Shown in pieces: positions 1-64,000 of a stretch of DNA of 64,000 bases; within the stretch, counting starts at the first letter, position 1, and every line of letters starts with the position of its first letter. Location: contig JAMXDE010000062.1 of assembly GCA_026770025.1 (NCBI GenBank), forward strand, positions 1-64,000, read 5' to 3'. The translations under genes and the position numbers were made by a program. Below the pieces are notes generated by a model, which did not search any database, was not told the DNA's origin, and saw nothing but the letters and a program-made list of their open reading frames with translations. This stretch comes from Craspedostauros australis. Taxonomy: Eukaryota > Bacillariophyta > Bacillariophyceae > Mastogloiales > Achnanthaceae.

Positions 1-2506
1 CGGCTACGCGCACGTTGGTCATCCCCTCGTCGTTGTTGGTTAGGTGGCACGAGGCACCTGAGTCGCCCAACCAGGTGTTTGCCTCATGGCGGTCTGGGGC
101 GAGCGTGATGCGGCGTTCCTCCACACCGTCGATGTCACCGATCACCATTGCCATGTCTGGTTGCGGGTTTTCTCTCGCTGTAGATGGGAGTTCAGGGAAC
201 GCATTTGGGCTGCGGACTTCCGTAGTGGCCTGGGTGGTATTTCCACATGACTTGGAGTGCTCCACGCGAGGCCAGGACTCCCGATGAGTCCATGGTGGAT
301 GGCTGGCAACTGCTCCTTCTCCAGCCTTCGGTTGATAACGGCATGTACTTCATGACGTTGAACGGAGTCATCATCCCGATTTCGCGTAGGAGGAAGTAGA
401 GGGTGCGAGCATCCGCGCAAGTGCGTCTGTCTCTCGAGTTGTACTCCTCCACTGTGTCGAGGCACAGCAAGGCAAGCTCGGAGCTCACACACTGTCAGCC
501 GGCATGGCGTTGCTCAATGAGTATCGCACTGCGAGTGCGAGGGACTCCTCCTTTGCGAGCATTGCGCGGCGTTCATCGCGTTCTTCGTGGGTTGTGGGTT
601 TTCACCACGTCAGTTCCTTCCGGTAGATCGATGAGGAAGGGTTGGGCTGGACAATCGACGCAGTACGAGTAGATGTACCCTTGTTGAAGCACAGTGGGCA
701 CGATGCCCATCCTTGGTACATTGCGCGCCCTGCTGCTTCGATCGTCTTCTCGATGGGAGACTTGTTGGTGGAGAGCGAGGAAGACAGGCTCTCTGCAGAT
801 GTCTTCCGCTCCGATCACCATCGCCACTTCGTTGGTAGACTCTTCTTCGGTGCTGACGAGGTCTTCATCGTAGATGACCTCATCGAAGAATCCGTCGTCT
901 TCGGTGGACTCGTCGTCGGACGGGAAGAGTTCGCGGTTGATGCGCTCGGCGGCGACTGCTGGTGGTCTGTAGTGACCATACACCCCTGGGTGGTGGGCCG
1001 CCCGCTCTTCCGCTGTCCCACTCGGAGCCTTGGTTTGGTTCTTCGTTGCCTTGGTCGGCCATCTCTTCGGTCGTGATGGACGTGAGGGCGAGGTCTTCGG
1101 TTGGTCTCCTCTTCGGGAGGCATCATGGCGTGGTCGTGCTCATGTTTTTCTTGATGTTCGTAATTTCTTGGGTTGGTTACGAGTCTTGGGTTGGGTCACA
1201 TTTTTGACCTCTGTCGAATCAAGTTCGAACTCGTTGGTGAGGAAGCACATCATTTCCGTGCTATCCATGGACTTTGTCGTCCTCGGCAACCAGGAGGGCT
1301 CCTCAATCATTGGCTAGGGGCAACGTCGTCGGCCTTCTCGTTGGAGGGTAACCACATCTCTTCGTCAACTTCAACGAAGGAGTCGTAGCCAGCCACATCG
1401 TCTTCGGTAGTCCGCCACATGTGTTTTCTTCGACCATCACGAGGGCGACGTCTGTCTCTTCCTCCATGCCGTCGGTCGCCACGTTTGCGGCCTCGGCTTC
1501 TTGCATCGCTGCTTTCAACTTGAAGCAGTCGAGGATCTTGTGCCCCTTCTTGCCGCAGTACTTGCAGTTTCCGTTTGAACTTGTTCTTGGTGGGGGTGTC
1601 ACCTCTCTTGTTGTTCTTCTTCAAGGCCTTGTTGTTCTTGTTCTTCGGGGGATGAGCGACAGTCCGCCTTCTTGTGCCCGTAGGCACCGCAGTTGCGGCA
1701 GTACCCTTTGAAGCCGCCCGTGGCAGCGAGAGCCATTTCATCTTTGGTGTCGCTCTCGCGGCGGTTGCTTCCTTGCTTGATGTGACGTGCGTCGTAGGTG
1801 GCACTCACAGCTTCACGGATGTCCTCGATTGACATCGTGCTTTCAATGCCGGTGAACTTGAGCTCGATGAGCTTCACATCCATCTCGTAGTCCCTTGCGA
1901 GGGCGTTGAGCACGAGCATGTGGTACTGGGTCATGTCCAAGTCGACGCCGGCGTGGGAGAGGCGCCCGCGGAGCACTTCCATCTCGGTGAGGAACGTGTC
2001 TGGGTGTTCTCCCTTCTTCATGCGCATCCCGTTGAGCTGCGCCAACAACTTGCCTTCATAGGCGCAGTGCGCTGCTCGTAGATACGCTCAAGAGCCTTCC
2101 ATGCCTTACGTGGGTCTCCTCCCTCGTAAGCGCTGCTCTTGCATCCCAACACAGCCATGAAGGCAACATTGCCTTCGGTGGTTTCATGGCTAATAGCCAT
2201 GGTCAGTTCTTCAAACGCGTACTTCGCCAATGCCTTCTTGTACTCAGCCTCCTCTTTAGGAGTCATGGCACTTGGCTTCTTGGCTTCGTCGTCGTCCTTC
2301 TTCTTGCCTTTCACAGGGAGGGAAGCAACGGAGGGGACGAACGGTTCTTCCTTCACAACCACATCACCCATGTCCTTGAGATACAAGTCTCCATAGCCCT
2401 TGCGGTTGGCGCGGGCCAGGAACTTCGCACTCCAAGCTTTCCAGCTGGACCGCTTGCCGTCGAACATGATCATGTAACGATCAGTCTTACCTAGGAAGGA
2501 TGTCAT
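1..2506 (-). pseudogene. Gag-protease part of copia element A, frameshifted
   Basis: Translation starts at an ATG at 2506-2504 and gives a Gag that opens with a TDRYMIMFDGKRSSWKAW segment, as in element B. The frame breaks near 2040 and again near 1600. A first CCHC knuckle (CRNCGAYGHKKADC) lies near 1690 and a second (CKYCGKKGHKILDC) near 1550. An acidic spacer with 'MWLP'-like repeats follows, then a segment matching the 'RSELALLCL' region of B near 480, then the start of the protease at the window edge. At least three frame changes are needed to follow the protein, so it is not functional as written. Gag forms the retrotransposon particle and the knuckles bind RNA; the protease would cut the polyprotein. 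Confidence 0.85.
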
Positions 2507-2586
2507 GGTGATGATGATGAGAGGGATGTTTGTTGCTGTGTTGATGGTGGTAGAAACGTAGGATTTCAATCGTAACGTTTCGAACG

Positions 2587-3370
2587 TGTTGGAAATCCGG
2601 GGTTATAGTTAGTACTAAATTCTAATCTGCTGTTAGAAACTGTACCGTTTTAGAACTGTGAGCACAATCTCACTTTCTCTTTCGATTTCATCTTCATGGC
2701 AGGCATCTGTCGCGGTGGCGACACGGGGCGTCCTGTTGTCTCTTAGGTGCTTCCCTCTTCGTTCATCATGCTCTGTTCTTGCTTCCTTGTCTCTGCCTCG
2801 TCGTAGCTGTCTACGCTTGCATGGTAGGGATCTGCAGTCTTGAGCACTTGCCTATCTCATGTTTCCGTCGTTGATTCTCATGACACCGTCGTCTCATGAT
2901 CGATGTCACTTTTGATGATGTTTCCAAACCTGTGGATATTCTGATCCTTTCTGATGTTTCCAAACCTGTGGATATTCTGATCCTTTCTGATGTTCCAAAC
3001 CTGCGGATGTTCTTGTCCGCAGGAGAGGCATGTGCTGTCCTCTGAAGAAGGTGCGTCACTTGCCCATGGACATGCTGTTCTGATTGACGTCGTCGTCTGG
3101 ATGGTTGCCATGGTTGGCGTGGTATCGGGACCTCCTGATCCGCCGTGGGTGTCTTCCTTACATACCAGAGGACAGGCTATCCTCCTCGCGGTTATACAGG
3201 TATCAATCGCGTCCGTATGCTTAGTCCATAGTCATAATGACATGGTATACAAAGGTGTGACGAATAGTCTCTGAACATGTGATGAATAATATTCAAAGCT
3301 GTGACGAACAATGTTGGGAGGTGCGGCAATTACGGGTATTCCGACAAAGTCGTACCCTCGATTCCTAACA
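2587..3370 (-). repeat. 5' LTR of copia element A
   Basis: On the minus strand this 784-bp block starts TGTTAGGAATCG (3370) and ends GGATTTCCAACA (2587). Both ends match the 3' LTR of element B (starts TGTCAGGAATCG at 9436, ends GGATTTCCAACA at 10116), giving the usual TG...CA termini. Inside it, positions 2915-2986 hold two copies of a 36-bp tandem unit (one mismatch) and a degenerate third copy follows. The leader after the LTR runs CGTTCGAAACG and has no obvious TGG-type primer binding site. Confidence 0.85.
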
Positions 3371-3402
3371 CACAGCAACAAACGACTCTCACCATCATCA
3401 CC

Positions 3403-6400
3403 ATGGAACGTCCTTTCCTCGGTTAAGACCGATCGTTACATGATCATGTTCGACGGCAAGCGATCCTCCTGGAAAGCTTGGAGTGCGAAGTTCCTTGCCC
3501 GCGCCAACCGCAAGGGTTATGGAGACTTGTATCTCAAGGACTTGGATGAAGTGATTGTGAAGACCGAGGCTTTTGACCCTCTCCTCTCGCCTCCATCGCG
3601 GGAAGCGAAGAGAAGAAGCTTAAGGCCTCGAAGTTATCTGCCATGTCTCCCGACGAGAAGGCGGAGTACAAGATGGCTTCTGGCCAAGTACGCGTTTGAA
3701 GAACTGACCATGGCAATCAACCATGAAACTACCAAAGGCGATGTCGCCTTCATGGCTGTGTTGGGATGCGAGAGCAACATCTACGAGGGAGGAGACCCTC
3801 GTAAGGCGTGGAAGGCTCTCGAGCGCATCTACGAGCAACGCACTGCGCCAATGAAGGCAAAGCTGTTGGCTCAACTCAACGGGATGCGATTGAAGAAAGG
3901 CGAACACCCGGATACCTTCCTCACCGAAATGGAGGTGATCCGTAACCGCCTCAAGCACGCGGGAGTTAAACATGGACATGGGAGCTGTACCACATGCTCG
4001 TGCTCAACGCTCTCGGGAGGGACTACAAAATGGATGTGAAGCTCATCGAGCTCAAGTTCGAGAACATCGAAAAGCAGATGACTATCGAAGACATCCGCGA
4101 AGCAGTGAGTGCAACCTACGACGCACGTCACATCAAGCAAGGAGGTAGTAAGCGCGAGAACAATAGCAAGGAAGAAATGGCTCTCGCCGCCACTGGTGGC
4201 TTCAAGGGCCACTGCCGCAACTGCGGCGCCTACGGGCACAAGAAGGCAGACTGCCGCTCTGCGCCTAAGAACAAAGGTGGCAAGCCCACGAAGAAGAACA
4301 AGAGAAGTGATACTGAGGACAAGACCAAGTTCAGCGGAAACTGCAAGTACTGCGGTAAGAAGGGACACAAGATCCTCGAGTGCTTCAAGTTAAAGGCAGC
4401 GATGAGAGCAGCCGACGCCGCCAACGTGGCCACCGACGGTATGGACGGAACAGACGACGTCGCCCTCGTGATGGTCGAGGAACCGATGTGGCTACCCGAA
4501 GACGCCGCAGCAGACAACGCCGCGTTCGTCGTGGTAGACGAACCCATGTGGATGCCCGCTAACGACGAAGAAGACGAGATCGGTCTCGTGATGACCGATG
4601 AATCCATGTGGTTGCCCGACGAAGACAAGTCGGCCAACAACGAAGAATTGGTGTGTTTCCCCATCGACGAGCTCGAAAACGACCCCGTTGAGGTCAAAAA
4701 TGTGACCAACCCAAGAATCGTGACAATCGACGAAATCACGAACATCAAGAAAAAACCAACAATCAACACCACCGACATGGCGCACTACGAGTCGTTCATC
4801 GACGACATGGCCCTCGCAACCACCGACGAAGACATGACCGGACTCGACCTCGAAGAAGAGGTCGAGTACTCCGAAGAGGAACGAGAGGCCCACACCCCGA
4901 GTGTGTACGGATACTACGGACCCCCAGTAGCTGCAGTTGAGACCATCAACCGCGAGCACTTCCCATCAAGCGACGAAGACGATTACACCGACGAAGACAA
5001 CCTCTTCGACGGGATCGTCTACGAGGATGAACCCCTCAACGTCGGGGACATCATGGAGAATGAAGTAGCGATGCCTGGAGTCGACCATCGCGTCACCTCC
5101 ACCATCTACTCTCGAACCGAACCAAGGACTCTGGTCGATCGAATGATCGAAGAGTCGTCCCGCAACGGAGGAAGCACCGCAGGATGGTGCCCGCTGTGCT
5201 TTCAGCGCGGCCCTCTCTACGCCATGTGCAAGACCTGCCGTAACTCGCCGTTCCTCATTCAACTGGCAAACCCCCCTGCAAGGGCGGCGCCAACAACGAT
5301 CCAAGACATCATGACGCGCCGCCAGAAGCTCTGGACTGCAGGACCTCTGCATGTCGCAATGAGATACTCTCTCAGCAACATGATGGTTGCTGATGAAGTG
5401 CGCTCTGAGCTCGCCCTACTGTGCTTGCGACGCGGCGAACGCGTACACCGAAGGAGGAGGAGAAAGCCTGAACCCTCGCACGCTCTACTACATGATGCAC
5501 CGCATCGACGTGTTCACGCCAATGCAATTGGTGCAAGCCGTGCAACACATTAACCCAAGACTTGAAGAACTCAACCTGCCACCCATCCACAGAGGGCTCA
5601 TCGACAGCCTGGTCCAGCATGCCGCAGAGATGCTGATGTGGATGCATCATCCTGGAGACCAAGGGGTCCGAGACCCAGAGGAGTTCAACCAGCTCCCCAT
5701 CTACCGAGCCGCCGAAGCTCAACCAGACATGGCCATGGTGATCGGTGACCTCGGCGATGCAAGCGCACTCCGCCACACCATCGCCCCCGACCACCACGAA
5801 GCAAATACGTGGCTGGGTGACTCCGGTGCCTCATGCCACCTCACCAATAGCGAAGAGGGAATGATTAACGTGCGAGTAGCCAACCACTCCATCAAGATCG
5901 GCAGCGGCCGATACCTCAAGGCAACAAAGGTTGGCGATAAACGCATGGTCGTGATGCAGAAGAACGGGAACCAAGCTACCATCGTGCTCAAGCAAGTGAA
6001 GTTCGTGCCCAACCTGTGGGTGAACCTCTTGAGCATCAACAAAGCTCTCGAGAACGGCTTCGACATCAGCAACCAAGGTGTCGTGATGAGCTTGGAGAAG
6101 CGCGGGCAACGCATTACGTTCGACAGACTCATGGCAACCCACAGCGGTTTCGTGAGTGGAGTGAACATGATCAGCGCCCCTCCCCACGAGGACCAAGCCA
6201 ATGTCGGCGTGTCCACCGGGTCCGCGGTGGACATCAACCAAATTCATAAAATGTTAGGCCATGTTGACACTTACACGATCTCTCGCACAGCGGGACGATA
6301 CGGTTGGAATGTCACAGGCAAGTTGCATGCATGCATTGACTGCGCAATTGGAAAGCAGAAGCAGAAGTCAATGACAAAACGCCTGCAGCGCCGAGCAAAG

Positions 6401-9360
6401 GAAATTGGTGAGCGGTTGTTCATTGACACATCGAGTGTTCAAACGCACAGCTACGGACAAGGAAAATATTGGCTCCTTGTCATCGATGATTACAGTGATT
6501 ACTGCTGGAGTTACTTTTTGAAAGAGAAAAGTGAAGTCGGAGAAAAGCTGATCACGCTCCTCCGATGGCTTCACTCCAACCAACAGGCACATGTGAAAAA
6601 TATCAGATGTGACAACGCGGGAGAGAATTATGCCGCGGAAAAACAGCTTCTCAGCGCAGGATTCGGCCCAACGTTTGAATACACCGCCGCTTCCACTCCC
6701 CAACAGAACGGTCGCGTGGAAAGAAAATTCGCCACGTTGTACGGGAAAGTCCGCTCCATGCTCAACCAAACGCATCTACCCAAAACAGTGCGTGGAAAAT
6801 TGTGGGCGGAGGCAGCCCGAACCGCGACTCAGCTCGAAAATATTATCGAGACGAAAACAAGAGAACCAGCATGTGTTCTCTTCAACAACCGCATCCCAAC
6901 ATTCGTGGATGGATTACGAAATTCGAAGAAATAGGCATGGTATACATCGGCGGTCGTACGATAAAGGCTAAGCTGGACGATAGATCCAGACCAGCCATGT
7001 TCGTCGGCTACGGCCAATCGCACGCGAAAGGAGTATATCGAATGCTGAATCTCGCTACAACCAAAATCCTAATCACGAGAGACGTGACATGGATGAATCA
7101 GTCATACAGGCAATTCAGAGGTATCGAGAATGCCAACAGATCTGTGCTGATAGATCTAGAAGATGACAACTCTACGTCGGGTATGAACACCCAAGCTACG
7201 AGAACAACTTGGGAGCGACGATCGGAGACCATCAAGAGCATGGAGGCCGACGACGCGGATCGCAGCAGCAGAGCCGAAGAAATAGAAGATACTGAAGACG
7301 CTGCGCGAGGGCAAGATAGCTTGCTCCCTGCCCAAGGGGAAAATGAATCGAACGAAGAGAACGACAATGAATTCGGAAGGGACGACGAGGGGAAAGTAGA
7401 CGAAGCGGCCGAGAGTGAGCCCAAAGACACCCCTGTCGCAGAACCTGTAACACGCATGCCAAGGATGCTGAGCGCTCTCGCCGGGTATAACAACGACCCA
7501 ATCCCAGAGGAGGAGCGAGATCTCGGATCAAGTGATGAGTCAGAACCTAATGACAGCGAGGGATATGTGACGCCCGAAGAGACCATCACAACTCCACTGG
7601 AAACAGGAGGACCCAACTTCCACGCAGACGGGTCAATATTCAACAGAGATATCGCAGGTACGATGATAGACACACCTCATGGAATGACGAGACTAGATGA
7701 CATCATCGCTGCGGACCAGGCATTGAGAGACGAACGAAATGAAGGAGGGGCAGAACATGCGAATGTCGCTATGCTGCTGGACCCCACCACATTCGAAGAC
7801 TGCTGGGACCATGCGGATCCCAACAAAAGAAAGAAATGGCGCGAAGATATCAACAAAGAGTTCTATGATATGGCCAGAAGGAAAGTATGGGAGAAGATCA
7901 AGAAGGACCAGATGCCGAAGGATCAGCGGTGTGTGAAGACCAAATGGGTCTTCAAGGAAAAGAGAAATGGGGTATTCCGCGCCAGACTCGTGGCATGCGG
8001 ATACTCGCAAATCGCAGGAGTCGACTTCTCAGCACACCACGCGCCAGTGATACATGATGCAACATATCGAATCATGCTCACGATGAAGATGATACTACAC
8101 ATGGACAGCATCATCATCGACTTTGAGACAGCATTCCTGCATGGAGACCTCGATGAAGAGATCTACATGCAATGCCCAAAGGGTATGAGGCACGAAGCCG
8201 ACGAATGCCTGCTACTCAAGAAAACCATCTACGGCCTCGTGCAGAGCGCGAGACAATGGAATAAGAAGCTCGTCGACATCCTACTCAAACTAGGGTTCAG
8301 ACAGAGCGAGGTGGACCCATGCCTGCTGATTCGGAATCAGGAAGGGAGACTGCTACTGATCGGCACCTATGTGGACGATTGCCTCTGCATCGGAGAGGAG
8401 CAGGAATTGAAAAAGCTCGTGAAGGATATCCGAGCAGAACGATTCGGTGTCAAAGTGGAGGAAGATCTCGAAGACTACCTGAGCTGCAAGATCATCTTCA
8501 ACCGCGACAAGACGAACTGTTGGGTGAACCAACCACACATCCTGAAGAACATCATCGATACGTTCGGAAGCGATGTGGTGAAGCTGCAACGATACGGAAC
8601 GCCTGGGACACCAGGGCAAGGCATCCAAAGGCAAAGCGATGCACCCAAAGTGGACAAGCAACGACACAGCAGATACCGAAGCGGAGTAGGTATGCTGCTA
8701 TACCTGGTGAAACACTCTCGACCCGACATCGCCAATGCAGTGCGAGAACTGACCAAGGTGTTGGATGGACCAACAGCCGCAGCATACAAAGAAATGCTTC
8801 GAGTCATGAAGTTCGTATGGGACACGAGAGAGTATGGACTGAAGATGAAACCAAGTCCACTGACCCAAGATGCATGGAAGATTGCAATATACACCGACAG
8901 CGAATTCGCAGGTGACAAGGACAATCGCATCAGCGTAGGAGGGCACATCGTCCTACTACAAGGAGTGCCGATCATATGGAGATCAAAGGCACAACGCAGC
9001 GTAACACTCAGCTCGACGGAAGCAGAGTACGTCGCCCTGTCGGAAGCAGGAAAAGAAATTCGCTTCGTAACACAATTGATGAGTGACATCGGACTGAGGA
9101 TGCACAAGCCGGCAGACGTAATGGTTGACAATGTTGGAGCAATCTTCATCGCGTCCAACCCATCAACATCCGCCAGGACACGGCACATCGACATCCGACA
9201 TCATTTCATTCGAGAACTGATTACAAATGGAGAGGCCAGAACCAAATTTGTGCGTTCTGAAGACAACATCGCAGATGGCTTTACGAAGAATACCAAAAAG
9301 GAGACCTATGAAAAACACAGGGATCACTACATCCAACTGCGTTCCACAATGGATCAGTGA
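3403..9360 (+). pseudogene. Gag-Pol polyprotein of copia element B, broken by frameshifts
   Basis: Domain order is that of copia: Gag (from the ATG at 3403), two CCHC knuckles (about 4216 and 4342), a long acidic spacer, protease (GDSGASCHLTNS near 5815), GAG-pre-integrase and integrase (LFIDTSS near 6417; CDNAGEN near 6610; TPQQNGRVERKF near 6697), reverse transcriptase (KWVFKEKRNG near 7940; YVDDC near 8370) and RNase H (TDSEFAGDKDNRISVGG near 8890). The frame changes near 3424, twice in a compensating way between about 3580 and 3665, and near 3980, 5428 and 6920; from 6940 to the TGA at 9360 it is open. Extra bases in short homopolymers explain several breaks. Other ORFs in the window are long and open, so real decay is likelier than sequencing error. 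Confidence 0.87.
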
Positions 9361-9426
9361 CGGATAGGAGAGGACGCGAAATTATGAAAAATGTGAGAGT
9401 GTGAGTGATGTGTTGTCGATGCGACA

Positions 9427-9435
9427 ATGGAAGGG
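9427..9435 (+). promoter_or_regulatory. Polypurine tract of copia element B
   Basis: The purine-rich AATGGAAGGG sequence immediately precedes the TGTCAGG start of the 3' LTR. This is the expected place for the primer of plus-strand DNA synthesis. Element C has a comparable tract (AGGAAGGG) just before its own 3' LTR. Confidence 0.7.
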
Positions 9436-10116
9436 TGTCAGGAATCGAGGGTACGACTCTGTCGGAAAGATACCCATGATTGCCGCAACTCCCAACATTA
9501 TTTGTCACACCTTTGGATATTATTCGTCACACCTTTGAATATTACACATTCCAACCACAACACGAATCACACGGGAATGACCTCAGTCTTACCAAGAAAA
9601 CAAGCCTGTCCTCTGTAAATCAAGAAAAGGCCACGATATCTAAATCATGTGAAGGAAGATGATGACCGACACATTGATGATCACCCCATCTGGAGATCAT
9701 GGCACGTGTCATCCAGGGACTAGAACAACTCAGAAAGGGCATCATCCATGACACCAATCATGACACCAATCGTAAAGTTCGGTGTCAGGAGATCAAGAGC
9801 GAAACGCAAGACTGTGGAATCGTACCGCAGGGAATGTAGAATAAGGATATGCACGACGAGGTGCATGACAAGAATGCCTACGGATATGCACGACGATGTG
9901 CATGACAAGGATGCCTGCGGATGAGATCTCATGCATGCAAGCGTTGATTCATGATGATGAGATGCATGAATGCAACAGTCTAACACGATGCTGCTGCAGG
10001 AGATGCTACATGAGAAACGAAAGGCAAAGGAGCTGAAGAGAATGAACTCACAGTTCTGAATAGTACGATCTAACAACCAATTAGTTCTTACTAACACTAA
10101 CCCCGGATTTCCAACA
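9436..10116 (+). repeat. 3' LTR of copia element B
   Basis: This 681-bp block starts TGTCAGGAATCGAGGG and ends GGATTTCCAACA, matching the LTR of element A at both ends. The middle has diverged. It carries its own 37-bp tandem duplication at 9845-9881 and 9882-9918 (three differences between copies). The first host base is 10117, so a target duplication would begin AGTAT there; its partner must lie outside the window. Confidence 0.85.
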
Positions 10117-10186
10117 AGTATTTGCCAGCAACTCGGTATCCCACAATGGCAATGACAATGACAATGACAATGGCGGTATTGCAGGT

Positions 10187-11533
10187 ATGGAAGAGCAGCA
10201 AGCAGAAGAGCAGATGAAGATGGAACGAAGTGCGGAGCCGCAATCTGCAACGACTACGCAACCGACAACTACGCAAGTAACAACGACAGAAGCAACGACT
10301 CAATTACAATCCACAACGACAATATCGACATTGTCGACAACATCAACGTCAGAAGCTACGTACTTCCCAGACTTCATCATGCGACAACAGCACAATGCCG
10401 CCTTCGTGGAGGCGACCGACGCCAACTGCACCATCACGGATCCCGATCTTCCCGGCCGGTACCTTACCGGCAACTTCCCGACCAGCTATCCGCTCCATGA
10501 ATTCATTGGGTGCCTCGACGGCAACTTCAGCAAGTTCCCACCGGGCGACTCCGCCAATCAGCCTGAAACCGTGGCCTGTGCCATCGCTGGAGGCTCAGTG
10601 TTTGGCCCTTTTCCCCACAAGCTGCAGCATCTTCTGCAGTGCTGGTCGTTGTGGCGTCGGTACCCCAACTCCAAGCACGTCATGCTGCTGGATGACATCC
10701 AGAACCGTTCCATGACGACGGGAAGCACCTTCAACCTCGGCCTCACGAGCATGATCACGGCGCAGGGCGTCATCGTGGACTCCAACTTCACAACACCCAA
10801 GAACTACTCACAAACCTACAATGGCGATGCCAACAAGCTCTTCGTGGGCGTGACCAGCAAATTCAAAGGATACAAAATCGCCGATACGGAGGATCTCAAG
10901 GATTTCAGGCAGAAAATGTTGGAATCGATTTCGTCGCATCGCGATTCCATCGAATATTGCTCCAAAAACTTGCACATTGACAATCCGCTCTTCCCCAGCA
11001 ATGTCACGAAACCACAGCAGCACGCGCTGCCCATGCCGCGCATCGTTATCATCAATCGAAAGGGCGCACGTCGTTTGCTCGCTCCCGATTCCATCGCGCG
11101 GCTGTTGCAAGACGAATTGGGATTATCCTACCGGCCGCCCGTCGTTTACTTCGAAGACTTCTCGTTCGATCACCAGGCGGAAACCTTCCTGCAGGCCGAT
11201 ATCGTCGTAACACCGCACGGCGCGCAATGCACCGGCGCTTTCTTCATGCCGCAGTGCGGATCGCTGATCGAATCGTTTCCGTTGGGATTGGATTATCCCG
11301 TCTTCTACGGACGCCTGGCGCGCATCTCCCTGCTGAATCATTCCTACATCTACTTGGGCACCAACATGCAAGCAGAGGCGGTCGAGGTCATGAAGACATT
11401 GACATCGCGCAGCGCAGCGCGCAATAAGCAATTGTGCCTGCCGGCGCCGCGGATTTTGGAAGCCGTGCGCACGCAGATTGATGAGTGGCGACGGTGTTGT
11501 GGGTTTGGGGACGAGGCGGCGGTGATGTCATAA
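10187..11533 (+). CDS. Family GT61 (DUF563) glycosyltransferase, paralogue 1, probably missing its N-terminal anchor
   Basis: A 448-aa protein with the GT61/DUF563 signature in its C-terminal half: RIVIINRKGARRLL near residue 285, then FEDFSFDHQAETFLQADIV and PHGAQCTGAFFMP (about 320-350), where the HGA motif is the family hallmark. Family members transfer sugars (for example xylose or N-acetylglucosamine) onto glycans in the Golgi. A Thr-rich stem precedes the domain. Unlike its neighbour at 11,954, it has no signal anchor. The frame is open upstream of the ATG through the LTR junction at 10116/10117 but meets a stop inside the LTR with no other ATG. The retrotransposon may therefore have cut off the original 5' end. 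Donor and acceptor cannot be told from sequence. Confidence 0.85.
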   Translation: MEEQQAEEQMKMERSAEPQSATTTQPTTTQVTTTEATTQLQSTTTISTLSTTSTSEATYFPDFIMRQQHNAAFVEATDANCTITDPDLPGRYLTGNFPTSYPLHEFIGCLDGNFSKFPPGDSANQPETVACAIAGGSVFGPFPHKLQHLLQCWSLWRRYPNSKHVMLLDDIQNRSMTTGSTFNLGLTSMITAQGVIVDSNFTTPKNYSQTYNGDANKLFVGVTSKFKGYKIADTEDLKDFRQKMLESISSHRDSIEYCSKNLHIDNPLFPSNVTKPQQHALPMPRIVIINRKGARRLLAPDSIARLLQDELGLSYRPPVVYFEDFSFDHQAETFLQADIVVTPHGAQCTGAFFMPQCGSLIESFPLGLDYPVFYGRLARISLLNHSYIYLGTNMQAEAVEVMKTLTSRSAARNKQLCLPAPRILEAVRTQIDEWRRCCGFGDEAAVMS

Positions 11534-11953
11534 GGAGTGTGGCTGGAGGCACGCACGAAGCAGCGGGCAGAGTTGAAGAACGAGCTGAGTCGGAAAGGGA
11601 TACGCACTCAATGAAGCATGATTTTCCTGCTTGCGACTAGTACTCGTACGACCCACACGGCCTCTCTTCGAGGAACTCTCTTAAGGACTACTCGTACCAT
11701 ACTATTCTGCAGATTCGTCTCGTGTCATTGTTTCCATCGGAAGTGGTGAACTTGGCGCGAAAATCACCATTGATATTCGACTCGTTCGACTACAATGTGA
11801 GCGAACAAAATCAACGGCTCGTTCCGACTCATCACGTCATTGTTGCTGTTGGTGTTGTTGGCCTCATTCCGACTTGGACTTGGACATGATCACAATCATT
11901 CCATCTCCACCATCAACCTTGATTTCCCCCGTGATCGGAGAAGCGCTTGCAAC
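11534..11953. other. Intergenic region between GT61 paralogues 1 and 2
   Basis: About 420 bp with no convincing gene. The reading frame of paralogue 2 stays open upstream to about 11840 without an ATG. This region should hold the promoter of paralogue 2, but no specific motif can be supported. Confidence 0.5.
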
Positions 11954-13558
11954 ATGATGCGCGCACGGACGATCGGAAGGGCCGTCGTGGCCGTGGTGAC
12001 CATGATCATGTTCGTGGCCTCATTGTTGACGTCCATGACGGCAATCCCCACCAATCTCGATGAGTATGAGGCCGCAATGTCAATCCCATCTCAAGGGTTG
12101 CCGGTTGCGGAACAGCGATTGACGCTGCCGCAAATCGGGTTGGAGACAAATACGTCAGTGCCTACGAATACTGAGCGATTCTCCACAGAGCCGCCGATGC
12201 AGATTCAAGAGCATTCACAGGTAGAACATGAAACGGTGCAATCTACGGAGCAGTCGACACAACAAGCATCCACACAACCACCGACGAAGCAGCCAACTCC
12301 GCAGCCGACACAACAAGGGTCCACAAAACAACCGATACAAGTCGTACCATCGGGTTTGATGTCACAAATCGTACAATTCCCACGCTTCATGACCGTGCAA
12401 GAGGCTGATCCGATGTTCGCGGAACCCTCAGATTCAGCTTGCAACGTCACCGATGCTTCACTTCCAGTGATGTACGCAAGCTTGAAATATGAACGAACGT
12501 TCCCGATCATCAAGATCATCAAATGTGTGCATGGTAATTGCATGGATACGGATCAGAAGAGGCTGGCCGCGGGAAACAAACCATTGCACACGGCGGTCTG
12601 CGCAATTTCTCAACGCAGCGACATGCATCACTTCCCCCACGCCCTGCAGCACATCCTCCAGTGCTGGTCCATGTGGCGGCGTTTCCCCCGCGCCAAGTAT
12701 ATCATGATGCTGAGCCCGGAGCAGAAGCTCTTGATGACGAATCGAACGAGCTTCAACTCCGCCATGCTGGAGTTGTTGGAACGCAACAATATCACTCTGG
12801 ATACCACAATCTCGTATCCACCTGAATACGCCAAAAATGCGAAGGGCAAGAAGCGCGGCATGTTGGTTGCATGGTCCAGAAACAGCAACATTTTTCGAGT
12901 GGGCAACATCACGGATGTGCCGCACTTCCGAAGCAAAGCCATGGAACTGATTCCAATCCTTCCAAGCGAAACGACGTATTGCGGAGGTGCCAGTGGTTCA
13001 GAAGTTCAAACCAGCGACAGCGGTGGGGCTTCCATCCAACACCACTTTACCAACAGCATATTTCCGCGCATCGCAATTCTGAATCGACGTGTGACTCGCC
13101 GCCTTCTGCAATCTACGACGATATCGCTGCGCCTGCAGGAGCATTTCCACCTCCCCTACAAACCATCCGTATTCTACTTTGAGAACATGTCCTATCAGGA
13201 CCAAGCGCGGGCATTCACCAACGTCGACATTCTCATCGCACCACACGGTGCGCAGCTCACCGGCATCTTCTTCATGCCGCGATGCGGATCGGTGATCGAA
13301 ATCTTCCCATCCAAGTACTACTTGCCCGACTTCTTTGGTTCGTTGGCCACAGTCTGCGGCTTGCATCATGCGCACATCTTCTTGGGTAGGAACACCAGTG
13401 AAGCGTATGCAAGTATGCAGTCCTTGCGCGACCGCAAACAGGGGCGCGCGGACAACTTGTGTGCCGGCATTGCGCCGATCATTGAAGCCGTGCAAATCGA
13501 ACTGAACAATTGGCGGACTTGTTGTGGCGGTGGTGGCGGCGATGCCGTCGAATCATAA
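11954..13558 (+). CDS. Family GT61 (DUF563) glycosyltransferase, paralogue 2, intact type II membrane protein
   Basis: The start is set at the ATGATG at 11954, because the open frame upstream has no earlier ATG. The 534-aa product begins with basic residues and a hydrophobic anchor (GRAVVAVVTMIMFVASLL, about residues 7-25), the layout of a Golgi type II enzyme. A Ser/Thr/Pro/Gln-rich stem follows, with several 'TQQPT'-like units (about 80-135). The GT61 domain contains RIAILNRRVTRRLL (about 372), FENMSYQDQARAFTNVDI and PHGAQLTGIFFMP (about 430-450). A Cys-Cys pair near the C-terminus (WRTCC) is shared with paralogue 1 (WRRCC). It is the only complete member of the local tandem cluster. Confidence 0.87.
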   Translation: MMRARTIGRAVVAVVTMIMFVASLLTSMTAIPTNLDEYEAAMSIPSQGLPVAEQRLTLPQIGLETNTSVPTNTERFSTEPPMQIQEHSQVEHETVQSTEQSTQQASTQPPTKQPTPQPTQQGSTKQPIQVVPSGLMSQIVQFPRFMTVQEADPMFAEPSDSACNVTDASLPVMYASLKYERTFPIIKIIKCVHGNCMDTDQKRLAAGNKPLHTAVCAISQRSDMHHFPHALQHILQCWSMWRRFPRAKYIMMLSPEQKLLMTNRTSFNSAMLELLERNNITLDTTISYPPEYAKNAKGKKRGMLVAWSRNSNIFRVGNITDVPHFRSKAMELIPILPSETTYCGGASGSEVQTSDSGGASIQHHFTNSIFPRIAILNRRVTRRLLQSTTISLRLQEHFHLPYKPSVFYFENMSYQDQARAFTNVDILIAPHGAQLTGIFFMPRCGSVIEIFPSKYYLPDFFGSLATVCGLHHAHIFLGRNTSEAYASMQSLRDRKQGRADNLCAGIAPIIEAVQIELNNWRTCCGGGGGDAVES

Positions 13559-13882
13559 TGGATCATGGTGTTAAGCATATATAATCTTGCTACCTTCATC
13601 AATCCATGCCTACATACCAATATTTGCATGGTAGATCATATAATGCATATTATATGAGCACCTTCGTTTCTGTCGTGGTGCCTTGGTACTAGATTCGCAC
13701 GCGATCACGAAAAGATCGTGACTGAACGTGTCCTTCAATCGTGAAACTATCAACAACCCAACATTCGCAACGACGCCAATGGTGTGGATACCTTGACGGA
13801 TCCAAACCACCACACTCACAATGTATAATACTATTCACAACAAGACACAGCACCATCTCCATCCTTTCATAGAGCGCGGACC
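13559..13882. other. Intergenic region between GT61 paralogue 2 and the GT61 pseudogene
   Basis: A 324-bp AT-rich gap without a gene. An inverted repeat with 8-bp arms (CATATAAT, spacer GCAT, ATTATATG) at about 13638-13657 could fold in the transcript end of paralogue 2, but no function is shown. Confidence 0.45.
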
Positions 13883-14370
13883 ATGGTACGGTCAGCCACT
13901 CGATGTAGACGTGCCGTGATCTTCGGCGCACTCCTCTGCGGTCTTTCGTTGCGTGCTTCCACGTAGACTTTGAAAGCAGCCGTGATCCAGATGCAGATTC
14001 AGTCCGTATTGAATGACGCTGCAAGTACGGAGGAGCTGGCAATGCAGACAATTGCACAGGAACCTACCAATACCAGCATGCAGATACACACTCATGCTCA
14101 TACACATACGAATACACAGGAACAGGTGAACTTGATCACTGCATCGCCATCATCAGAGATACATGCAACTGAACAGCCGACTGGTCCAATATGGGAAGTG
14201 CAACAGATCTGGCCCTTTCACAATTCATGATGATGCAAGAGAATGATCCGCACTTCGTGGGGCCCATCAATTCCAACCGCAGTGTCACTGGCCCCAATGT
14301 ACCCATCATCTACAAAACAACAGCTTTCAAAGCAAAATACCTCATGAACAGCCTTGGAAAGCTCATTTAT
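13883..14370 (+). pseudogene. GT61 glycosyltransferase paralogue 3, N-terminal remnant
   Basis: An ATG at 13883 opens a short basic plus hydrophobic stretch (RRAVIFGALLCGLSL), like the signal anchor of paralogue 2. A TAG at 13964-13966 then stops it in frame. The stem continues in the same frame (VIQMQIQSV, repeated TH dipeptides) to a TGA at 14230. The homologous sequence resumes in another frame (FMMMQENDPHFVGP, PIIYKTTAF, SLGKLIYC) and matches the region before the catalytic domain in paralogues 1 and 2. It ends at 14370, where an LTR begins, and no catalytic domain was found beyond the inserted elements. Stop, frameshift and insertion together make this a clear pseudogene. Confidence 0.8.
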
Positions 14371-14394
14371 TGTTGGAATGTGCATATGTACATG
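14371..14394 (+). repeat. Left fragment of an older copia-like LTR (D)
   Basis: The sequence starts TGTTGGAATGTGCATATG at the break in the GT61 pseudogene and is interrupted after 24 bp by element C. The rest of this LTR resumes at 22329 with the repeated TACATG. TGTTGG here and CCAACA at 22977 form the terminal inverted motif expected of an LTR. Confidence 0.65.
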
Positions 14395-15189
14395 TGTCGA
14401 GATGTACATGTGAGTATATGTCAAGATGTACGTGTATATGTGCATCGTTCACCCGCTATTCTCTCATACGCACTTGGACGGTATAACTATACTCGTGTCG
14501 ATAGTATACTGTGATTCGTCAGAATTACAGGGGAAATGGAACACACGAAAAGGGGCAAGATTTCTGGAGGAAATTTGCAAATAACGATTTCTGAGAGAAT
14601 CAGAAGATCGTCCGTCCATGCATCAATGGTACCAAGAGAATCTCGAGGTACTTCCCAACTAAACCTCAGATGACGATATCATCTGACAGACTACTGCATC
14701 ACCAATGGAACGTGACATCTGGAGAGCAGAAGGACGTCTACTGACGTCGACAGGATGTCAACATGTCACCACGTCGACAGCTGTCTCCAAGTCAGAGCAG
14801 GAGGCGAAGATACGATGACCCATGAAGATCATGGATACTGAAGGTGAACTTCAAATGGTAAGTACTCATGGAGTAGAAGCCAGTACCGAATGAACGGAGT
14901 GTCGAATGCGGAGCACGCATCGAACACGGAGTATCGTGTAGCACGAGCACACGATAGTGAGAGAGAGAGAGAGAGAGAATACAGAGAGGAGCGAGAGAGG
15001 ATCTCGCGTACCGACTCATAGTCGGAGACCGAATCAACAAAACAGATTAAAGCGCCGAGAGCATCGGGCAAGAGAACAAACGGACACCAAGAGTATCGGA
15101 GTGCCAACGTAATGAAATAGCAAACAGACGACTATCAACCAACACCATCTTCCACGATCGCAGGTTACCGTGAGCGAAACTTGCCAACA
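14395..15189 (+). repeat. 5' LTR of copia element C
   Basis: A 795-bp direct repeat of 21538-22328, starting TGTCGAGATGTACATG and ending TTGCCAACA. Its first 50 bases hold a degenerate internal duplication (TGTCGAGATGTACATG and TGTCAAGATGTACGTG). A GA microsatellite lies near 14961-14979. The LTR should carry the promoter and polyadenylation signals of the element, but no TATA box can be assigned with confidence. Confidence 0.93.
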
Positions 15190-15271
15190 CGTTTATAAAC
15201 AATAGATCAGGGCGAGCCCGCGAATCGTATCGTGCGAGGAAGACGAACATCATTCAAGAGCAGCAGGCTGA

Positions 15272-18200
15272 ATGAGCGAGGAAGAGGAATTGAAAGAGAT
15301 CCCTCTGTCCAATCCGACTATCAAGAGAGAAGAAGGTTCAAGTGAGACTCCACCACGACAAGAGAAGGAAGCAGCCGCGGCTACTGTCCTATCAGGCGCA
15401 GACGCAAGCGCGATCGACGAGACCGAAGAAGAACGGTCTGCAAGACTACATCGTAAGGAGAAGAGGATTCTCAAGGCGATCAAGCAAGAGGAGACTGGTG
15501 TGACGAAGAGCATTCGCACAGCCAAACAGGGTGGGAAAAGTGAGACACCACCAGGAGGAGAATTTGTGACGAAAACAATCTCCGCGCAACAACAGGCGAA
15601 AATCGAAGAATCGGTAACACAGAAACCGACGGAAATCAAGGGCGCGAGCGCACCAACGACGAAACAACGAACCAACATGGCGACATCAGCCAACATGAAC
15701 AAGCGACGCATCAAAGCGCCGATGTTCAGCGGTGAACAGGAAGACTACAGCGCATGGGAGTCCCAAGCGAAGGCATACGCTCGCGCACAGAAGACGAGAG
15801 ACGTGATGTTGGGCAAAACCAAGGTGCCAACAGTGAGCGAGATCGCGGCAGCCACCGATGAAGACAAGGAAGCGATGGAGGAGATCTACGAGCTGGGATG
15901 CGACTGCTTCAGCGATCTGATCCTCATGATGGATGCAGAGAAAGGAAAGGGTAAGCAGGCCATCCAGTACATCAACCAATGCATCTCCGACGACTACCCC
16001 GAAGGAGACGCACACGGAGCGTGGAACGTTCTCGCGGAGAAGTTCCGACCATCCGACGCGGTGACGAAGATCAAACTCAAGCGCCAATTCAACAACGAAA
16101 AGATGAAGAGAGACACGGACCCCGACATCTACATCACGCAACTCGAGAGTCTACGATCGCGTCTCCACGATGTCAAGTATGAGATCTCGGACGAGGAAAT
16201 GATCATGCAAATCCTCAGCACGGTGAGCGTGGAATACAAAACCCACGTCGTGAACTTCCAACACCAACTCACGTTCAATCCGGAACTGGTCACCATCAAC
16301 ACGATCAGAGGAGTACTCCGTACTGCATATGCCACCCACAGAGGAGGCAAGGCATACGTCGATGACTTCCAAGACAGCAACACGAAGAGCAACGACACCG
16401 GCTTCACAAGCACCGGTAACTTCAAGGGTACTTGTCACAACTGTGGCGTGTATGGCCATAGATCCGCCGATTGCCCAGAACGCAAGAAATCGAACAACAA
16501 GAAAAACAACAACAACAATAACAAGATGAACGGAAAGCGCAACAAAGGAAGCGGCTTCAAGGGCAAGTGCAACTACTGCGGCATCTTCGGACATCGCGAG
16601 GCAGAGTGCCGAAAGAAGAAGTTCAACGAAAGCAAGAAGAACAACGAACAAGCCAACGCGGCTACGGAAGGACACGACAAGAGCGGGCACGAGATGGTAC
16701 TCTCAGCAAAGGACATGCCGCTCTGCATGTTGGTGTCCGACGACTACATCGAAGACTCCTTCTTCGATAACTTCGAATACGTCGGGAGTGACGACGAAGT
16801 GCAGGATGATGAGATCATCCCGGAGTGGCTCAGCGAGGAGCCAATCATCCACGAGGTGGATCCAAGACGCGAAGTGAGCTACGAATGCTGCTTCAACGCG
16901 CACGACCTGATCGGTTCATACGGCGACGAAGCTGAGATGGACGACGAGGCCAACGATAGCGATATCGAAGAGGCCATGAGCGATGACGACGACGACGCCG
17001 ACGAGAACGGCACAGATGAAGACGAAGAGGTGAACCGCGACGAGTTGCCTCCTCCTCAAGCTGGGAGATACGAGAGAACGGGAACCTTCATCAATCAAGG
17101 CGAAACGCGCCGCGCCGCGGCGCCGCCTCCTCCAGCGGCGGGGAACAACAGATCGGGCATCTTCGACGAGGATGACAGCGACGAATCCGAGGACAGCAAT
17201 CATCCAGACGACAGCTTCAATCCAAACGAGCGTGTCGTTTACCCAGGGAATATCGACTTCCCACCAATCGAGGATCCCAACAGGTCCAACTACCTCCATC
17301 GTCATGACACCGTCCCATATGCAACAGAGACAGCATTGGTGATCCAGAAGCAACTCATCTTCGATGCAGTGATGGAAGCAGGAGTGAGCCTGTTCCCAGG
17401 AATCGAACGAGGAGTACTCAGACCAATATGGGTCAACATGATGGGATCGATCCTATCCGAGAACTTCAGATCGATCGAAGAGATTCTCACTAATTCGGTT
17501 GTGATCAATCGCATACTGGAAGCAGTCGAGACAGAGACAATCCCAGAGACAGATCTTCATTACATCCTTGGAGGATGTATGCGCGTACTCTTACGCGAAC
17601 GACCACGCGTCAACCCATACGATCCTGTTACAGGATCACATCGAAACAGCACCATTCCATCGGACTACGCACAACTACCCGATGACATGGATGACGGAGA
17701 TCATCATCCTCCATACAACGAAGATGGAGTTCACGAAGACGACGACGACGGCAGCTTCGACGACGAGATAGCTGCAGCAGCTGTGGAGCAACTCCACGAG
17801 CTGAGCACCAAGTATAAGGACAAAGTCAACAAGGACACCTGGCTCGCCGACAGCGGAGCTTCGTGTCACATTGTCAACTCGGACGCCGCTCTCTTCAACG
17901 TGCGGCACATCAAGTCCTTCGTCCAAGTGGGAGACAGCACGAAGCTGGATTCTCCCAAGATGGGATCCATTCGCTTGAAAGTCAAGCAACGAAACAACAC
18001 TGGCCACATCATCCGGCTCGATGACGTGAAGTACACACCGAAAATGGCGGTGAACCTTTTCTCCACGAACAAGGCTCTGTACAACGGTTACCAGCTTGGT
18101 AACAATGGCATTCTGATGGACATCATCAACGGATCCGGAATGAAGATCGTATTCGACCGAGTCTTCCCCACATCCAACGAATTCATCACGGGAGTGCAGA

Positions 18201-21200
18201 TGCATCCCATCATGCCAACTGACGACGACAAGGCTTGCACAGCCATCGTCAAGAATCCATCCAAGGAGATCAGCGCGGTGAACCTGCACCGAATGCTTGG
18301 CCACGCGCCACTCGAGACCATGAAGCGGACGGCCGCTCAGTACGGATGGAAAACCATCGGCGAGATGCCAGTGTGTCGCGACTGCGCGGTCGCGAACGCA
18401 AGAGTGAAGAATATTCCGAAGGCAACCATTCCAAGAGCCACTCGCCGCGGCGAACGGTTCTTCATTGACATTAGTTACACTAAACACATAAGCTTCGGAG
18501 ATAAACGCTACTGGACCCTGATCGTGGACGACTGCACCGATCACTGCTGGAGTTTCTTTCTCAAGAACAAGAGTGATCAACCAGGATACATCAAACGATT
18601 CGTTCAAACAATCAAGTCACAGACTGGTGACCAACAGATCACCTTCCGAGGTGACAATAGCGGAGAGAACAAATCCACGCAGGATATTCTCATCGATGCA
18701 GGACTCAACGTGAAATTCGAATACACGGCATCGAACACACCGCAACAGAACGGCAGAGTGGAACGCAAGTTCGCGTACCTCTACACCAAGATTCGCTCCA
18801 TGCTCAACGGAGCACAGCTCGACGAAGAGTATAGACATGGCCTGTGGGCAGCAGCTGCTAGCACTGCCACCGCCATCGCCAATATCACCGTAGCGAAGAA
18901 CCAGAAGGAGTCACCACATCGACAATTCTTTGGCAACGATCCACCATATGCAGATGCACTCCGTACATTTGGAGAAGTGGGTGTTGTGAAGACTACCTAC
19001 GGCGGGATCACCGCCAAACTCAAGAATAGAGGAGAAGAGATGGTGTTCATTGGATATGCACACCAACATGCATCAAGGGTCTACAACATGTACAGACCAT
19101 CGACCAAGTCACTCATCTGTTCACGGGACATCAAGTGGCTCAACCAATCATACGGACAGTTCCGTGGCTGGGCATCAGCACCGAACATATCCAATGAAAC
19201 AGGAACAACGGACGCAGACGGCTTCACAACCATCGGACGGAAGGGAGCAACGCCAAGGACGGCAACGCGTCAAACATCGGAAGCGAAGAGAGTATCTTTC
19301 GCTGACAGCAACAGGTACTACATCCTATCAGACAGCGATGATGAGGATAATGAGGACGACGGAGTAGTGACTCAACTAATCCATAACGACGAGGAAGATC
19401 GGAGCGAATCCAATCATGAGGATGACGAAATCCTACCCTCCGGCGACGAAGCCGATGACGAGACAGGTGTTACCCCTCCGAATACACCAGCGAAGTCTAC
19501 ACATGACAGTCCATCCAGATCTCCACCAAGCAAACCAAGCAAGCGTGACATAGCTAGAAAGGAGAGGATCCGACGTCACGAAGCACGAGGCAGGAAGGGA
19601 GAAGCTAATCCCAAGTCAACGGCAGGGAAGAGTATTCCCAGAGCTCTACGCGAGCTCGCAGACTTCAACGAACCAGGTCGAAAGGAAGAAGGCTATGAGA
19701 GCGATCCATCATCCAACGAGGCGAGTGACGAACTCAGCGACGAGATGATCGACGACTCCAACAACGAAACTACAGATGATGAAGAAATCGAAGACGAAGA
19801 TGAAGAGATCGAGATCACTCACCATAGCACAACTGGATTATACGGAATGAATGCAATCATCACCGAATCACCAGCGATCGACATCGGACTGTCGATGCAG
19901 GACAAGAACAAGGAACCAGAGAAGCACATCGAACCTACAACGTTCGACGGAGCCTTCAATCACCCAGATCCTATCCATCGGAAGGGATATCGAGCAGCCA
20001 TCAAGAAGGAGTTCCACTCCATGGATACACGCAAGGTGTATAGCAAGATCAAACGAGACGCCATCCCACGCGGCCGCAGATGCTGCAAGTGCAAATGGGT
20101 CTTCAAGCTGAAGCGTGACGGCACACATCGAGCACGGCTCGTTGCATGTGGCTATTCACAAGTCGCAGGAGTAGATTTCCAAGAGCATTACTCACCCGTC
20201 ATCCATGACGTGACCTATCGGGTCATGATGGTGATCATGCTAATCAAGAAGATGGACTGCGCACTCGTCGATGTCGTAACGGCATTCCTACATGGAGACC
20301 TCGACGAGGAGATCTACATGAACTGTCCCAATGGGATGGATCATCAACCAGACGAAGCCCTGACCCTACACAAGCCAATCTACGGACTTGTGCAGAGCGC
20401 CAGGCAATGGTTCAAGATGTTGGTATCGACCCTCAAGAATATCAGCTTCGAACAGAGCGCAGCAGACCCGTGCCTGTTCTACAGGAAGACGAACGAAGGA
20501 AGCATGATCGTGGCCATCTACGTGGACGATTGCTTCTGTTGCGGAGACTCCAAGGCACTGGAGACCTTCCTGAAGGATATCCAAGACAGCAAATTCAAGG
20601 TGACAATCGAGCGCGGACTCGGAGACTACCTCAGCTGCAACATTGAACTGAACCATGACAAGACTAGAGCGACATTGCGTCAACCACATCTCATCCAACA
20701 CCTCATCGAAGAATTCGGAACCAAGGTTGAGAAGATGCAACGCTATGGGACACCGGGAACCCCGGGTCAAATCATCGTACGACCATCCGAAGATAACGGA
20801 CTGCAGAAGGTCGGACCGGAAGAACATGCCGAATACCGCCGAGGCGTCGGTATGCTACTCTTCCTCATCAAGCACTCGCGACCAGACATCGCGAATCCTG
20901 TGAGGGAACTCTCCAAGGTATTGATCGGGCCCACCAAGGCCGCAATGAAGGAGATGTATCGGATCATCAAGTATGTGATCGATACAAAGGACTATGGATT
21001 GAAGATCCATCCAGCGCGTCCAGATGACGACGGCTGGGACATGGAGCTCTTCTGCGATAGCGAATATGCAGGAGACAAGAACACAAGAATCAGCGTAGGG
21101 GGATTCATCCTGTACCTGTGCAAGGTACCAATCCTTTGGCGATCCAAGGCACAGAAGGCTGTCACACTCAGCTCATCCGAAGCAGAATACGTTGCCCTTT

Positions 21201-21517
21201 CCGAAGCGGCAAAGGAAATCTTCTTCGTCATGCAGCTACTCGAAAGTGTGGGCATCCCAGTGAAGACACCGATCAAGGTCCGTGTGGACAACGTCGGAGC
21301 GATCTTCATCGCCAAGAACCCATCAACATCCCAACGATCGCGGCACATCGACGTGCGCCATCACTACGTGAGGAACATGGTAATCAACAAAACCATCGAA
21401 ATCATTTTCGTCAAATCCGAGCAAAACACAAGCGACGGATTCACCAAGAACATCAAGGCCGACTTACAACGTGAACATGAGAAGTCGTACCTTGACACAT
21501 CGAGAACATTCGAATGA
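15272..21517 (+). CDS. Gag-Pol polyprotein of copia element C, uninterrupted
   Basis: A 2081-aa single ORF starting at the first ATG after the 5' LTR. Order: a charged N-terminal extension (1-130); Gag core (about 135-370); CCHC knuckles CHNCGVYGHRSADC (about 388) and CNYCGIFGHREAEC (about 432), joined by an Asn/Lys-rich linker; a long acidic spacer; protease (LADSGASCHIVNS, about 858); GAG-pre-integrase (HRMLGH, about 1004); integrase with FFIDIS, RGDNSGEN and TPQQNGRVERKF supplying the D,D,E triad; an acidic linker; reverse transcriptase (KWVFKLKRDG, about 1607; YVDDC, about 1749); RNase H (CDSEYAGDKNTRISVGG, about 1926; SSSEAEYVALSEA). Gag and Pol share one frame with no recoding site, so the Gag:Pol ratio must be set another way. 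All catalytic motifs are present. Confidence 0.95.
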   Translation: MSEEEELKEIPLSNPTIKREEGSSETPPRQEKEAAAATVLSGADASAIDETEEERSARLHRKEKRILKAIKQEETGVTKSIRTAKQGGKSETPPGGEFVTKTISAQQQAKIEESVTQKPTEIKGASAPTTKQRTNMATSANMNKRRIKAPMFSGEQEDYSAWESQAKAYARAQKTRDVMLGKTKVPTVSEIAAATDEDKEAMEEIYELGCDCFSDLILMMDAEKGKGKQAIQYINQCISDDYPEGDAHGAWNVLAEKFRPSDAVTKIKLKRQFNNEKMKRDTDPDIYITQLESLRSRLHDVKYEISDEEMIMQILSTVSVEYKTHVVNFQHQLTFNPELVTINTIRGVLRTAYATHRGGKAYVDDFQDSNTKSNDTGFTSTGNFKGTCHNCGVYGHRSADCPERKKSNNKKNNNNNNKMNGKRNKGSGFKGKCNYCGIFGHREAECRKKKFNESKKNNEQANAATEGHDKSGHEMVLSAKDMPLCMLVSDDYIEDSFFDNFEYVGSDDEVQDDEIIPEWLSEEPIIHEVDPRREVSYECCFNAHDLIGSYGDEAEMDDEANDSDIEEAMSDDDDDADENGTDEDEEVNRDELPPPQAGRYERTGTFINQGETRRAAAPPPPAAGNNRSGIFDEDDSDESEDSNHPDDSFNPNERVVYPGNIDFPPIEDPNRSNYLHRHDTVPYATETALVIQKQLIFDAVMEAGVSLFPGIERGVLRPIWVNMMGSILSENFRSIEEILTNSVVINRILEAVETETIPETDLHYILGGCMRVLLRERPRVNPYDPVTGSHRNSTIPSDYAQLPDDMDDGDHHPPYNEDGVHEDDDDGSFDDEIAAAAVEQLHELSTKYKDKVNKDTWLADSGASCHIVNSDAALFNVRHIKSFVQVGDSTKLDSPKMGSIRLKVKQRNNTGHIIRLDDVKYTPKMAVNLFSTNKALYNGYQLGNNGILMDIINGSGMKIVFDRVFPTSNEFITGVQMHPIMPTDDDKACTAIVKNPSKEISAVNLHRMLGHAPLETMKRTAAQYGWKTIGEMPVCRDCAVANARVKNIPKATIPRATRRGERFFIDISYTKHISFGDKRYWTLIVDDCTDHCWSFFLKNKSDQPGYIKRFVQTIKSQTGDQQITFRGDNSGENKSTQDILIDAGLNVKFEYTASNTPQQNGRVERKFAYLYTKIRSMLNGAQLDEEYRHGLWAAAASTATAIANITVAKNQKESPHRQFFGNDPPYADALRTFGEVGVVKTTYGGITAKLKNRGEEMVFIGYAHQHASRVYNMYRPSTKSLICSRDIKWLNQSYGQFRGWASAPNISNETGTTDADGFTTIGRKGATPRTATRQTSEAKRVSFADSNRYYILSDSDDEDNEDDGVVTQLIHNDEEDRSESNHEDDEILPSGDEADDETGVTPPNTPAKSTHDSPSRSPPSKPSKRDIARKERIRRHEARGRKGEANPKSTAGKSIPRALRELADFNEPGRKEEGYESDPSSNEASDELSDEMIDDSNNETTDDEEIEDEDEEIEITHHSTTGLYGMNAIITESPAIDIGLSMQDKNKEPEKHIEPTTFDGAFNHPDPIHRKGYRAAIKKEFHSMDTRKVYSKIKRDAIPRGRRCCKCKWVFKLKRDGTHRARLVACGYSQVAGVDFQEHYSPVIHDVTYRVMMVIMLIKKMDCALVDVVTAFLHGDLDEEIYMNCPNGMDHQPDEALTLHKPIYGLVQSARQWFKMLVSTLKNISFEQSAADPCLFYRKTNEGSMIVAIYVDDCFCCGDSKALETFLKDIQDSKFKVTIERGLGDYLSCNIELNHDKTRATLRQPHLIQHLIEEFGTKVEKMQRYGTPGTPGQIIVRPSEDNGLQKVGPEEHAEYRRGVGMLLFLIKHSRPDIANPVRELSKVLIGPTKAAMKEMYRIIKYVIDTKDYGLKIHPARPDDDGWDMELFCDSEYAGDKNTRISVGGFILYLCKVPILWRSKAQKAVTLSSSEAEYVALSEAAKEIFFVMQLLESVGIPVKTPIKVRVDNVGAIFIAKNPSTSQRSRHIDVRHHYVRNMVINKTIEIIFVKSEQNTSDGFTKNIKADLQREHEKSYLDTSRTFE

Positions 21518-21537
21518 CCGAATGCACACAGGAAGGG

Positions 21538-22328
21538 TGTCGAGATGTACATGTGAGTATATGTCAAGATGTACGTGTATATGTGCATCGTTCACCCGCT
21601 ATTCTCTCATACGCACTTGGACGGTATAACTATACTCGTGTCGATAGTATACTGTGATTCGTCAGAATTACAGGGGAAATGGAACACACGAAAAGGGGCA
21701 AGATTTCTGGAGGAAATTTGCAAATAACGATTTCTGAGAGAATCAGAAGATCGTCCGTCCATGCATCAATGGTACCAAGAGAATCTCGAGGTACTTCCCA
21801 ACTAAACCTCAGATGACGATATCATCTGACAGACTACTGCATCACCAATGGAACGTGACATCTGGAGAGCAGAAGGACGTCTACTGACGTCGACAGGATG
21901 TCAACATGTCACCACGTCGACAGCTGTCTCCAAGTCAGAGCAGGAGGCGAAGATACGATGACCCATGAAGATCATGGATACTGAAGGTGAACTTCAAATG
22001 GTAAGTACTCATGGAGTAGAAGCCAGTACCGAATGAACGGAGTGTCGAATGCGGAGCACGCATCGAACACGGAGTATCGTGTAGCACGAGCACACGATAG
22101 TGAGAGAGAGAGAGAGAATACAGAGAGGAGCGAGAGAGGATCTCGCGTACCGACTCATAGTCGGAGACCGAATCTACGAAACAGATTGAAGCGCCGAGAG
22201 CATCGGGCAAGAGAACGAACGGACACCGAGAGTATCGGAGTGCCAACGTAATGAAATAGCAAACAGACGACTATCAACCAACACCATCTTCCACGATCGC
22301 AGGTTACCGTGAGCGGAACTTGCCAACA
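21538..22328 (+). repeat. 3' LTR of copia element C
   Basis: A 791-bp repeat of the 5' LTR, starting TGTCGAGATG right after the purine tract AGGAAGGG and ending TTGCCAACA. By eye it is identical to the 5' copy over roughly the first 650 bp. The differences are a GA repeat four bases shorter and six substitutions in the last 160 bp. Confidence 0.93.
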
Positions 22329-22977
22329 TACATGTGCATTGCTCACCCATTGTTATCTTATTCTACACGCAAGCAGCAAAACTACATTTGTGTCATGAGT
22401 GAACTGTGATTGATTGAGGTCACATCACAAATTTGGACACACCAAAACAATCAGAATTTTGGAAGGAAATTTGTGAACAGTCATTTCTGAGAGCACCAGG
22501 AATCCATTCCTTCCATCAACTGGCAGAAACGCATGACATCAAGCAATCATCAATGTACTTCACAACTAAACCTCAAATGACAATACCTTCACTAGACCAC
22601 TGCATCATCAACAGAATATGGAATCCACATGAGTGTGGAACAATGATGACAGCTGGTGTTGACATGATGGCATTGTGTCACCATGCCAACATCTGGCTCC
22701 ACATCAGAACAAGAAGGCACAGATTCAATGACCAAGTGAGACAATTGAGTACATATCAAATACAGAGTATGTATCAACTACATAGTATCATGTAGTACCA
22801 ACATGCAAGAGAGAGAGAGAGAGAGAGAAAACAAGAAATGGTGAGAGAGCATCTTGCATGACGACTCATAGCCAGGCCATCGGAACAACAATGAAATGAA
22901 ATAGCAAACAGAATTGGAATATCACCACCACCATTGTCTACAGTGCAAGAGTCATCTGTGTACAGAGCTTTCCAACA
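22329..22977 (+). repeat. Right part of the older LTR (D) that received element C
   Basis: After the duplicated TACATG, this stretch follows the same order as the LTR of element C in diverged form: TGTGCATTGCTCACCC, a shared GGAAATTTG...ATTTCTGAGAG block, CAACTAAACCTCA, a GA microsatellite near 22808, then a terminal TTTCCAACA at 22977. With the 24-bp piece at 14371 it makes an LTR of about 667 bp related to that of C. No direct repeat flanks it, so a clean solo LTR is not shown. Confidence 0.65.
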
Positions 22978-24079
22978 GGAGCAGGCCAAGATACTGCAAG
23001 CGGACGTGTTGACCTAGCTGGAGCATGGGACAAATATGAGGATGCATGCCTCAGGTCTGTGGCATTGGTCCAATCATCTGAAGCATCTGCACTCAGACAT
23101 GATTTACGGAAACATGTGGATGGCCAAGGAAGTGGTGTCCTGTGGCTCGAACATGCACGAGTATGCATGAGGCATGGGATCGTGGCAGGTACTTGGGAAG
23201 GATCCATCTAGACATATTCATAAGAATACTATGAATATTCAGTTGTACACATAGCACTACGAATACAACTGCTCTGCTCTTACGATGACGAACTCTCTCT
23301 CTCTCTCTCTCTGTCTGTCTCTGTCTCTCTGTTTGTATCTAGACAGGAAGGGACGAGTACGATCAACTGTTCGAACCATTCGAATACATTGCGAACCATC
23401 CGCTTGTCGAGATTTGGCATGACGTCACCGACCAGACGAAGGCGGGACTCGGATCGAGACTGAAAACTCGCGGAGGTCAGATGAATCGTGTGTCTGTACC
23501 ACGACCGAAACTGTGACCGAATGTAGTGGTCTCAATACTTTACCCCAGTGTGCAGAATGCAAGATTGAACATGACACTTGCAAACACCTTGACATTGGAG
23601 GACTCTCCATGTGTGTCCTTATGTGTTCAGATTCGGAACATCAACATTGCAATCTGTGAGCAAGATAGAATCACAGATGAATGCACCAATGGTTCCGAGT
23701 ACGAATGGGATTGCTCCATAGCCGGAAGCAACATGGATACACAAGATAAGATCAGCAGAGTGGCTGATGTACAGCACGAGATCACGATAAGCAGAGCAGC
23801 AGAGAGAGAGCAGAATCGGAAATAGAATAGCTCATAAAATTGACAGAGAAAAGGTTACCAACCCTCAACAGAAACAGTCTACTTTTACCAACAAGTCTAC
23901 AGCACCCGGACATTTCAACATCCGCTTGTCTCCGTTCCTCATTTTTGAATCGGATCGGTCAAAATGCCAGATGTAAGATAGAGCGGTGGCCACAAAAGAC
24001 CCAAATCTTTTGTGCGGTCACTGCGGACGCGTAACGAGAGTTTTCACCCAGGCATTGCGCCACGGTTTCTCTCATACTT
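22978..24079. other. Gene-poor stretch between the old LTR and DNA transposon E
   Basis: No gene is recognised. An open frame of about 78 codons (to the TAG at 23209-23211; contains GAWDKYEDACLRS) directly follows the old LTR and could be residue of that element's Gag, but I do not recognise it. A CT microsatellite with CTGT variants lies at about 23290-23335. A 9-bp-arm hairpin (CACAAAAGA, spacer CCCAAA, TCTTTTGTG) lies at 23991-24014. No GT61 catalytic half was found here. Confidence 0.5.
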
Positions 24080-24083
24080 TTAC

Positions 24084-24240
24084 GACCCAGGTGAGTGAGT
24101 CGACCAACCTTTGGTAAAGTAGAGTGGCAATTTTTCTTCGATTTCAACACAACCAAGCATATAAACCAACTTATTATAGTGTCCATAGCAACAGGAAAAT
24201 TACCCAGAAACTTAAAGTTCATAGTTTAAGTTTTATGGAC
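24084..24240 (+). repeat. Left terminal inverted repeat of transposon E
   Basis: It starts GACCCAGGTGAG and ends TTTTATGGAC and is 157 bp long, the same length as its partner. Identity is uneven: 24102-24129 (28 bp) and 24173-24209 (37 bp) match the right repeat perfectly, while most mismatches fall between them. The perfect islands could be transposase-binding sites. Confidence 0.9.
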
Positions 24241-24743
24241 CATCAAATATTTGAAGTCGTAGGGGTCAAACGTAGCCTTCCACGATGTAGTTTTCCGAAG
24301 GTTCTTTGGTGTTCCGAGTTAATAACGATTGGTGCCCATTCACGTTGGTGTCTCCAGCTTTTTCCTTCCTCCTCGTTCGTTTGGAACACGTTATACACCG
24401 TTAGCTGCTCCGGAATCGATTGACATTTTCCACTTGTGGACATCACACACATCATCACATGCGCACGCACACATCGTCGCCACGCCGACACAAAAACCGT
24501 CACATTTTTTGCTTCATTCCAAAGGTGCCTCCGCCGATGCGATGCTCGTTGTATCTGTTGTGCTGCGGTTGTAGTATGAGTAGTGAGAGCACTAGTGACA
24601 TTGGCGGTTGTTGTTCTCGCTGCTGCATCCAACACCTCTATCGGCATCACCTCCTCCACCCGCTTTGATTCCGCGTTCTACAGTGCCATTCATCGATCAA
24701 TCAATCAATCAATCAATCAACCTCCTTTGCTACCATCAACACC

Positions 24744-27700
24744 ATGTCCTCCATCCCCGCCAAAGCAACAATCAAGGGCGAAACCCCATCTCCTCGTAAG
24801 AAGCCTCGTTCCTGTGCTGCCCCTCTCGATTCTCCTTTTGATTCGGATGGCAACTTGGCACCTACTCGTGAGCAGCTGTTGCCTGACAAGCTGTCTGCTG
24901 GATTGCGGAAGCCCACTGACATCACTCACGCGATCGAGGTGAAGCCGATGCTTCCAGTGGACAGCAACCTTGTTCCAACTTTGGCGCATGTCGATGCCGC
25001 TAACTTGCGCGTTGACGTGCGCCTGTCCAGTGCGGCTGGTGTCATCTTTGATACACCAACGGTCACACTGCGTACGGTTGGACAAGGTGTTGGTGCTATC
25101 ACAGTGGTAGACATCAGTGTGAACGTGCCACCTCCCGTTGAGTCTCCTGCCAAACCAACTACCCGCGCAAGCACTGCACGACACGCAAACGCTGTCGCTG
25201 GAGGCGCTTCCGAGCAAGTTGATGTTGACAGCGACGACAACTACGTGGATGGCCGTGATCGCAGGAAGAAGCGAACAGGCCGCAACAGACTCATCCAGAA
25301 AACGGTGAGAGGATGGCGTCGCGATGCGTTGGTCCGTGTTGCAGGGTTGGTTAAGTCTGGCCTTTCTCCAAAAGTGTTCAACTCCATGCCAAAGACGGGA
25401 TTCACACTTGGTGGATCCCACAACAAGCAAGTCTGGTGCAACATCAAACGGCTGTGGGTGCCAATTGCTTCTGCGCTCTGGGATGTGTTGCTCCCAAAAG
25501 AAGCGACACCAACTGGCCAGATGCATGAGGTGGTGCATTTTGTCCGGGCAGGGCAAGCACTGCCACCACTGACGCTTGCACCAAATTTGTACCGCATATG
25601 TGTCGGAGGGAGCAAACTGATGCACCTCTGTGCGAGAGCCGTTCTTGCAGAGTCTGCATCTCCAAAAGCATGCACAGATATTCTCACTGGATACGCCGAT
25701 GGATTGCCGGAGGAAGAACGCATGCATGTACATAGCAATCGACAAACCATCACTAAAAGCCAACAGAAGACATTGCAGCGCTACTACGACATGTTGAGTG
25801 ATGGGGAAACCATTCCGCCCAAAATTCTCCAATACCGTGTGACTGCGTGTGCTTTGTCTGGTGTGGTGTCGTTTCTCTGCACTACGACCACGTACAAGGC
25901 CGGCTTGTGCCACGCAGTGGAGTGGGAAGGAGTCGTATTCGAGAAAGTTCTGGTCTTTGATCGTGGAGGCAAAAGCATCAAGGCGCTATTCGACATGTAC
26001 AAGACTACCACCACCAACCCAGTAGGCGAACCAGCATTCAAAGAGATGACGAAGCTACTAACATGACGTGGCAAAGTGAACACAGGGCTGTCTTCCTTCA
26101 AAAGCCACTTTTTGTTGGCAATGCTAACTCTCAAACGCACGATCTCGCGCCTCGTCACACTTTTGAAGGCTAAGTATCCCACAACAAACGGCGCTGAGGA
26201 CAAGAATGACATGATTTCCCGGCATTTGCGCACAGCAGAGTCTCTGTTGTACTCATTGGAGCTTCTTGTTGTCTTTGTCAAATGGGAATTCACTGCCTCT
26301 CACATGCAGATGGAGTGTGATGACCCAATGCACTCAGCTCAATTTGCGCTCACGCCCAACCAGAAGAAGAAGACAACGACGAAACAATCCCAATCAACCA
26401 GAACGCGTACCAACAAGCACAAGCTCAGGAAGAAGATCACTCAAACAAATGACATCGCTTCTGCCACCAACAACACTCCAATCATCACAATTGATATCCC
26501 TGACATCACTTGTGTGACACATGCTGCTGCCAATGACACCACCTCTGACAATAATGAACAGCCTTGCGCCACCACAGACAAACAACACACTGGAGTATGT
26601 AACCATTGTGCAGGGGTGATGCATTTTGTGGACGACCGATATGTCCCTTTCGTGACATCGCTTATGGAAGATCACCTTGCGGAACACGCGACAGAATTGG
26701 AGTCGATGCTCAATGCCGCACCGGGGTTCAACAACGAAATACTGTGGTACATGGCACACAAAGTGCGCAGCAAGGTTCAATTCGGACACATTGAGCAGTA
26801 CCTCAAAAATATCAACAACCAAGAGAATCGCGCACATGTGGTGCTGGACCACAAACAGAAAATTCTTCCGACTGGCCAAGGCGAAGCTCAACAAGAATAC
26901 TGGGGCAAGAAGGGCATGTCTCTGTTGGGTGCGATGGTGATCACATGTCACAATCACACATTCACTTATCGCTTCATCAATATCATTGTGAAGGGGAGGC
27001 CAACTCAAGACACCCTCCAAGTTGGCGGGCTTCTCGAAATTGTGCAACAACAGGTGAGAAAAATTCTTCCATCGGTCACCGACATTGTCATCCAATCCAA
27101 TAACCCGTCTTGTTTCGCGAGCCACGAGCACATCCCGCTGATCACCTCGGTGCTGAACAAGAACCTTGGAACGCGAAATGTCCCCAAGATTGCGGCCTGG
27201 ATCTACACTGAAGCCCAAACAGGTAAAGGTCGCCTTGACACGCACTTTGCGTACATCACTGTTGTGTTGCGAGCGTATGTGCTGGAGGACAACGACATCA
27301 AGACGGAACACCAACTTTTCGATGCATTGGAAGCCGGCAACATCGCAGGAACAACCACGGTTTTGGTGGATGCAGAATGTCTCGAGGGGCGTGTCCTGAG
27401 TTTCCCCGGCATGCCAAAGAAGCATTTCTGCGCGAAAGGGCAAAAGGTACGCCAAACGCACGAGGTCAAGTTCGGAGACGATGAGGCCAATTTGGTGGCG
27501 GCATCTGGCTTCACAGATGATGTACTTGTCCCATGTGTGGAGTGGGAGGAATGGGAAATCAACCGGCTGGGTGTCTGCACGATCGCAACGCACACGTCAG
27601 GAAAGGAACCGTTCACCGCCGAATCGCCAAAGAAGAAGAAGAAGAAGACGCGAAAGTGGGGTGCTACCGCGGTGGAGAGCAAGGCGCTCGTGTTTCGCGA

Positions 27701-28355
27701 TGCATTGGAGATGGGGCAAGGAGAGCTACCACACGACCACACCGCAGAATTGAAAGACCAGACCGCGGAAGCAGAAATCCCCCGACTCGCGGTGAAGGGC
27801 TGGGCAGTGAAAACAACGCGCAGCAACGCGGAGTTACCACGGTACGTACTGCAGAAATTGGATGAAATGAGCACGGCCGCCAAAAACGACCCGAAAAATC
27901 GACCAACAGAACACGAAGCGCACCGTCGACTGATGGAGCTGGAGGGAACAGAGACTGATTGGTTCACGCAATTGCACGGAAGTCCACTGCGCGTGAAATC
28001 GCACCTGACCGCGGCATACTACAGCTCACAACGCGACGCCAAGAAAACAGCCGCGGCACCAGGTACGACCAACAACAACAAAAAAACGGCATCAGGATCA
28101 TCACCATCACCATCACCAACAGCAACAGCAACTGCTATGGAACCAACAGGTACGAAACCATCAGACAAGCAGAAGAGCCAAGAAGAGGAAGAGATGGAAG
28201 AAGAGGAAAGGGAGAATAGGATGTGGTGTGAGGCCAACACCACCGGGAGGCACGCGGAGAACGAAGAGATGGTCCCGCAAGAAGTGAGGGATGCGATTCG
28301 CACGAGGATGAGACGGAGGCTGATGGCGAAAATGGAGGAACAAAATAAGGACTAA
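24744..28355 (+). pseudogene. Transposase-like protein of element E, split by one in-frame TGA
   Basis: The ATG at 24744 opens 440 codons to a TGA at 26064-26066. The same frame then continues without another stop to 28355, so the ancestral protein was probably about 1200 aa. The first half has a basic stretch (RDRRKKRTGRNRL, about 172). The second half has CNHC and a core with VVLDHKQKILP, YWGKKGMSLLG, IVIQSNNPSCF and TEAQTGKGRLD. From memory, these resemble a widespread uncharacterised DDE-type protein family whose members read 'D.K..LP...GK.G.S', 'SDN' and 'EPQ.GKG..D'. In that comparison the middle Asp is Asn here. The C-terminus is Lys/Glu-rich. Alternatives are stop-codon readthrough, or splicing across the TGA. 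Confidence 0.75.
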
Positions 28356-28475
28356 TTAATTCAAAATGTGAACAAATTCGCCAAAACCAAGAACACGAAC
28401 ACGTTATTTTGGATCCAACTTGTCGGATGTCTATCGCTCAGTTTAGGAGTAGTCCAAAAAAGTGCACATTGACAG

Positions 28476-28632
28476 GTCCATAAAACTTAAACTATAAACT
28501 TTAAGATTCTGGGTAATTTTCCTGTTGCTATGGACACTATAATGAGTAGGTTGGTATGCTTAGTTTGGTTGTAATCGAAGAAAAAGTGCCACTCTACTTT
28601 ACCAAAGGTTGGTCCACTCGCTCACCTGGGTC
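28476..28632 (-). repeat. Right terminal inverted repeat of transposon E
   Basis: The reverse complement starts GACCCAGGTGAG and ends TTTTATGGAC, matching 24084-24240 over the full 157 bp. It is followed by the duplicated TTAC at 28633. Confidence 0.9.
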
Positions 28633-28636
28633 TTAC

Positions 28637-29027
28637 GACACCCTTCTCGTGTCACACACGCTCTTCCCTTTTCTCAACGCATCTTGTCTCATCACCCAGC
28701 TGTGTTCGCACGCAAGTACATTTGCACCACCGGATTGCTTGATTTTTTCGTTCGCAGGTCGAGAGACCGAAACTGCTTTCGCTGCAGTCATCTTGCGAAC
28801 AATCACATCACCACTGACTGCCAACAATGTGCAATTGACTCCTCTCATGGCTCGCACTCGCGCTCGTACGTTTCCTGATACTCTTCGACTCGAAACACCA
28901 TCGCACGCCATTCCATTGACGGCATCGAGGTGCTGTACTCGCACCATCAGCAGCATACTCTCCTTTGCATCAGTACTCTGCTGCTGCGACGACAAGTATC
29001 TTCGAAGCATATCTCAAGAAAACGAGG
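28637..29027. other. Upstream region of the RNA methyltransferase gene
   Basis: 391 bp between transposon E and the ATG at 29028. The insertion of E placed about 4.5 kb between this segment and its former upstream sequence ending at 24079. No separate gene or promoter motif can be supported. Confidence 0.45.
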
Positions 29028-30362
29028 ATGACACCTCCCAGTCGAGCGCAACCGAACACGCTGGCATGGCTGGTACAGTTTGCGCTGGGTGCGGCTGCTG
29101 CCCTATCGGCCGTCTTTGTATCGAACCATCTGCAGAAGGCGGGGACGACGAAGGCTCAGAAGCAGACCGGCGGGACAGACAAGCCATCGACCAATCGCAC
29201 GCTGGACACGAACGGCGCGTTGCAGCAGCGGCAACAACAGAAGCCGGACGATGATGCCATCATGGACACTCCGAACCTGGAGAACCGGATACTGCGCAAG
29301 GCCGAGACAGTGATTCAGTGGCGCACGACGAGGCTGATCCTGATCATCGAGCGCTGCACGAACGATCACAACTACTCCGCCATCCTGCGCACGGCCGAAG
29401 CGCTGGGCATCCAGATCGTGTGGACGATTGAGCCACCCGTTCCGGAGGACACAGGAACGGCGCAGTTGGATACGCGCAACAAGAACGCGCAACGTTCGGA
29501 GGAGGAGCTGAAGACCCGCGCGATGCACCACCTGTTCGCTCAGAAGGCGACGGATTGGCTGACGATCCGCGATTTCGCCACGACCGAGGAATGCGTGGCG
29601 GCGGCCAAGGAACTGGGGTACCAGCTGTGGGTGACGGACCTGTCGCAGGAGGCGGAGTGTCTGACGATGACGTCGCCGGCCGTGCCCGACAAGGTGGCGT
29701 TGGTGATGGGGACGGAGGCCGTGGGGTGCTCGCAGACCATGCTGAACAGCGCCGACAAGCGGGTGTACCTGCCGCAGCGCGGGTTTGCGGACTCGTTGAA
29801 TATCAGCGTGGCGACGGCTCTGGTGATCCACCAGCTGTTCAGCATGGAGCCGTCGCTGATCGGTGGCATCTCGGAGAGCGAGAAGCACGAGCTGCGCAAG
29901 AACTGGTACACGAAGCTGGCTTCGCAGCGCATCCTGACGTCGTCGCAGAAGAAGCAGCGGCACAAGCTGAAGATGAACCTGCGGACGTGCAAGTCGTTCC
30001 GCGAGAGGCTGGCGCGCGATCCCGACCTGAAGGTGATGCCGAAGGAAGCCGCGAAGCTGGAGAAGGAGGCGGAGTACCGTGCGGAGCTGGAGTCGATCGA
30101 GGCGCTGGTGTCGTTCGACCGAGTGCAGGAGGCCATTCAGGAATGGATCGAGCGGCCCCCGCCGGCCCTGACAGACATGCGGCGCGCCGACATCCACCGC
30201 GTGACGTTCGTGGGGAAGAAGACGAAGAAGCAGCATGCCAGCGATTGGAAGAACATGGTGGCGACGTCGACTCAAAACACCCAGGCGGGCGCGACCGCAA
30301 AGGCGTTCCGCGAAAAGATGGGGCTGTCGGTCGATCTGGATTCTTGTCAGGGCAAGAGTTAG
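29028..30362 (+). CDS. TrmH/SpoU-family RNA 2'-O-methyltransferase
   Basis: A 444-aa protein from the first in-frame ATG. The SPOUT catalytic core shows all three SpoU motifs: motif 1 NDHNYSAILRTAEALG (about 117-132) with the conserved Arg; motif 2 VALVMGTEAVG (about 223); motif 3 YLPQRGFADSLNISVATAL (about 246-264). Such enzymes fold a trefoil knot, bind S-adenosylmethionine and methylate the ribose of one RNA nucleotide; the closest relatives by motif are bacterial-type tRNA Gm18 methyltransferases. It has an added N-terminus with a hydrophobic run (LAWLVQFALGAAAALSAVFV, about 12-32) that may be a membrane anchor or organelle signal, and a Lys/Arg-rich C-terminal helix region (about 300-380) suited to RNA binding. 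GC content is visibly higher than in the neighbouring transposon. The exact RNA target is unknown. Confidence 0.88.
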   Translation: MTPPSRAQPNTLAWLVQFALGAAAALSAVFVSNHLQKAGTTKAQKQTGGTDKPSTNRTLDTNGALQQRQQQKPDDDAIMDTPNLENRILRKAETVIQWRTTRLILIIERCTNDHNYSAILRTAEALGIQIVWTIEPPVPEDTGTAQLDTRNKNAQRSEEELKTRAMHHLFAQKATDWLTIRDFATTEECVAAAKELGYQLWVTDLSQEAECLTMTSPAVPDKVALVMGTEAVGCSQTMLNSADKRVYLPQRGFADSLNISVATALVIHQLFSMEPSLIGGISESEKHELRKNWYTKLASQRILTSSQKKQRHKLKMNLRTCKSFRERLARDPDLKVMPKEAAKLEKEAEYRAELESIEALVSFDRVQEAIQEWIERPPPALTDMRRADIHRVTFVGKKTKKQHASDWKNMVATSTQNTQAGATAKAFREKMGLSVDLDSCQGKS

Positions 30363-31374
30363 AGCTCCTGCAAGTGGGCTCTGTGGAGGTACGAGGAGTA
30401 ACATCGCGTGCAATCACAATATAACATGGTGCCTATTGCCGTCGTACCATACGACTGATTGTATTATGTGACTCCTACAAGCTCTCTCCCACGAGTATAG
30501 TAGATCGTGTCTGCACCGTGGAGAGTTACAGAGCGCGCTGCGAAGAATAGCGTGTTCGTGGCTTGGCTTTTCTCACGTGCGCGATTGATTCCCGAGTTGT
30601 CTAGTCCCGTCCCATGAGGAACACACGTTTGATGGATGATTTGGGCCCAAAAAGTGTTTTTTGTTGCTGTGTCAAATGGGATGTTCTGATTGGACCGCAC
30701 GAGTCCTACGTGACATTGATGCGTCGCAAGTCATTTGTTGTGGAACTGCCAAAGAAACAAAAGGCGATCCCCATCGTTTTCTTCGTTTGCGCGTGAGGAT
30801 TCGACGAATGTGGCGGCAATGGTGGCAGTGTCTGTCGTTGCATCTTTGTTGCTTCGTCTCTCCTTGGTTGGTTTGGTGGTTGTCACGCTGGCCCAGTTCT
30901 CCCTTGTTGTTCTGCCAGTGCGTGGGTTTGTTGGTTGTCATCGTCTGACAGTTTTGGACACAATTTGGGCAGCCACTGCTCTCTATCGGGAGACAGCATC
31001 GAAGCTGGAAGCAGGATATAGCATAATATAGAATAGTATTCTATTCTATTATACAATACTACACGTATTCTACGATCGACTATATCAAGCAACGCGGAAC
31101 AAGGCGCAGAGTTCCCCGTGCCATACAGACACCATAGTCGTAGGGTTGGTCCTTCGCGTCTGCGTCCATCTTGTTTGCAGAGGGGAAGGAGGCAGAGGCA
31201 AGAAACTGGAAGGTGTCTCCGTTGCTGATCACGAGCAAGGCAGAGCGAAGGTGGTTGGATCTCTCCATTGGCGGAGACAGAGTGTTGGGACGAGCATCAG
31301 AGGACTCTCTCTATCTCGCTCTTGCTCTTGCTTTCTCAAGAGACGCGGCAAGCCACTCTAGAGGTCAAAACATC
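30363..31374. other. Intergenic region before the TBC gene
   Basis: About 1 kb with no convincing gene. It has an AT-rich patch with the near-palindrome ATAGAATAGTATTCTAT near 31028-31044, and a pyrimidine-rich CTCT/TTGCTC tract just before the TBC start. The TBC reading frame is open upstream to about 31171 but has no earlier ATG. Confidence 0.45.
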
Positions 31375-34300
31375 ATGCCATTCGCTCAGGAGATCATGTC
31401 TTCTGTATCCACCTCATCCTCCGTCTACGATCTGCCAGCCATCGAGGAATGCCTCTTCGGTCCAACGGGGGTCCGTCCATCGATGCCTGCGACCTCCAAT
31501 GCAAAGGCCAGCTCGGATCGCAAGGATAAGAAGAGCAAGAAGCGGGAGAAGCACTCCAAGGCCACCACCACAACGCGGAAAAAGTTCTCCAAATCGGGTG
31601 CTCGCGGTGGAGGTCTCAAGGACTTTCTGGAGCGCGGAGGATTGCCTGCAGATGATAGTGACATTGAGCATGACAATGATAATGACAATCAGAATGAGAA
31701 CAATGATGTTGATGACGGCAATGACGCTAACGACGCTAACGACGGTGGTGGCATTGGTCAAGGGAAGAGCGAAGACATGGATGTGGAGGTTGCTGACAAC
31801 ACCAATACCAATACTAATGCTGACCATCCTCACAAGGACCATACCTCAAACAACAATGCAGGCAACAATGCAGACACGAATACAACTGAACCTGCGAAGG
31901 CAGCAGCAAATGGACAAGGACCAGGGAACCCTCAGGATGTTGATGGAGATGGAGATGTTGATGGAAGTACCACCGGTGTCGCAGAGATAGCTACGAATGT
32001 ATCGACAACCACAAACATGACCACCGGTGCAAAGACGACCACCGATTCTCATCAAGGGAATGATGGACCGCGAACGGACGGCATCAGTGATGGCAGAGAC
32101 ATTCAGCACAAACAGAATCCATCCATCCACGACGCAGACGCAGACGCAGACGCAGATACAAACGCAATTGACAACGCAATTAGCAACAAGGGCGTGAGCA
32201 GCTCAACCTTCAGCGAAGTCTTGCAGCTTGACATACCGTCGCCTTCACCAACCTCCACTGCGCGTGCGACATCGCGCAACGGATCCATCCATTCATCCAA
32301 CGGCACCGGCTCGCAGGATGACATCGTCATGTCTCATTGGAGCGAACCACCTGCCGCTGCTGCTCCCGCGATGTTACGGACGCCGGCGCTGCAGAAGCAC
32401 TACTTTGCCGATGACTACGACCCCAACGATCACACCATCGACCTGCCTCTGCTGCGCACGCTCTCCAGCCAGGGCATTCCCGATGAAGGCAGCTTCCGGG
32501 CTCTCACCTGGCGCGTGCTCCTGGGATTGCTGCCCTACCGCAAGATCCATTCCAACTGGGGCAAATCATTGCAGGCCCAGCGTGACCTCTACCGCGAGCT
32601 GTGCCTCGAGTACTTCTGCAACCCCATCGATGGTGGCCGTCATCTGCGGGGGACCTGGACCAAGAAGCTCAGGCACTGTACCAAGCAGCAGCGTCACAAG
32701 TACGTGCACTCCATCCAAAGATTGGACGGAGACGATCGCAAGAACCAACGTTCCAATGATCATGGCAGCGACGACAATGAAGACACGGATGAAGACATCG
32801 ACTTTGATATTCGCGGGCAAACCGCCAGCGACGATGACGACAATGAACACGACCACGACAACAGTGATGATGATCATGACGACGACGACGACGATGACGG
32901 TCGCTCTGTGGGGACGCACCAAACCGAGCATTCACGAATGGAAAGAAAGACACGGAAAGGTCAGAAGGCATACTCCTACTACAGATCAATCGAGCAGCAG
33001 CTGGCACCCAAGCTGCGAGAGCAATGGCAAAAGACCGGCCTCTCCTCATCTCTCGATGCCAACTCTGTCGTCAAGCCCTACATCGCTCCTGAGCTATCCA
33101 AAGCCACATCCGCCGCGCCCTCGTCAGCGTCAATTTCAACGGCAACGTCCACCGCGAGATCACCCTTCCGTCGGCGACGACGCAACCAAGATTCCAAGAA
33201 TCAACAATCTTCCACATCCGCTGGCACCACCAGCAAGAATAGCAATGGCACCAACAACGCGGAGACCTTCGCATCCGTGACGGACAACTCGCTCTCGCGC
33301 TCCACGTTGCGTGGGCTGTCGCAAAATCAGCTCGCAGTGCCCAAGGCTCTCAAGCGCAACGAGACTGCGACTCCCTCCGCCATGAAGGCCTTCCTCGAGC
33401 AGGCTAAATCCCTCGCCTCCATTCGCAAGGACACGGTGCGCACGCATCCCGACCTCTACTTCTTCTTGGAACCGGATCAGAATTTAGGTCTCCGGCGGTA
33501 TGCCGCGCTGGAGCGCATCCTCTTCATCTGGGCAAAGCTCAACAAAGGGGTGAGTATTCTACCGGGCCTGCAAGTTCAGTTCCGTTCAGTGCAAACAAAA
33601 CTGTTGTAGCGTTGTGGCGTTGGCAGATTGCATTGGCTGACTACGAGTACATTGGTTGTGTTGGTGTCGGTGTTGACGTTGACGTTGACGTTGACGTTGA
33701 CGTGTTACGCTTATTGGTTGTTTGCTGGATTCATCCATTTGCATCACATAACACCTCACGTCACATCATTCCTGTCCGCGACGTTGCTATGCTCTACTCT
33801 ACTCGACCTTTGTCCCTACAATCCCGCATGCACGTCCGCATCCACATTCGCATTCCTCTCCGTGACTGCATCTCCAGGTATGCTACGTGCAAGGCATGAA
33901 CGAGATTGTTGGAACTCTGTTTTATGTGCTTGCGAATGACGTCAACGCGGATTGGGCCAAGCATGCGGAAGCCGATACGTACTGGCTATTTGATGTCCTC
34001 ATGCGAGAACTTCGTGATATCTACATGCCAGACAAGGATCATGATGACGACGGCATTCACGCCAGGCTGGAGGATATCGAAATACTGCTGTCCCGGCACG
34101 ATCCCCAGTTGCAGCAACACTTGCAGCAGATGGGGATCAACACGTCCCTCTACGCTGTCCGATGGGTCACAACGTTGCTTTCACGAGAATTCTTGCTGCC
34201 CGATACCATCCGGATGTGGGATTCCATCTTCGCTGCCACGGACATGGAGGACTTCCTTCGCTATGTCTGCGTCACCATGATCGTCATGATCCGCAACGAT

Positions 34301-35854
34301 TTGATGCGGGGCGATTTTTCGGAATGCCTGCGGTTGCTGCATGATTACCCGAGCCAGAACGTCGATCAGTTGTTGGACTCCAGCCGGGCCTTGCAAATGT
34401 ACGATGCGGAGATCATGAGGACGTGCCGCAACCCAGCATCCGCGCCTGTCGGGCTGCGAAAGTATAGAACTGGTGGTACGATGTCGCTGCATCAGGCCCT
34501 GCAGGTCGTGGACCCGCCGCGCGGCCTGGTCATGGCATTCGGTTATCCGCAGGTCGTGCTTGACAAAGCGTATCAACATGCCATCGCCACAGCCGCCGCT
34601 GCCGCTGCCGCAGCTGCTGCCACCAGCACCAACGAAAGCAGCACGAGCACCAGCATTTTTGGAAAAGCGAAACGTTTTTGGAGCGGATGGAAGGATACTT
34701 CTGCTCAGAGCGTTCCTGCTGCAACGTCGGCACCGACAACACCTACGGTGGATACAAGCATTGGCACGAGTCCAAGCACAAGTACGAGTCCGAGTTGGAG
34801 CAATCTTCAGGACGGCGCAACCAAATCTGCGCAATCCAGCAACAATCACAATAATGATACCAACGGCACTCCTCCGCTCGTCAACGAAAGCGTGGGCAAC
34901 GTGGGTGGAATCGAACGCAACGCCAGTGGCAACGCCAGCAACGGCACCAACGTTGACGCAATCGCGTCAATGCCACCGGAACCTCCTTCACGAATTTGGA
35001 AACGCGGTACCTCGGAGCCCCTTCGGACGATGGATTCCAGCTCATCCAAGGGCACCGAGACGAGCAACGCAGCCTCGGTGGCATCTTCGACCGCAGTCGC
35101 ACTGCCAGTGTCAGAAAAACCTGCGCGCTCCAGATTTTGGAATCGGGCACGAGCCCAGAGCAGTGGCGCGACGGCTAACCAATCCGTCGTGAATCCTGAT
35201 CTGATACAAGTGGGAGCGGCGCCGGACACAATCAATATGTCCTTCACACCGATCGTGAACACCATGCCAACCGTGTCGATCGTTGGAGTGGCAGCAACAG
35301 AAGGAACCACAGCACCGTCGGTTCCCCCGCTACCACCGTCCTCCTCGCCGCCATCGACAACGTCGGCAACATCGCCCGCTTCCAGGATATGGAATCGTGG
35401 AAGAGCATCAGCTCAAACCATGGGCGACACAAGCGACGTGGGAATCGCCAATATCTACGCAACGGCAACAACAATGCCGACGATGTCAACGATGCCAAGG
35501 ATGCCAACAATGACTGGGGTTGCAGTTATCACCCCGACCAAGTCCGGCTCTGAAGTTGCGGCAGCCGGGACATCTCCCGCGCCCAATCATGCATCGACGC
35601 TGACACTGACACCGAGAGCGTCGGACGCAGGCATGCCATCGGCAAACGGAGGCACCAAGAGCGTCGCGCCGGGACGAGCCGCTCCACCTTCCCGAATGTG
35701 GAACCGCAGCAACGATGCCAATTCGAGCATGTCCGCCCCCGGGTCGTTATCCCCTACCTCGAAGCAGGAGGCCACGCCGCTGTCCCTGTCCAACCTCCCC
35801 GCTGAAGTGTCGGAACGCGTATCTCGAGACATCCTCGAGATTTTGAGTTCGTGA
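31375..35854 (+). CDS. TBC-domain Rab GTPase-activating protein (two exons)
   Basis: Exons 31375-33549 and 33878-35854 join in phase 0 to give 1383 aa. The TBC domain is spread over both: RALTWRVLLGLLPYRK (about 380) is the first helix motif, IRKDTVRTHPDLYFF (about 682) carries the arginine finger (IxxDxxRT), and the splice junction recreates NKG-VCYVQGMNEI, whose YxQGM supplies the glutamine finger. The domain continues to about residue 880. TBC proteins switch off Rab GTPases in membrane traffic; the layout recalls TBC1D13-like members. A charged, Asp/His-rich insert of about 250 residues splits the domain between motifs A and B. The N-terminal 340 residues are low complexity (Asn/Asp/Thr). 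The C-terminal 450 residues are Ser/Thr/Ala-rich and contain four spaced R-[IFM]-W-[NK]-R motifs. Confidence 0.87.
33550..33877 (+). other. Intron of the TBC gene
   Basis: A 328-bp GT-AG intron: donor GTGAGT at 33550, acceptor CTCCAG ending at 33877. Splicing restores the TBC glutamine-finger motif YVQGMN, which is good evidence for both boundaries. Inside it is a run of about five GTTGAC hexamers near 33670-33702. Confidence 0.88.
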
Positions 35855-37649
35855 GCCAGCAACCCATAATCGCACGAGGATGCGTATGTGTATGCGTATG
35901 CATTTGTACGAGTACTCGCATGGCAGAATGGGCATGGTGGAACCAAGCGGAGCATGATGCGTGATTGTGATTGCGATCCTGCAATTGTGAGTACTGGCGC
36001 GCGTTTGGTACAATACCTTGTCACACCTCGCACATCACTCTTCCGGCTACAAGTGCACGAATATGATGCATGACAATACACATATAATGCGCTAAAGTAT
36101 AACAATATACTCCTGAACCTATTCTATTCTATTATCTGTCTGTCTATCTCTGCTGTGACTGTACTCGTAGCTCGCATGCTGGGTACGGTATTGTTAGGCT
36201 GACGCAATCACGACGTCCAAGCGCGTGTGTCATTTGGCGCATTCCAACTATCCTATACTGTAGAATACAATTTGAACTAGACATAGCACTTCATTAGGCT
36301 CATTCTCAATTGCTTCCGTTCTCCACGAATCAGTGACGACTCAATCGACCACGACAGTGCTGTGAACCTGTGTTGCCGCTACTCTCCCTGTGACTATTTC
36401 TGTCGATGGGTTTGTCACGTCACCGTTTGGTGGGCGCCATTGATAAATTCTTCGACGAGAGTGACCGTTCCCATAACTGGACAAGATCATCGCCCTCGGT
36501 CTTTTCGGCGTGAAGATGGAGAGGTGGGAATTCGGTTTGCGGAGAATCCGAACAGGGTGGCTGTGCGGCGTGGCTCGTGTTTGTGTTTGCCGCGTTTGGC
36601 GTGAGGTGTAGCGACAGGGTTGTACGAGACAACCGCGTTGACGGGACTGTTGGGAGTCGAAGTGAAGACAACATCACTCAGGTGTGTTTCGTTGTGGGTG
36701 AAAACACGAACAGGTCAACAACAACAACAACAGGGCGCGAAGCAAGGGATCAGGACGCGGATTGCGACAACACGCCACCCAATGCAGCGGAGATAACGGG
36801 GCATCTCCAACAACAACTCAGACACATGCGCGCGTATAGTATCATACCTACGAGCTGCGGATACAAGCATCGTCAGGAGCGTCATACGTAATCGAGAGCA
36901 GAGAGTGGATCTGTTGGTTGTGGAATTCGTTGATTCGGAGACAACGGAAGAGCCTGGCACAAAAAGAGGAGGCGCGCACGAGGTACGAGGTTAGTGGTAC
37001 GAACTGCTCTATGCCGTAAACACTGAAAGCGAGCGACACTGGTGGAGGCAGTGCGAGATATTTGCCTCGTGACAGTTCCTACGCGCGCCAAAAGGAAGAA
37101 CAGCAGCGAAGGATCAAACAAGATCAAGAGAGAGAAGCAGCCGCGCTGATCATCCCACCAAGAAACATCACAAATAGTCGTACCGCAGACATCGCAGGCA
37201 TCGCAGGCATCACCATCAACTGAAAGAACATCAGCAGACGATAGCTGACGACAGCTGACGACAACAGCGAAAGTGAAAGCGGAAGGAGCGGGCATACAGA
37301 GACCGAACGGAGCCTATCCGTACACAAAGGAAGTTGCATCCACTCTCGTTGCTGGTTCTGTCGATCTCGTGCGACCACCACACAACACATCTCCCAGAAG
37401 AGAGAGACAGAGAGAGAGGAATCTTACTCGGAGCAGTCATAGCAGTACTGGTGGCAGCACCATACGACGGCTCGGAGACCGTTCTCTTGTGCATCAAGAC
37501 GCTCTTGAACACCTCCGCAGCCACTCTGCGCGTTATACTCTGACACTGACACTTCCCGCAGTTGTACTCTGTGTAAAGGTAAAGCACTGTGTAAAGCACA
37601 TTGCGAACAACACAGAGTGCGCACTATCGCCATGCGCTGCTGATCCACA
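35855..37649. other. Long intergenic region before the C2-DEP protein gene
   Basis: About 1.8 kb without a supportable gene; the small ORFs have no recognisable domains and overlap on both strands. Simple repeats include TATTCTATTC and GTCTGTCTATC near 36120-36150, CAACAACAACAA near 36717, and a GA-rich run near 37400. It should hold the promoter and 5' UTR of the downstream gene. Confidence 0.45.
37632..37643 (+). promoter_or_regulatory. Possible 3-codon upstream ORF before the C2-DEP protein
   Basis: ATG CGC TGC TGA ends six bases before the main ATG at 37650. If it is in the mature leader, it could lower or tune translation of the large protein. No transcript data are available, so this is only a possibility. 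Confidence 0.35.
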
Positions 37650-40600
37650 ATGAAGAACCCATTCAAGAAGAAGAAGAGCAAGCAGCAAGACAAGCAGAGC
37701 AGCAAGCGCAAGAAGGGAAAGGCACAGCAGCATGTTCGACAGCAGCAACATCAACAACAACAGAAACAAGATGAAGCAGGACCGGCAACGGCCATGGAAG
37801 ATGCGACAACCATCGGACCGCTCCATCAGAACGCTCGCAAGGAATCTGCGCCTCTTCCTTCCTCTCTTGGCTACGCTCTTCACAATCCAAGAGAGCGGCA
37901 TCCCATGCCCTCTTCAACCATGAATGGGGATGCAAACGATCCCGTTGTGAGCCCAACTCACTCCAGGAGTCTCAGTCTCGATCACGTCCACAACATGGAT
38001 TACATGGATAGCACTGACGATGATGACGTTGACGTTGATGATGATGTGTACATTGACATTGACACTCATGCTGACACTCATGCTGACGATAAGACGACCA
38101 TCACAGAGACTCATGCTCGCAAACAAGCACGTGCAGAATCGTCCCGGTACTCCTCAGAAGACTCCACGGGAAGTGGCAAGCCTTCAGGGTCTCTGGAGAC
38201 ACCAACGGCTCCTCTCACTCCGGACAGCTACCACAGTCGTTACAGTCAAAACCATCCTGCCACAGCATTGTCCACAACATCCACAACATCCACACCACCA
38301 TCTGCAGCTTCAGCTACACCTTCAGCCAAGTTCAGACGCAGGGGCGTGTTCCAAACGAAGAAGCAACGCGATCTGGACACCTCTGGACCATTTGCTTGGA
38401 ACAACAATGGAAACAACAATGCAAACAACAGCGACATCATCACTTCTCAACCTCCCAATCGAAACTATTCCAATGCATCCGCTGCCACAGCTACATCTAC
38501 ATCCCTATCTGCAACCGCATCCATGAAGGCACAGCACTATGACTACAGCGCCCCACTGGTCGCACCAGAGCCGCCGCAGCCAAGGGAGTCGTCGCGTATG
38601 TCAACTTTATCAGCAAAGCAACCTCCAAGGACCGCGAGCACTGCCAGCAATGCATCTCGGACAGCCCACCCAGCACGATCAACGCACAACTCGCCAAACC
38701 AACCGCGCACCAAGCAATCATCAGCCTCCAAATCTGCCTTGCGCCGACGAAGGAGTCTCGTCCTTCTTCGTTCCGCCACGGGAGGCAGCAGTCGCACCAA
38801 CCAAAGCGGTGGCAGCGTCACCGGATCTGCTGCAACAGCGGCGGTCCGAACGGTCAGCTTCGCCAAGGAGACGGGAAAGAAGGCCGCGGCGAGACTGCGC
38901 CAGAGTCTGCGCCGGTCAGGGGATGGCTTCTTCGCGCATTCCTCTTCCGCCTCGGCTCGAAGCCATGACAAGGACGATGACGATGCCTCCCACCATCGCA
39001 AGCCCACCTGGACGGCGATCTCCGGCATCACGGACATTGAGATCCTGGCGCAAAAGTCAGGCATCAACACGGCCGAGGAGCGATTCAAGGTCATGCCGGA
39101 TTACGCCTACCCGCACGTCCGCATGAACAGGGACGAGCTCAGGGCCGAGTGCCGCAAGACCTCCACCTACTTTCATACCTTCCGCACCGTCCATGAGCGC
39201 AACCCCCCTGTCACCACCACCTCCACTCTGCGCCAAAGCCTTCACGTCAGCGACACCGACAACCGCCCCAACAGCAACAACAGCAACTTCTCCATCGACT
39301 CTTCCTATGACAACACGACGGGGCAGCCGCTCGCTGTGCCACAGGCCAACCAACGGCCACAGGATCAACCGACGGAACGTCTCCTCAACTCAACGGCGCT
39401 CTACAAACACGACCGCTCCGTCATCGGCACCCTCTCCGTGGAAGTCATGCAGTGCTTCGGCATCCCTCGCCCAGGACTCCTAGAAGAGTCCACCGCATTC
39501 TGCGTATCCGTATGCGGACCCCATGCCTTCCAGACCGACGTCATGCCGCCCGTCGCCAATCCCATGTGGCTCTCCAAGATGAGGAGGGCCTGCATCTTCC
39601 CAATATACCAGGCCTACGAAGACCTTTGCGTAGGCGTCTTCTCGCGACAGCAAGGCGCCAAGGACGGCTTCGCGGGACGCGTGGTCATCAACATATGCAG
39701 GCTCAGGCCGGGGTCCACGTACGACGTCACCCTCCCATTGCGCATGTTCGCACACATATACTCCAGGCAGCAGCGTGGGGCCATCCGACTGCGATTCCAC
39801 CTCGACTGGTACGATGAGCAAAAGGCGGTCCTCAGCTACCTACCCAACATCCGTCTGCCCATCCACAAACCCACCAGCAAGAAAGCCAAGCAGCTATCCA
39901 ATCAGAACTACATCCCGCATCACGCGAGCACTTGGGTGGGATGGATCAAGGATCGGGCGGAGAACGTCACCTCCATCCTGCCGGCCGTGCCCTTCCTTGA
40001 CAAAGTCAAAGGTACTTCTGCAACCAGCATGGCAGACGACACCAACCTGGCACAGGACGAGATCAACCAGAAGTATGACTACGGAGACACGATGGACGAT
40101 GATCCGACAAGCAACGCTAGCAACGCCAACAATGACAATGCAAGCAATCAGCACAAACCAATTACCAGGAAGGATCGGCAACCCTTGGGGCTCTCAGCGT
40201 CGCTCTCGCCAGCAGCCATGCCAAGAAAACCCTACGGCAGAGACCGCAAGAGGGGGACCATCACATCATCGACAGCTCGATCGAGATCCGTGCTCCAGCC
40301 ATCGCCTGCGTCGGCCGCCTCCTCAACCTCCACGCCAAGCAACCCAGCACTCTCCGAGACAGGGACACAACAGGAACCGCCGCCTCTGCCTCAGCCAACC
40401 ATCGCGTGCTGCGACGCCAAGGGATTCCAGAACGTGGCCCGCGTGGTCCATGGAGTTGACATGCCAGGCAAATTCAGCATGAAACGCATCAAGGCAATCT
40501 CCCGAGAAATCACATTCACGCAAATACACATCCTGCGCTACCTGCGCCGACGGGAGCTCCACTATCTGCACACGTGGAAATCGCCCGTCATCTCCGGATT

Positions 40601-43076
40601 CGTCTTCGTCGCGTGGATGCATTGCATCTGGGAGGGCAACCTCAAGCATTTCCCAGGACATGTCGTCACCCTCTTCCTCCTCTACATGTGGCGAAACTAC
40701 GGCACCTACGCCATAGATTCCAACGTCAACGGAGGATTCCTCTCCGTCACGTGGGAGGAGATGTTCCTGTCGCTCCTCTGGGGTGGCAGCACGAGTGGTA
40801 GCCGTGACGACCCCTCGCCCACCTACCTACCCTCCCACTCCGCACCAAACATGAGGACCCACAGTGGCCGACGTCAGCCAAGCTCGGTCTTCGATTCCAT
40901 TCGGTCTTCCGTCCGCGGAATGGGAAAGTTTCAATTCCAGTCTCCAGCTCAAACACAGGCCAAGGCCATTACGAATCCCAGGCGCATGATGCAACCCATC
41001 GAGATGGTCCGCAAGAATCCAGACTCCATGAAAACGGCCATGTCGCACTTCCAGCAGGCGGAGGAATCGTCGCCCTCGTCACCCCCATCATCGGTGTCCG
41101 TTCCGACCAATGCGGAAGAGCCACGAAAATCCATCGAGGAGATCGCATCAGCCTTCTCCGAGGGCATCACCACGTGCGATTACAAGACTTGGTTCCAATC
41201 GCACAGGGGCTGCTTCGTGGGATCGGCAGGTGTCACGTTCCTCATGGACAAGGGCTTCTGCACCACGCGCGCCGATGCCGTCGCCATCGGACAGCGTCTT
41301 CAGAAGGAGCTCAAGCTCTTCGCACCCATCACCACCGGCATCAAGGACTTTGAGGACAGCCGCGCATACTACATCTTCTTGACGCACAAGGACGACGCGT
41401 ACGAAATCAAAACAAAGCAACCGCTCGGGCGGCGTGTTTTGGACAACATCGGGTTCGCCAATCCACCAGAGACCACTATTGCGGAAGCGCACCTCGAATT
41501 CCCCTTCGCCACCGGCAACGATCACGGTCGCTTCACCGTCAAGGAATCGCTCGTCATTCGTTCCAAGGAGTCCAAGCAGCTCCTCCTCATGCAAGCAGCG
41601 AACGACGACGAGGAGGCAGAGTTTGATGACGTGTACAAGCTGGCGATGACCAAACGCCAGAAGCTGCTGCGACGAGTCGGAAATGCCGCGGGCGTCAACG
41701 GTGTCAGCGAGGCTGACGCCGCAGTAGCTGCTCGTTTGGGCCTCACCGGTGACGCAGCGGCAATTGCGAAGCTCGCATATTCGAAGAACGGCAAGCCTCC
41801 TTCCTTCCTGCACAGCTTCAGCTACCACGGTTCCGAGGGATCCGACAGTGACCCAGACTACCTCGGCGAGTACGGCGACGATGTCGATGATGACTTTGAT
41901 GGCTCAGAGTATCGGTACGTAGTAGAGACCAAGGTGTTGGCAAAGCCACCGCCGCAGGACATCAACGTGGTGCAAAAATCGGACAAGAAGCTGCCCGACA
42001 CAATTAACGAGGCCAAGAACATGATTCATGGGATGATGTTTCACATCTTCAACGACAAGGTCTACCAGATGCCAAAGCTGACAGAGGCCACCAAGGCGGC
42101 GTTGCGGAAACGTATCAGCTTCGCGCCGAGATCGTCCTCCAAAGTAAAAAAGATCAAGTCGCCGACGTCGGTGCTTGGCGCGGGCAGCGTTATCTCCATC
42201 AAGTCACGCAAGAACAAGAAGAAGCTGAAGCGGTCGAAAACCACCGATCCTTCCACGCCCCTGCCAAGACGGCGAAGCACAATGAACCCGCTCGCCACGC
42301 CGGAGACCGACACCAAGGAGGAAGACCAGGCGTACCTGGCGGAGTTGCGACACGATTACGACAAATTGCTGGGGGTGAACAAGTACTCGAATTCCAACCT
42401 CATCCTGCAAAAGATCGCCGTCATCGTTCAACCCATGCTCGAGATCATGCAGGCCGGGCTCCTGGTCTTCCGATCGCTCTTCAACGCGCTCACCTGGCGC
42501 GATCCGTACTTGTCGTTTTGGATCACGCTGATTGGGCCAGCCATCGTGGTGGCCCTGCACCTGTTCCCCTGGCGGTTCGCCGCATTCGTGGCAGGCTTCG
42601 TACTGATCGGGCCTCAGAATTGGGGACTTCGTCTGTATCGTGAGAAGCACGGGATCGACGCCACCCCCGACTTTGACCTGCTCACGAAGAAGAAGAAGGT
42701 CAAGAAGGACGGCTCATCCGGCTTCGAGCCCAACTACTTTTCGTCGTACGCGCCGGACAATCGTCCCGTGCCGCTGACGGAGATCGACACATCGCAACCG
42801 AGGACAGTCGTGGTCCCGAACTCGCCGCTAATGTACAACCGATTCTATGACTGGCCGCCGGAACCGGATTACTCGCGCATCTACGCATGCTCCCCTCCCA
42901 GCAGCAACCAGGCGGCGGCTCAGATGCTGGAAGCCAACCGATTCGAAGACATCGACGACGCGACGCTGGGATCCATGTCACGCAAGAAGAGCAAGTGGAA
43001 GCGAGTTGGCAAAGCGATGAACGTACGGCGACTGCTCAAGAAAAAGGGCGCAGGCCTGGAGAAGATTGCAGAGTAG
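37650..43076 (+). CDS. C2-DEP-PRT_C multi-pass membrane protein, related in layout to MCTP tethers
   Basis: An intronless 1808-aa protein. It opens with a Lys-rich cluster (NPFKKKKSK), then about 500 residues of Ser/Thr/Asn/Gln-rich sequence. A C2 domain follows (GTLSVEVMQCFGIPRPG at about 592, KDGFAGRVVINICRL at about 672); most acidic calcium ligands of classical C2 domains are not evident. Residues about 955-1020 hold a hydrophobic hairpin (SGFVFVAWMHCIWEG, VVTLFLLYMW). A DEP domain spans about 1170-1245 (CDYKTWFQSHRGCFVGSAG, ITTGIKDFEDSRAYYIFL). A second hydrophobic pair lies at about 1620-1665 (WRDPYLSFWITLIGPAIVV, WRFAAFVAGFVLIG), in a PRT_C-like region as in plant and animal MCTPs, which bridge endoplasmic reticulum and plasma membrane. 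Membrane tethering or lipid signalling is the likely role. Confidence 0.82.
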   Translation: MKNPFKKKKSKQQDKQSSKRKKGKAQQHVRQQQHQQQQKQDEAGPATAMEDATTIGPLHQNARKESAPLPSSLGYALHNPRERHPMPSSTMNGDANDPVVSPTHSRSLSLDHVHNMDYMDSTDDDDVDVDDDVYIDIDTHADTHADDKTTITETHARKQARAESSRYSSEDSTGSGKPSGSLETPTAPLTPDSYHSRYSQNHPATALSTTSTTSTPPSAASATPSAKFRRRGVFQTKKQRDLDTSGPFAWNNNGNNNANNSDIITSQPPNRNYSNASAATATSTSLSATASMKAQHYDYSAPLVAPEPPQPRESSRMSTLSAKQPPRTASTASNASRTAHPARSTHNSPNQPRTKQSSASKSALRRRRSLVLLRSATGGSSRTNQSGGSVTGSAATAAVRTVSFAKETGKKAAARLRQSLRRSGDGFFAHSSSASARSHDKDDDDASHHRKPTWTAISGITDIEILAQKSGINTAEERFKVMPDYAYPHVRMNRDELRAECRKTSTYFHTFRTVHERNPPVTTTSTLRQSLHVSDTDNRPNSNNSNFSIDSSYDNTTGQPLAVPQANQRPQDQPTERLLNSTALYKHDRSVIGTLSVEVMQCFGIPRPGLLEESTAFCVSVCGPHAFQTDVMPPVANPMWLSKMRRACIFPIYQAYEDLCVGVFSRQQGAKDGFAGRVVINICRLRPGSTYDVTLPLRMFAHIYSRQQRGAIRLRFHLDWYDEQKAVLSYLPNIRLPIHKPTSKKAKQLSNQNYIPHHASTWVGWIKDRAENVTSILPAVPFLDKVKGTSATSMADDTNLAQDEINQKYDYGDTMDDDPTSNASNANNDNASNQHKPITRKDRQPLGLSASLSPAAMPRKPYGRDRKRGTITSSTARSRSVLQPSPASAASSTSTPSNPALSETGTQQEPPPLPQPTIACCDAKGFQNVARVVHGVDMPGKFSMKRIKAISREITFTQIHILRYLRRRELHYLHTWKSPVISGFVFVAWMHCIWEGNLKHFPGHVVTLFLLYMWRNYGTYAIDSNVNGGFLSVTWEEMFLSLLWGGSTSGSRDDPSPTYLPSHSAPNMRTHSGRRQPSSVFDSIRSSVRGMGKFQFQSPAQTQAKAITNPRRMMQPIEMVRKNPDSMKTAMSHFQQAEESSPSSPPSSVSVPTNAEEPRKSIEEIASAFSEGITTCDYKTWFQSHRGCFVGSAGVTFLMDKGFCTTRADAVAIGQRLQKELKLFAPITTGIKDFEDSRAYYIFLTHKDDAYEIKTKQPLGRRVLDNIGFANPPETTIAEAHLEFPFATGNDHGRFTVKESLVIRSKESKQLLLMQAANDDEEAEFDDVYKLAMTKRQKLLRRVGNAAGVNGVSEADAAVAARLGLTGDAAAIAKLAYSKNGKPPSFLHSFSYHGSEGSDSDPDYLGEYGDDVDDDFDGSEYRYVVETKVLAKPPPQDINVVQKSDKKLPDTINEAKNMIHGMMFHIFNDKVYQMPKLTEATKAALRKRISFAPRSSSKVKKIKSPTSVLGAGSVISIKSRKNKKKLKRSKTTDPSTPLPRRRSTMNPLATPETDTKEEDQAYLAELRHDYDKLLGVNKYSNSNLILQKIAVIVQPMLEIMQAGLLVFRSLFNALTWRDPYLSFWITLIGPAIVVALHLFPWRFAAFVAGFVLIGPQNWGLRLYREKHGIDATPDFDLLTKKKKVKKDGSSGFEPNYFSSYAPDNRPVPLTEIDTSQPRTVVVPNSPLMYNRFYDWPPEPDYSRIYACSPPSSNQAAAQMLEANRFEDIDDATLGSMSRKKSKWKRVGKAMNVRRLLKKKGAGLEKIAE

Positions 43077-44797
43077 AACGAACTCGCGATGTGGCGTGCT
43101 GTTTCATTTTTTAGGGAGGCCATTGATGCTCTGCAAGTGCACATTCATGGGGACACAACAAAGGTTTCCAAACATGACGATGGAAAGAGCAGGAGGTGGA
43201 GGCGGCAGCGGAGCGCATACAATTAGAGCATTTACAGATCTCCCTGCTTCCACAAGGAACGGTGAAGAAACAGACAAGCAAGAAAACAACACAAGGGAAA
43301 AGTGGAACCGTTGGTGTTCACAGCTCACATGACACGATACCATACGGTATGATACTCGTCCGCGTATGATAGTTAAGAGATACAATAGATCATGGGGGAT
43401 ACTGATACAACGAACAGGCCTGACGGGATGAATGAGACTTTCTGTGGAGTAATACGTAACATATTATCCATACATACCAGCGACTCTTTGATGTGTACGC
43501 GTGTGCACCATGCCGTTGCTACTTGCTCATACCTGCTCGAGCGTGCAAACACCGAGAACAGATCGGCATGTTCTGGATTTCTCCATTGTGAAGCTGCTGC
43601 GCTGCTTCTTTTCCACTTCCTGTGATGGCATCATTTCGATACACGCAACCATGTTCTGACAGGCCGAATCGCACTGGGGGCGATTGAATAAAATGTTCTG
43701 ACTCTGGATGGATGAAATTCTGTCCTTGCCAGAATGATGACAGATTCAGGTTGCAATTCTGCTGTCAGCATCATCTGTTCCTGTCTGCGATTAAAGACCT
43801 GCGACTATGCGATGCGCTGATCATACGCGAAGGGCGGAACGTGACGTCTGTTCGCGCGAGGGCGTGTGTCTCGAACGTGGAGAGTGCGATCAAAATCCTC
43901 GTGGTCAGAGTTCTATCGACTGAAACACGCGGAAGACGATTCTCGAGAGTACATCAAACACGCATGCTCATTCGCCAACAACTGTCACTGTGCTGCTCTC
44001 CAGAGAGAGGAATAAGAATACGAGCAGACGCCCAACCCAGTCACGCCGCCGTCCATGGATTCCTTGGATCGGACAGGACCCTGACGAAATTTTTGATGGC
44101 GGTGCCCTGTTCTGTGTATTTGCGCTTGCACTTGCACTTGCGCTTGCATCTGTATCTGCAACATGGATACGGGCGTTAGCATCCCGCAGATACATTCTGC
44201 GAGCAGTACTATCATGTCAGAGTGCGATTCACTCCCAAACCTTGCGAGGGTGTTGGCGATAAAGGATTTTTTCCAAACACGGCAGAGAGAGAGAGAGAGC
44301 AGCAAATGCTGCTGTGCCCACAAAACAGACACAGCTTACGTGTATCGGTTCACGTGTATCGACGGCAGTACCCCCACTGCAATGCGAGTGCGAGTCGAGA
44401 GTGGCATCAAGAGCAGCATCAAGAGCAGCATCAAGAGACCAGAGTCGGAAAGAGGATCAAGGAAGATCTCCACACACCAAAGGAAGGGGAAAGGAAAAGG
44501 TGAGGCTGGATCGGCGGCCGGACAGACATTGAGAACAGACAAACCACACAGCGTCGGAATTTAGCGCCAGATGTGGCAAGCACCGAAAAGAAGCAAGGAG
44601 ATGAAGCCCCACACTCCAAGCAGTGCGTCTGCCGTGTTTGCAATTGGTTGGGTGCGTGCAGTAGGTCGTGGACAGAGAGAGGAGTGTGGGCGGCATCAAC
44701 CAAAGCCATCACGATCGGCATCAATGATTTTCTTCGACGATCTTCGAAACCGTGTCACACGAAGTGCGCATCCATAAGTACCATTGTGCACAAAAGA
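43077..44797. other. Intergenic region with simple repeats
   Basis: About 1.7 kb between the C2-DEP gene and the next ORF; no gene is recognised. It contains a CTTGCA/CTTGCG hexamer run near 44125-44155, a GA microsatellite near 44285-44299, and three copies of a 12-bp AGCATCAAGAGC-type unit near 44402-44440. The downstream frame is open from 44573 but its first ATG is at 44798. Confidence 0.45.
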
Positions 44798-46810
44798 ATG
44801 TCTGGCGACATGGCAAATCCATCACGTCAGCACCAACTGCCTCATCTCACCTCACTTGTCAACCTTGTCTCTGTTCACGGTATCTTTCATCACCAACCTG
44901 CACCCAAGCAACATCCAGGCAACACTCAGGCAACATCCAACTTTGTATCAGCTAGTGTGACCAGCAGTATTTCCATCATGCAAGATACAGCCAGAAACTG
45001 CGATAGGACCAACCCAGCCAGCCAGAGCAACGCTCCTGATGGCACCGAACAAAAACAGAACACCGACATTTGCAACCAAAGCAACAACCCATCGTTGGAT
45101 CCGGCTCCAGAAAATGAGATTCTGAGCCACATTTGCACCATTCTCTCCGACACCGACAGCGCCACGGATCAGCACTTCAGACTTTTGGAAAACCACGAAT
45201 CCTGTTTGGCGCGGTCGCCATGGCCCAGGAATCAAGGCGCGGGGTCGATGCCCGACAGTTACCTTTGCATACCTGGCGACACTCTCGGAGATCTCATTCC
45301 ACCCTCCTGCCAGAATCAGACCAATGCCTATCCCATCCGATGGGCGCAGATTTCAGCATATGTTCGGGCCCGTGGGGTCATGGGTATGGGACCAATCATC
45401 CTGTCCACATCACATTTGAGCATTCCAGAATGCAGATACATAGTCACCGTCGCCGGTATCAACCTTTTCACTTTCATCAATCCTGAACGAACGGAGGTGC
45501 CATCCCGAAGATGCAATGCCAATCGAATCTCTGCACTGACGCCAGCAACACATTCACCAGCACCACCGACAGCGCCATCACCTGAGGCCCGGCAGCTCCT
45601 CCACGCCCTCGATGTCCTACTCCGCCTGTTCCACGAGTGTGCTTTCGACCCCATCAAAAACAACATCTCGATTTGGTTCGAACCGCATTTCCCCCAGCTG
45701 CTGCTTAGATTGAACGTCCGGCTTGATGACGTCCGGCTGTGGACTCACATGGAGATGACGGAGGAGCATTGCAAATTGATAGCGACGACGGCCAAATCGA
45801 TCCGGTGCGCCTATGTCTCATTCGGTGATGGTGGCGGATCTTTCTTTCGGCACATGGTCGAATCCAACGCTCGCATTGAGTCCATCGCCTTCTCCCGCAC
45901 CAACATCGACATCGACTTGCTGTGCGAGGCGATTCCCCGGCTCTCGACTCTGAAGTCGGTCGGCTTGCGTTGCTCTCGCCAAGGAGATGGACCGGGCGAT
46001 CATTCGGTTCGGTCCGCCCAACTAGATAAGTTTGTTCTCGCCATTGTCGATCATTCGGGCATCCAGAAGGTCACGCAGTCTGGAAGTGCTCCGGCGACGC
46101 AGTGGTTGCATCGCTTGTCGCAGCTCATCCGTTGCGATCACATCTCATCGATCTCCGATGACTTCACTGTCAGCGCTGATCGTACCGATACTGGCTGCCT
46201 GGATCGAACGGCGCGTCTTTCCATCACAGCAGCCATCCTGGACGCGGTCCGTGACAACCCAAATCTGGTCGCTCTCGATCTTGATTTGAGTTCACGCCGT
46301 GCTGTGGATGCAGACCGTTGGGAATGCGGGGTCAAATCGTTCCTGCGCGAGCGCATCGTTGGCAAGAAGGCTATTGGGGTGGTGGAAAACATGCTGCGGC
46401 AGGACCGCATGTCCTCCGGCACTTTGACCCAGATGCTGTCGATGCAGAAGGTATCCAACCATTTGGATACAGTGTTTAGCATCGTAAGTATGCTGTCAGA
46501 TTACATTGGAAGTCACGCGCCGTGTGTTGTGGGAGACATGCCGAACAGTGATACTCGCAAGCTTGATGACGACTGTGCCATGAGTGACACGGATGCTGAC
46601 GCTTGTGGACTCGTGGATGGTGGAGGAGCCAGTAATTCCAGCAATCTCCCCAAGCCTGCTGCTGCTGCAACTTCGGAGTCCTCTGTTTCAACTTCGATGA
46701 CGGCCGAAGGTGAGGATGGCATCACGCAGAAGCGCTTTCGCTGCTTGGATCTGTCAGACAATGATGCGAATGGAAAAGAAAAGGTGCGGAAAGTGAAGTT
46801 GAGAACATGA
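44798..46810 (+). CDS. Unrecognised protein, possibly with degenerate leucine-rich repeats
   Basis: A 671-aa ORF from the first in-frame ATG (44798); the frame is open 225 bp further upstream, so an unseen 5' exon is possible. The first 170 residues are polar and Asn/Gln/Ser-rich, which suggests disorder. The middle (about 250-560) looks folded: LLRLNVRLDDVRLWTHMEM, SNARIESIAFSRTNIDIDLL, RLSTLKSVGLRC and NPNLVALDLDLSSRR have the Leu spacing of ribonuclease-inhibitor-like LRRs, but no clear family signature is seen. The C-terminus is acidic with a final basic KVRKVKLRT, a possible nuclear signal. No function is assigned. Coding status rests on ORF length and non-random composition. Confidence 0.68.
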   Translation: MSGDMANPSRQHQLPHLTSLVNLVSVHGIFHHQPAPKQHPGNTQATSNFVSASVTSSISIMQDTARNCDRTNPASQSNAPDGTEQKQNTDICNQSNNPSLDPAPENEILSHICTILSDTDSATDQHFRLLENHESCLARSPWPRNQGAGSMPDSYLCIPGDTLGDLIPPSCQNQTNAYPIRWAQISAYVRARGVMGMGPIILSTSHLSIPECRYIVTVAGINLFTFINPERTEVPSRRCNANRISALTPATHSPAPPTAPSPEARQLLHALDVLLRLFHECAFDPIKNNISIWFEPHFPQLLLRLNVRLDDVRLWTHMEMTEEHCKLIATTAKSIRCAYVSFGDGGGSFFRHMVESNARIESIAFSRTNIDIDLLCEAIPRLSTLKSVGLRCSRQGDGPGDHSVRSAQLDKFVLAIVDHSGIQKVTQSGSAPATQWLHRLSQLIRCDHISSISDDFTVSADRTDTGCLDRTARLSITAAILDAVRDNPNLVALDLDLSSRRAVDADRWECGVKSFLRERIVGKKAIGVVENMLRQDRMSSGTLTQMLSMQKVSNHLDTVFSIVSMLSDYIGSHAPCVVGDMPNSDTRKLDDDCAMSDTDADACGLVDGGGASNSSNLPKPAAAATSESSVSTSMTAEGEDGITQKRFRCLDLSDNDANGKEKVRKVKLRT

Positions 46811-47696
46811 TCGTCATGAATGACATCCGGCGCAACCGCTACAGTCCAACGGGCACAGCAGCGAGGCGATGGCCGACTTCTGTGCTCTGGAAAGAGCGAG
46901 TTGTGCGCGTGCATCGCTGCCACAAGGAGGAGTCTGTAAGACTGTCCGCATACGCAAGACAAGATGTTCAGCCCTGACCGGCCCAGCCAGGCATACTCAA
47001 TCGATGTAGTGATCAAGAGTCAAGTCAAGCAAGCAACTCCGCAACCAAACGGTCCTCCACAATGATTTAGGCGAGACAATGCGCGTGCGACCACGAGGTA
47101 CGTAGCAGTGCCACAAAGCACTCTGTTGTTTGCAAGTACGAGCGCGAACAAGAACACGAATAGTGGAGATGGAAGTGGAGTTGGAGGTGTGGGTGCGAGC
47201 ACAACCACCAAACTGTCTCTCACGAGTGGACGGCAGCATACGATCAAAACGAAATCGCGGTGCTGGTTGCATGCCGCGAAACTGCCATGTGCGAGTACTT
47301 GGACGCACAACATGAATCCATCAACGCTCCGACAACAACACAATGTGCCTTGAGGAACAAATCTGCTCTTTACATGCAATATATGCGATGCACACTTGTA
47401 GAACAACACCATTACATGATGACGAACGAGGAATATGCCTGACAAGCGTCTGGCTCTCATAGTGCGGATACTCGAATGTTGTTCTCGAATGTAATATTCG
47501 TTGATTGATGCACTCAATGTGGTTAGCTGTCTACGAGTCCGAGCAGGAGTGCGGGTGTGTTATGCATTCATGAATGTTGGATAGGTGTGTTTACGAATTT
47601 TGTCTGTTACCTTTTGCCTGTCGCATGTGTTGCGTTGCGTTGCCTTTTTGGTTTTGTGTTTACTTTGGGAGTACGACGTGTTGATTGGCATGCGGC
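46811..47696. other. Intergenic region between convergent genes
   Basis: About 890 bp holding the 3' ends of the 44,798 gene (plus) and of the phosphodiesterase gene (minus). Short overlapping ORFs on both strands have no recognisable domain. No RNA gene or repeat of note was seen. Confidence 0.45.
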
Positions 47697-50600
47697 TCAC
47701 GACGATGCTTCGGAATGATCGAACGCTTCGGAGAGATCGGTTCCCTTGGTCGTTTCCGTCGTATCTGCGGCAGAGTCATCCATGTGCGTGGAGGTGTGCG
47801 TTTGTGTCGATTCGTCTGCATCGCTGTCATGGCCATCATCATTATCATCGTCATCGTCATGGTCGTCATCATCATCATTAGTATTGTCGCAGTCGCTGGT
47901 GACGAGATGCTTCTGCTTCGGCGGCTGCTCCTTCTCCCATTCCTGCTGCCAGTACCATATGTTGTCGTCGACGATGGGCAGTATCTCAAACTGCAGACGC
48001 GGGAGGAATCGGCAGAGGAGCTGGTAGGCCGGCTGCACGACGAACTGTAGAAAGCCGATCTGCGATTTTGGCCTTGAGGTTGTGGAACGATCGCACAGCG
48101 GGCTCGGGTCCAATCCCTGCGATCGCTCCGTGTCACCCTGATGGAAGAGTTCCTGCAGACACTGGTCGGTCCACTTGATGGCAAGCTCGCGTGGCTTGGC
48201 TGGGTTGGAGATATCGGCGACGTGCAGGATGTAGTTGAGGAGCGATTGGATCATGACTGGATCTGTCATTTGTTGCAGTTGCTGCTGTTGTTCCTGACCA
48301 TCTGCATTTGCATCTGCATCCCCCATGATACCGGTGCCTGCATGGCCGCTTTCATTCGTGCGGTTGCTGCGATCATTAACCTGGTGTGATTGTTGTTGTT
48401 GTTGCTGTTGTTGACACTGCTGCTGCCATCGGACGAGGAGGCTCTTCATCTCGCTGACGGACTGGAAATGCTTGGACATGTCCGTGCTGAGGACACCGCT
48501 GATGACGAGCTCCCGGATGGATGCGATCTGGTCCTGATCCATGGTCATGAGGATGTTGACGGACGAGAGGATCTCTGCACGGGTCCTGTCCTGCTGCGGC
48601 TGCGGCTTGCTGCTGCCTCGAGAGGAGAACAGAGCAGCAGCAGATGTGGCAGCATCTGTCGAATGATTTCCAAAGAGCATCTGGAAGGCCCTGCTGGCAT
48701 GCATGTTCTCGAGGACGGAGATGTCGTTGTAGGTGATGGCGAGCTTGGTGCGCGCGTGGATCTGGTATGAGTTGTTGAATCCCGGGTGTCCCATGTCATG
48801 CACGGCCGCGGCGATGAGGATGGAGAGCGCCGAGAGCCGATCGAAGGCCAGGAGACCGGAGTCGAGGGCTGATTGGAAGATGCAGTGGACGGTCTGCAGG
48901 ACATCCGCGGCATGGACCCTGTTGTGGTAGGGTATCTTGTCCTGCGTGGCGTACTCTTTCTGGACGCAGCGCAGGAAGTTGCAGAGGATGACGGGTGGGA
49001 TTTGGAATTCCTTGACGAATCCGTAGAAGGATTCTTTGCGTTTGTTACCCGTGTGGTTGTCGGTGTCTGTGTGAGTGGAGTTGCCTAGATCGCTGCTGGA
49101 GTCTAGATCGGTGTGGAAGGAATCATCAAGGTCCCCGTTGATGATGTGCTGCATGGCCTGCTGCGCATGCGGCGCCGCCATGATGGCCCATCCCATGAAG
49201 AGAAGCGGGTTTCCGCCCGTGAGACGATCGAGCTCGAAGACGTCGATGTGGTCCTGGTGATCCCCCCATCGCGAGCACGAGTCCCATGAGAGAAGACGGT
49301 GGACACGCTGCTGCTGCGTCTTGGTGAGCTGCAGGAACTCCGGCGGGACGAAGGCATTGCGCTGGTCGACGAGCTCTATCATGATGCGCTCCCGCTGCAT
49401 GCGCTTGAGCTCCCTGGTCATGGAGGATCGCAAGGCAAGGTGCTTGACGAACTTGTTGGCCACGAGCATGGACTGCACGCGCTTCTTGACGATCTGCGTT
49501 TTGGAGACATGCTCCTTGGCGCCCTCCTCGTCTTCGTTGCCGTTGTTGCCGTTGCCGCCGTTGCTGCGGCCATTGGCATTGCCGTTGGCGTCGCTGCCAT
49601 TGGCATGCTGCTGCTGATCCATGTGCAGCTGGAAGGAAGAGCGCCTGCTGGATGCTCCACCGAACTCCTCCACCAGGAACTGGCTGGCCACGCAGTCCTT
49701 GTGCTGCGCGTGATGCAGGAGCTGGGTGGGGATGTGCATGGTGTGGAGGTTGGTGGAATGCATCATCTGCGATGGTGTGGGTGGCTTGCCTCCCGTCCTG
49801 GTTGTGCGGTTGCTCGTAGATGTAGACTTGGATTTGGGTGTAGATGTAGACGCAGACTTGGTCGTAGATGTTGCTGCAGTTGCGGAGGTGCTTTGGCCAT
49901 CCTTCTGATCGTGAGACGCTTGCTGCGACTGGTGCCTGTCGAGGGTTGCCTCCGATGCTTGGTCATGAGCATCTGCTGGATCAGCAACGACATGGCCATG
50001 GCCAAGGTCATTGTTGTCACCACTGTCACCCTCACCCTGATCAGTCTGAGTCTCAGATGTGCTCATGGAAGCGGCAGCAACCGCAGCAGCAGCAGCCAAA
50101 GAAGAAGGATGCTCCTGAGGATGCTCCTGGGAATGATCGTCGTCCGCAAAGGACAGCTCCGAGTCCTGACCAGGCGCCTGAGACAAGACGGGCGAGATAT
50201 GGACGGAGGGGAAGGAGGAGAAGGTGGAGGCAGACGGAGATGCTGTGGCCAGAAGGAGGTTCTGCACGACCCTCAACCCCTGGCGCTGGTCCTCGCTCAT
50301 GGCCTTGTACGGCTCCGACTGATGATCGAGCAGCGACGAGATGACCTGCAGCCCCTGATCCCACTGCGACTGCATCACGAGGGACTGCGACGACATGGAG
50401 GATCTGGGCAAGAAGATGGAAGTGCTGGAGCGTCTTCGCGGGTTGGTGCTCAAGCTTCCGCTCAAGCTGGAGATCATGCCGGAGTTGGCGCTGGAATTGG
50501 CACAGGAGGTGATGCTGGAGTTGCTTCCATCGTTCGAATAGCCGCCATGGCCACCATGGCTTGCATGGCTGGAAGCGAAGGTCTCATCCGCGGTGGCAGA

Positions 50601-50954
50601 CGAGAGGGAGTGCACACTGGACATCTGTCTGCCCCATGGCGTCATGATGGAAGTGAAGGAGGCCCTTGTTTGGCGCCTTCTCTGTCGCTGTGGCTGCGTG
50701 TTTGACTGCATCTGCGATTGTCCACAGTCCTTTGTGTTGGTATCGCCTTGGCCTTGGCCTTTACCTTTACCTTTGCCTGAGCTGCTGCGGTTGTTGAGGC
50801 TGCTGAGGCTATCGAGGTTATTGAGGTTGTTGCCCCTGTGTGCCATGATGTCCGAACCCTGCGAAGACTTGGACTTTGACAGGAGCTCAGGGGGCAATGA
50901 GGCCCTTCTGCGGGAGCCGCCTGGCCATACCGGACTCGTCGGAGGAACTGTCAT
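47697..50954 (-). CDS. Class I 3',5'-cyclic-nucleotide phosphodiesterase
   Basis: A 1085-aa protein from the ATG at 50954. The catalytic domain (about 640-1000) has the full PDEase_I metal and substrate set: YHNRVHAADV (about 675), the HD motif VHDMGHPGFNN (about 714), STDMSKHF, HVADISNPAKP (about 905), a QGDTERSQGLDPSPLCDR segment, and SQIGFLQFVVQP (about 960) with the invariant Gln that holds the purine ring. It should hydrolyse cAMP and/or cGMP; the preferred nucleotide cannot be read from sequence. About 600 residues before it are Ser/Gln/His-rich and probably disordered, with no visible GAF, PAS or transmembrane segment. A Gln-rich insert (about 840-885) lies within the domain. The acidic C-terminus has a long Asp run. 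Calls on the exact start are moderate. Confidence 0.92.
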   Translation of the reverse strand: MTVPPTSPVWPGGSRRRASLPPELLSKSKSSQGSDIMAHRGNNLNNLDSLSSLNNRSSSGKGKGKGQGQGDTNTKDCGQSQMQSNTQPQRQRRRQTRASFTSIMTPWGRQMSSVHSLSSATADETFASSHASHGGHGGYSNDGSNSSITSCANSSANSGMISSLSGSLSTNPRRRSSTSIFLPRSSMSSQSLVMQSQWDQGLQVISSLLDHQSEPYKAMSEDQRQGLRVVQNLLLATASPSASTFSSFPSVHISPVLSQAPGQDSELSFADDDHSQEHPQEHPSSLAAAAAVAAASMSTSETQTDQGEGDSGDNNDLGHGHVVADPADAHDQASEATLDRHQSQQASHDQKDGQSTSATAATSTTKSASTSTPKSKSTSTSNRTTRTGGKPPTPSQMMHSTNLHTMHIPTQLLHHAQHKDCVASQFLVEEFGGASSRRSSFQLHMDQQQHANGSDANGNANGRSNGGNGNNGNEDEEGAKEHVSKTQIVKKRVQSMLVANKFVKHLALRSSMTRELKRMQRERIMIELVDQRNAFVPPEFLQLTKTQQQRVHRLLSWDSCSRWGDHQDHIDVFELDRLTGGNPLLFMGWAIMAAPHAQQAMQHIINGDLDDSFHTDLDSSSDLGNSTHTDTDNHTGNKRKESFYGFVKEFQIPPVILCNFLRCVQKEYATQDKIPYHNRVHAADVLQTVHCIFQSALDSGLLAFDRLSALSILIAAAVHDMGHPGFNNSYQIHARTKLAITYNDISVLENMHASRAFQMLFGNHSTDAATSAAALFSSRGSSKPQPQQDRTRAEILSSVNILMTMDQDQIASIRELVISGVLSTDMSKHFQSVSEMKSLLVRWQQQCQQQQQQQQSHQVNDRSNRTNESGHAGTGIMGDADANADGQEQQQQLQQMTDPVMIQSLLNYILHVADISNPAKPRELAIKWTDQCLQELFHQGDTERSQGLDPSPLCDRSTTSRPKSQIGFLQFVVQPAYQLLCRFLPRLQFEILPIVDDNIWYWQQEWEKEQPPKQKHLVTSDCDNTNDDDDDHDDDDDNDDGHDSDADESTQTHTSTHMDDSAADTTETTKGTDLSEAFDHSEASS

Positions 50955-53900
50955 TGTCACTGGTTGTTGTTTGTTGTTTGTTGTGTCTTGCTCTTGTTTC
51001 TTGGTCGTATTTCTTGCTTGCCATTGGTGCTTGGTGTCTATTTCGTGCTTCCCCTGATTTGTGTGTTTCTCTTTCTCTGTCCACTCTTGTGATTCTTTTT
51101 CTTTTTTGTGTCGTTCTTGCTGCGTTGAAATGGGTGCGATGTTCCCAATTCTTCTCGTTTCTTGCTTGCTTGCTTGTTTGCTTGGTTGCTTGCTGGTTGC
51201 TTGTTTGTTGGTCTCTCACTGTTGATCTCTCGCTGCTGATCTACCTGCTGGACTGTTTCCAACGCCCACCCGTTGTTCGTACTCTCTTGGTATGTGGGAT
51301 TGTTGATCTTCCTTCGTGCGCCGATCGTTGTTGTGTCCCCTTTGCAACGTCGCCCTGCTTTGATCTTTCCCTTGTGAACTTTTTGTGGTACTGGCAACAG
51401 CCATCCCTTTGCTGCTTACCCTGCGAACCCGAGGACGAGCGCGCTTGTCACCGAATGATGCGAAACGTTGTGAATGGTGTTGGCGAAGCCCGTCGTTGTG
51501 CTTGTGCGAGTAATGCGAACAACGGCGCCAACACCCAACACACACACGTACACATGCACACACATGCACGCTCAACACCGACGAGAACAGCGGGTCTGCC
51601 ATAGCCAGGCCGGATGCGTCACAACGTCGAGGCATCAACGTTGCGAAGTACGCCAACATCGACCGCGCGCGATACGCACTGCAGCGAAAGCGGCAACAAC
51701 ACACCAACAACACCAAGATCACTTGCACAGCCAAGACCAATTCCATGACTGGGCGCAAACGCAGCGCCCTTGTGAAGCGCCGCGCGTAAGCTTTTCGTCC
51801 CTGAGACAGAAAGGATTCCGGGAATGTGAGAATTGCGAACTTTCTACCTCACCCCCGCCACTTAAATGTCCAACATCCCACTGCCCACCATTCTTTTTGT
51901 CATCTTGGTTACATTCTCATTGGTCCCGCACTGATCCGTCGCAAAGTCACCACGTCGTTCTCACAACTTCCTCACTTTCTCCCCCTCTCCTCTCCTTTCA
52001 TCTCCTTTCATCTGGTTGTGGAATAAGACAACATGAGCTTCCTGAACTCCACTCAGCTCCATTGCACGTTGCTGGTCGTACCTCTCTGTCCATGAGAATA
52101 TCTCTACGCTGCTCTCCTCTTTCGCGATATGACGTTTGGCTGCAACCGTCTCCAGCTTTGAGCCATGATCGTGGAGATATCGTCTCCATTCAACTTCAAC
52201 AGTTACCCCTCTCAGTTTTGAGGAGTTCCTTTCCGCCTCTTTCCACATCGCAATCATCACTTCACATCCTTCGGAGCTTCAGTTCTGTTGGCACAGCCAT
52301 CGGACCGTCCGATCTCGTCCACAACATCAAACTCTCCTTTCCGGCAATCATCAACATCATTGGCATTCAGGGCGGCCTCTCTGTCATATCTGTGACTGCA
52401 AGCACAAAGTAAGAACACTGATACGATAGACCAACGCCAACACCAACAACGGCACCAAACAACATCGGCACCATCCAACTTTCCTATTCGTGAACTTTGC
52501 CTCCATGGATGCAAACGTTCATGATCTTACGTAGAGCCGGTTCGCAGCCGCAGCCCCTCGACGCCACAACTCTGCCCCAAGGCTACCAATATCATTTATC
52601 TAAATTAGCCCAAAAGTTCTGCCCACATCCCGCGAGCAACAACAGCCTTTCGTGGGCGTGCGACTTAGCGGAACAAACCCGCTTTTGCGGTCGTATAAAT
52701 GATGAACATAGAATGTCGTCTTCACTGTCGCTGGACAATCTCAATCCTTCACGCTACGAACTCGGGTTTGGAACAACCAAGATCGGATGTCCACAACTAT
52801 CAGAAAACGAACTTCAGTGCCATGAACCCCCGTTTCACCTTCGAATGAACAAACAGACACACAGACAGACAGGACACAATTTGCAACTCCACGATCCCGA
52901 AAACAAAAACGGTTGGCGATCTGCGTTTCGCCCAGCGTTCTGGCTCAGCGCCTCATCCCCTCTTTCGTCCGCCCCAGAGAGAGGTATCACATTTCACCCC
53001 TGCTCTGCTCCGCTCTACTGGAGTACTCTCATGGAGTACTCTCATGGAGTACTCTCATGGAGAAAATCATATTCCCGCCGGGTCATGGGGCCATTATACC
53101 TCCTCGTACGAGCTGTGCTGCTGCAGGGACGAGAGGGACAACTTGCTGCTCCGCGATCATGGACAAGTGACACCTGCCACACCACACAGGCCAAAGCAGC
53201 AATGGTCGTAGCAATAAATATGGCGACAGGAACAAGGAACAAGGCCCAAGATCGCGCCGACTCACACTGAAACTGTGATTGCAGACTCCGTTCCGAATGA
53301 CACAAAGTGCAAGACATCATCTACCTGACAATCCCATCATCCGACCCCGCCGCTGAGTCCGAGTACAACACGGTCTCCTCTCTTCGCACTCGTACCTCTG
53401 TACCGTTCTCGCTTTGTCCGTCTTTGTGCTTCACAATCAATGACGGCTGAGTATTCTCTACAACGCCATCCCCTTTTTCTCCCTCTCTCTCCCTCTCTCT
53501 TTGCGTATCGTATCTGCGTCCGTCTCCGTTTCTCTGCTATCTCTCTCTGTTCGCGCGGCAAATCCAGGTTCACTTCCGTTCCCGTCGTGTTCTTGCGGTC
53601 TTGGCGTGGACATGGTCTCCCCAACGAAAAGCTCCATCGTTTGCACGTGCGTGCACATGTCCACGTTATCGACATCCATGGTACCAACTTCGTTGAGCTC
53701 CGTGTTCCAATGCCGCGGTACTATTCAGGTATAACGAACCGTTATATTGACGTTTTCAGCTTCGTTCGAATTCGCTCACACAATTTCCCTCAAACCAACA
53801 CATGCACCCAACGCGACTCTTTCCGACGCCGCCGCTGGTGCGATTGCTCTACAAGCACTCCACGAGTTCAAGGCAAAACGTTCGACAGCAGCATCATATA

Positions 53901-54133
53901 ATACGTACAGTGCATATGATCGCCGTCTGTGTGATGTATATGAATACCCATGTATAGGTCGTAATACGACACAATGTTACACCCGATGTGAGTGCTGACG
54001 CCAGGCTCATACTTCGCTGCTCTCTGGAATGTTGGTAGAACGTCACGATGCTCTGGAGGACTGCCGACTGTGAGCGTTCCCGCCCGCCCACCGGAACGAC
54101 GTCAAGTTGAACCGCGCCGCCCAGAGGATAGCC
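50955..54133. other. 3.2-kb region between the phosphodiesterase and LRR genes
   Basis: This lies upstream of the phosphodiesterase and downstream of the LRR gene. Open frames at 51474-52412 (312 codons) and 52497-53270 (257 codons) lack domains, have noncoding-like composition (His/Ser/Pro-rich or mixed) and are not called genes. A short frame at 53747-53998 contains DAAAGAIALQALHEFKAKR, which looks protein-like, and could be part of a small spliced gene; support is weak. CT-rich and GTTGCTTG-type simple sequence occurs near 51150-51220. Confidence 0.45.
53019..53057 (+). repeat. 13-bp tandem repeat, three perfect copies
   Basis: The unit TGGAGTACTCTCA occurs three times without change, followed by a partial fourth copy (TGGAG). 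It contains the palindrome GAGTACTC. It is intergenic, and nothing links it to a function. Confidence 0.9.
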
Positions 54134-57100
54134 TCACCTTTGCGGGCAGCCATCGCAGCACGTGCACCTGATGGCTGGTGTGCAATCAGCGCTCAGGATT
54201 TCCAGAACTCCACGCCCTCGGCTGCAAAACATCCCATCCAGATCACCGAACATGAAATTGCCCTCTGCGAATCGGAGTGAATCAATGGTGCAGTATCAGA
54301 TGTAAGAAGAGGAGAGGACAGCAGAATAGATTAGAGCAGTGGAATCGAGACCAGGCGACACAAAATCAAGGAAACAACGATGAGTGATTGTGTGAGTGAC
54401 ATACTCGTCCCAACAGCGAAACTGGAAGCACGGCAGAGTCGAAAGAGCGAGAGGAAGAATGATAACACCATCCAAGGCCACAGTGGCGACGACGGTAGCG
54501 ACAACGATGAAACGCCCCCGTCCCTTCCCATCCGCTTACCAAGCTTCACCTTTTCGGTATTCACAAGCCTGGACATGTCAGGGAACATCCCTGTGAATTC
54601 ATTTGTGTCTGCAGTTGCATCATGAAGCAAAGCATGGTATAATTCGTAACGAGAAAGTATGCCGATCCAGGCGTATCCGCCGATATTTCGGGGAGGGAGA
54701 ATAAGAACAGACACGAAGGAACGAAAGAACGCATGGGTGAGCGAGAGCGAGAGAGCGAGTGCATGGATCTTGTCAATGATTCAGGTTTAAGCCAGAACGA
54801 ACAGAACGATTGGATCATTGTACACCAGCTGCTGCCGCGAATGTCAGTATCGCCACGGTCGGCGTCAACCACACTGTCGCCACTGTCACCAGCATGACAT
54901 GAGGCTGCGAAACATCTTCGTCACAAACACAGGCCTACTCACCGACTGCCAGGTCAACAAGGGTAGTGAGATTGCCAAGCAAGGCGGGCAGCGTCCCATT
55001 GAATTGATTGCCGCCAATGTCCAAGGCGCGCAAATTCGAGAATGCGCTGAACGTGGATGGTAGCGGTGACTCGAGTAGGTTGGAGCCTAGCAATAAATGC
55101 ATCACGTTTGCAAGATTCCCGAGCTCCGTTGGCAAGGTGTGGTACAGAGAGTTGTGCCTTGCGTCGAATTCGAGCAGATCGGTGAGATATCCAATCTCGG
55201 ATGGCATGGATGACTCCAATTCATTCCTGCTCAGCTTGAGGGTCTTCAGTTTGACCAGACGTCCAATCTCTGTGATCAACTCCCCCCTCATCGTCGCGGA
55301 TGCTGAGGATGACCAAACAGTGAGACGGCCGTTGGCAGATATAGAAAATAAAACAACAGGTGCGCGGTTGTTTCGAGTATGATAGAGAACGAAAACAAAT
55401 GATTCAAAGTGATAAAAGCGGGTAAATGAGCGAATGAGTAGATAGGAAAGCAGACCGGAACACAACAAAGCGGGGGGAGGCCATGATGCGCAGTTCCGTA
55501 TTTGTAGAAAAGCGCGCGGGACGGGTACTCTTTTGGTTGCGCCCCGCTAATCGACGCACTGATAGCATCATTCCCGTACCACACCATCATCACCGTTACC
55601 TTCACCACCGCCAGAACACTGATTCACATCGTGAAGCACTTACCCAAATCTAGGTATTCCAGATTTGTCAGGTTCGTGATGTAGAGCGGTATCTCAGTCT
55701 GCACATCATTTTCCGCTGTACTCGAATGTGAAGTCGGCAAATGTTCACGGTGCTCATCCAAAGCGCAGACGCATCGATTTGATTGCAGCGTGGCAGTTAT
55801 GACAGTCACGTTGAAGACGACGACGATGACGACGACGAACAGCAGCCAGTAGTGGAGTACGAGTACAGATACGAATGAGAAAGGCAGAGTACAGAGACGA
55901 GTATGAGCAAGTAAGTCCATCGTCGATACCAAAAGCGAAGCAGCGCCAGCAAGCCAACCCAATCATCGTTGGTCTCCATGGTTCCATCTTCGCTTCTCAT
56001 CATAACAATGCAGATGTGCAAATCATCACAAGTCAAACAGCGCATCAAAATCATTGACTATCATCAACGCAGGCATCAGCACGCATGCAGAAACGCACGC
56101 TCGCGTGCACACTTACCGAAGTCCAACTGTCGAAGCTTGGTCAATGCCGCAAATTCGGTGGGTAGAGTCGTGCGAAGTTTGCTCCGATGGAAACGAAGGG
56201 TCGTCAGTTCCGTCAGTAATCCGATCTCGGTGGGTAGTTGTCCAGACATCTCCAAACCCCCGATAAACAATAGTGATGTCACAACCGACTGCTCCTCTTC
56301 GCATGACACGCCGATGTTCAGAACCTCGCTTGAATCGGTGGTCGAGTTGTGGATCAAGCCCTGAGTGTTCCAATCGCAAACATGGGAAGCCTCCATGAAC
56401 GGCAAAGGGTCGCCATTTTGAAAGTTCGCCAGATTCCATGATTTTGGTCCGTTCGTCGCAAAGTAAATGAGCGCGATGATGTATCGCTCGGCCAACGCAA
56501 CGTCACTGGGATCCAAGACGGCTGGATCCTGAAATGCCAACCAGCGCGCTGCCTGGAACTCTGCTGTGTTGTTTACCAGGGATCGCAAAAGGGAGTAATC
56601 AATGCCACCTTCATATGCCTCCGAAGGGAACGAAGGAATGCGACTGGCGTTGTATACGGTGGATGCCAATGCTGCTTCGATATCCTCGAAACGGCCGAAA
56701 GCTGTGGGCGCCAAGGTGGGTGATGCAGTCGCCGGTGCTTCTGTTGGCTCAAGTGCGACTGCAGTGTCGTCGCCCCCACTGTCTCCGTTGAGAGATGCTG
56801 TGGATAGAACAGCGATCATGATCACGACGGCGATGATGAGGAAGGAGCTGCAGCAGATGATGGCCTTCCATGTGTGCTTCCATCGCTTCCCTCGTCTCCA
56901 TAATCGAACGACGGCGTTCTGTTCCGTACTATCTGCGCTGTTGTCGTCAACGTCATCGTCATCGCCCCGGTTGGGATCATCCGCGTCGAGAGAATCCACG
57001 CTGCCGTTGCGGTTGCTAAATGCACCCATCGGATCATTGCTGTTTGGCGATGCCACGGCGTTGGGATTGACTGCCATCTCTGGTGGGATGCTGTTGGGAT

Positions 57101-60100
57101 GACCGGTGCCCTGGTTGTGTTGCGAGGCTGCCAGAATCGGTTGAAACCGTTGACTTGTGGATGCGTGAGTGGCGGACGTCCTGTTCGAACGCATCGACCC
57201 GCTGCGATAGCTTGCGGATAGTTGGTGCTGATTCATTTGCAGTTGGGATGCCATGGAGATTCGGGCCACGTCCGTTTGAAGATTCAGATCGCCATCTCCA
57301 TCTCCATCGGCATTTGCGTCATCGTCGCCGTTGCCGTTGCCGTTCACACCGTCTATCGTTAACATTTGCTGCGCTTCGGGGATGCTGGGTTTGCTGCGCC
57401 GAATGCCACGATCGCCGATCACGGCGAATGCGCCTGGTGTTTCCGGCAAAGCAACCCGCGAAATCAAGAGCCGTCCATTTCCGCCGCGTTGTTGCTGAGG
57501 ATCGCCGGCAGCACCAGATGCCGCTGTTCCTGGCTGAAGCTGTTGTTGTTGTTGCTGCTGCTGCTGCTGCATCTCATGTTCATTTCCTCCTGCATAATAT
57601 GGCGAGTTCGGCATCGCCGCTACGGACGGAACCATGGCCATGCTCGTGGCATTGTCCGATTGACTGGTCCTTGCATTGAACGACTTTTGCACCAATTCGT
57701 CTTCCATCGAGATCATCGATCGAATACCTGAATCGGCACCGGCAGCCGAGGAGGACGGCCCCGCGCCGGAGTTTTGGTCGTTGAGCGGGATGACTGAAGC
57801 GGCCGAACCTGGTTGCGAAGATGATACCGGTCTAACCATGGTGGATTTTTCCATGAGCTCTGTTTCGAGGTTGTGCAACGATCGACGGCGATCATCGTCT
57901 GTCATATTCATGGCAGTCCCAGTAGTAGCCGCCGTAGTAGTAGCAGCCGCAGGAGGAGGAAGAGTCGCCGATGTAGATGCCCCCATTTGTTGCTTGTTTG
58001 CGATTGCGGTCTCGAGGTCGTGCAATGATCGACGCTGGCCATCGTCTGCTGTGTTGGTCCCAGCAGCAGCCGCCGCAGGAGCAGGAGGAACAGCTGGAGG
58101 AGCCGTTGATGCTGATGCGGATGCCCCCATCTGTTGCTTGTTCGCAATGGCCGTCTCGAGATCGTGCAACGATCGGCGTTGGCCATCGTCTACCATACTC
58201 ATGGCAGCCATAGCAGGACCGTCAGCAGGAGGAGGAGCAGGAGCATTTGGTATGGATGCATCCATTTGCTGTTTGTTCGCAATTGCGGCTTCGAGATTGC
58301 GTAGAGACCTCTCTGTGCTGGGATGAGGGCCTGCAGAAGACGCAAACCTCTGCGAATATTGCGTCTGCCGTGCGGATCTCGACGACGGTGGCGCTTCTGC
58401 CGCGACTTTCTCAAGGATGTCGGCCTCTAATGCATGGAGCGATCTCTGCGTTGCCAACGGCACTTGGTGGGACGGGGTGTGGGCCCCCCTGATGGAGAAC
58501 GCGCCCGGCGTGGACACCGCTGATGCGTCATCCACAGCCTTTGGTCTCATTCGGATGGAACCAGCGACCGCCTTCTCCATGATCTCATCTTCTAGATTGT
58601 GCAACGATCTTCTTTCTGGCCCTTGCTGGTTGGAATCAGAGACCATAGTGGAGGCAATCGATTCATTCGCATCGTTCGTCAGATTGTGTGAGAGTCCATT
58701 GGTCAGGGCTCTGTCATCTGAGAATGAGCGTGGCGAGGCAGGTGGATAGGGCGACACCCTATGCGGTGGTTGCATGTGCGGGTCTATGGCTGCAGTGTCA
58801 TGGGGGGCGGCATGGTGTGTCATGTTCCTGCCGTCGTTGTGATCGTCGATGTGATGCGTAGGATGCAGATACTGGTTGTATGGATGATATTGGCGATACT
58901 GGTTCTGAGGATCATCGTACTCGTATGATTGAGGGCCACTGTACGGCTGATGCGTGGCATGTGTCTGAGGATTGTTTGATCTGCGATCCTGACCATGATC
59001 ATGATGTTGGTTGTACCCTTGTTGATGGCCATATCTGTTCGCGTATGAAGACGGGTACGAAGACGGGTACGAAGACGAGTATGGGTGCGGGTACCCATGC
59101 GCATCGTCCACATCCTGTTGAAGACCCTGCGGATTGTTGAAATCTCCGTTGTGATTGTGATTGTTGCTGTTGGCGTTCGAGTTGTAGAGATCATCGACGA
59201 TGTGCTGCGGCAAGTCCGTCATCGACAATCCTTCATCGCTGATGCGTTGCGGACGTATGTGATTTCGGAAGAAGGATTGTGACGAGATCGACTGCAGATA
59301 CGATAGCGACCCTGCGGATATGTTGGATTGCGAGCCTGGGGTGATGCCTGTTTCATACGAGCCCGCGGACTGCGATTGGGACATGGATGTTGACATGGAT
59401 ATGGACATGGACATGGCGAGCGAGTCGAGTGTGATGCTGGAGTGGCGGCCAGTTTCCGGGTGCGTCGGGGGTGGTTGATCCATGGGACGGTTTCCTTCCT
59501 GGTGTCGATATGCATGTTGCTGCTGCGGCTGGTAGTGTTGTTGCTGCTGGTGATCCAAGTGTTGTTGCTGCTGTTCTTCATATTGAAACCGCGGCTGCTG
59601 CTCATATTGCATTTGTTGCTGATGATATAGTTGTGCATCGGGATCAAAGCTTGCGCCCGTACCTCGTGCGTGATCCGCCATGTTGTGGTCTGCATATTCG
59701 TACAGATGTGGATCATGCGGTATGTACTGTTGCATATTGGTGGCGTCAAAAGAATCAGGTTCCGCATACTGCTCATGCTGCATGTCGCTGTCCAGGTTCG
59801 CGCCATCATGATGGGCAAATTGTTGCTGTTGTTGCTGTTGTTGTAGTTGTTGTTGTTGCTGTAGTTGTTGTTGATATTCATCATATTCACGCTGCTGCCA
59901 TTGCTCCGCCATTCTTTCGTCATCGTTCATGCGGACCGCATCCAGATCGTGATCGTCCGGTACGTTTTGGCCTGAATAATGATCAACCGCGTTGCTGTCG
60001 CCATCGTATGCATAGTCCCTCACATCCGCAGACAAATCTGCGTCTGTGTTGACATCCGCAATGACATCCGCATGAGCAGAATGATCTGCTGAGCTACCGA

Positions 60101-60263
60101 TAGCGACCGACGATTCCTCCGAGGCTGATTGCTGGTTGTGAGCATCATCGATTCGACCGAGCGCTACATCCTCCAAGTGGTCGGCATCCCCGTGGCTGTC
60201 AGCGCTCCCACCGACGACCTCCGAAGCTGACGGCGTCGACGCAGATGAAGCAGCAGAATCCAT
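54134..60263 (-). CDS. Large single-pass LRR surface protein, five exons, with a repetitive cytosolic N-terminus
   Basis: Exons on the minus strand: 60263-56117, 55715-55644, 55302-54943, 54608-54540 and 54264-54134. All introns are GT-AG and phase 1; the product is 1592 aa. Residues 1-540 are His/Gln/Asp/Ser-rich. Residues about 548-862 hold seven copies of an RRSLHxLExxIxxK motif. A basic stretch and a membrane span (CCSSFLIIAVVIMIAVLS, about 1137-1154) follow; the positive side faces the N-terminus, which should be cytosolic. Outside lie an Ala/Thr/Pro stem, a region with paired Cys (SHVCDW, VSCEEE), and LRRs of 23-24 residues (TEIGLLTELTTLRFHRSKL; SEIGYLTDLLEFDARHNSL). The protein ends in a Cys-rich tail (ADCTPAIRCTCCDGCPQR). 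It lacks a kinase domain. I infer a surface sensor or adhesion role; a ligand is not known. Confidence 0.85.
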
Positions 60264-62161
60264 TGTGGAGATGTGCGGAGATGCATGAAGGTTTGGAGGC
60301 GCAATACTATTGGGCACTGCAGTACTCGGAAGCTGCCACAACACAATCAAGATTCAATCTCAATTGTGTTCGACAAGTTGTGCGGACGGATGGAAAGGGA
60401 CGCAGCTGCTGGAAGCCACCGATCAAGGGATCCTCGTCCTGGCGACCTTGGCTGGTGTGCTCTGTCTCCGTATCTATCTGTATCTATCTCCCCCTGCCAC
60501 TGCCGCCGCAAGGATCAGTGTGTTTGTTTGCAGAAATGGAAACGAATGTCGTCTGCTGCTCTGCTCTGCGTTGCGCTGCGCAATGTTGCGCTATGCCGTG
60601 GTAATCGTCAAGAGGAGGCTTTCCGGTTTGGTTGACCTGCCTGACCTGCCTGACCTGGTTGACCTGCTAACAAAGGACGAGGAAAGCAAGGGTGGCCCTC
60701 TCTCCTCGTGGAACAATTCCAAGCGCTTGTGCCAGTGATCTTGCGGGAGATCTTGCAGATGATGACAAGCTCGTTGGCTTGTGGTATCGCAACCGCTCTG
60801 TTGTTCTCGATGACGATAATGTTGACGATGATGTTGACTCTGTCGTTGTTGTCGTTATGGCCGTCAAGGAGCGTGGCTCTGCTTGTTCGCAGTCGGACGA
60901 GTGGACTCCTCTGCCATCCCCTTCTCTCTTGGTCCTCCGTGACACTCTGCAAACAGAGAGAGAGAGGACTCGTATTGGTGCACGTGCACTATGATTTATA
61001 CCCTCTGTCCACAGATATCGTGATGTTGTGATGGTGGGGCGCTTGTGCGACTACGACTATTAGGCAATTTAAATTAGTTCGATCTATGGGCGACCTCCAT
61101 TGTTCACACCAACAGAAATGCAGTCCACGGCATCAGCGATGATGGTAGCGACGCAAAGAACACCAGAAATCTGCACAGAAAAAGAAATGCCCAAATCAAC
61201 GCCACGACACAAAGACGCGCCATCGTGCCACTCAGCCCGCAACGGTTTGGCGCGACACTCCCGTCTCCATTTTCTTCGCTCCGTTCGCAACCAGCTTTTC
61301 TGCATTCGCTTTCTTCGCGAACGTTCTGCACGAACCACCACGCGCTTCGTGCGGTCATTGCAGTGACATCATTCAGGGGAAACGGGAAACAAGGAGGGGG
61401 GCATTCCCGGGACAGATCTCAGCCAGATACTGGTATATATGCCTTCCGTGATTCGACCTGTTCCGTCATGACGTCATCAAGTGTCGCTTCACGCTGTTGC
61501 CGCCAAACTTTTGTCGTCACAAAATCTTCCACGAACGAAATGCGATGCATGTTACCTCATCACATCACGTCGCGAAGACAAGGATGAGGCTACCAACGTC
61601 CGCGAAGCACAACGATAACATCTTCAATCCTTGCAGCAGGTTACGCTGAGCAATGGATTCCAGCATAGCATAGTATTACAGTATACTCTGGACTATTGGT
61701 GGGTACCATACCATCTATTGTACTACAATACAATAGTATTCATAGCAACGGCACTCCTGGATGTAAACAACAGGGGAAGATGAAACGCAAGCTCGTCGCC
61801 GTCCCCTCAATCTCCAAATATCTCATCCGCGAGGCTTCACAACAACCAATGACGACCGTCCAATTCGCACATCCCTTCTCTGTTCTGTCTTTCACGGACC
61901 CTTGGCGGCAACCAAAAAACCCAATAAAGTCCTATTGATAGGCCCAATCCAATCCTGTCCACTCTCATTCGGACCACGCCAGCTTTCCAGTTTGCTCCGT
62001 CACATAGTACTCCACCCAACACAACACCACACCGCTGGCTGCTTCGCAAGATTGCTTCATGTACCACGCTCTTCAAGTGCTACTCAAGCGCTATTCAAGT
62101 ATCATTATGGGCAATACGTATGTTATGATACTCGTGGTATCAGCAGCCGCCTTGGCATGCG
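60264..62161. other. Intergenic region upstream of the LRR gene
   Basis: About 1.9 kb containing the LRR promoter (60,264 onward) and the 3' side of the partial gene at 62,162. No convincing ORF was found. It has an AT-rich segment with TACTACAATACAATAGTATTC near 61720-61742 and a short purine run near 60955-60967. Nothing else is supportable. Confidence 0.45.
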
Positions 62162-64000
62162 CTACCGTGTAGCTCGTAGCGTCATTGCTGTTGTGAGCGG
62201 CGACGAAGTAGCCACCCGCTCTCTTCGACCATCATCATCACCACCGCCTTTCCTCGCAATCAGCTCATCCAGCTCGTCTTCTGGTTGCTCCGCTGCGTCT
62301 CGTTCTTCTCGGCGTCCACGCTGGATCACAGCTCCCACATCCTGCCGTTGTTGCTGCTCCGTGCCATGTGTCAGTCCCATTGCCTGTCCTCTCAACAATG
62401 TCGCACGTGTCGTTGATGTTGATGATGCCGATGGTGGAAGCGACAGTGGAGGCGACTGACGGCCTGCCTTGGACGTTTGACGCACGGATTTCCTCACCTT
62501 CTTGGATCCCTTCGCGATCACCTTCTTCATCTTGTTCATGATGTGGAAGGCGCTGAAGGTCGGTGAACTTGACCGATGTCTGGGCGCGTGTGAATGTGAA
62601 TGCGGCTGCGACCGCGTATGATCTCCGTTTCTCTTCCTCAGTTTCATACGGGCGCTTGCGTTCGGCTCTGCCGGAACCAATGCGCTCGATCCAATGCATC
62701 TGCCAATGTCGTTCTGGGTGCTGGTGGCGACTCTCTGGCTATTCTGCAGATCAACTCTGGTGCTCTTGCCATCCACGGCCATGGCTGCGCTTCCCCCAAC
62801 ACTCTTCGCCGGTTGGGCATCCATTACAGCATGTGCCTCTGGCTCTGCCTCCGCTTCCGGCCTTGCCACCACCTCAACTTCATCCATTCCTGTCTCCGCA
62901 TCTCCATCGCCGTCCATGTGAATGTCGACTTTCCTTTTCGTCTGCGGAGTGGGTGGACCAGTCGGCTTATCGCATTCCAACAGCGCAGTGCGGGCACCAA
63001 AACGGACCGCACGGTTGTCATTGGCGGCGCTCACAGGCGTCGGCGTCCTCGTGGCGCTGCTCTTCTCAAAGAACTTCTTGTGTTTGGCGCGCACCTTCTC
63101 GTCCAGACTGGATCTGTACATGTAGCCCTGGTCGTGCAACGTCGCACTGTTCTTCTTGCCACCCATCATGATTCCCGCCTTGTCCATGGCTACGACAGCG
63201 AAGTGCCGCACCCATTGATGGCGTGAGGGTCTGCCATGCTTCGCGCTGGTTCGGCAGGAGTAGGACATGACGCTGCCCACCTGGGCGACCGTGGGGCAAT
63301 ACAGCTGCACAGTCTCCTTCCATTTCTTCTTGAGTTGGAGCTTGTGCCTGATGGTGGTGCTGTTGTTGCTGCTGCCGTTACTGTGTCTGGCGCTGATGGT
63401 TGATGGTGATACTTGGCCGCATGTCTCATCGGAGGTTGGCATCGGCACGCGATACGGACGTGGGACGGATTCCGCTAGAATCAGCCATTGAGACTGCTCC
63501 AATCGGCTGCTAGATGCTTTCAAGCCAGAAACGCTGCTATCCATCATGATCTCAAAGTCGGCATCTGCACTCATGCCAGAGTCCGCGCCCGCGTGGCTGC
63601 CGGTTCCAGTTGTTCCCGGCTTTTGGCTGCTGCTGCTTCGGATGCGGTTGGCTGGGAACGGCTTGGCTGTCAGAGAACGTATCCTGCGTTGGAACGGTAC
63701 CCGTTCGGGATCGCTCTTTGACACACGAAGGTTGCGAGCTGCAACAAGGGCAGATGGCGCGGTGGAAATAGCGTCTCCGGCCACTTCCTCTGGAGTGATG
63801 GAGGTGGCTGCTACACTCGCTGTTTCATTGATGACCGACAACGCAGAGGCAAGTGGGGCTGTGCTTTCTGTCAATTCGATGCCCTCTTGACTCAACTGTT
63901 GCAGGGAATGTTCTCCTTGTGTTGACGTTTTCTCGATGTCCTGCTCGTTTTGTTTCTCCTTTTTCTCTTCCTGCTCGAATCCATCTCTTTGGATCTGTTC
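62162..64000 (-). CDS. Unrecognised large protein, C-terminal part (5' end outside the window)
   Basis: The minus-strand frame is open from the window edge to a TAG at 62162, 612 codons, with no ATG that must be the start, so the gene begins beyond 64000. The visible protein starts Gln/Glu/Lys-rich, then has Ser/Thr-rich linkers. Its best candidate for a folded core is about residues 225-310, with YCPTVAQVGSVMSYSC, HQWVRHFAVVAMDKAGIMMGG and HDQGYMYRSSLDEKVRAKHK. After an Asp/Glu/Ala stretch comes a strongly basic segment (MNKMKKVIAKGSKKVRKSVR, near 62480-62540), possibly for nuclear or nucleic-acid or membrane binding. No known domain was recognised. Confidence 0.65.
   Translation of the reverse strand, partial: EQIQRDGFEQEEKKEKQNEQDIEKTSTQGEHSLQQLSQEGIELTESTAPLASALSVINETASVAATSITPEEVAGDAISTAPSALVAARNLRVSKSDPERVPFQRRIRSLTAKPFPANRIRSSSSQKPGTTGTGSHAGADSGMSADADFEIMMDSSVSGLKASSSRLEQSQWLILAESVPRPYRVPMPTSDETCGQVSPSTISARHSNGSSNNSTTIRHKLQLKKKWKETVQLYCPTVAQVGSVMSYSCRTSAKHGRPSRHQWVRHFAVVAMDKAGIMMGGKKNSATLHDQGYMYRSSLDEKVRAKHKKFFEKSSATRTPTPVSAANDNRAVRFGARTALLECDKPTGPPTPQTKRKVDIHMDGDGDAETGMDEVEVVARPEAEAEPEAHAVMDAQPAKSVGGSAAMAVDGKSTRVDLQNSQRVATSTQNDIGRCIGSSALVPAEPNASARMKLRKRNGDHTRSQPHSHSHAPRHRSSSPTFSAFHIMNKMKKVIAKGSKKVRKSVRQTSKAGRQSPPLSLPPSASSTSTTRATLLRGQAMGLTHGTEQQQRQDVGAVIQRGRREERDAAEQPEDELDELIARKGGGDDDGRRERVATSSPLTTAMTLRATR

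Follow-up and report, generated by a model that had tools for sequence, protein, structure and literature searches.

A DNA transposon of unsettled superfamily with 157-bp inverted repeats and TA-centered 4-bp target duplications in the diatom Craspedostauros australis

A 4,549-bp segment at positions 24084-28632 of the window, the 64,000-nucleotide stretch of Craspedostauros australis contig JAMXDE010000062.1 analyzed here, is bounded by long inverted repeats and carries a coding region for a large protein. The segment raises the question of whether it is a mobile element, how such an element would move, and to which group of transposons it belongs. The reading favored here, with a probability of roughly 0.88, is that it is a DNA transposon with 157-bp inverted repeats and an intronless DDE/D-type transposase of ~1,200 residues, that it inserts by cutting and joining at NTAN sites, and that the window copy depends on protein supplied in trans.

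Both ends of the element are placed at single-base resolution. The two-ended 157-bp inverted repeats described in an earlier note on this DNA are confirmed to the base and match each other at 144 of 157 positions in the window copy, and the TTAC duplication reported with them lies directly outside both repeats (Table 1). The termini of the window element read GA...TC. Related elements occur in the same genome and include family A, to which the window copy belongs and whose members are mostly 4.5–4.7 kb long (one, L017, reaches 5.7 kb), and family B, with elements of 6.0–6.1 kb and proteins 56–57% identical to those of family A. The inverted repeats of both families share a terminal block, GASCC...AGTGAGTCGACC or a near variant, as well as an inner block with the end TTTTAAGTTTTATGGAC or a near variant. 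Judged from sequence, these shared blocks are likely protein-binding sites.

Table 1. Coordinates of the element, its coding region and the surrounding host repeat in the window
Feature	Position	Strand	Remark
Split host repeat, left part	23946..24083	.	LTR-like; includes the left TTAC
Target duplication TTAC, left copy	24080..24083	.	Present once at empty sites L054 and L055
Terminal inverted repeat, left, 157 bp	24084..24240	+	Begins GACCCAGG
Putative transposase frame, first open piece	24744..26063	+	440 codons; no Pfam match
In-frame TGA, codon 441	26064..26066	+	In 3 of 19 distinct family A copies, window counted
Putative transposase frame, second open piece	26067..28355	+	Holds the putative catalytic core; natural stop at end
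First conserved Asp (residue 702)	26847..26849	+	
Place of second conserved Asp (residue 786)	27099..27101	+	Asn in the window
Conserved Glu (residue 823)	27210..27212	+	In motif WIYTEAQTGK
Conserved Asp (residue 832)	27237..27239	+	Motif LDTHF; alternative third catalytic residue
Terminal inverted repeat, right, 157 bp	28476..28632	-	
Target duplication TTAC, right copy	28633..28636	.	
Split host repeat, right part	28637..28742	.	LTR-like

Copies of the element are abundant in the genome, which was examined as 74.8 Mb in 90 contigs. For the left repeat, 40 of 69 candidate matches were scored, and the second piece of the protein has 64 matches (498 candidates, 59 scored), while the motif WIYTEAQxGK occurs at 215 sites genome-wide against none for the reversed control. 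A pattern describing the terminal end matches 328 times, also against none for its reversed control, and this count is limited to ends whose fifth outward base is A, C or T, those with G there being missed. Flanking letters were read for 66 of the 328 ends. In 63 of these 66, the four flanking bases conform to NTAN, with TA at positions 2–3, and the commonest four-base flanks are ATAA, TTAT and CTAG. The three ends that deviate have no facing partner listed within 30 kb.

Target duplications are equally consistent. Adjacent facing ends within 30 kb of each other carry identical 4-bp duplications in all 20 pairs, some of which are 12–28 kb apart and may hold nested insertions; shuffling the partners yields a mean of 2.3 matches and a maximum of 10. 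Among the window and 25 further loci, every element with both ends placed has matching duplications (14 of 14, loci with a single end or a nested structure being left out), and duplications were also matched by eye at L014 (ATAG) and L053 (ATAT).

The insertion site of the window copy is also found in its empty form. When the two flanks of the element are joined, the resulting sequence matches eight other places in the genome straight through the junction at 89–100% identity; of three further matches, two are the flanks of the element and one is a 39-base piece. Three of the eight empty sites were read, and two of them (L054 and L055) contain a single TTAC, with a variant of TTAC in the third (L056). 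For L052, joining the flanks revealed no corresponding site that spans the junction. Other copies with the same ends and 4-bp duplications, and an empty TTAC site, were what the earlier note had proposed looking for, the empty site in related strains; both are present in this genome, and its reading of the locus as a DNA transposon is strongly supported. That the repeats and duplication arose by chance or through misassembly is a reading of vanishing probability, ruled out by the left-repeat matches, the end counts against a control of zero, the matched duplications in both sets and the eight empty-site matches.

The flanks themselves belong to a host repeat of ~244 bp that also occurs elsewhere in the genome. 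This repeat appears to resemble an LTR, solo in the window, since CGTA and GAAC stand on both sides of its copies at L054 and L055, respectively (read by eye), and the distance between two copies on contig C3 is 6.1 kb. The window sequence can thus be explained as a broken transposon copy within an LTR-like repeat.

The coding region of the element extends over 24744-28355, or 1,204 codons with the end stop, and closes 120 bases ahead of the right repeat. It had been taken for a single long reading frame, a description not borne out in the window copy, where a TGA at codon 441 interrupts it; many other copies retain one long frame. Database searches with the protein name no family. Pfam has no credible match (best E 0.069), NCBIfam has none at all, the single PHROGs match (E 0.065) is not credible, and PDB sequences likewise give nothing credible (best E 0.75). 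The original assignment of the protein as DDE-like, of unclear family, stands. No relatives were found in viral contigs, prokaryote genome contigs or plasmids, collections that are poor in eukaryotes and carry little weight on this point. As none of the transposase models or solved structures searched resembles the protein, its enzyme class rests on motifs.

These motifs are well conserved among relatives. Over 13 aligned cores, the pattern is D-x83/84-D-x35..187-E-x8-D, with two exceptions: in the truncated L063, Asn occupies the first place, and in the window copy it occupies the second. The D, D, E and D residues persist across families only 37–60% identical, and both the Glu and the last Asp are conserved at the putative third catalytic site, so that either residue could complete the triad. 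Since each element carries one such protein with this core pattern, a DDE/D transposase is the natural reading, and the ~1,200-residue product is most likely a transposase of RNase H type as predicted from its sequence. A structure model of 266 residues, built from a single sequence, is unusable at a mean pLDDT of 32.8, and with confidence so low the RNase H-like order of its strands and helices does not count as evidence.

The window copy differs from most of its family at two positions of this protein, codon 441 and the second conserved Asp, whose states were determined from BLAST comparisons with every retrieved locus, overlapping loci at one place being counted as one. The stop is found in the window and in the copies at C4:1828893 and C34:328552. 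Decoding of TGA as a residue was set aside, as 16 of 19 distinct family A copies have no stop at this codon. The second Asp is retained in 15 of 21 distinct family A copies and replaced by Asn in six, namely the window copy and those at C4, C2:2625592, C55, C41 and C3; a separate pattern for one other subfamily returned 23 matches, all with Asp. In view of its in-frame TGA and the Asn at the second conserved place, the window element is probably non-autonomous and could be mobilized in trans only, by full-length copies at other genomic positions. Relative to the majority of nine other elements, it carries C-to-T or G-to-A changes at 36 of 560 C/G positions within CpG and at 21 of 1,756 outside CpG, a bias that would be expected of methylated repeats.

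Comparison with the nearest copy suggests that broken copies do move in trans. Among the nine elements compared, L016 (C4:1828893) is closest to the window copy at 98.0% identity. It has both the TGA and the Asn, and its target duplication is ATAA rather than TTAC. As two copies with the same faults sit at different duplications, they are most simply explained by mobilization of a copy in which the two faults were already present, with the protein supplied from another locus. A more distant copy, L043 (C34:328552), has the TGA at codon 441 yet keeps Asp at the second position, indicating that the stop can recur, and the common TGA is therefore weaker evidence for movement in trans. An independent origin of the faults in the window and C4 copies is possible.

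In the proposed mechanism, the transposase would bind blocks within the repeats, cut at the GACCC ends and join the cut ends to staggered cuts around a TA-centered NTAN site, and gap repair would then duplicate the 4 bp. A copy-out or other replicative route in place of cut-and-paste is improbable; it would fit the very high copy number and a relative whose core is identical at three places, and element anatomy alone cannot tell the routes apart, but cut-and-paste is the usual route of eukaryotic elements that combine inverted repeats with a DDE/D protein.

The relative in question, L058 (C14:807600-814800), is Cys-rich in a stretch close to the N-terminus, and its core of 410 residues recurs unchanged at two other places. 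Over the core, other relatives from this genome share 37–60% identity with L058, and many have long frames. The three identical cores suggest recent movement of L058; duplication by another route is also possible because the ends of this element were not found, a search for inverted repeats near it having returned none. An inverted repeat could be placed at L057, but the bases flanking its ends do not form a matching duplication.

Several other features of the genome and window were recorded alongside the element. The silicic acid transporter profile (PF03842) matches 88 stretches of the genome, of which 32 cover nearly the whole profile (from position 11 or lower to 484 or higher, counted by hand) and 28 of these 32 have no stop. 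Diatoms usually have few silicic acid transporter genes. Chlorophyll-binding genes (PF00504) are also plentiful, and the two gene families together mark the organism as a silicified photosynthetic alga, probably a diatom or a near relative of diatoms. Three transporter matches on C2 lie within 500 bp of a transposon-family end (1026697/1027174, 2625273/2625592 and 2646448/2646818), or 3 of 16 loci tested against a random mean of 0.14 (P ~0.0003), in a post hoc comparison on a partial list of ends. The window itself contains a copia-type retrotransposon at 14394-22328 with an open frame at 15272-21517 (2,081 residues) and direct repeats of 300 bp, identical, at 14394/21537 and of 230 bp, 97% alike, at 14960/22099. 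A second copia-like element lies at 3994-9360, where the frame is split, by eye, over three overlapping reading frames.

The element is classified here as a DNA transposon of unsettled superfamily. A literature search returned no recognizable description of the element family, the protein motifs not being searchable as text. Tc1/mariner elements share TA at the target center but duplicate the 2-bp TA itself, according to an excerpt of PMC10741241, against 4 bp here, and the protein has no Pfam transposase match. Kolobok and piggyBac likewise duplicate 4 bp, and the 5'-RR...YY-3' ends of Kolobok agree with GA...TC here; their target, as given in the consulted part of PMC9587614, is TTAA, in contrast to this genome, where TTAA flanks only 6 of 66 ends. 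The same part of PMC9587614 places a C/DxxH motif between the second Asp and the Glu of Kolobok. This motif, shared by Kolobok, hAT, P, MuDR and Dada, is missing between the second Asp and the last Glu in 10 of 12 aligned cores, including that of the window, and the two matches (L060 and L064) are DKKH within a variable insert.

The known superfamily that agrees best on traits, compared by description only, is Sola. Membership in this existing superfamily, as a Sola1 or Sola2 type with the same mechanism, comes close to an even bet. The portion of PMC10741241 that treats Sola gives 4-bp duplications, a DDD transposase, a size of 2–9 kb and repeats of 11–1124 bp, and the duplication, size and repeat length observed here agree. 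Duplications in Sola2 are 4 bp and AT-rich in the available section of PMC3627910, and Sola is reported, in extracts of the respective papers, from the diatom Cyclotella cryptica (PMC7466962) and, as Sola-1 and Sola-2, from the brown alga Ectocarpus (PMC12477816). The section on Sola2 also gives AWWT as the target in Dictyostelium fasciculatum (PMC3627910), which differs from NTAN here. The conserved Asp of the LDxHF motif would permit a putative DDD triad like that of Sola. Sola3 differs in its target, TTAA, as against NTAN here.

The earlier note saw here a candidate for an undescribed mobile system, a proposal neither established nor refuted in view of the outward traits shared with Sola. 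An undescribed eukaryotic superfamily is the rather unlikely alternative. It would be defined by TA-centered 4-bp targets, GASCC termini, a transposase of ~1,200 residues for which the searched libraries hold no detectable relative and in which an insert of 35–187 residues separates the second Asp from the Glu, diversification into several families in a single silicified alga, and the mobilization of broken copies in trans. The alga harbors a very abundant transposon radiation with a clean NTAN rule, and at least one relative has, as the L058 copies suggest, moved recently. Because the NTAN rule is accompanied by many long open copies, the chemistry of the family is directly testable, and should no relationship to Sola emerge, the element would represent an additional class of transposase.
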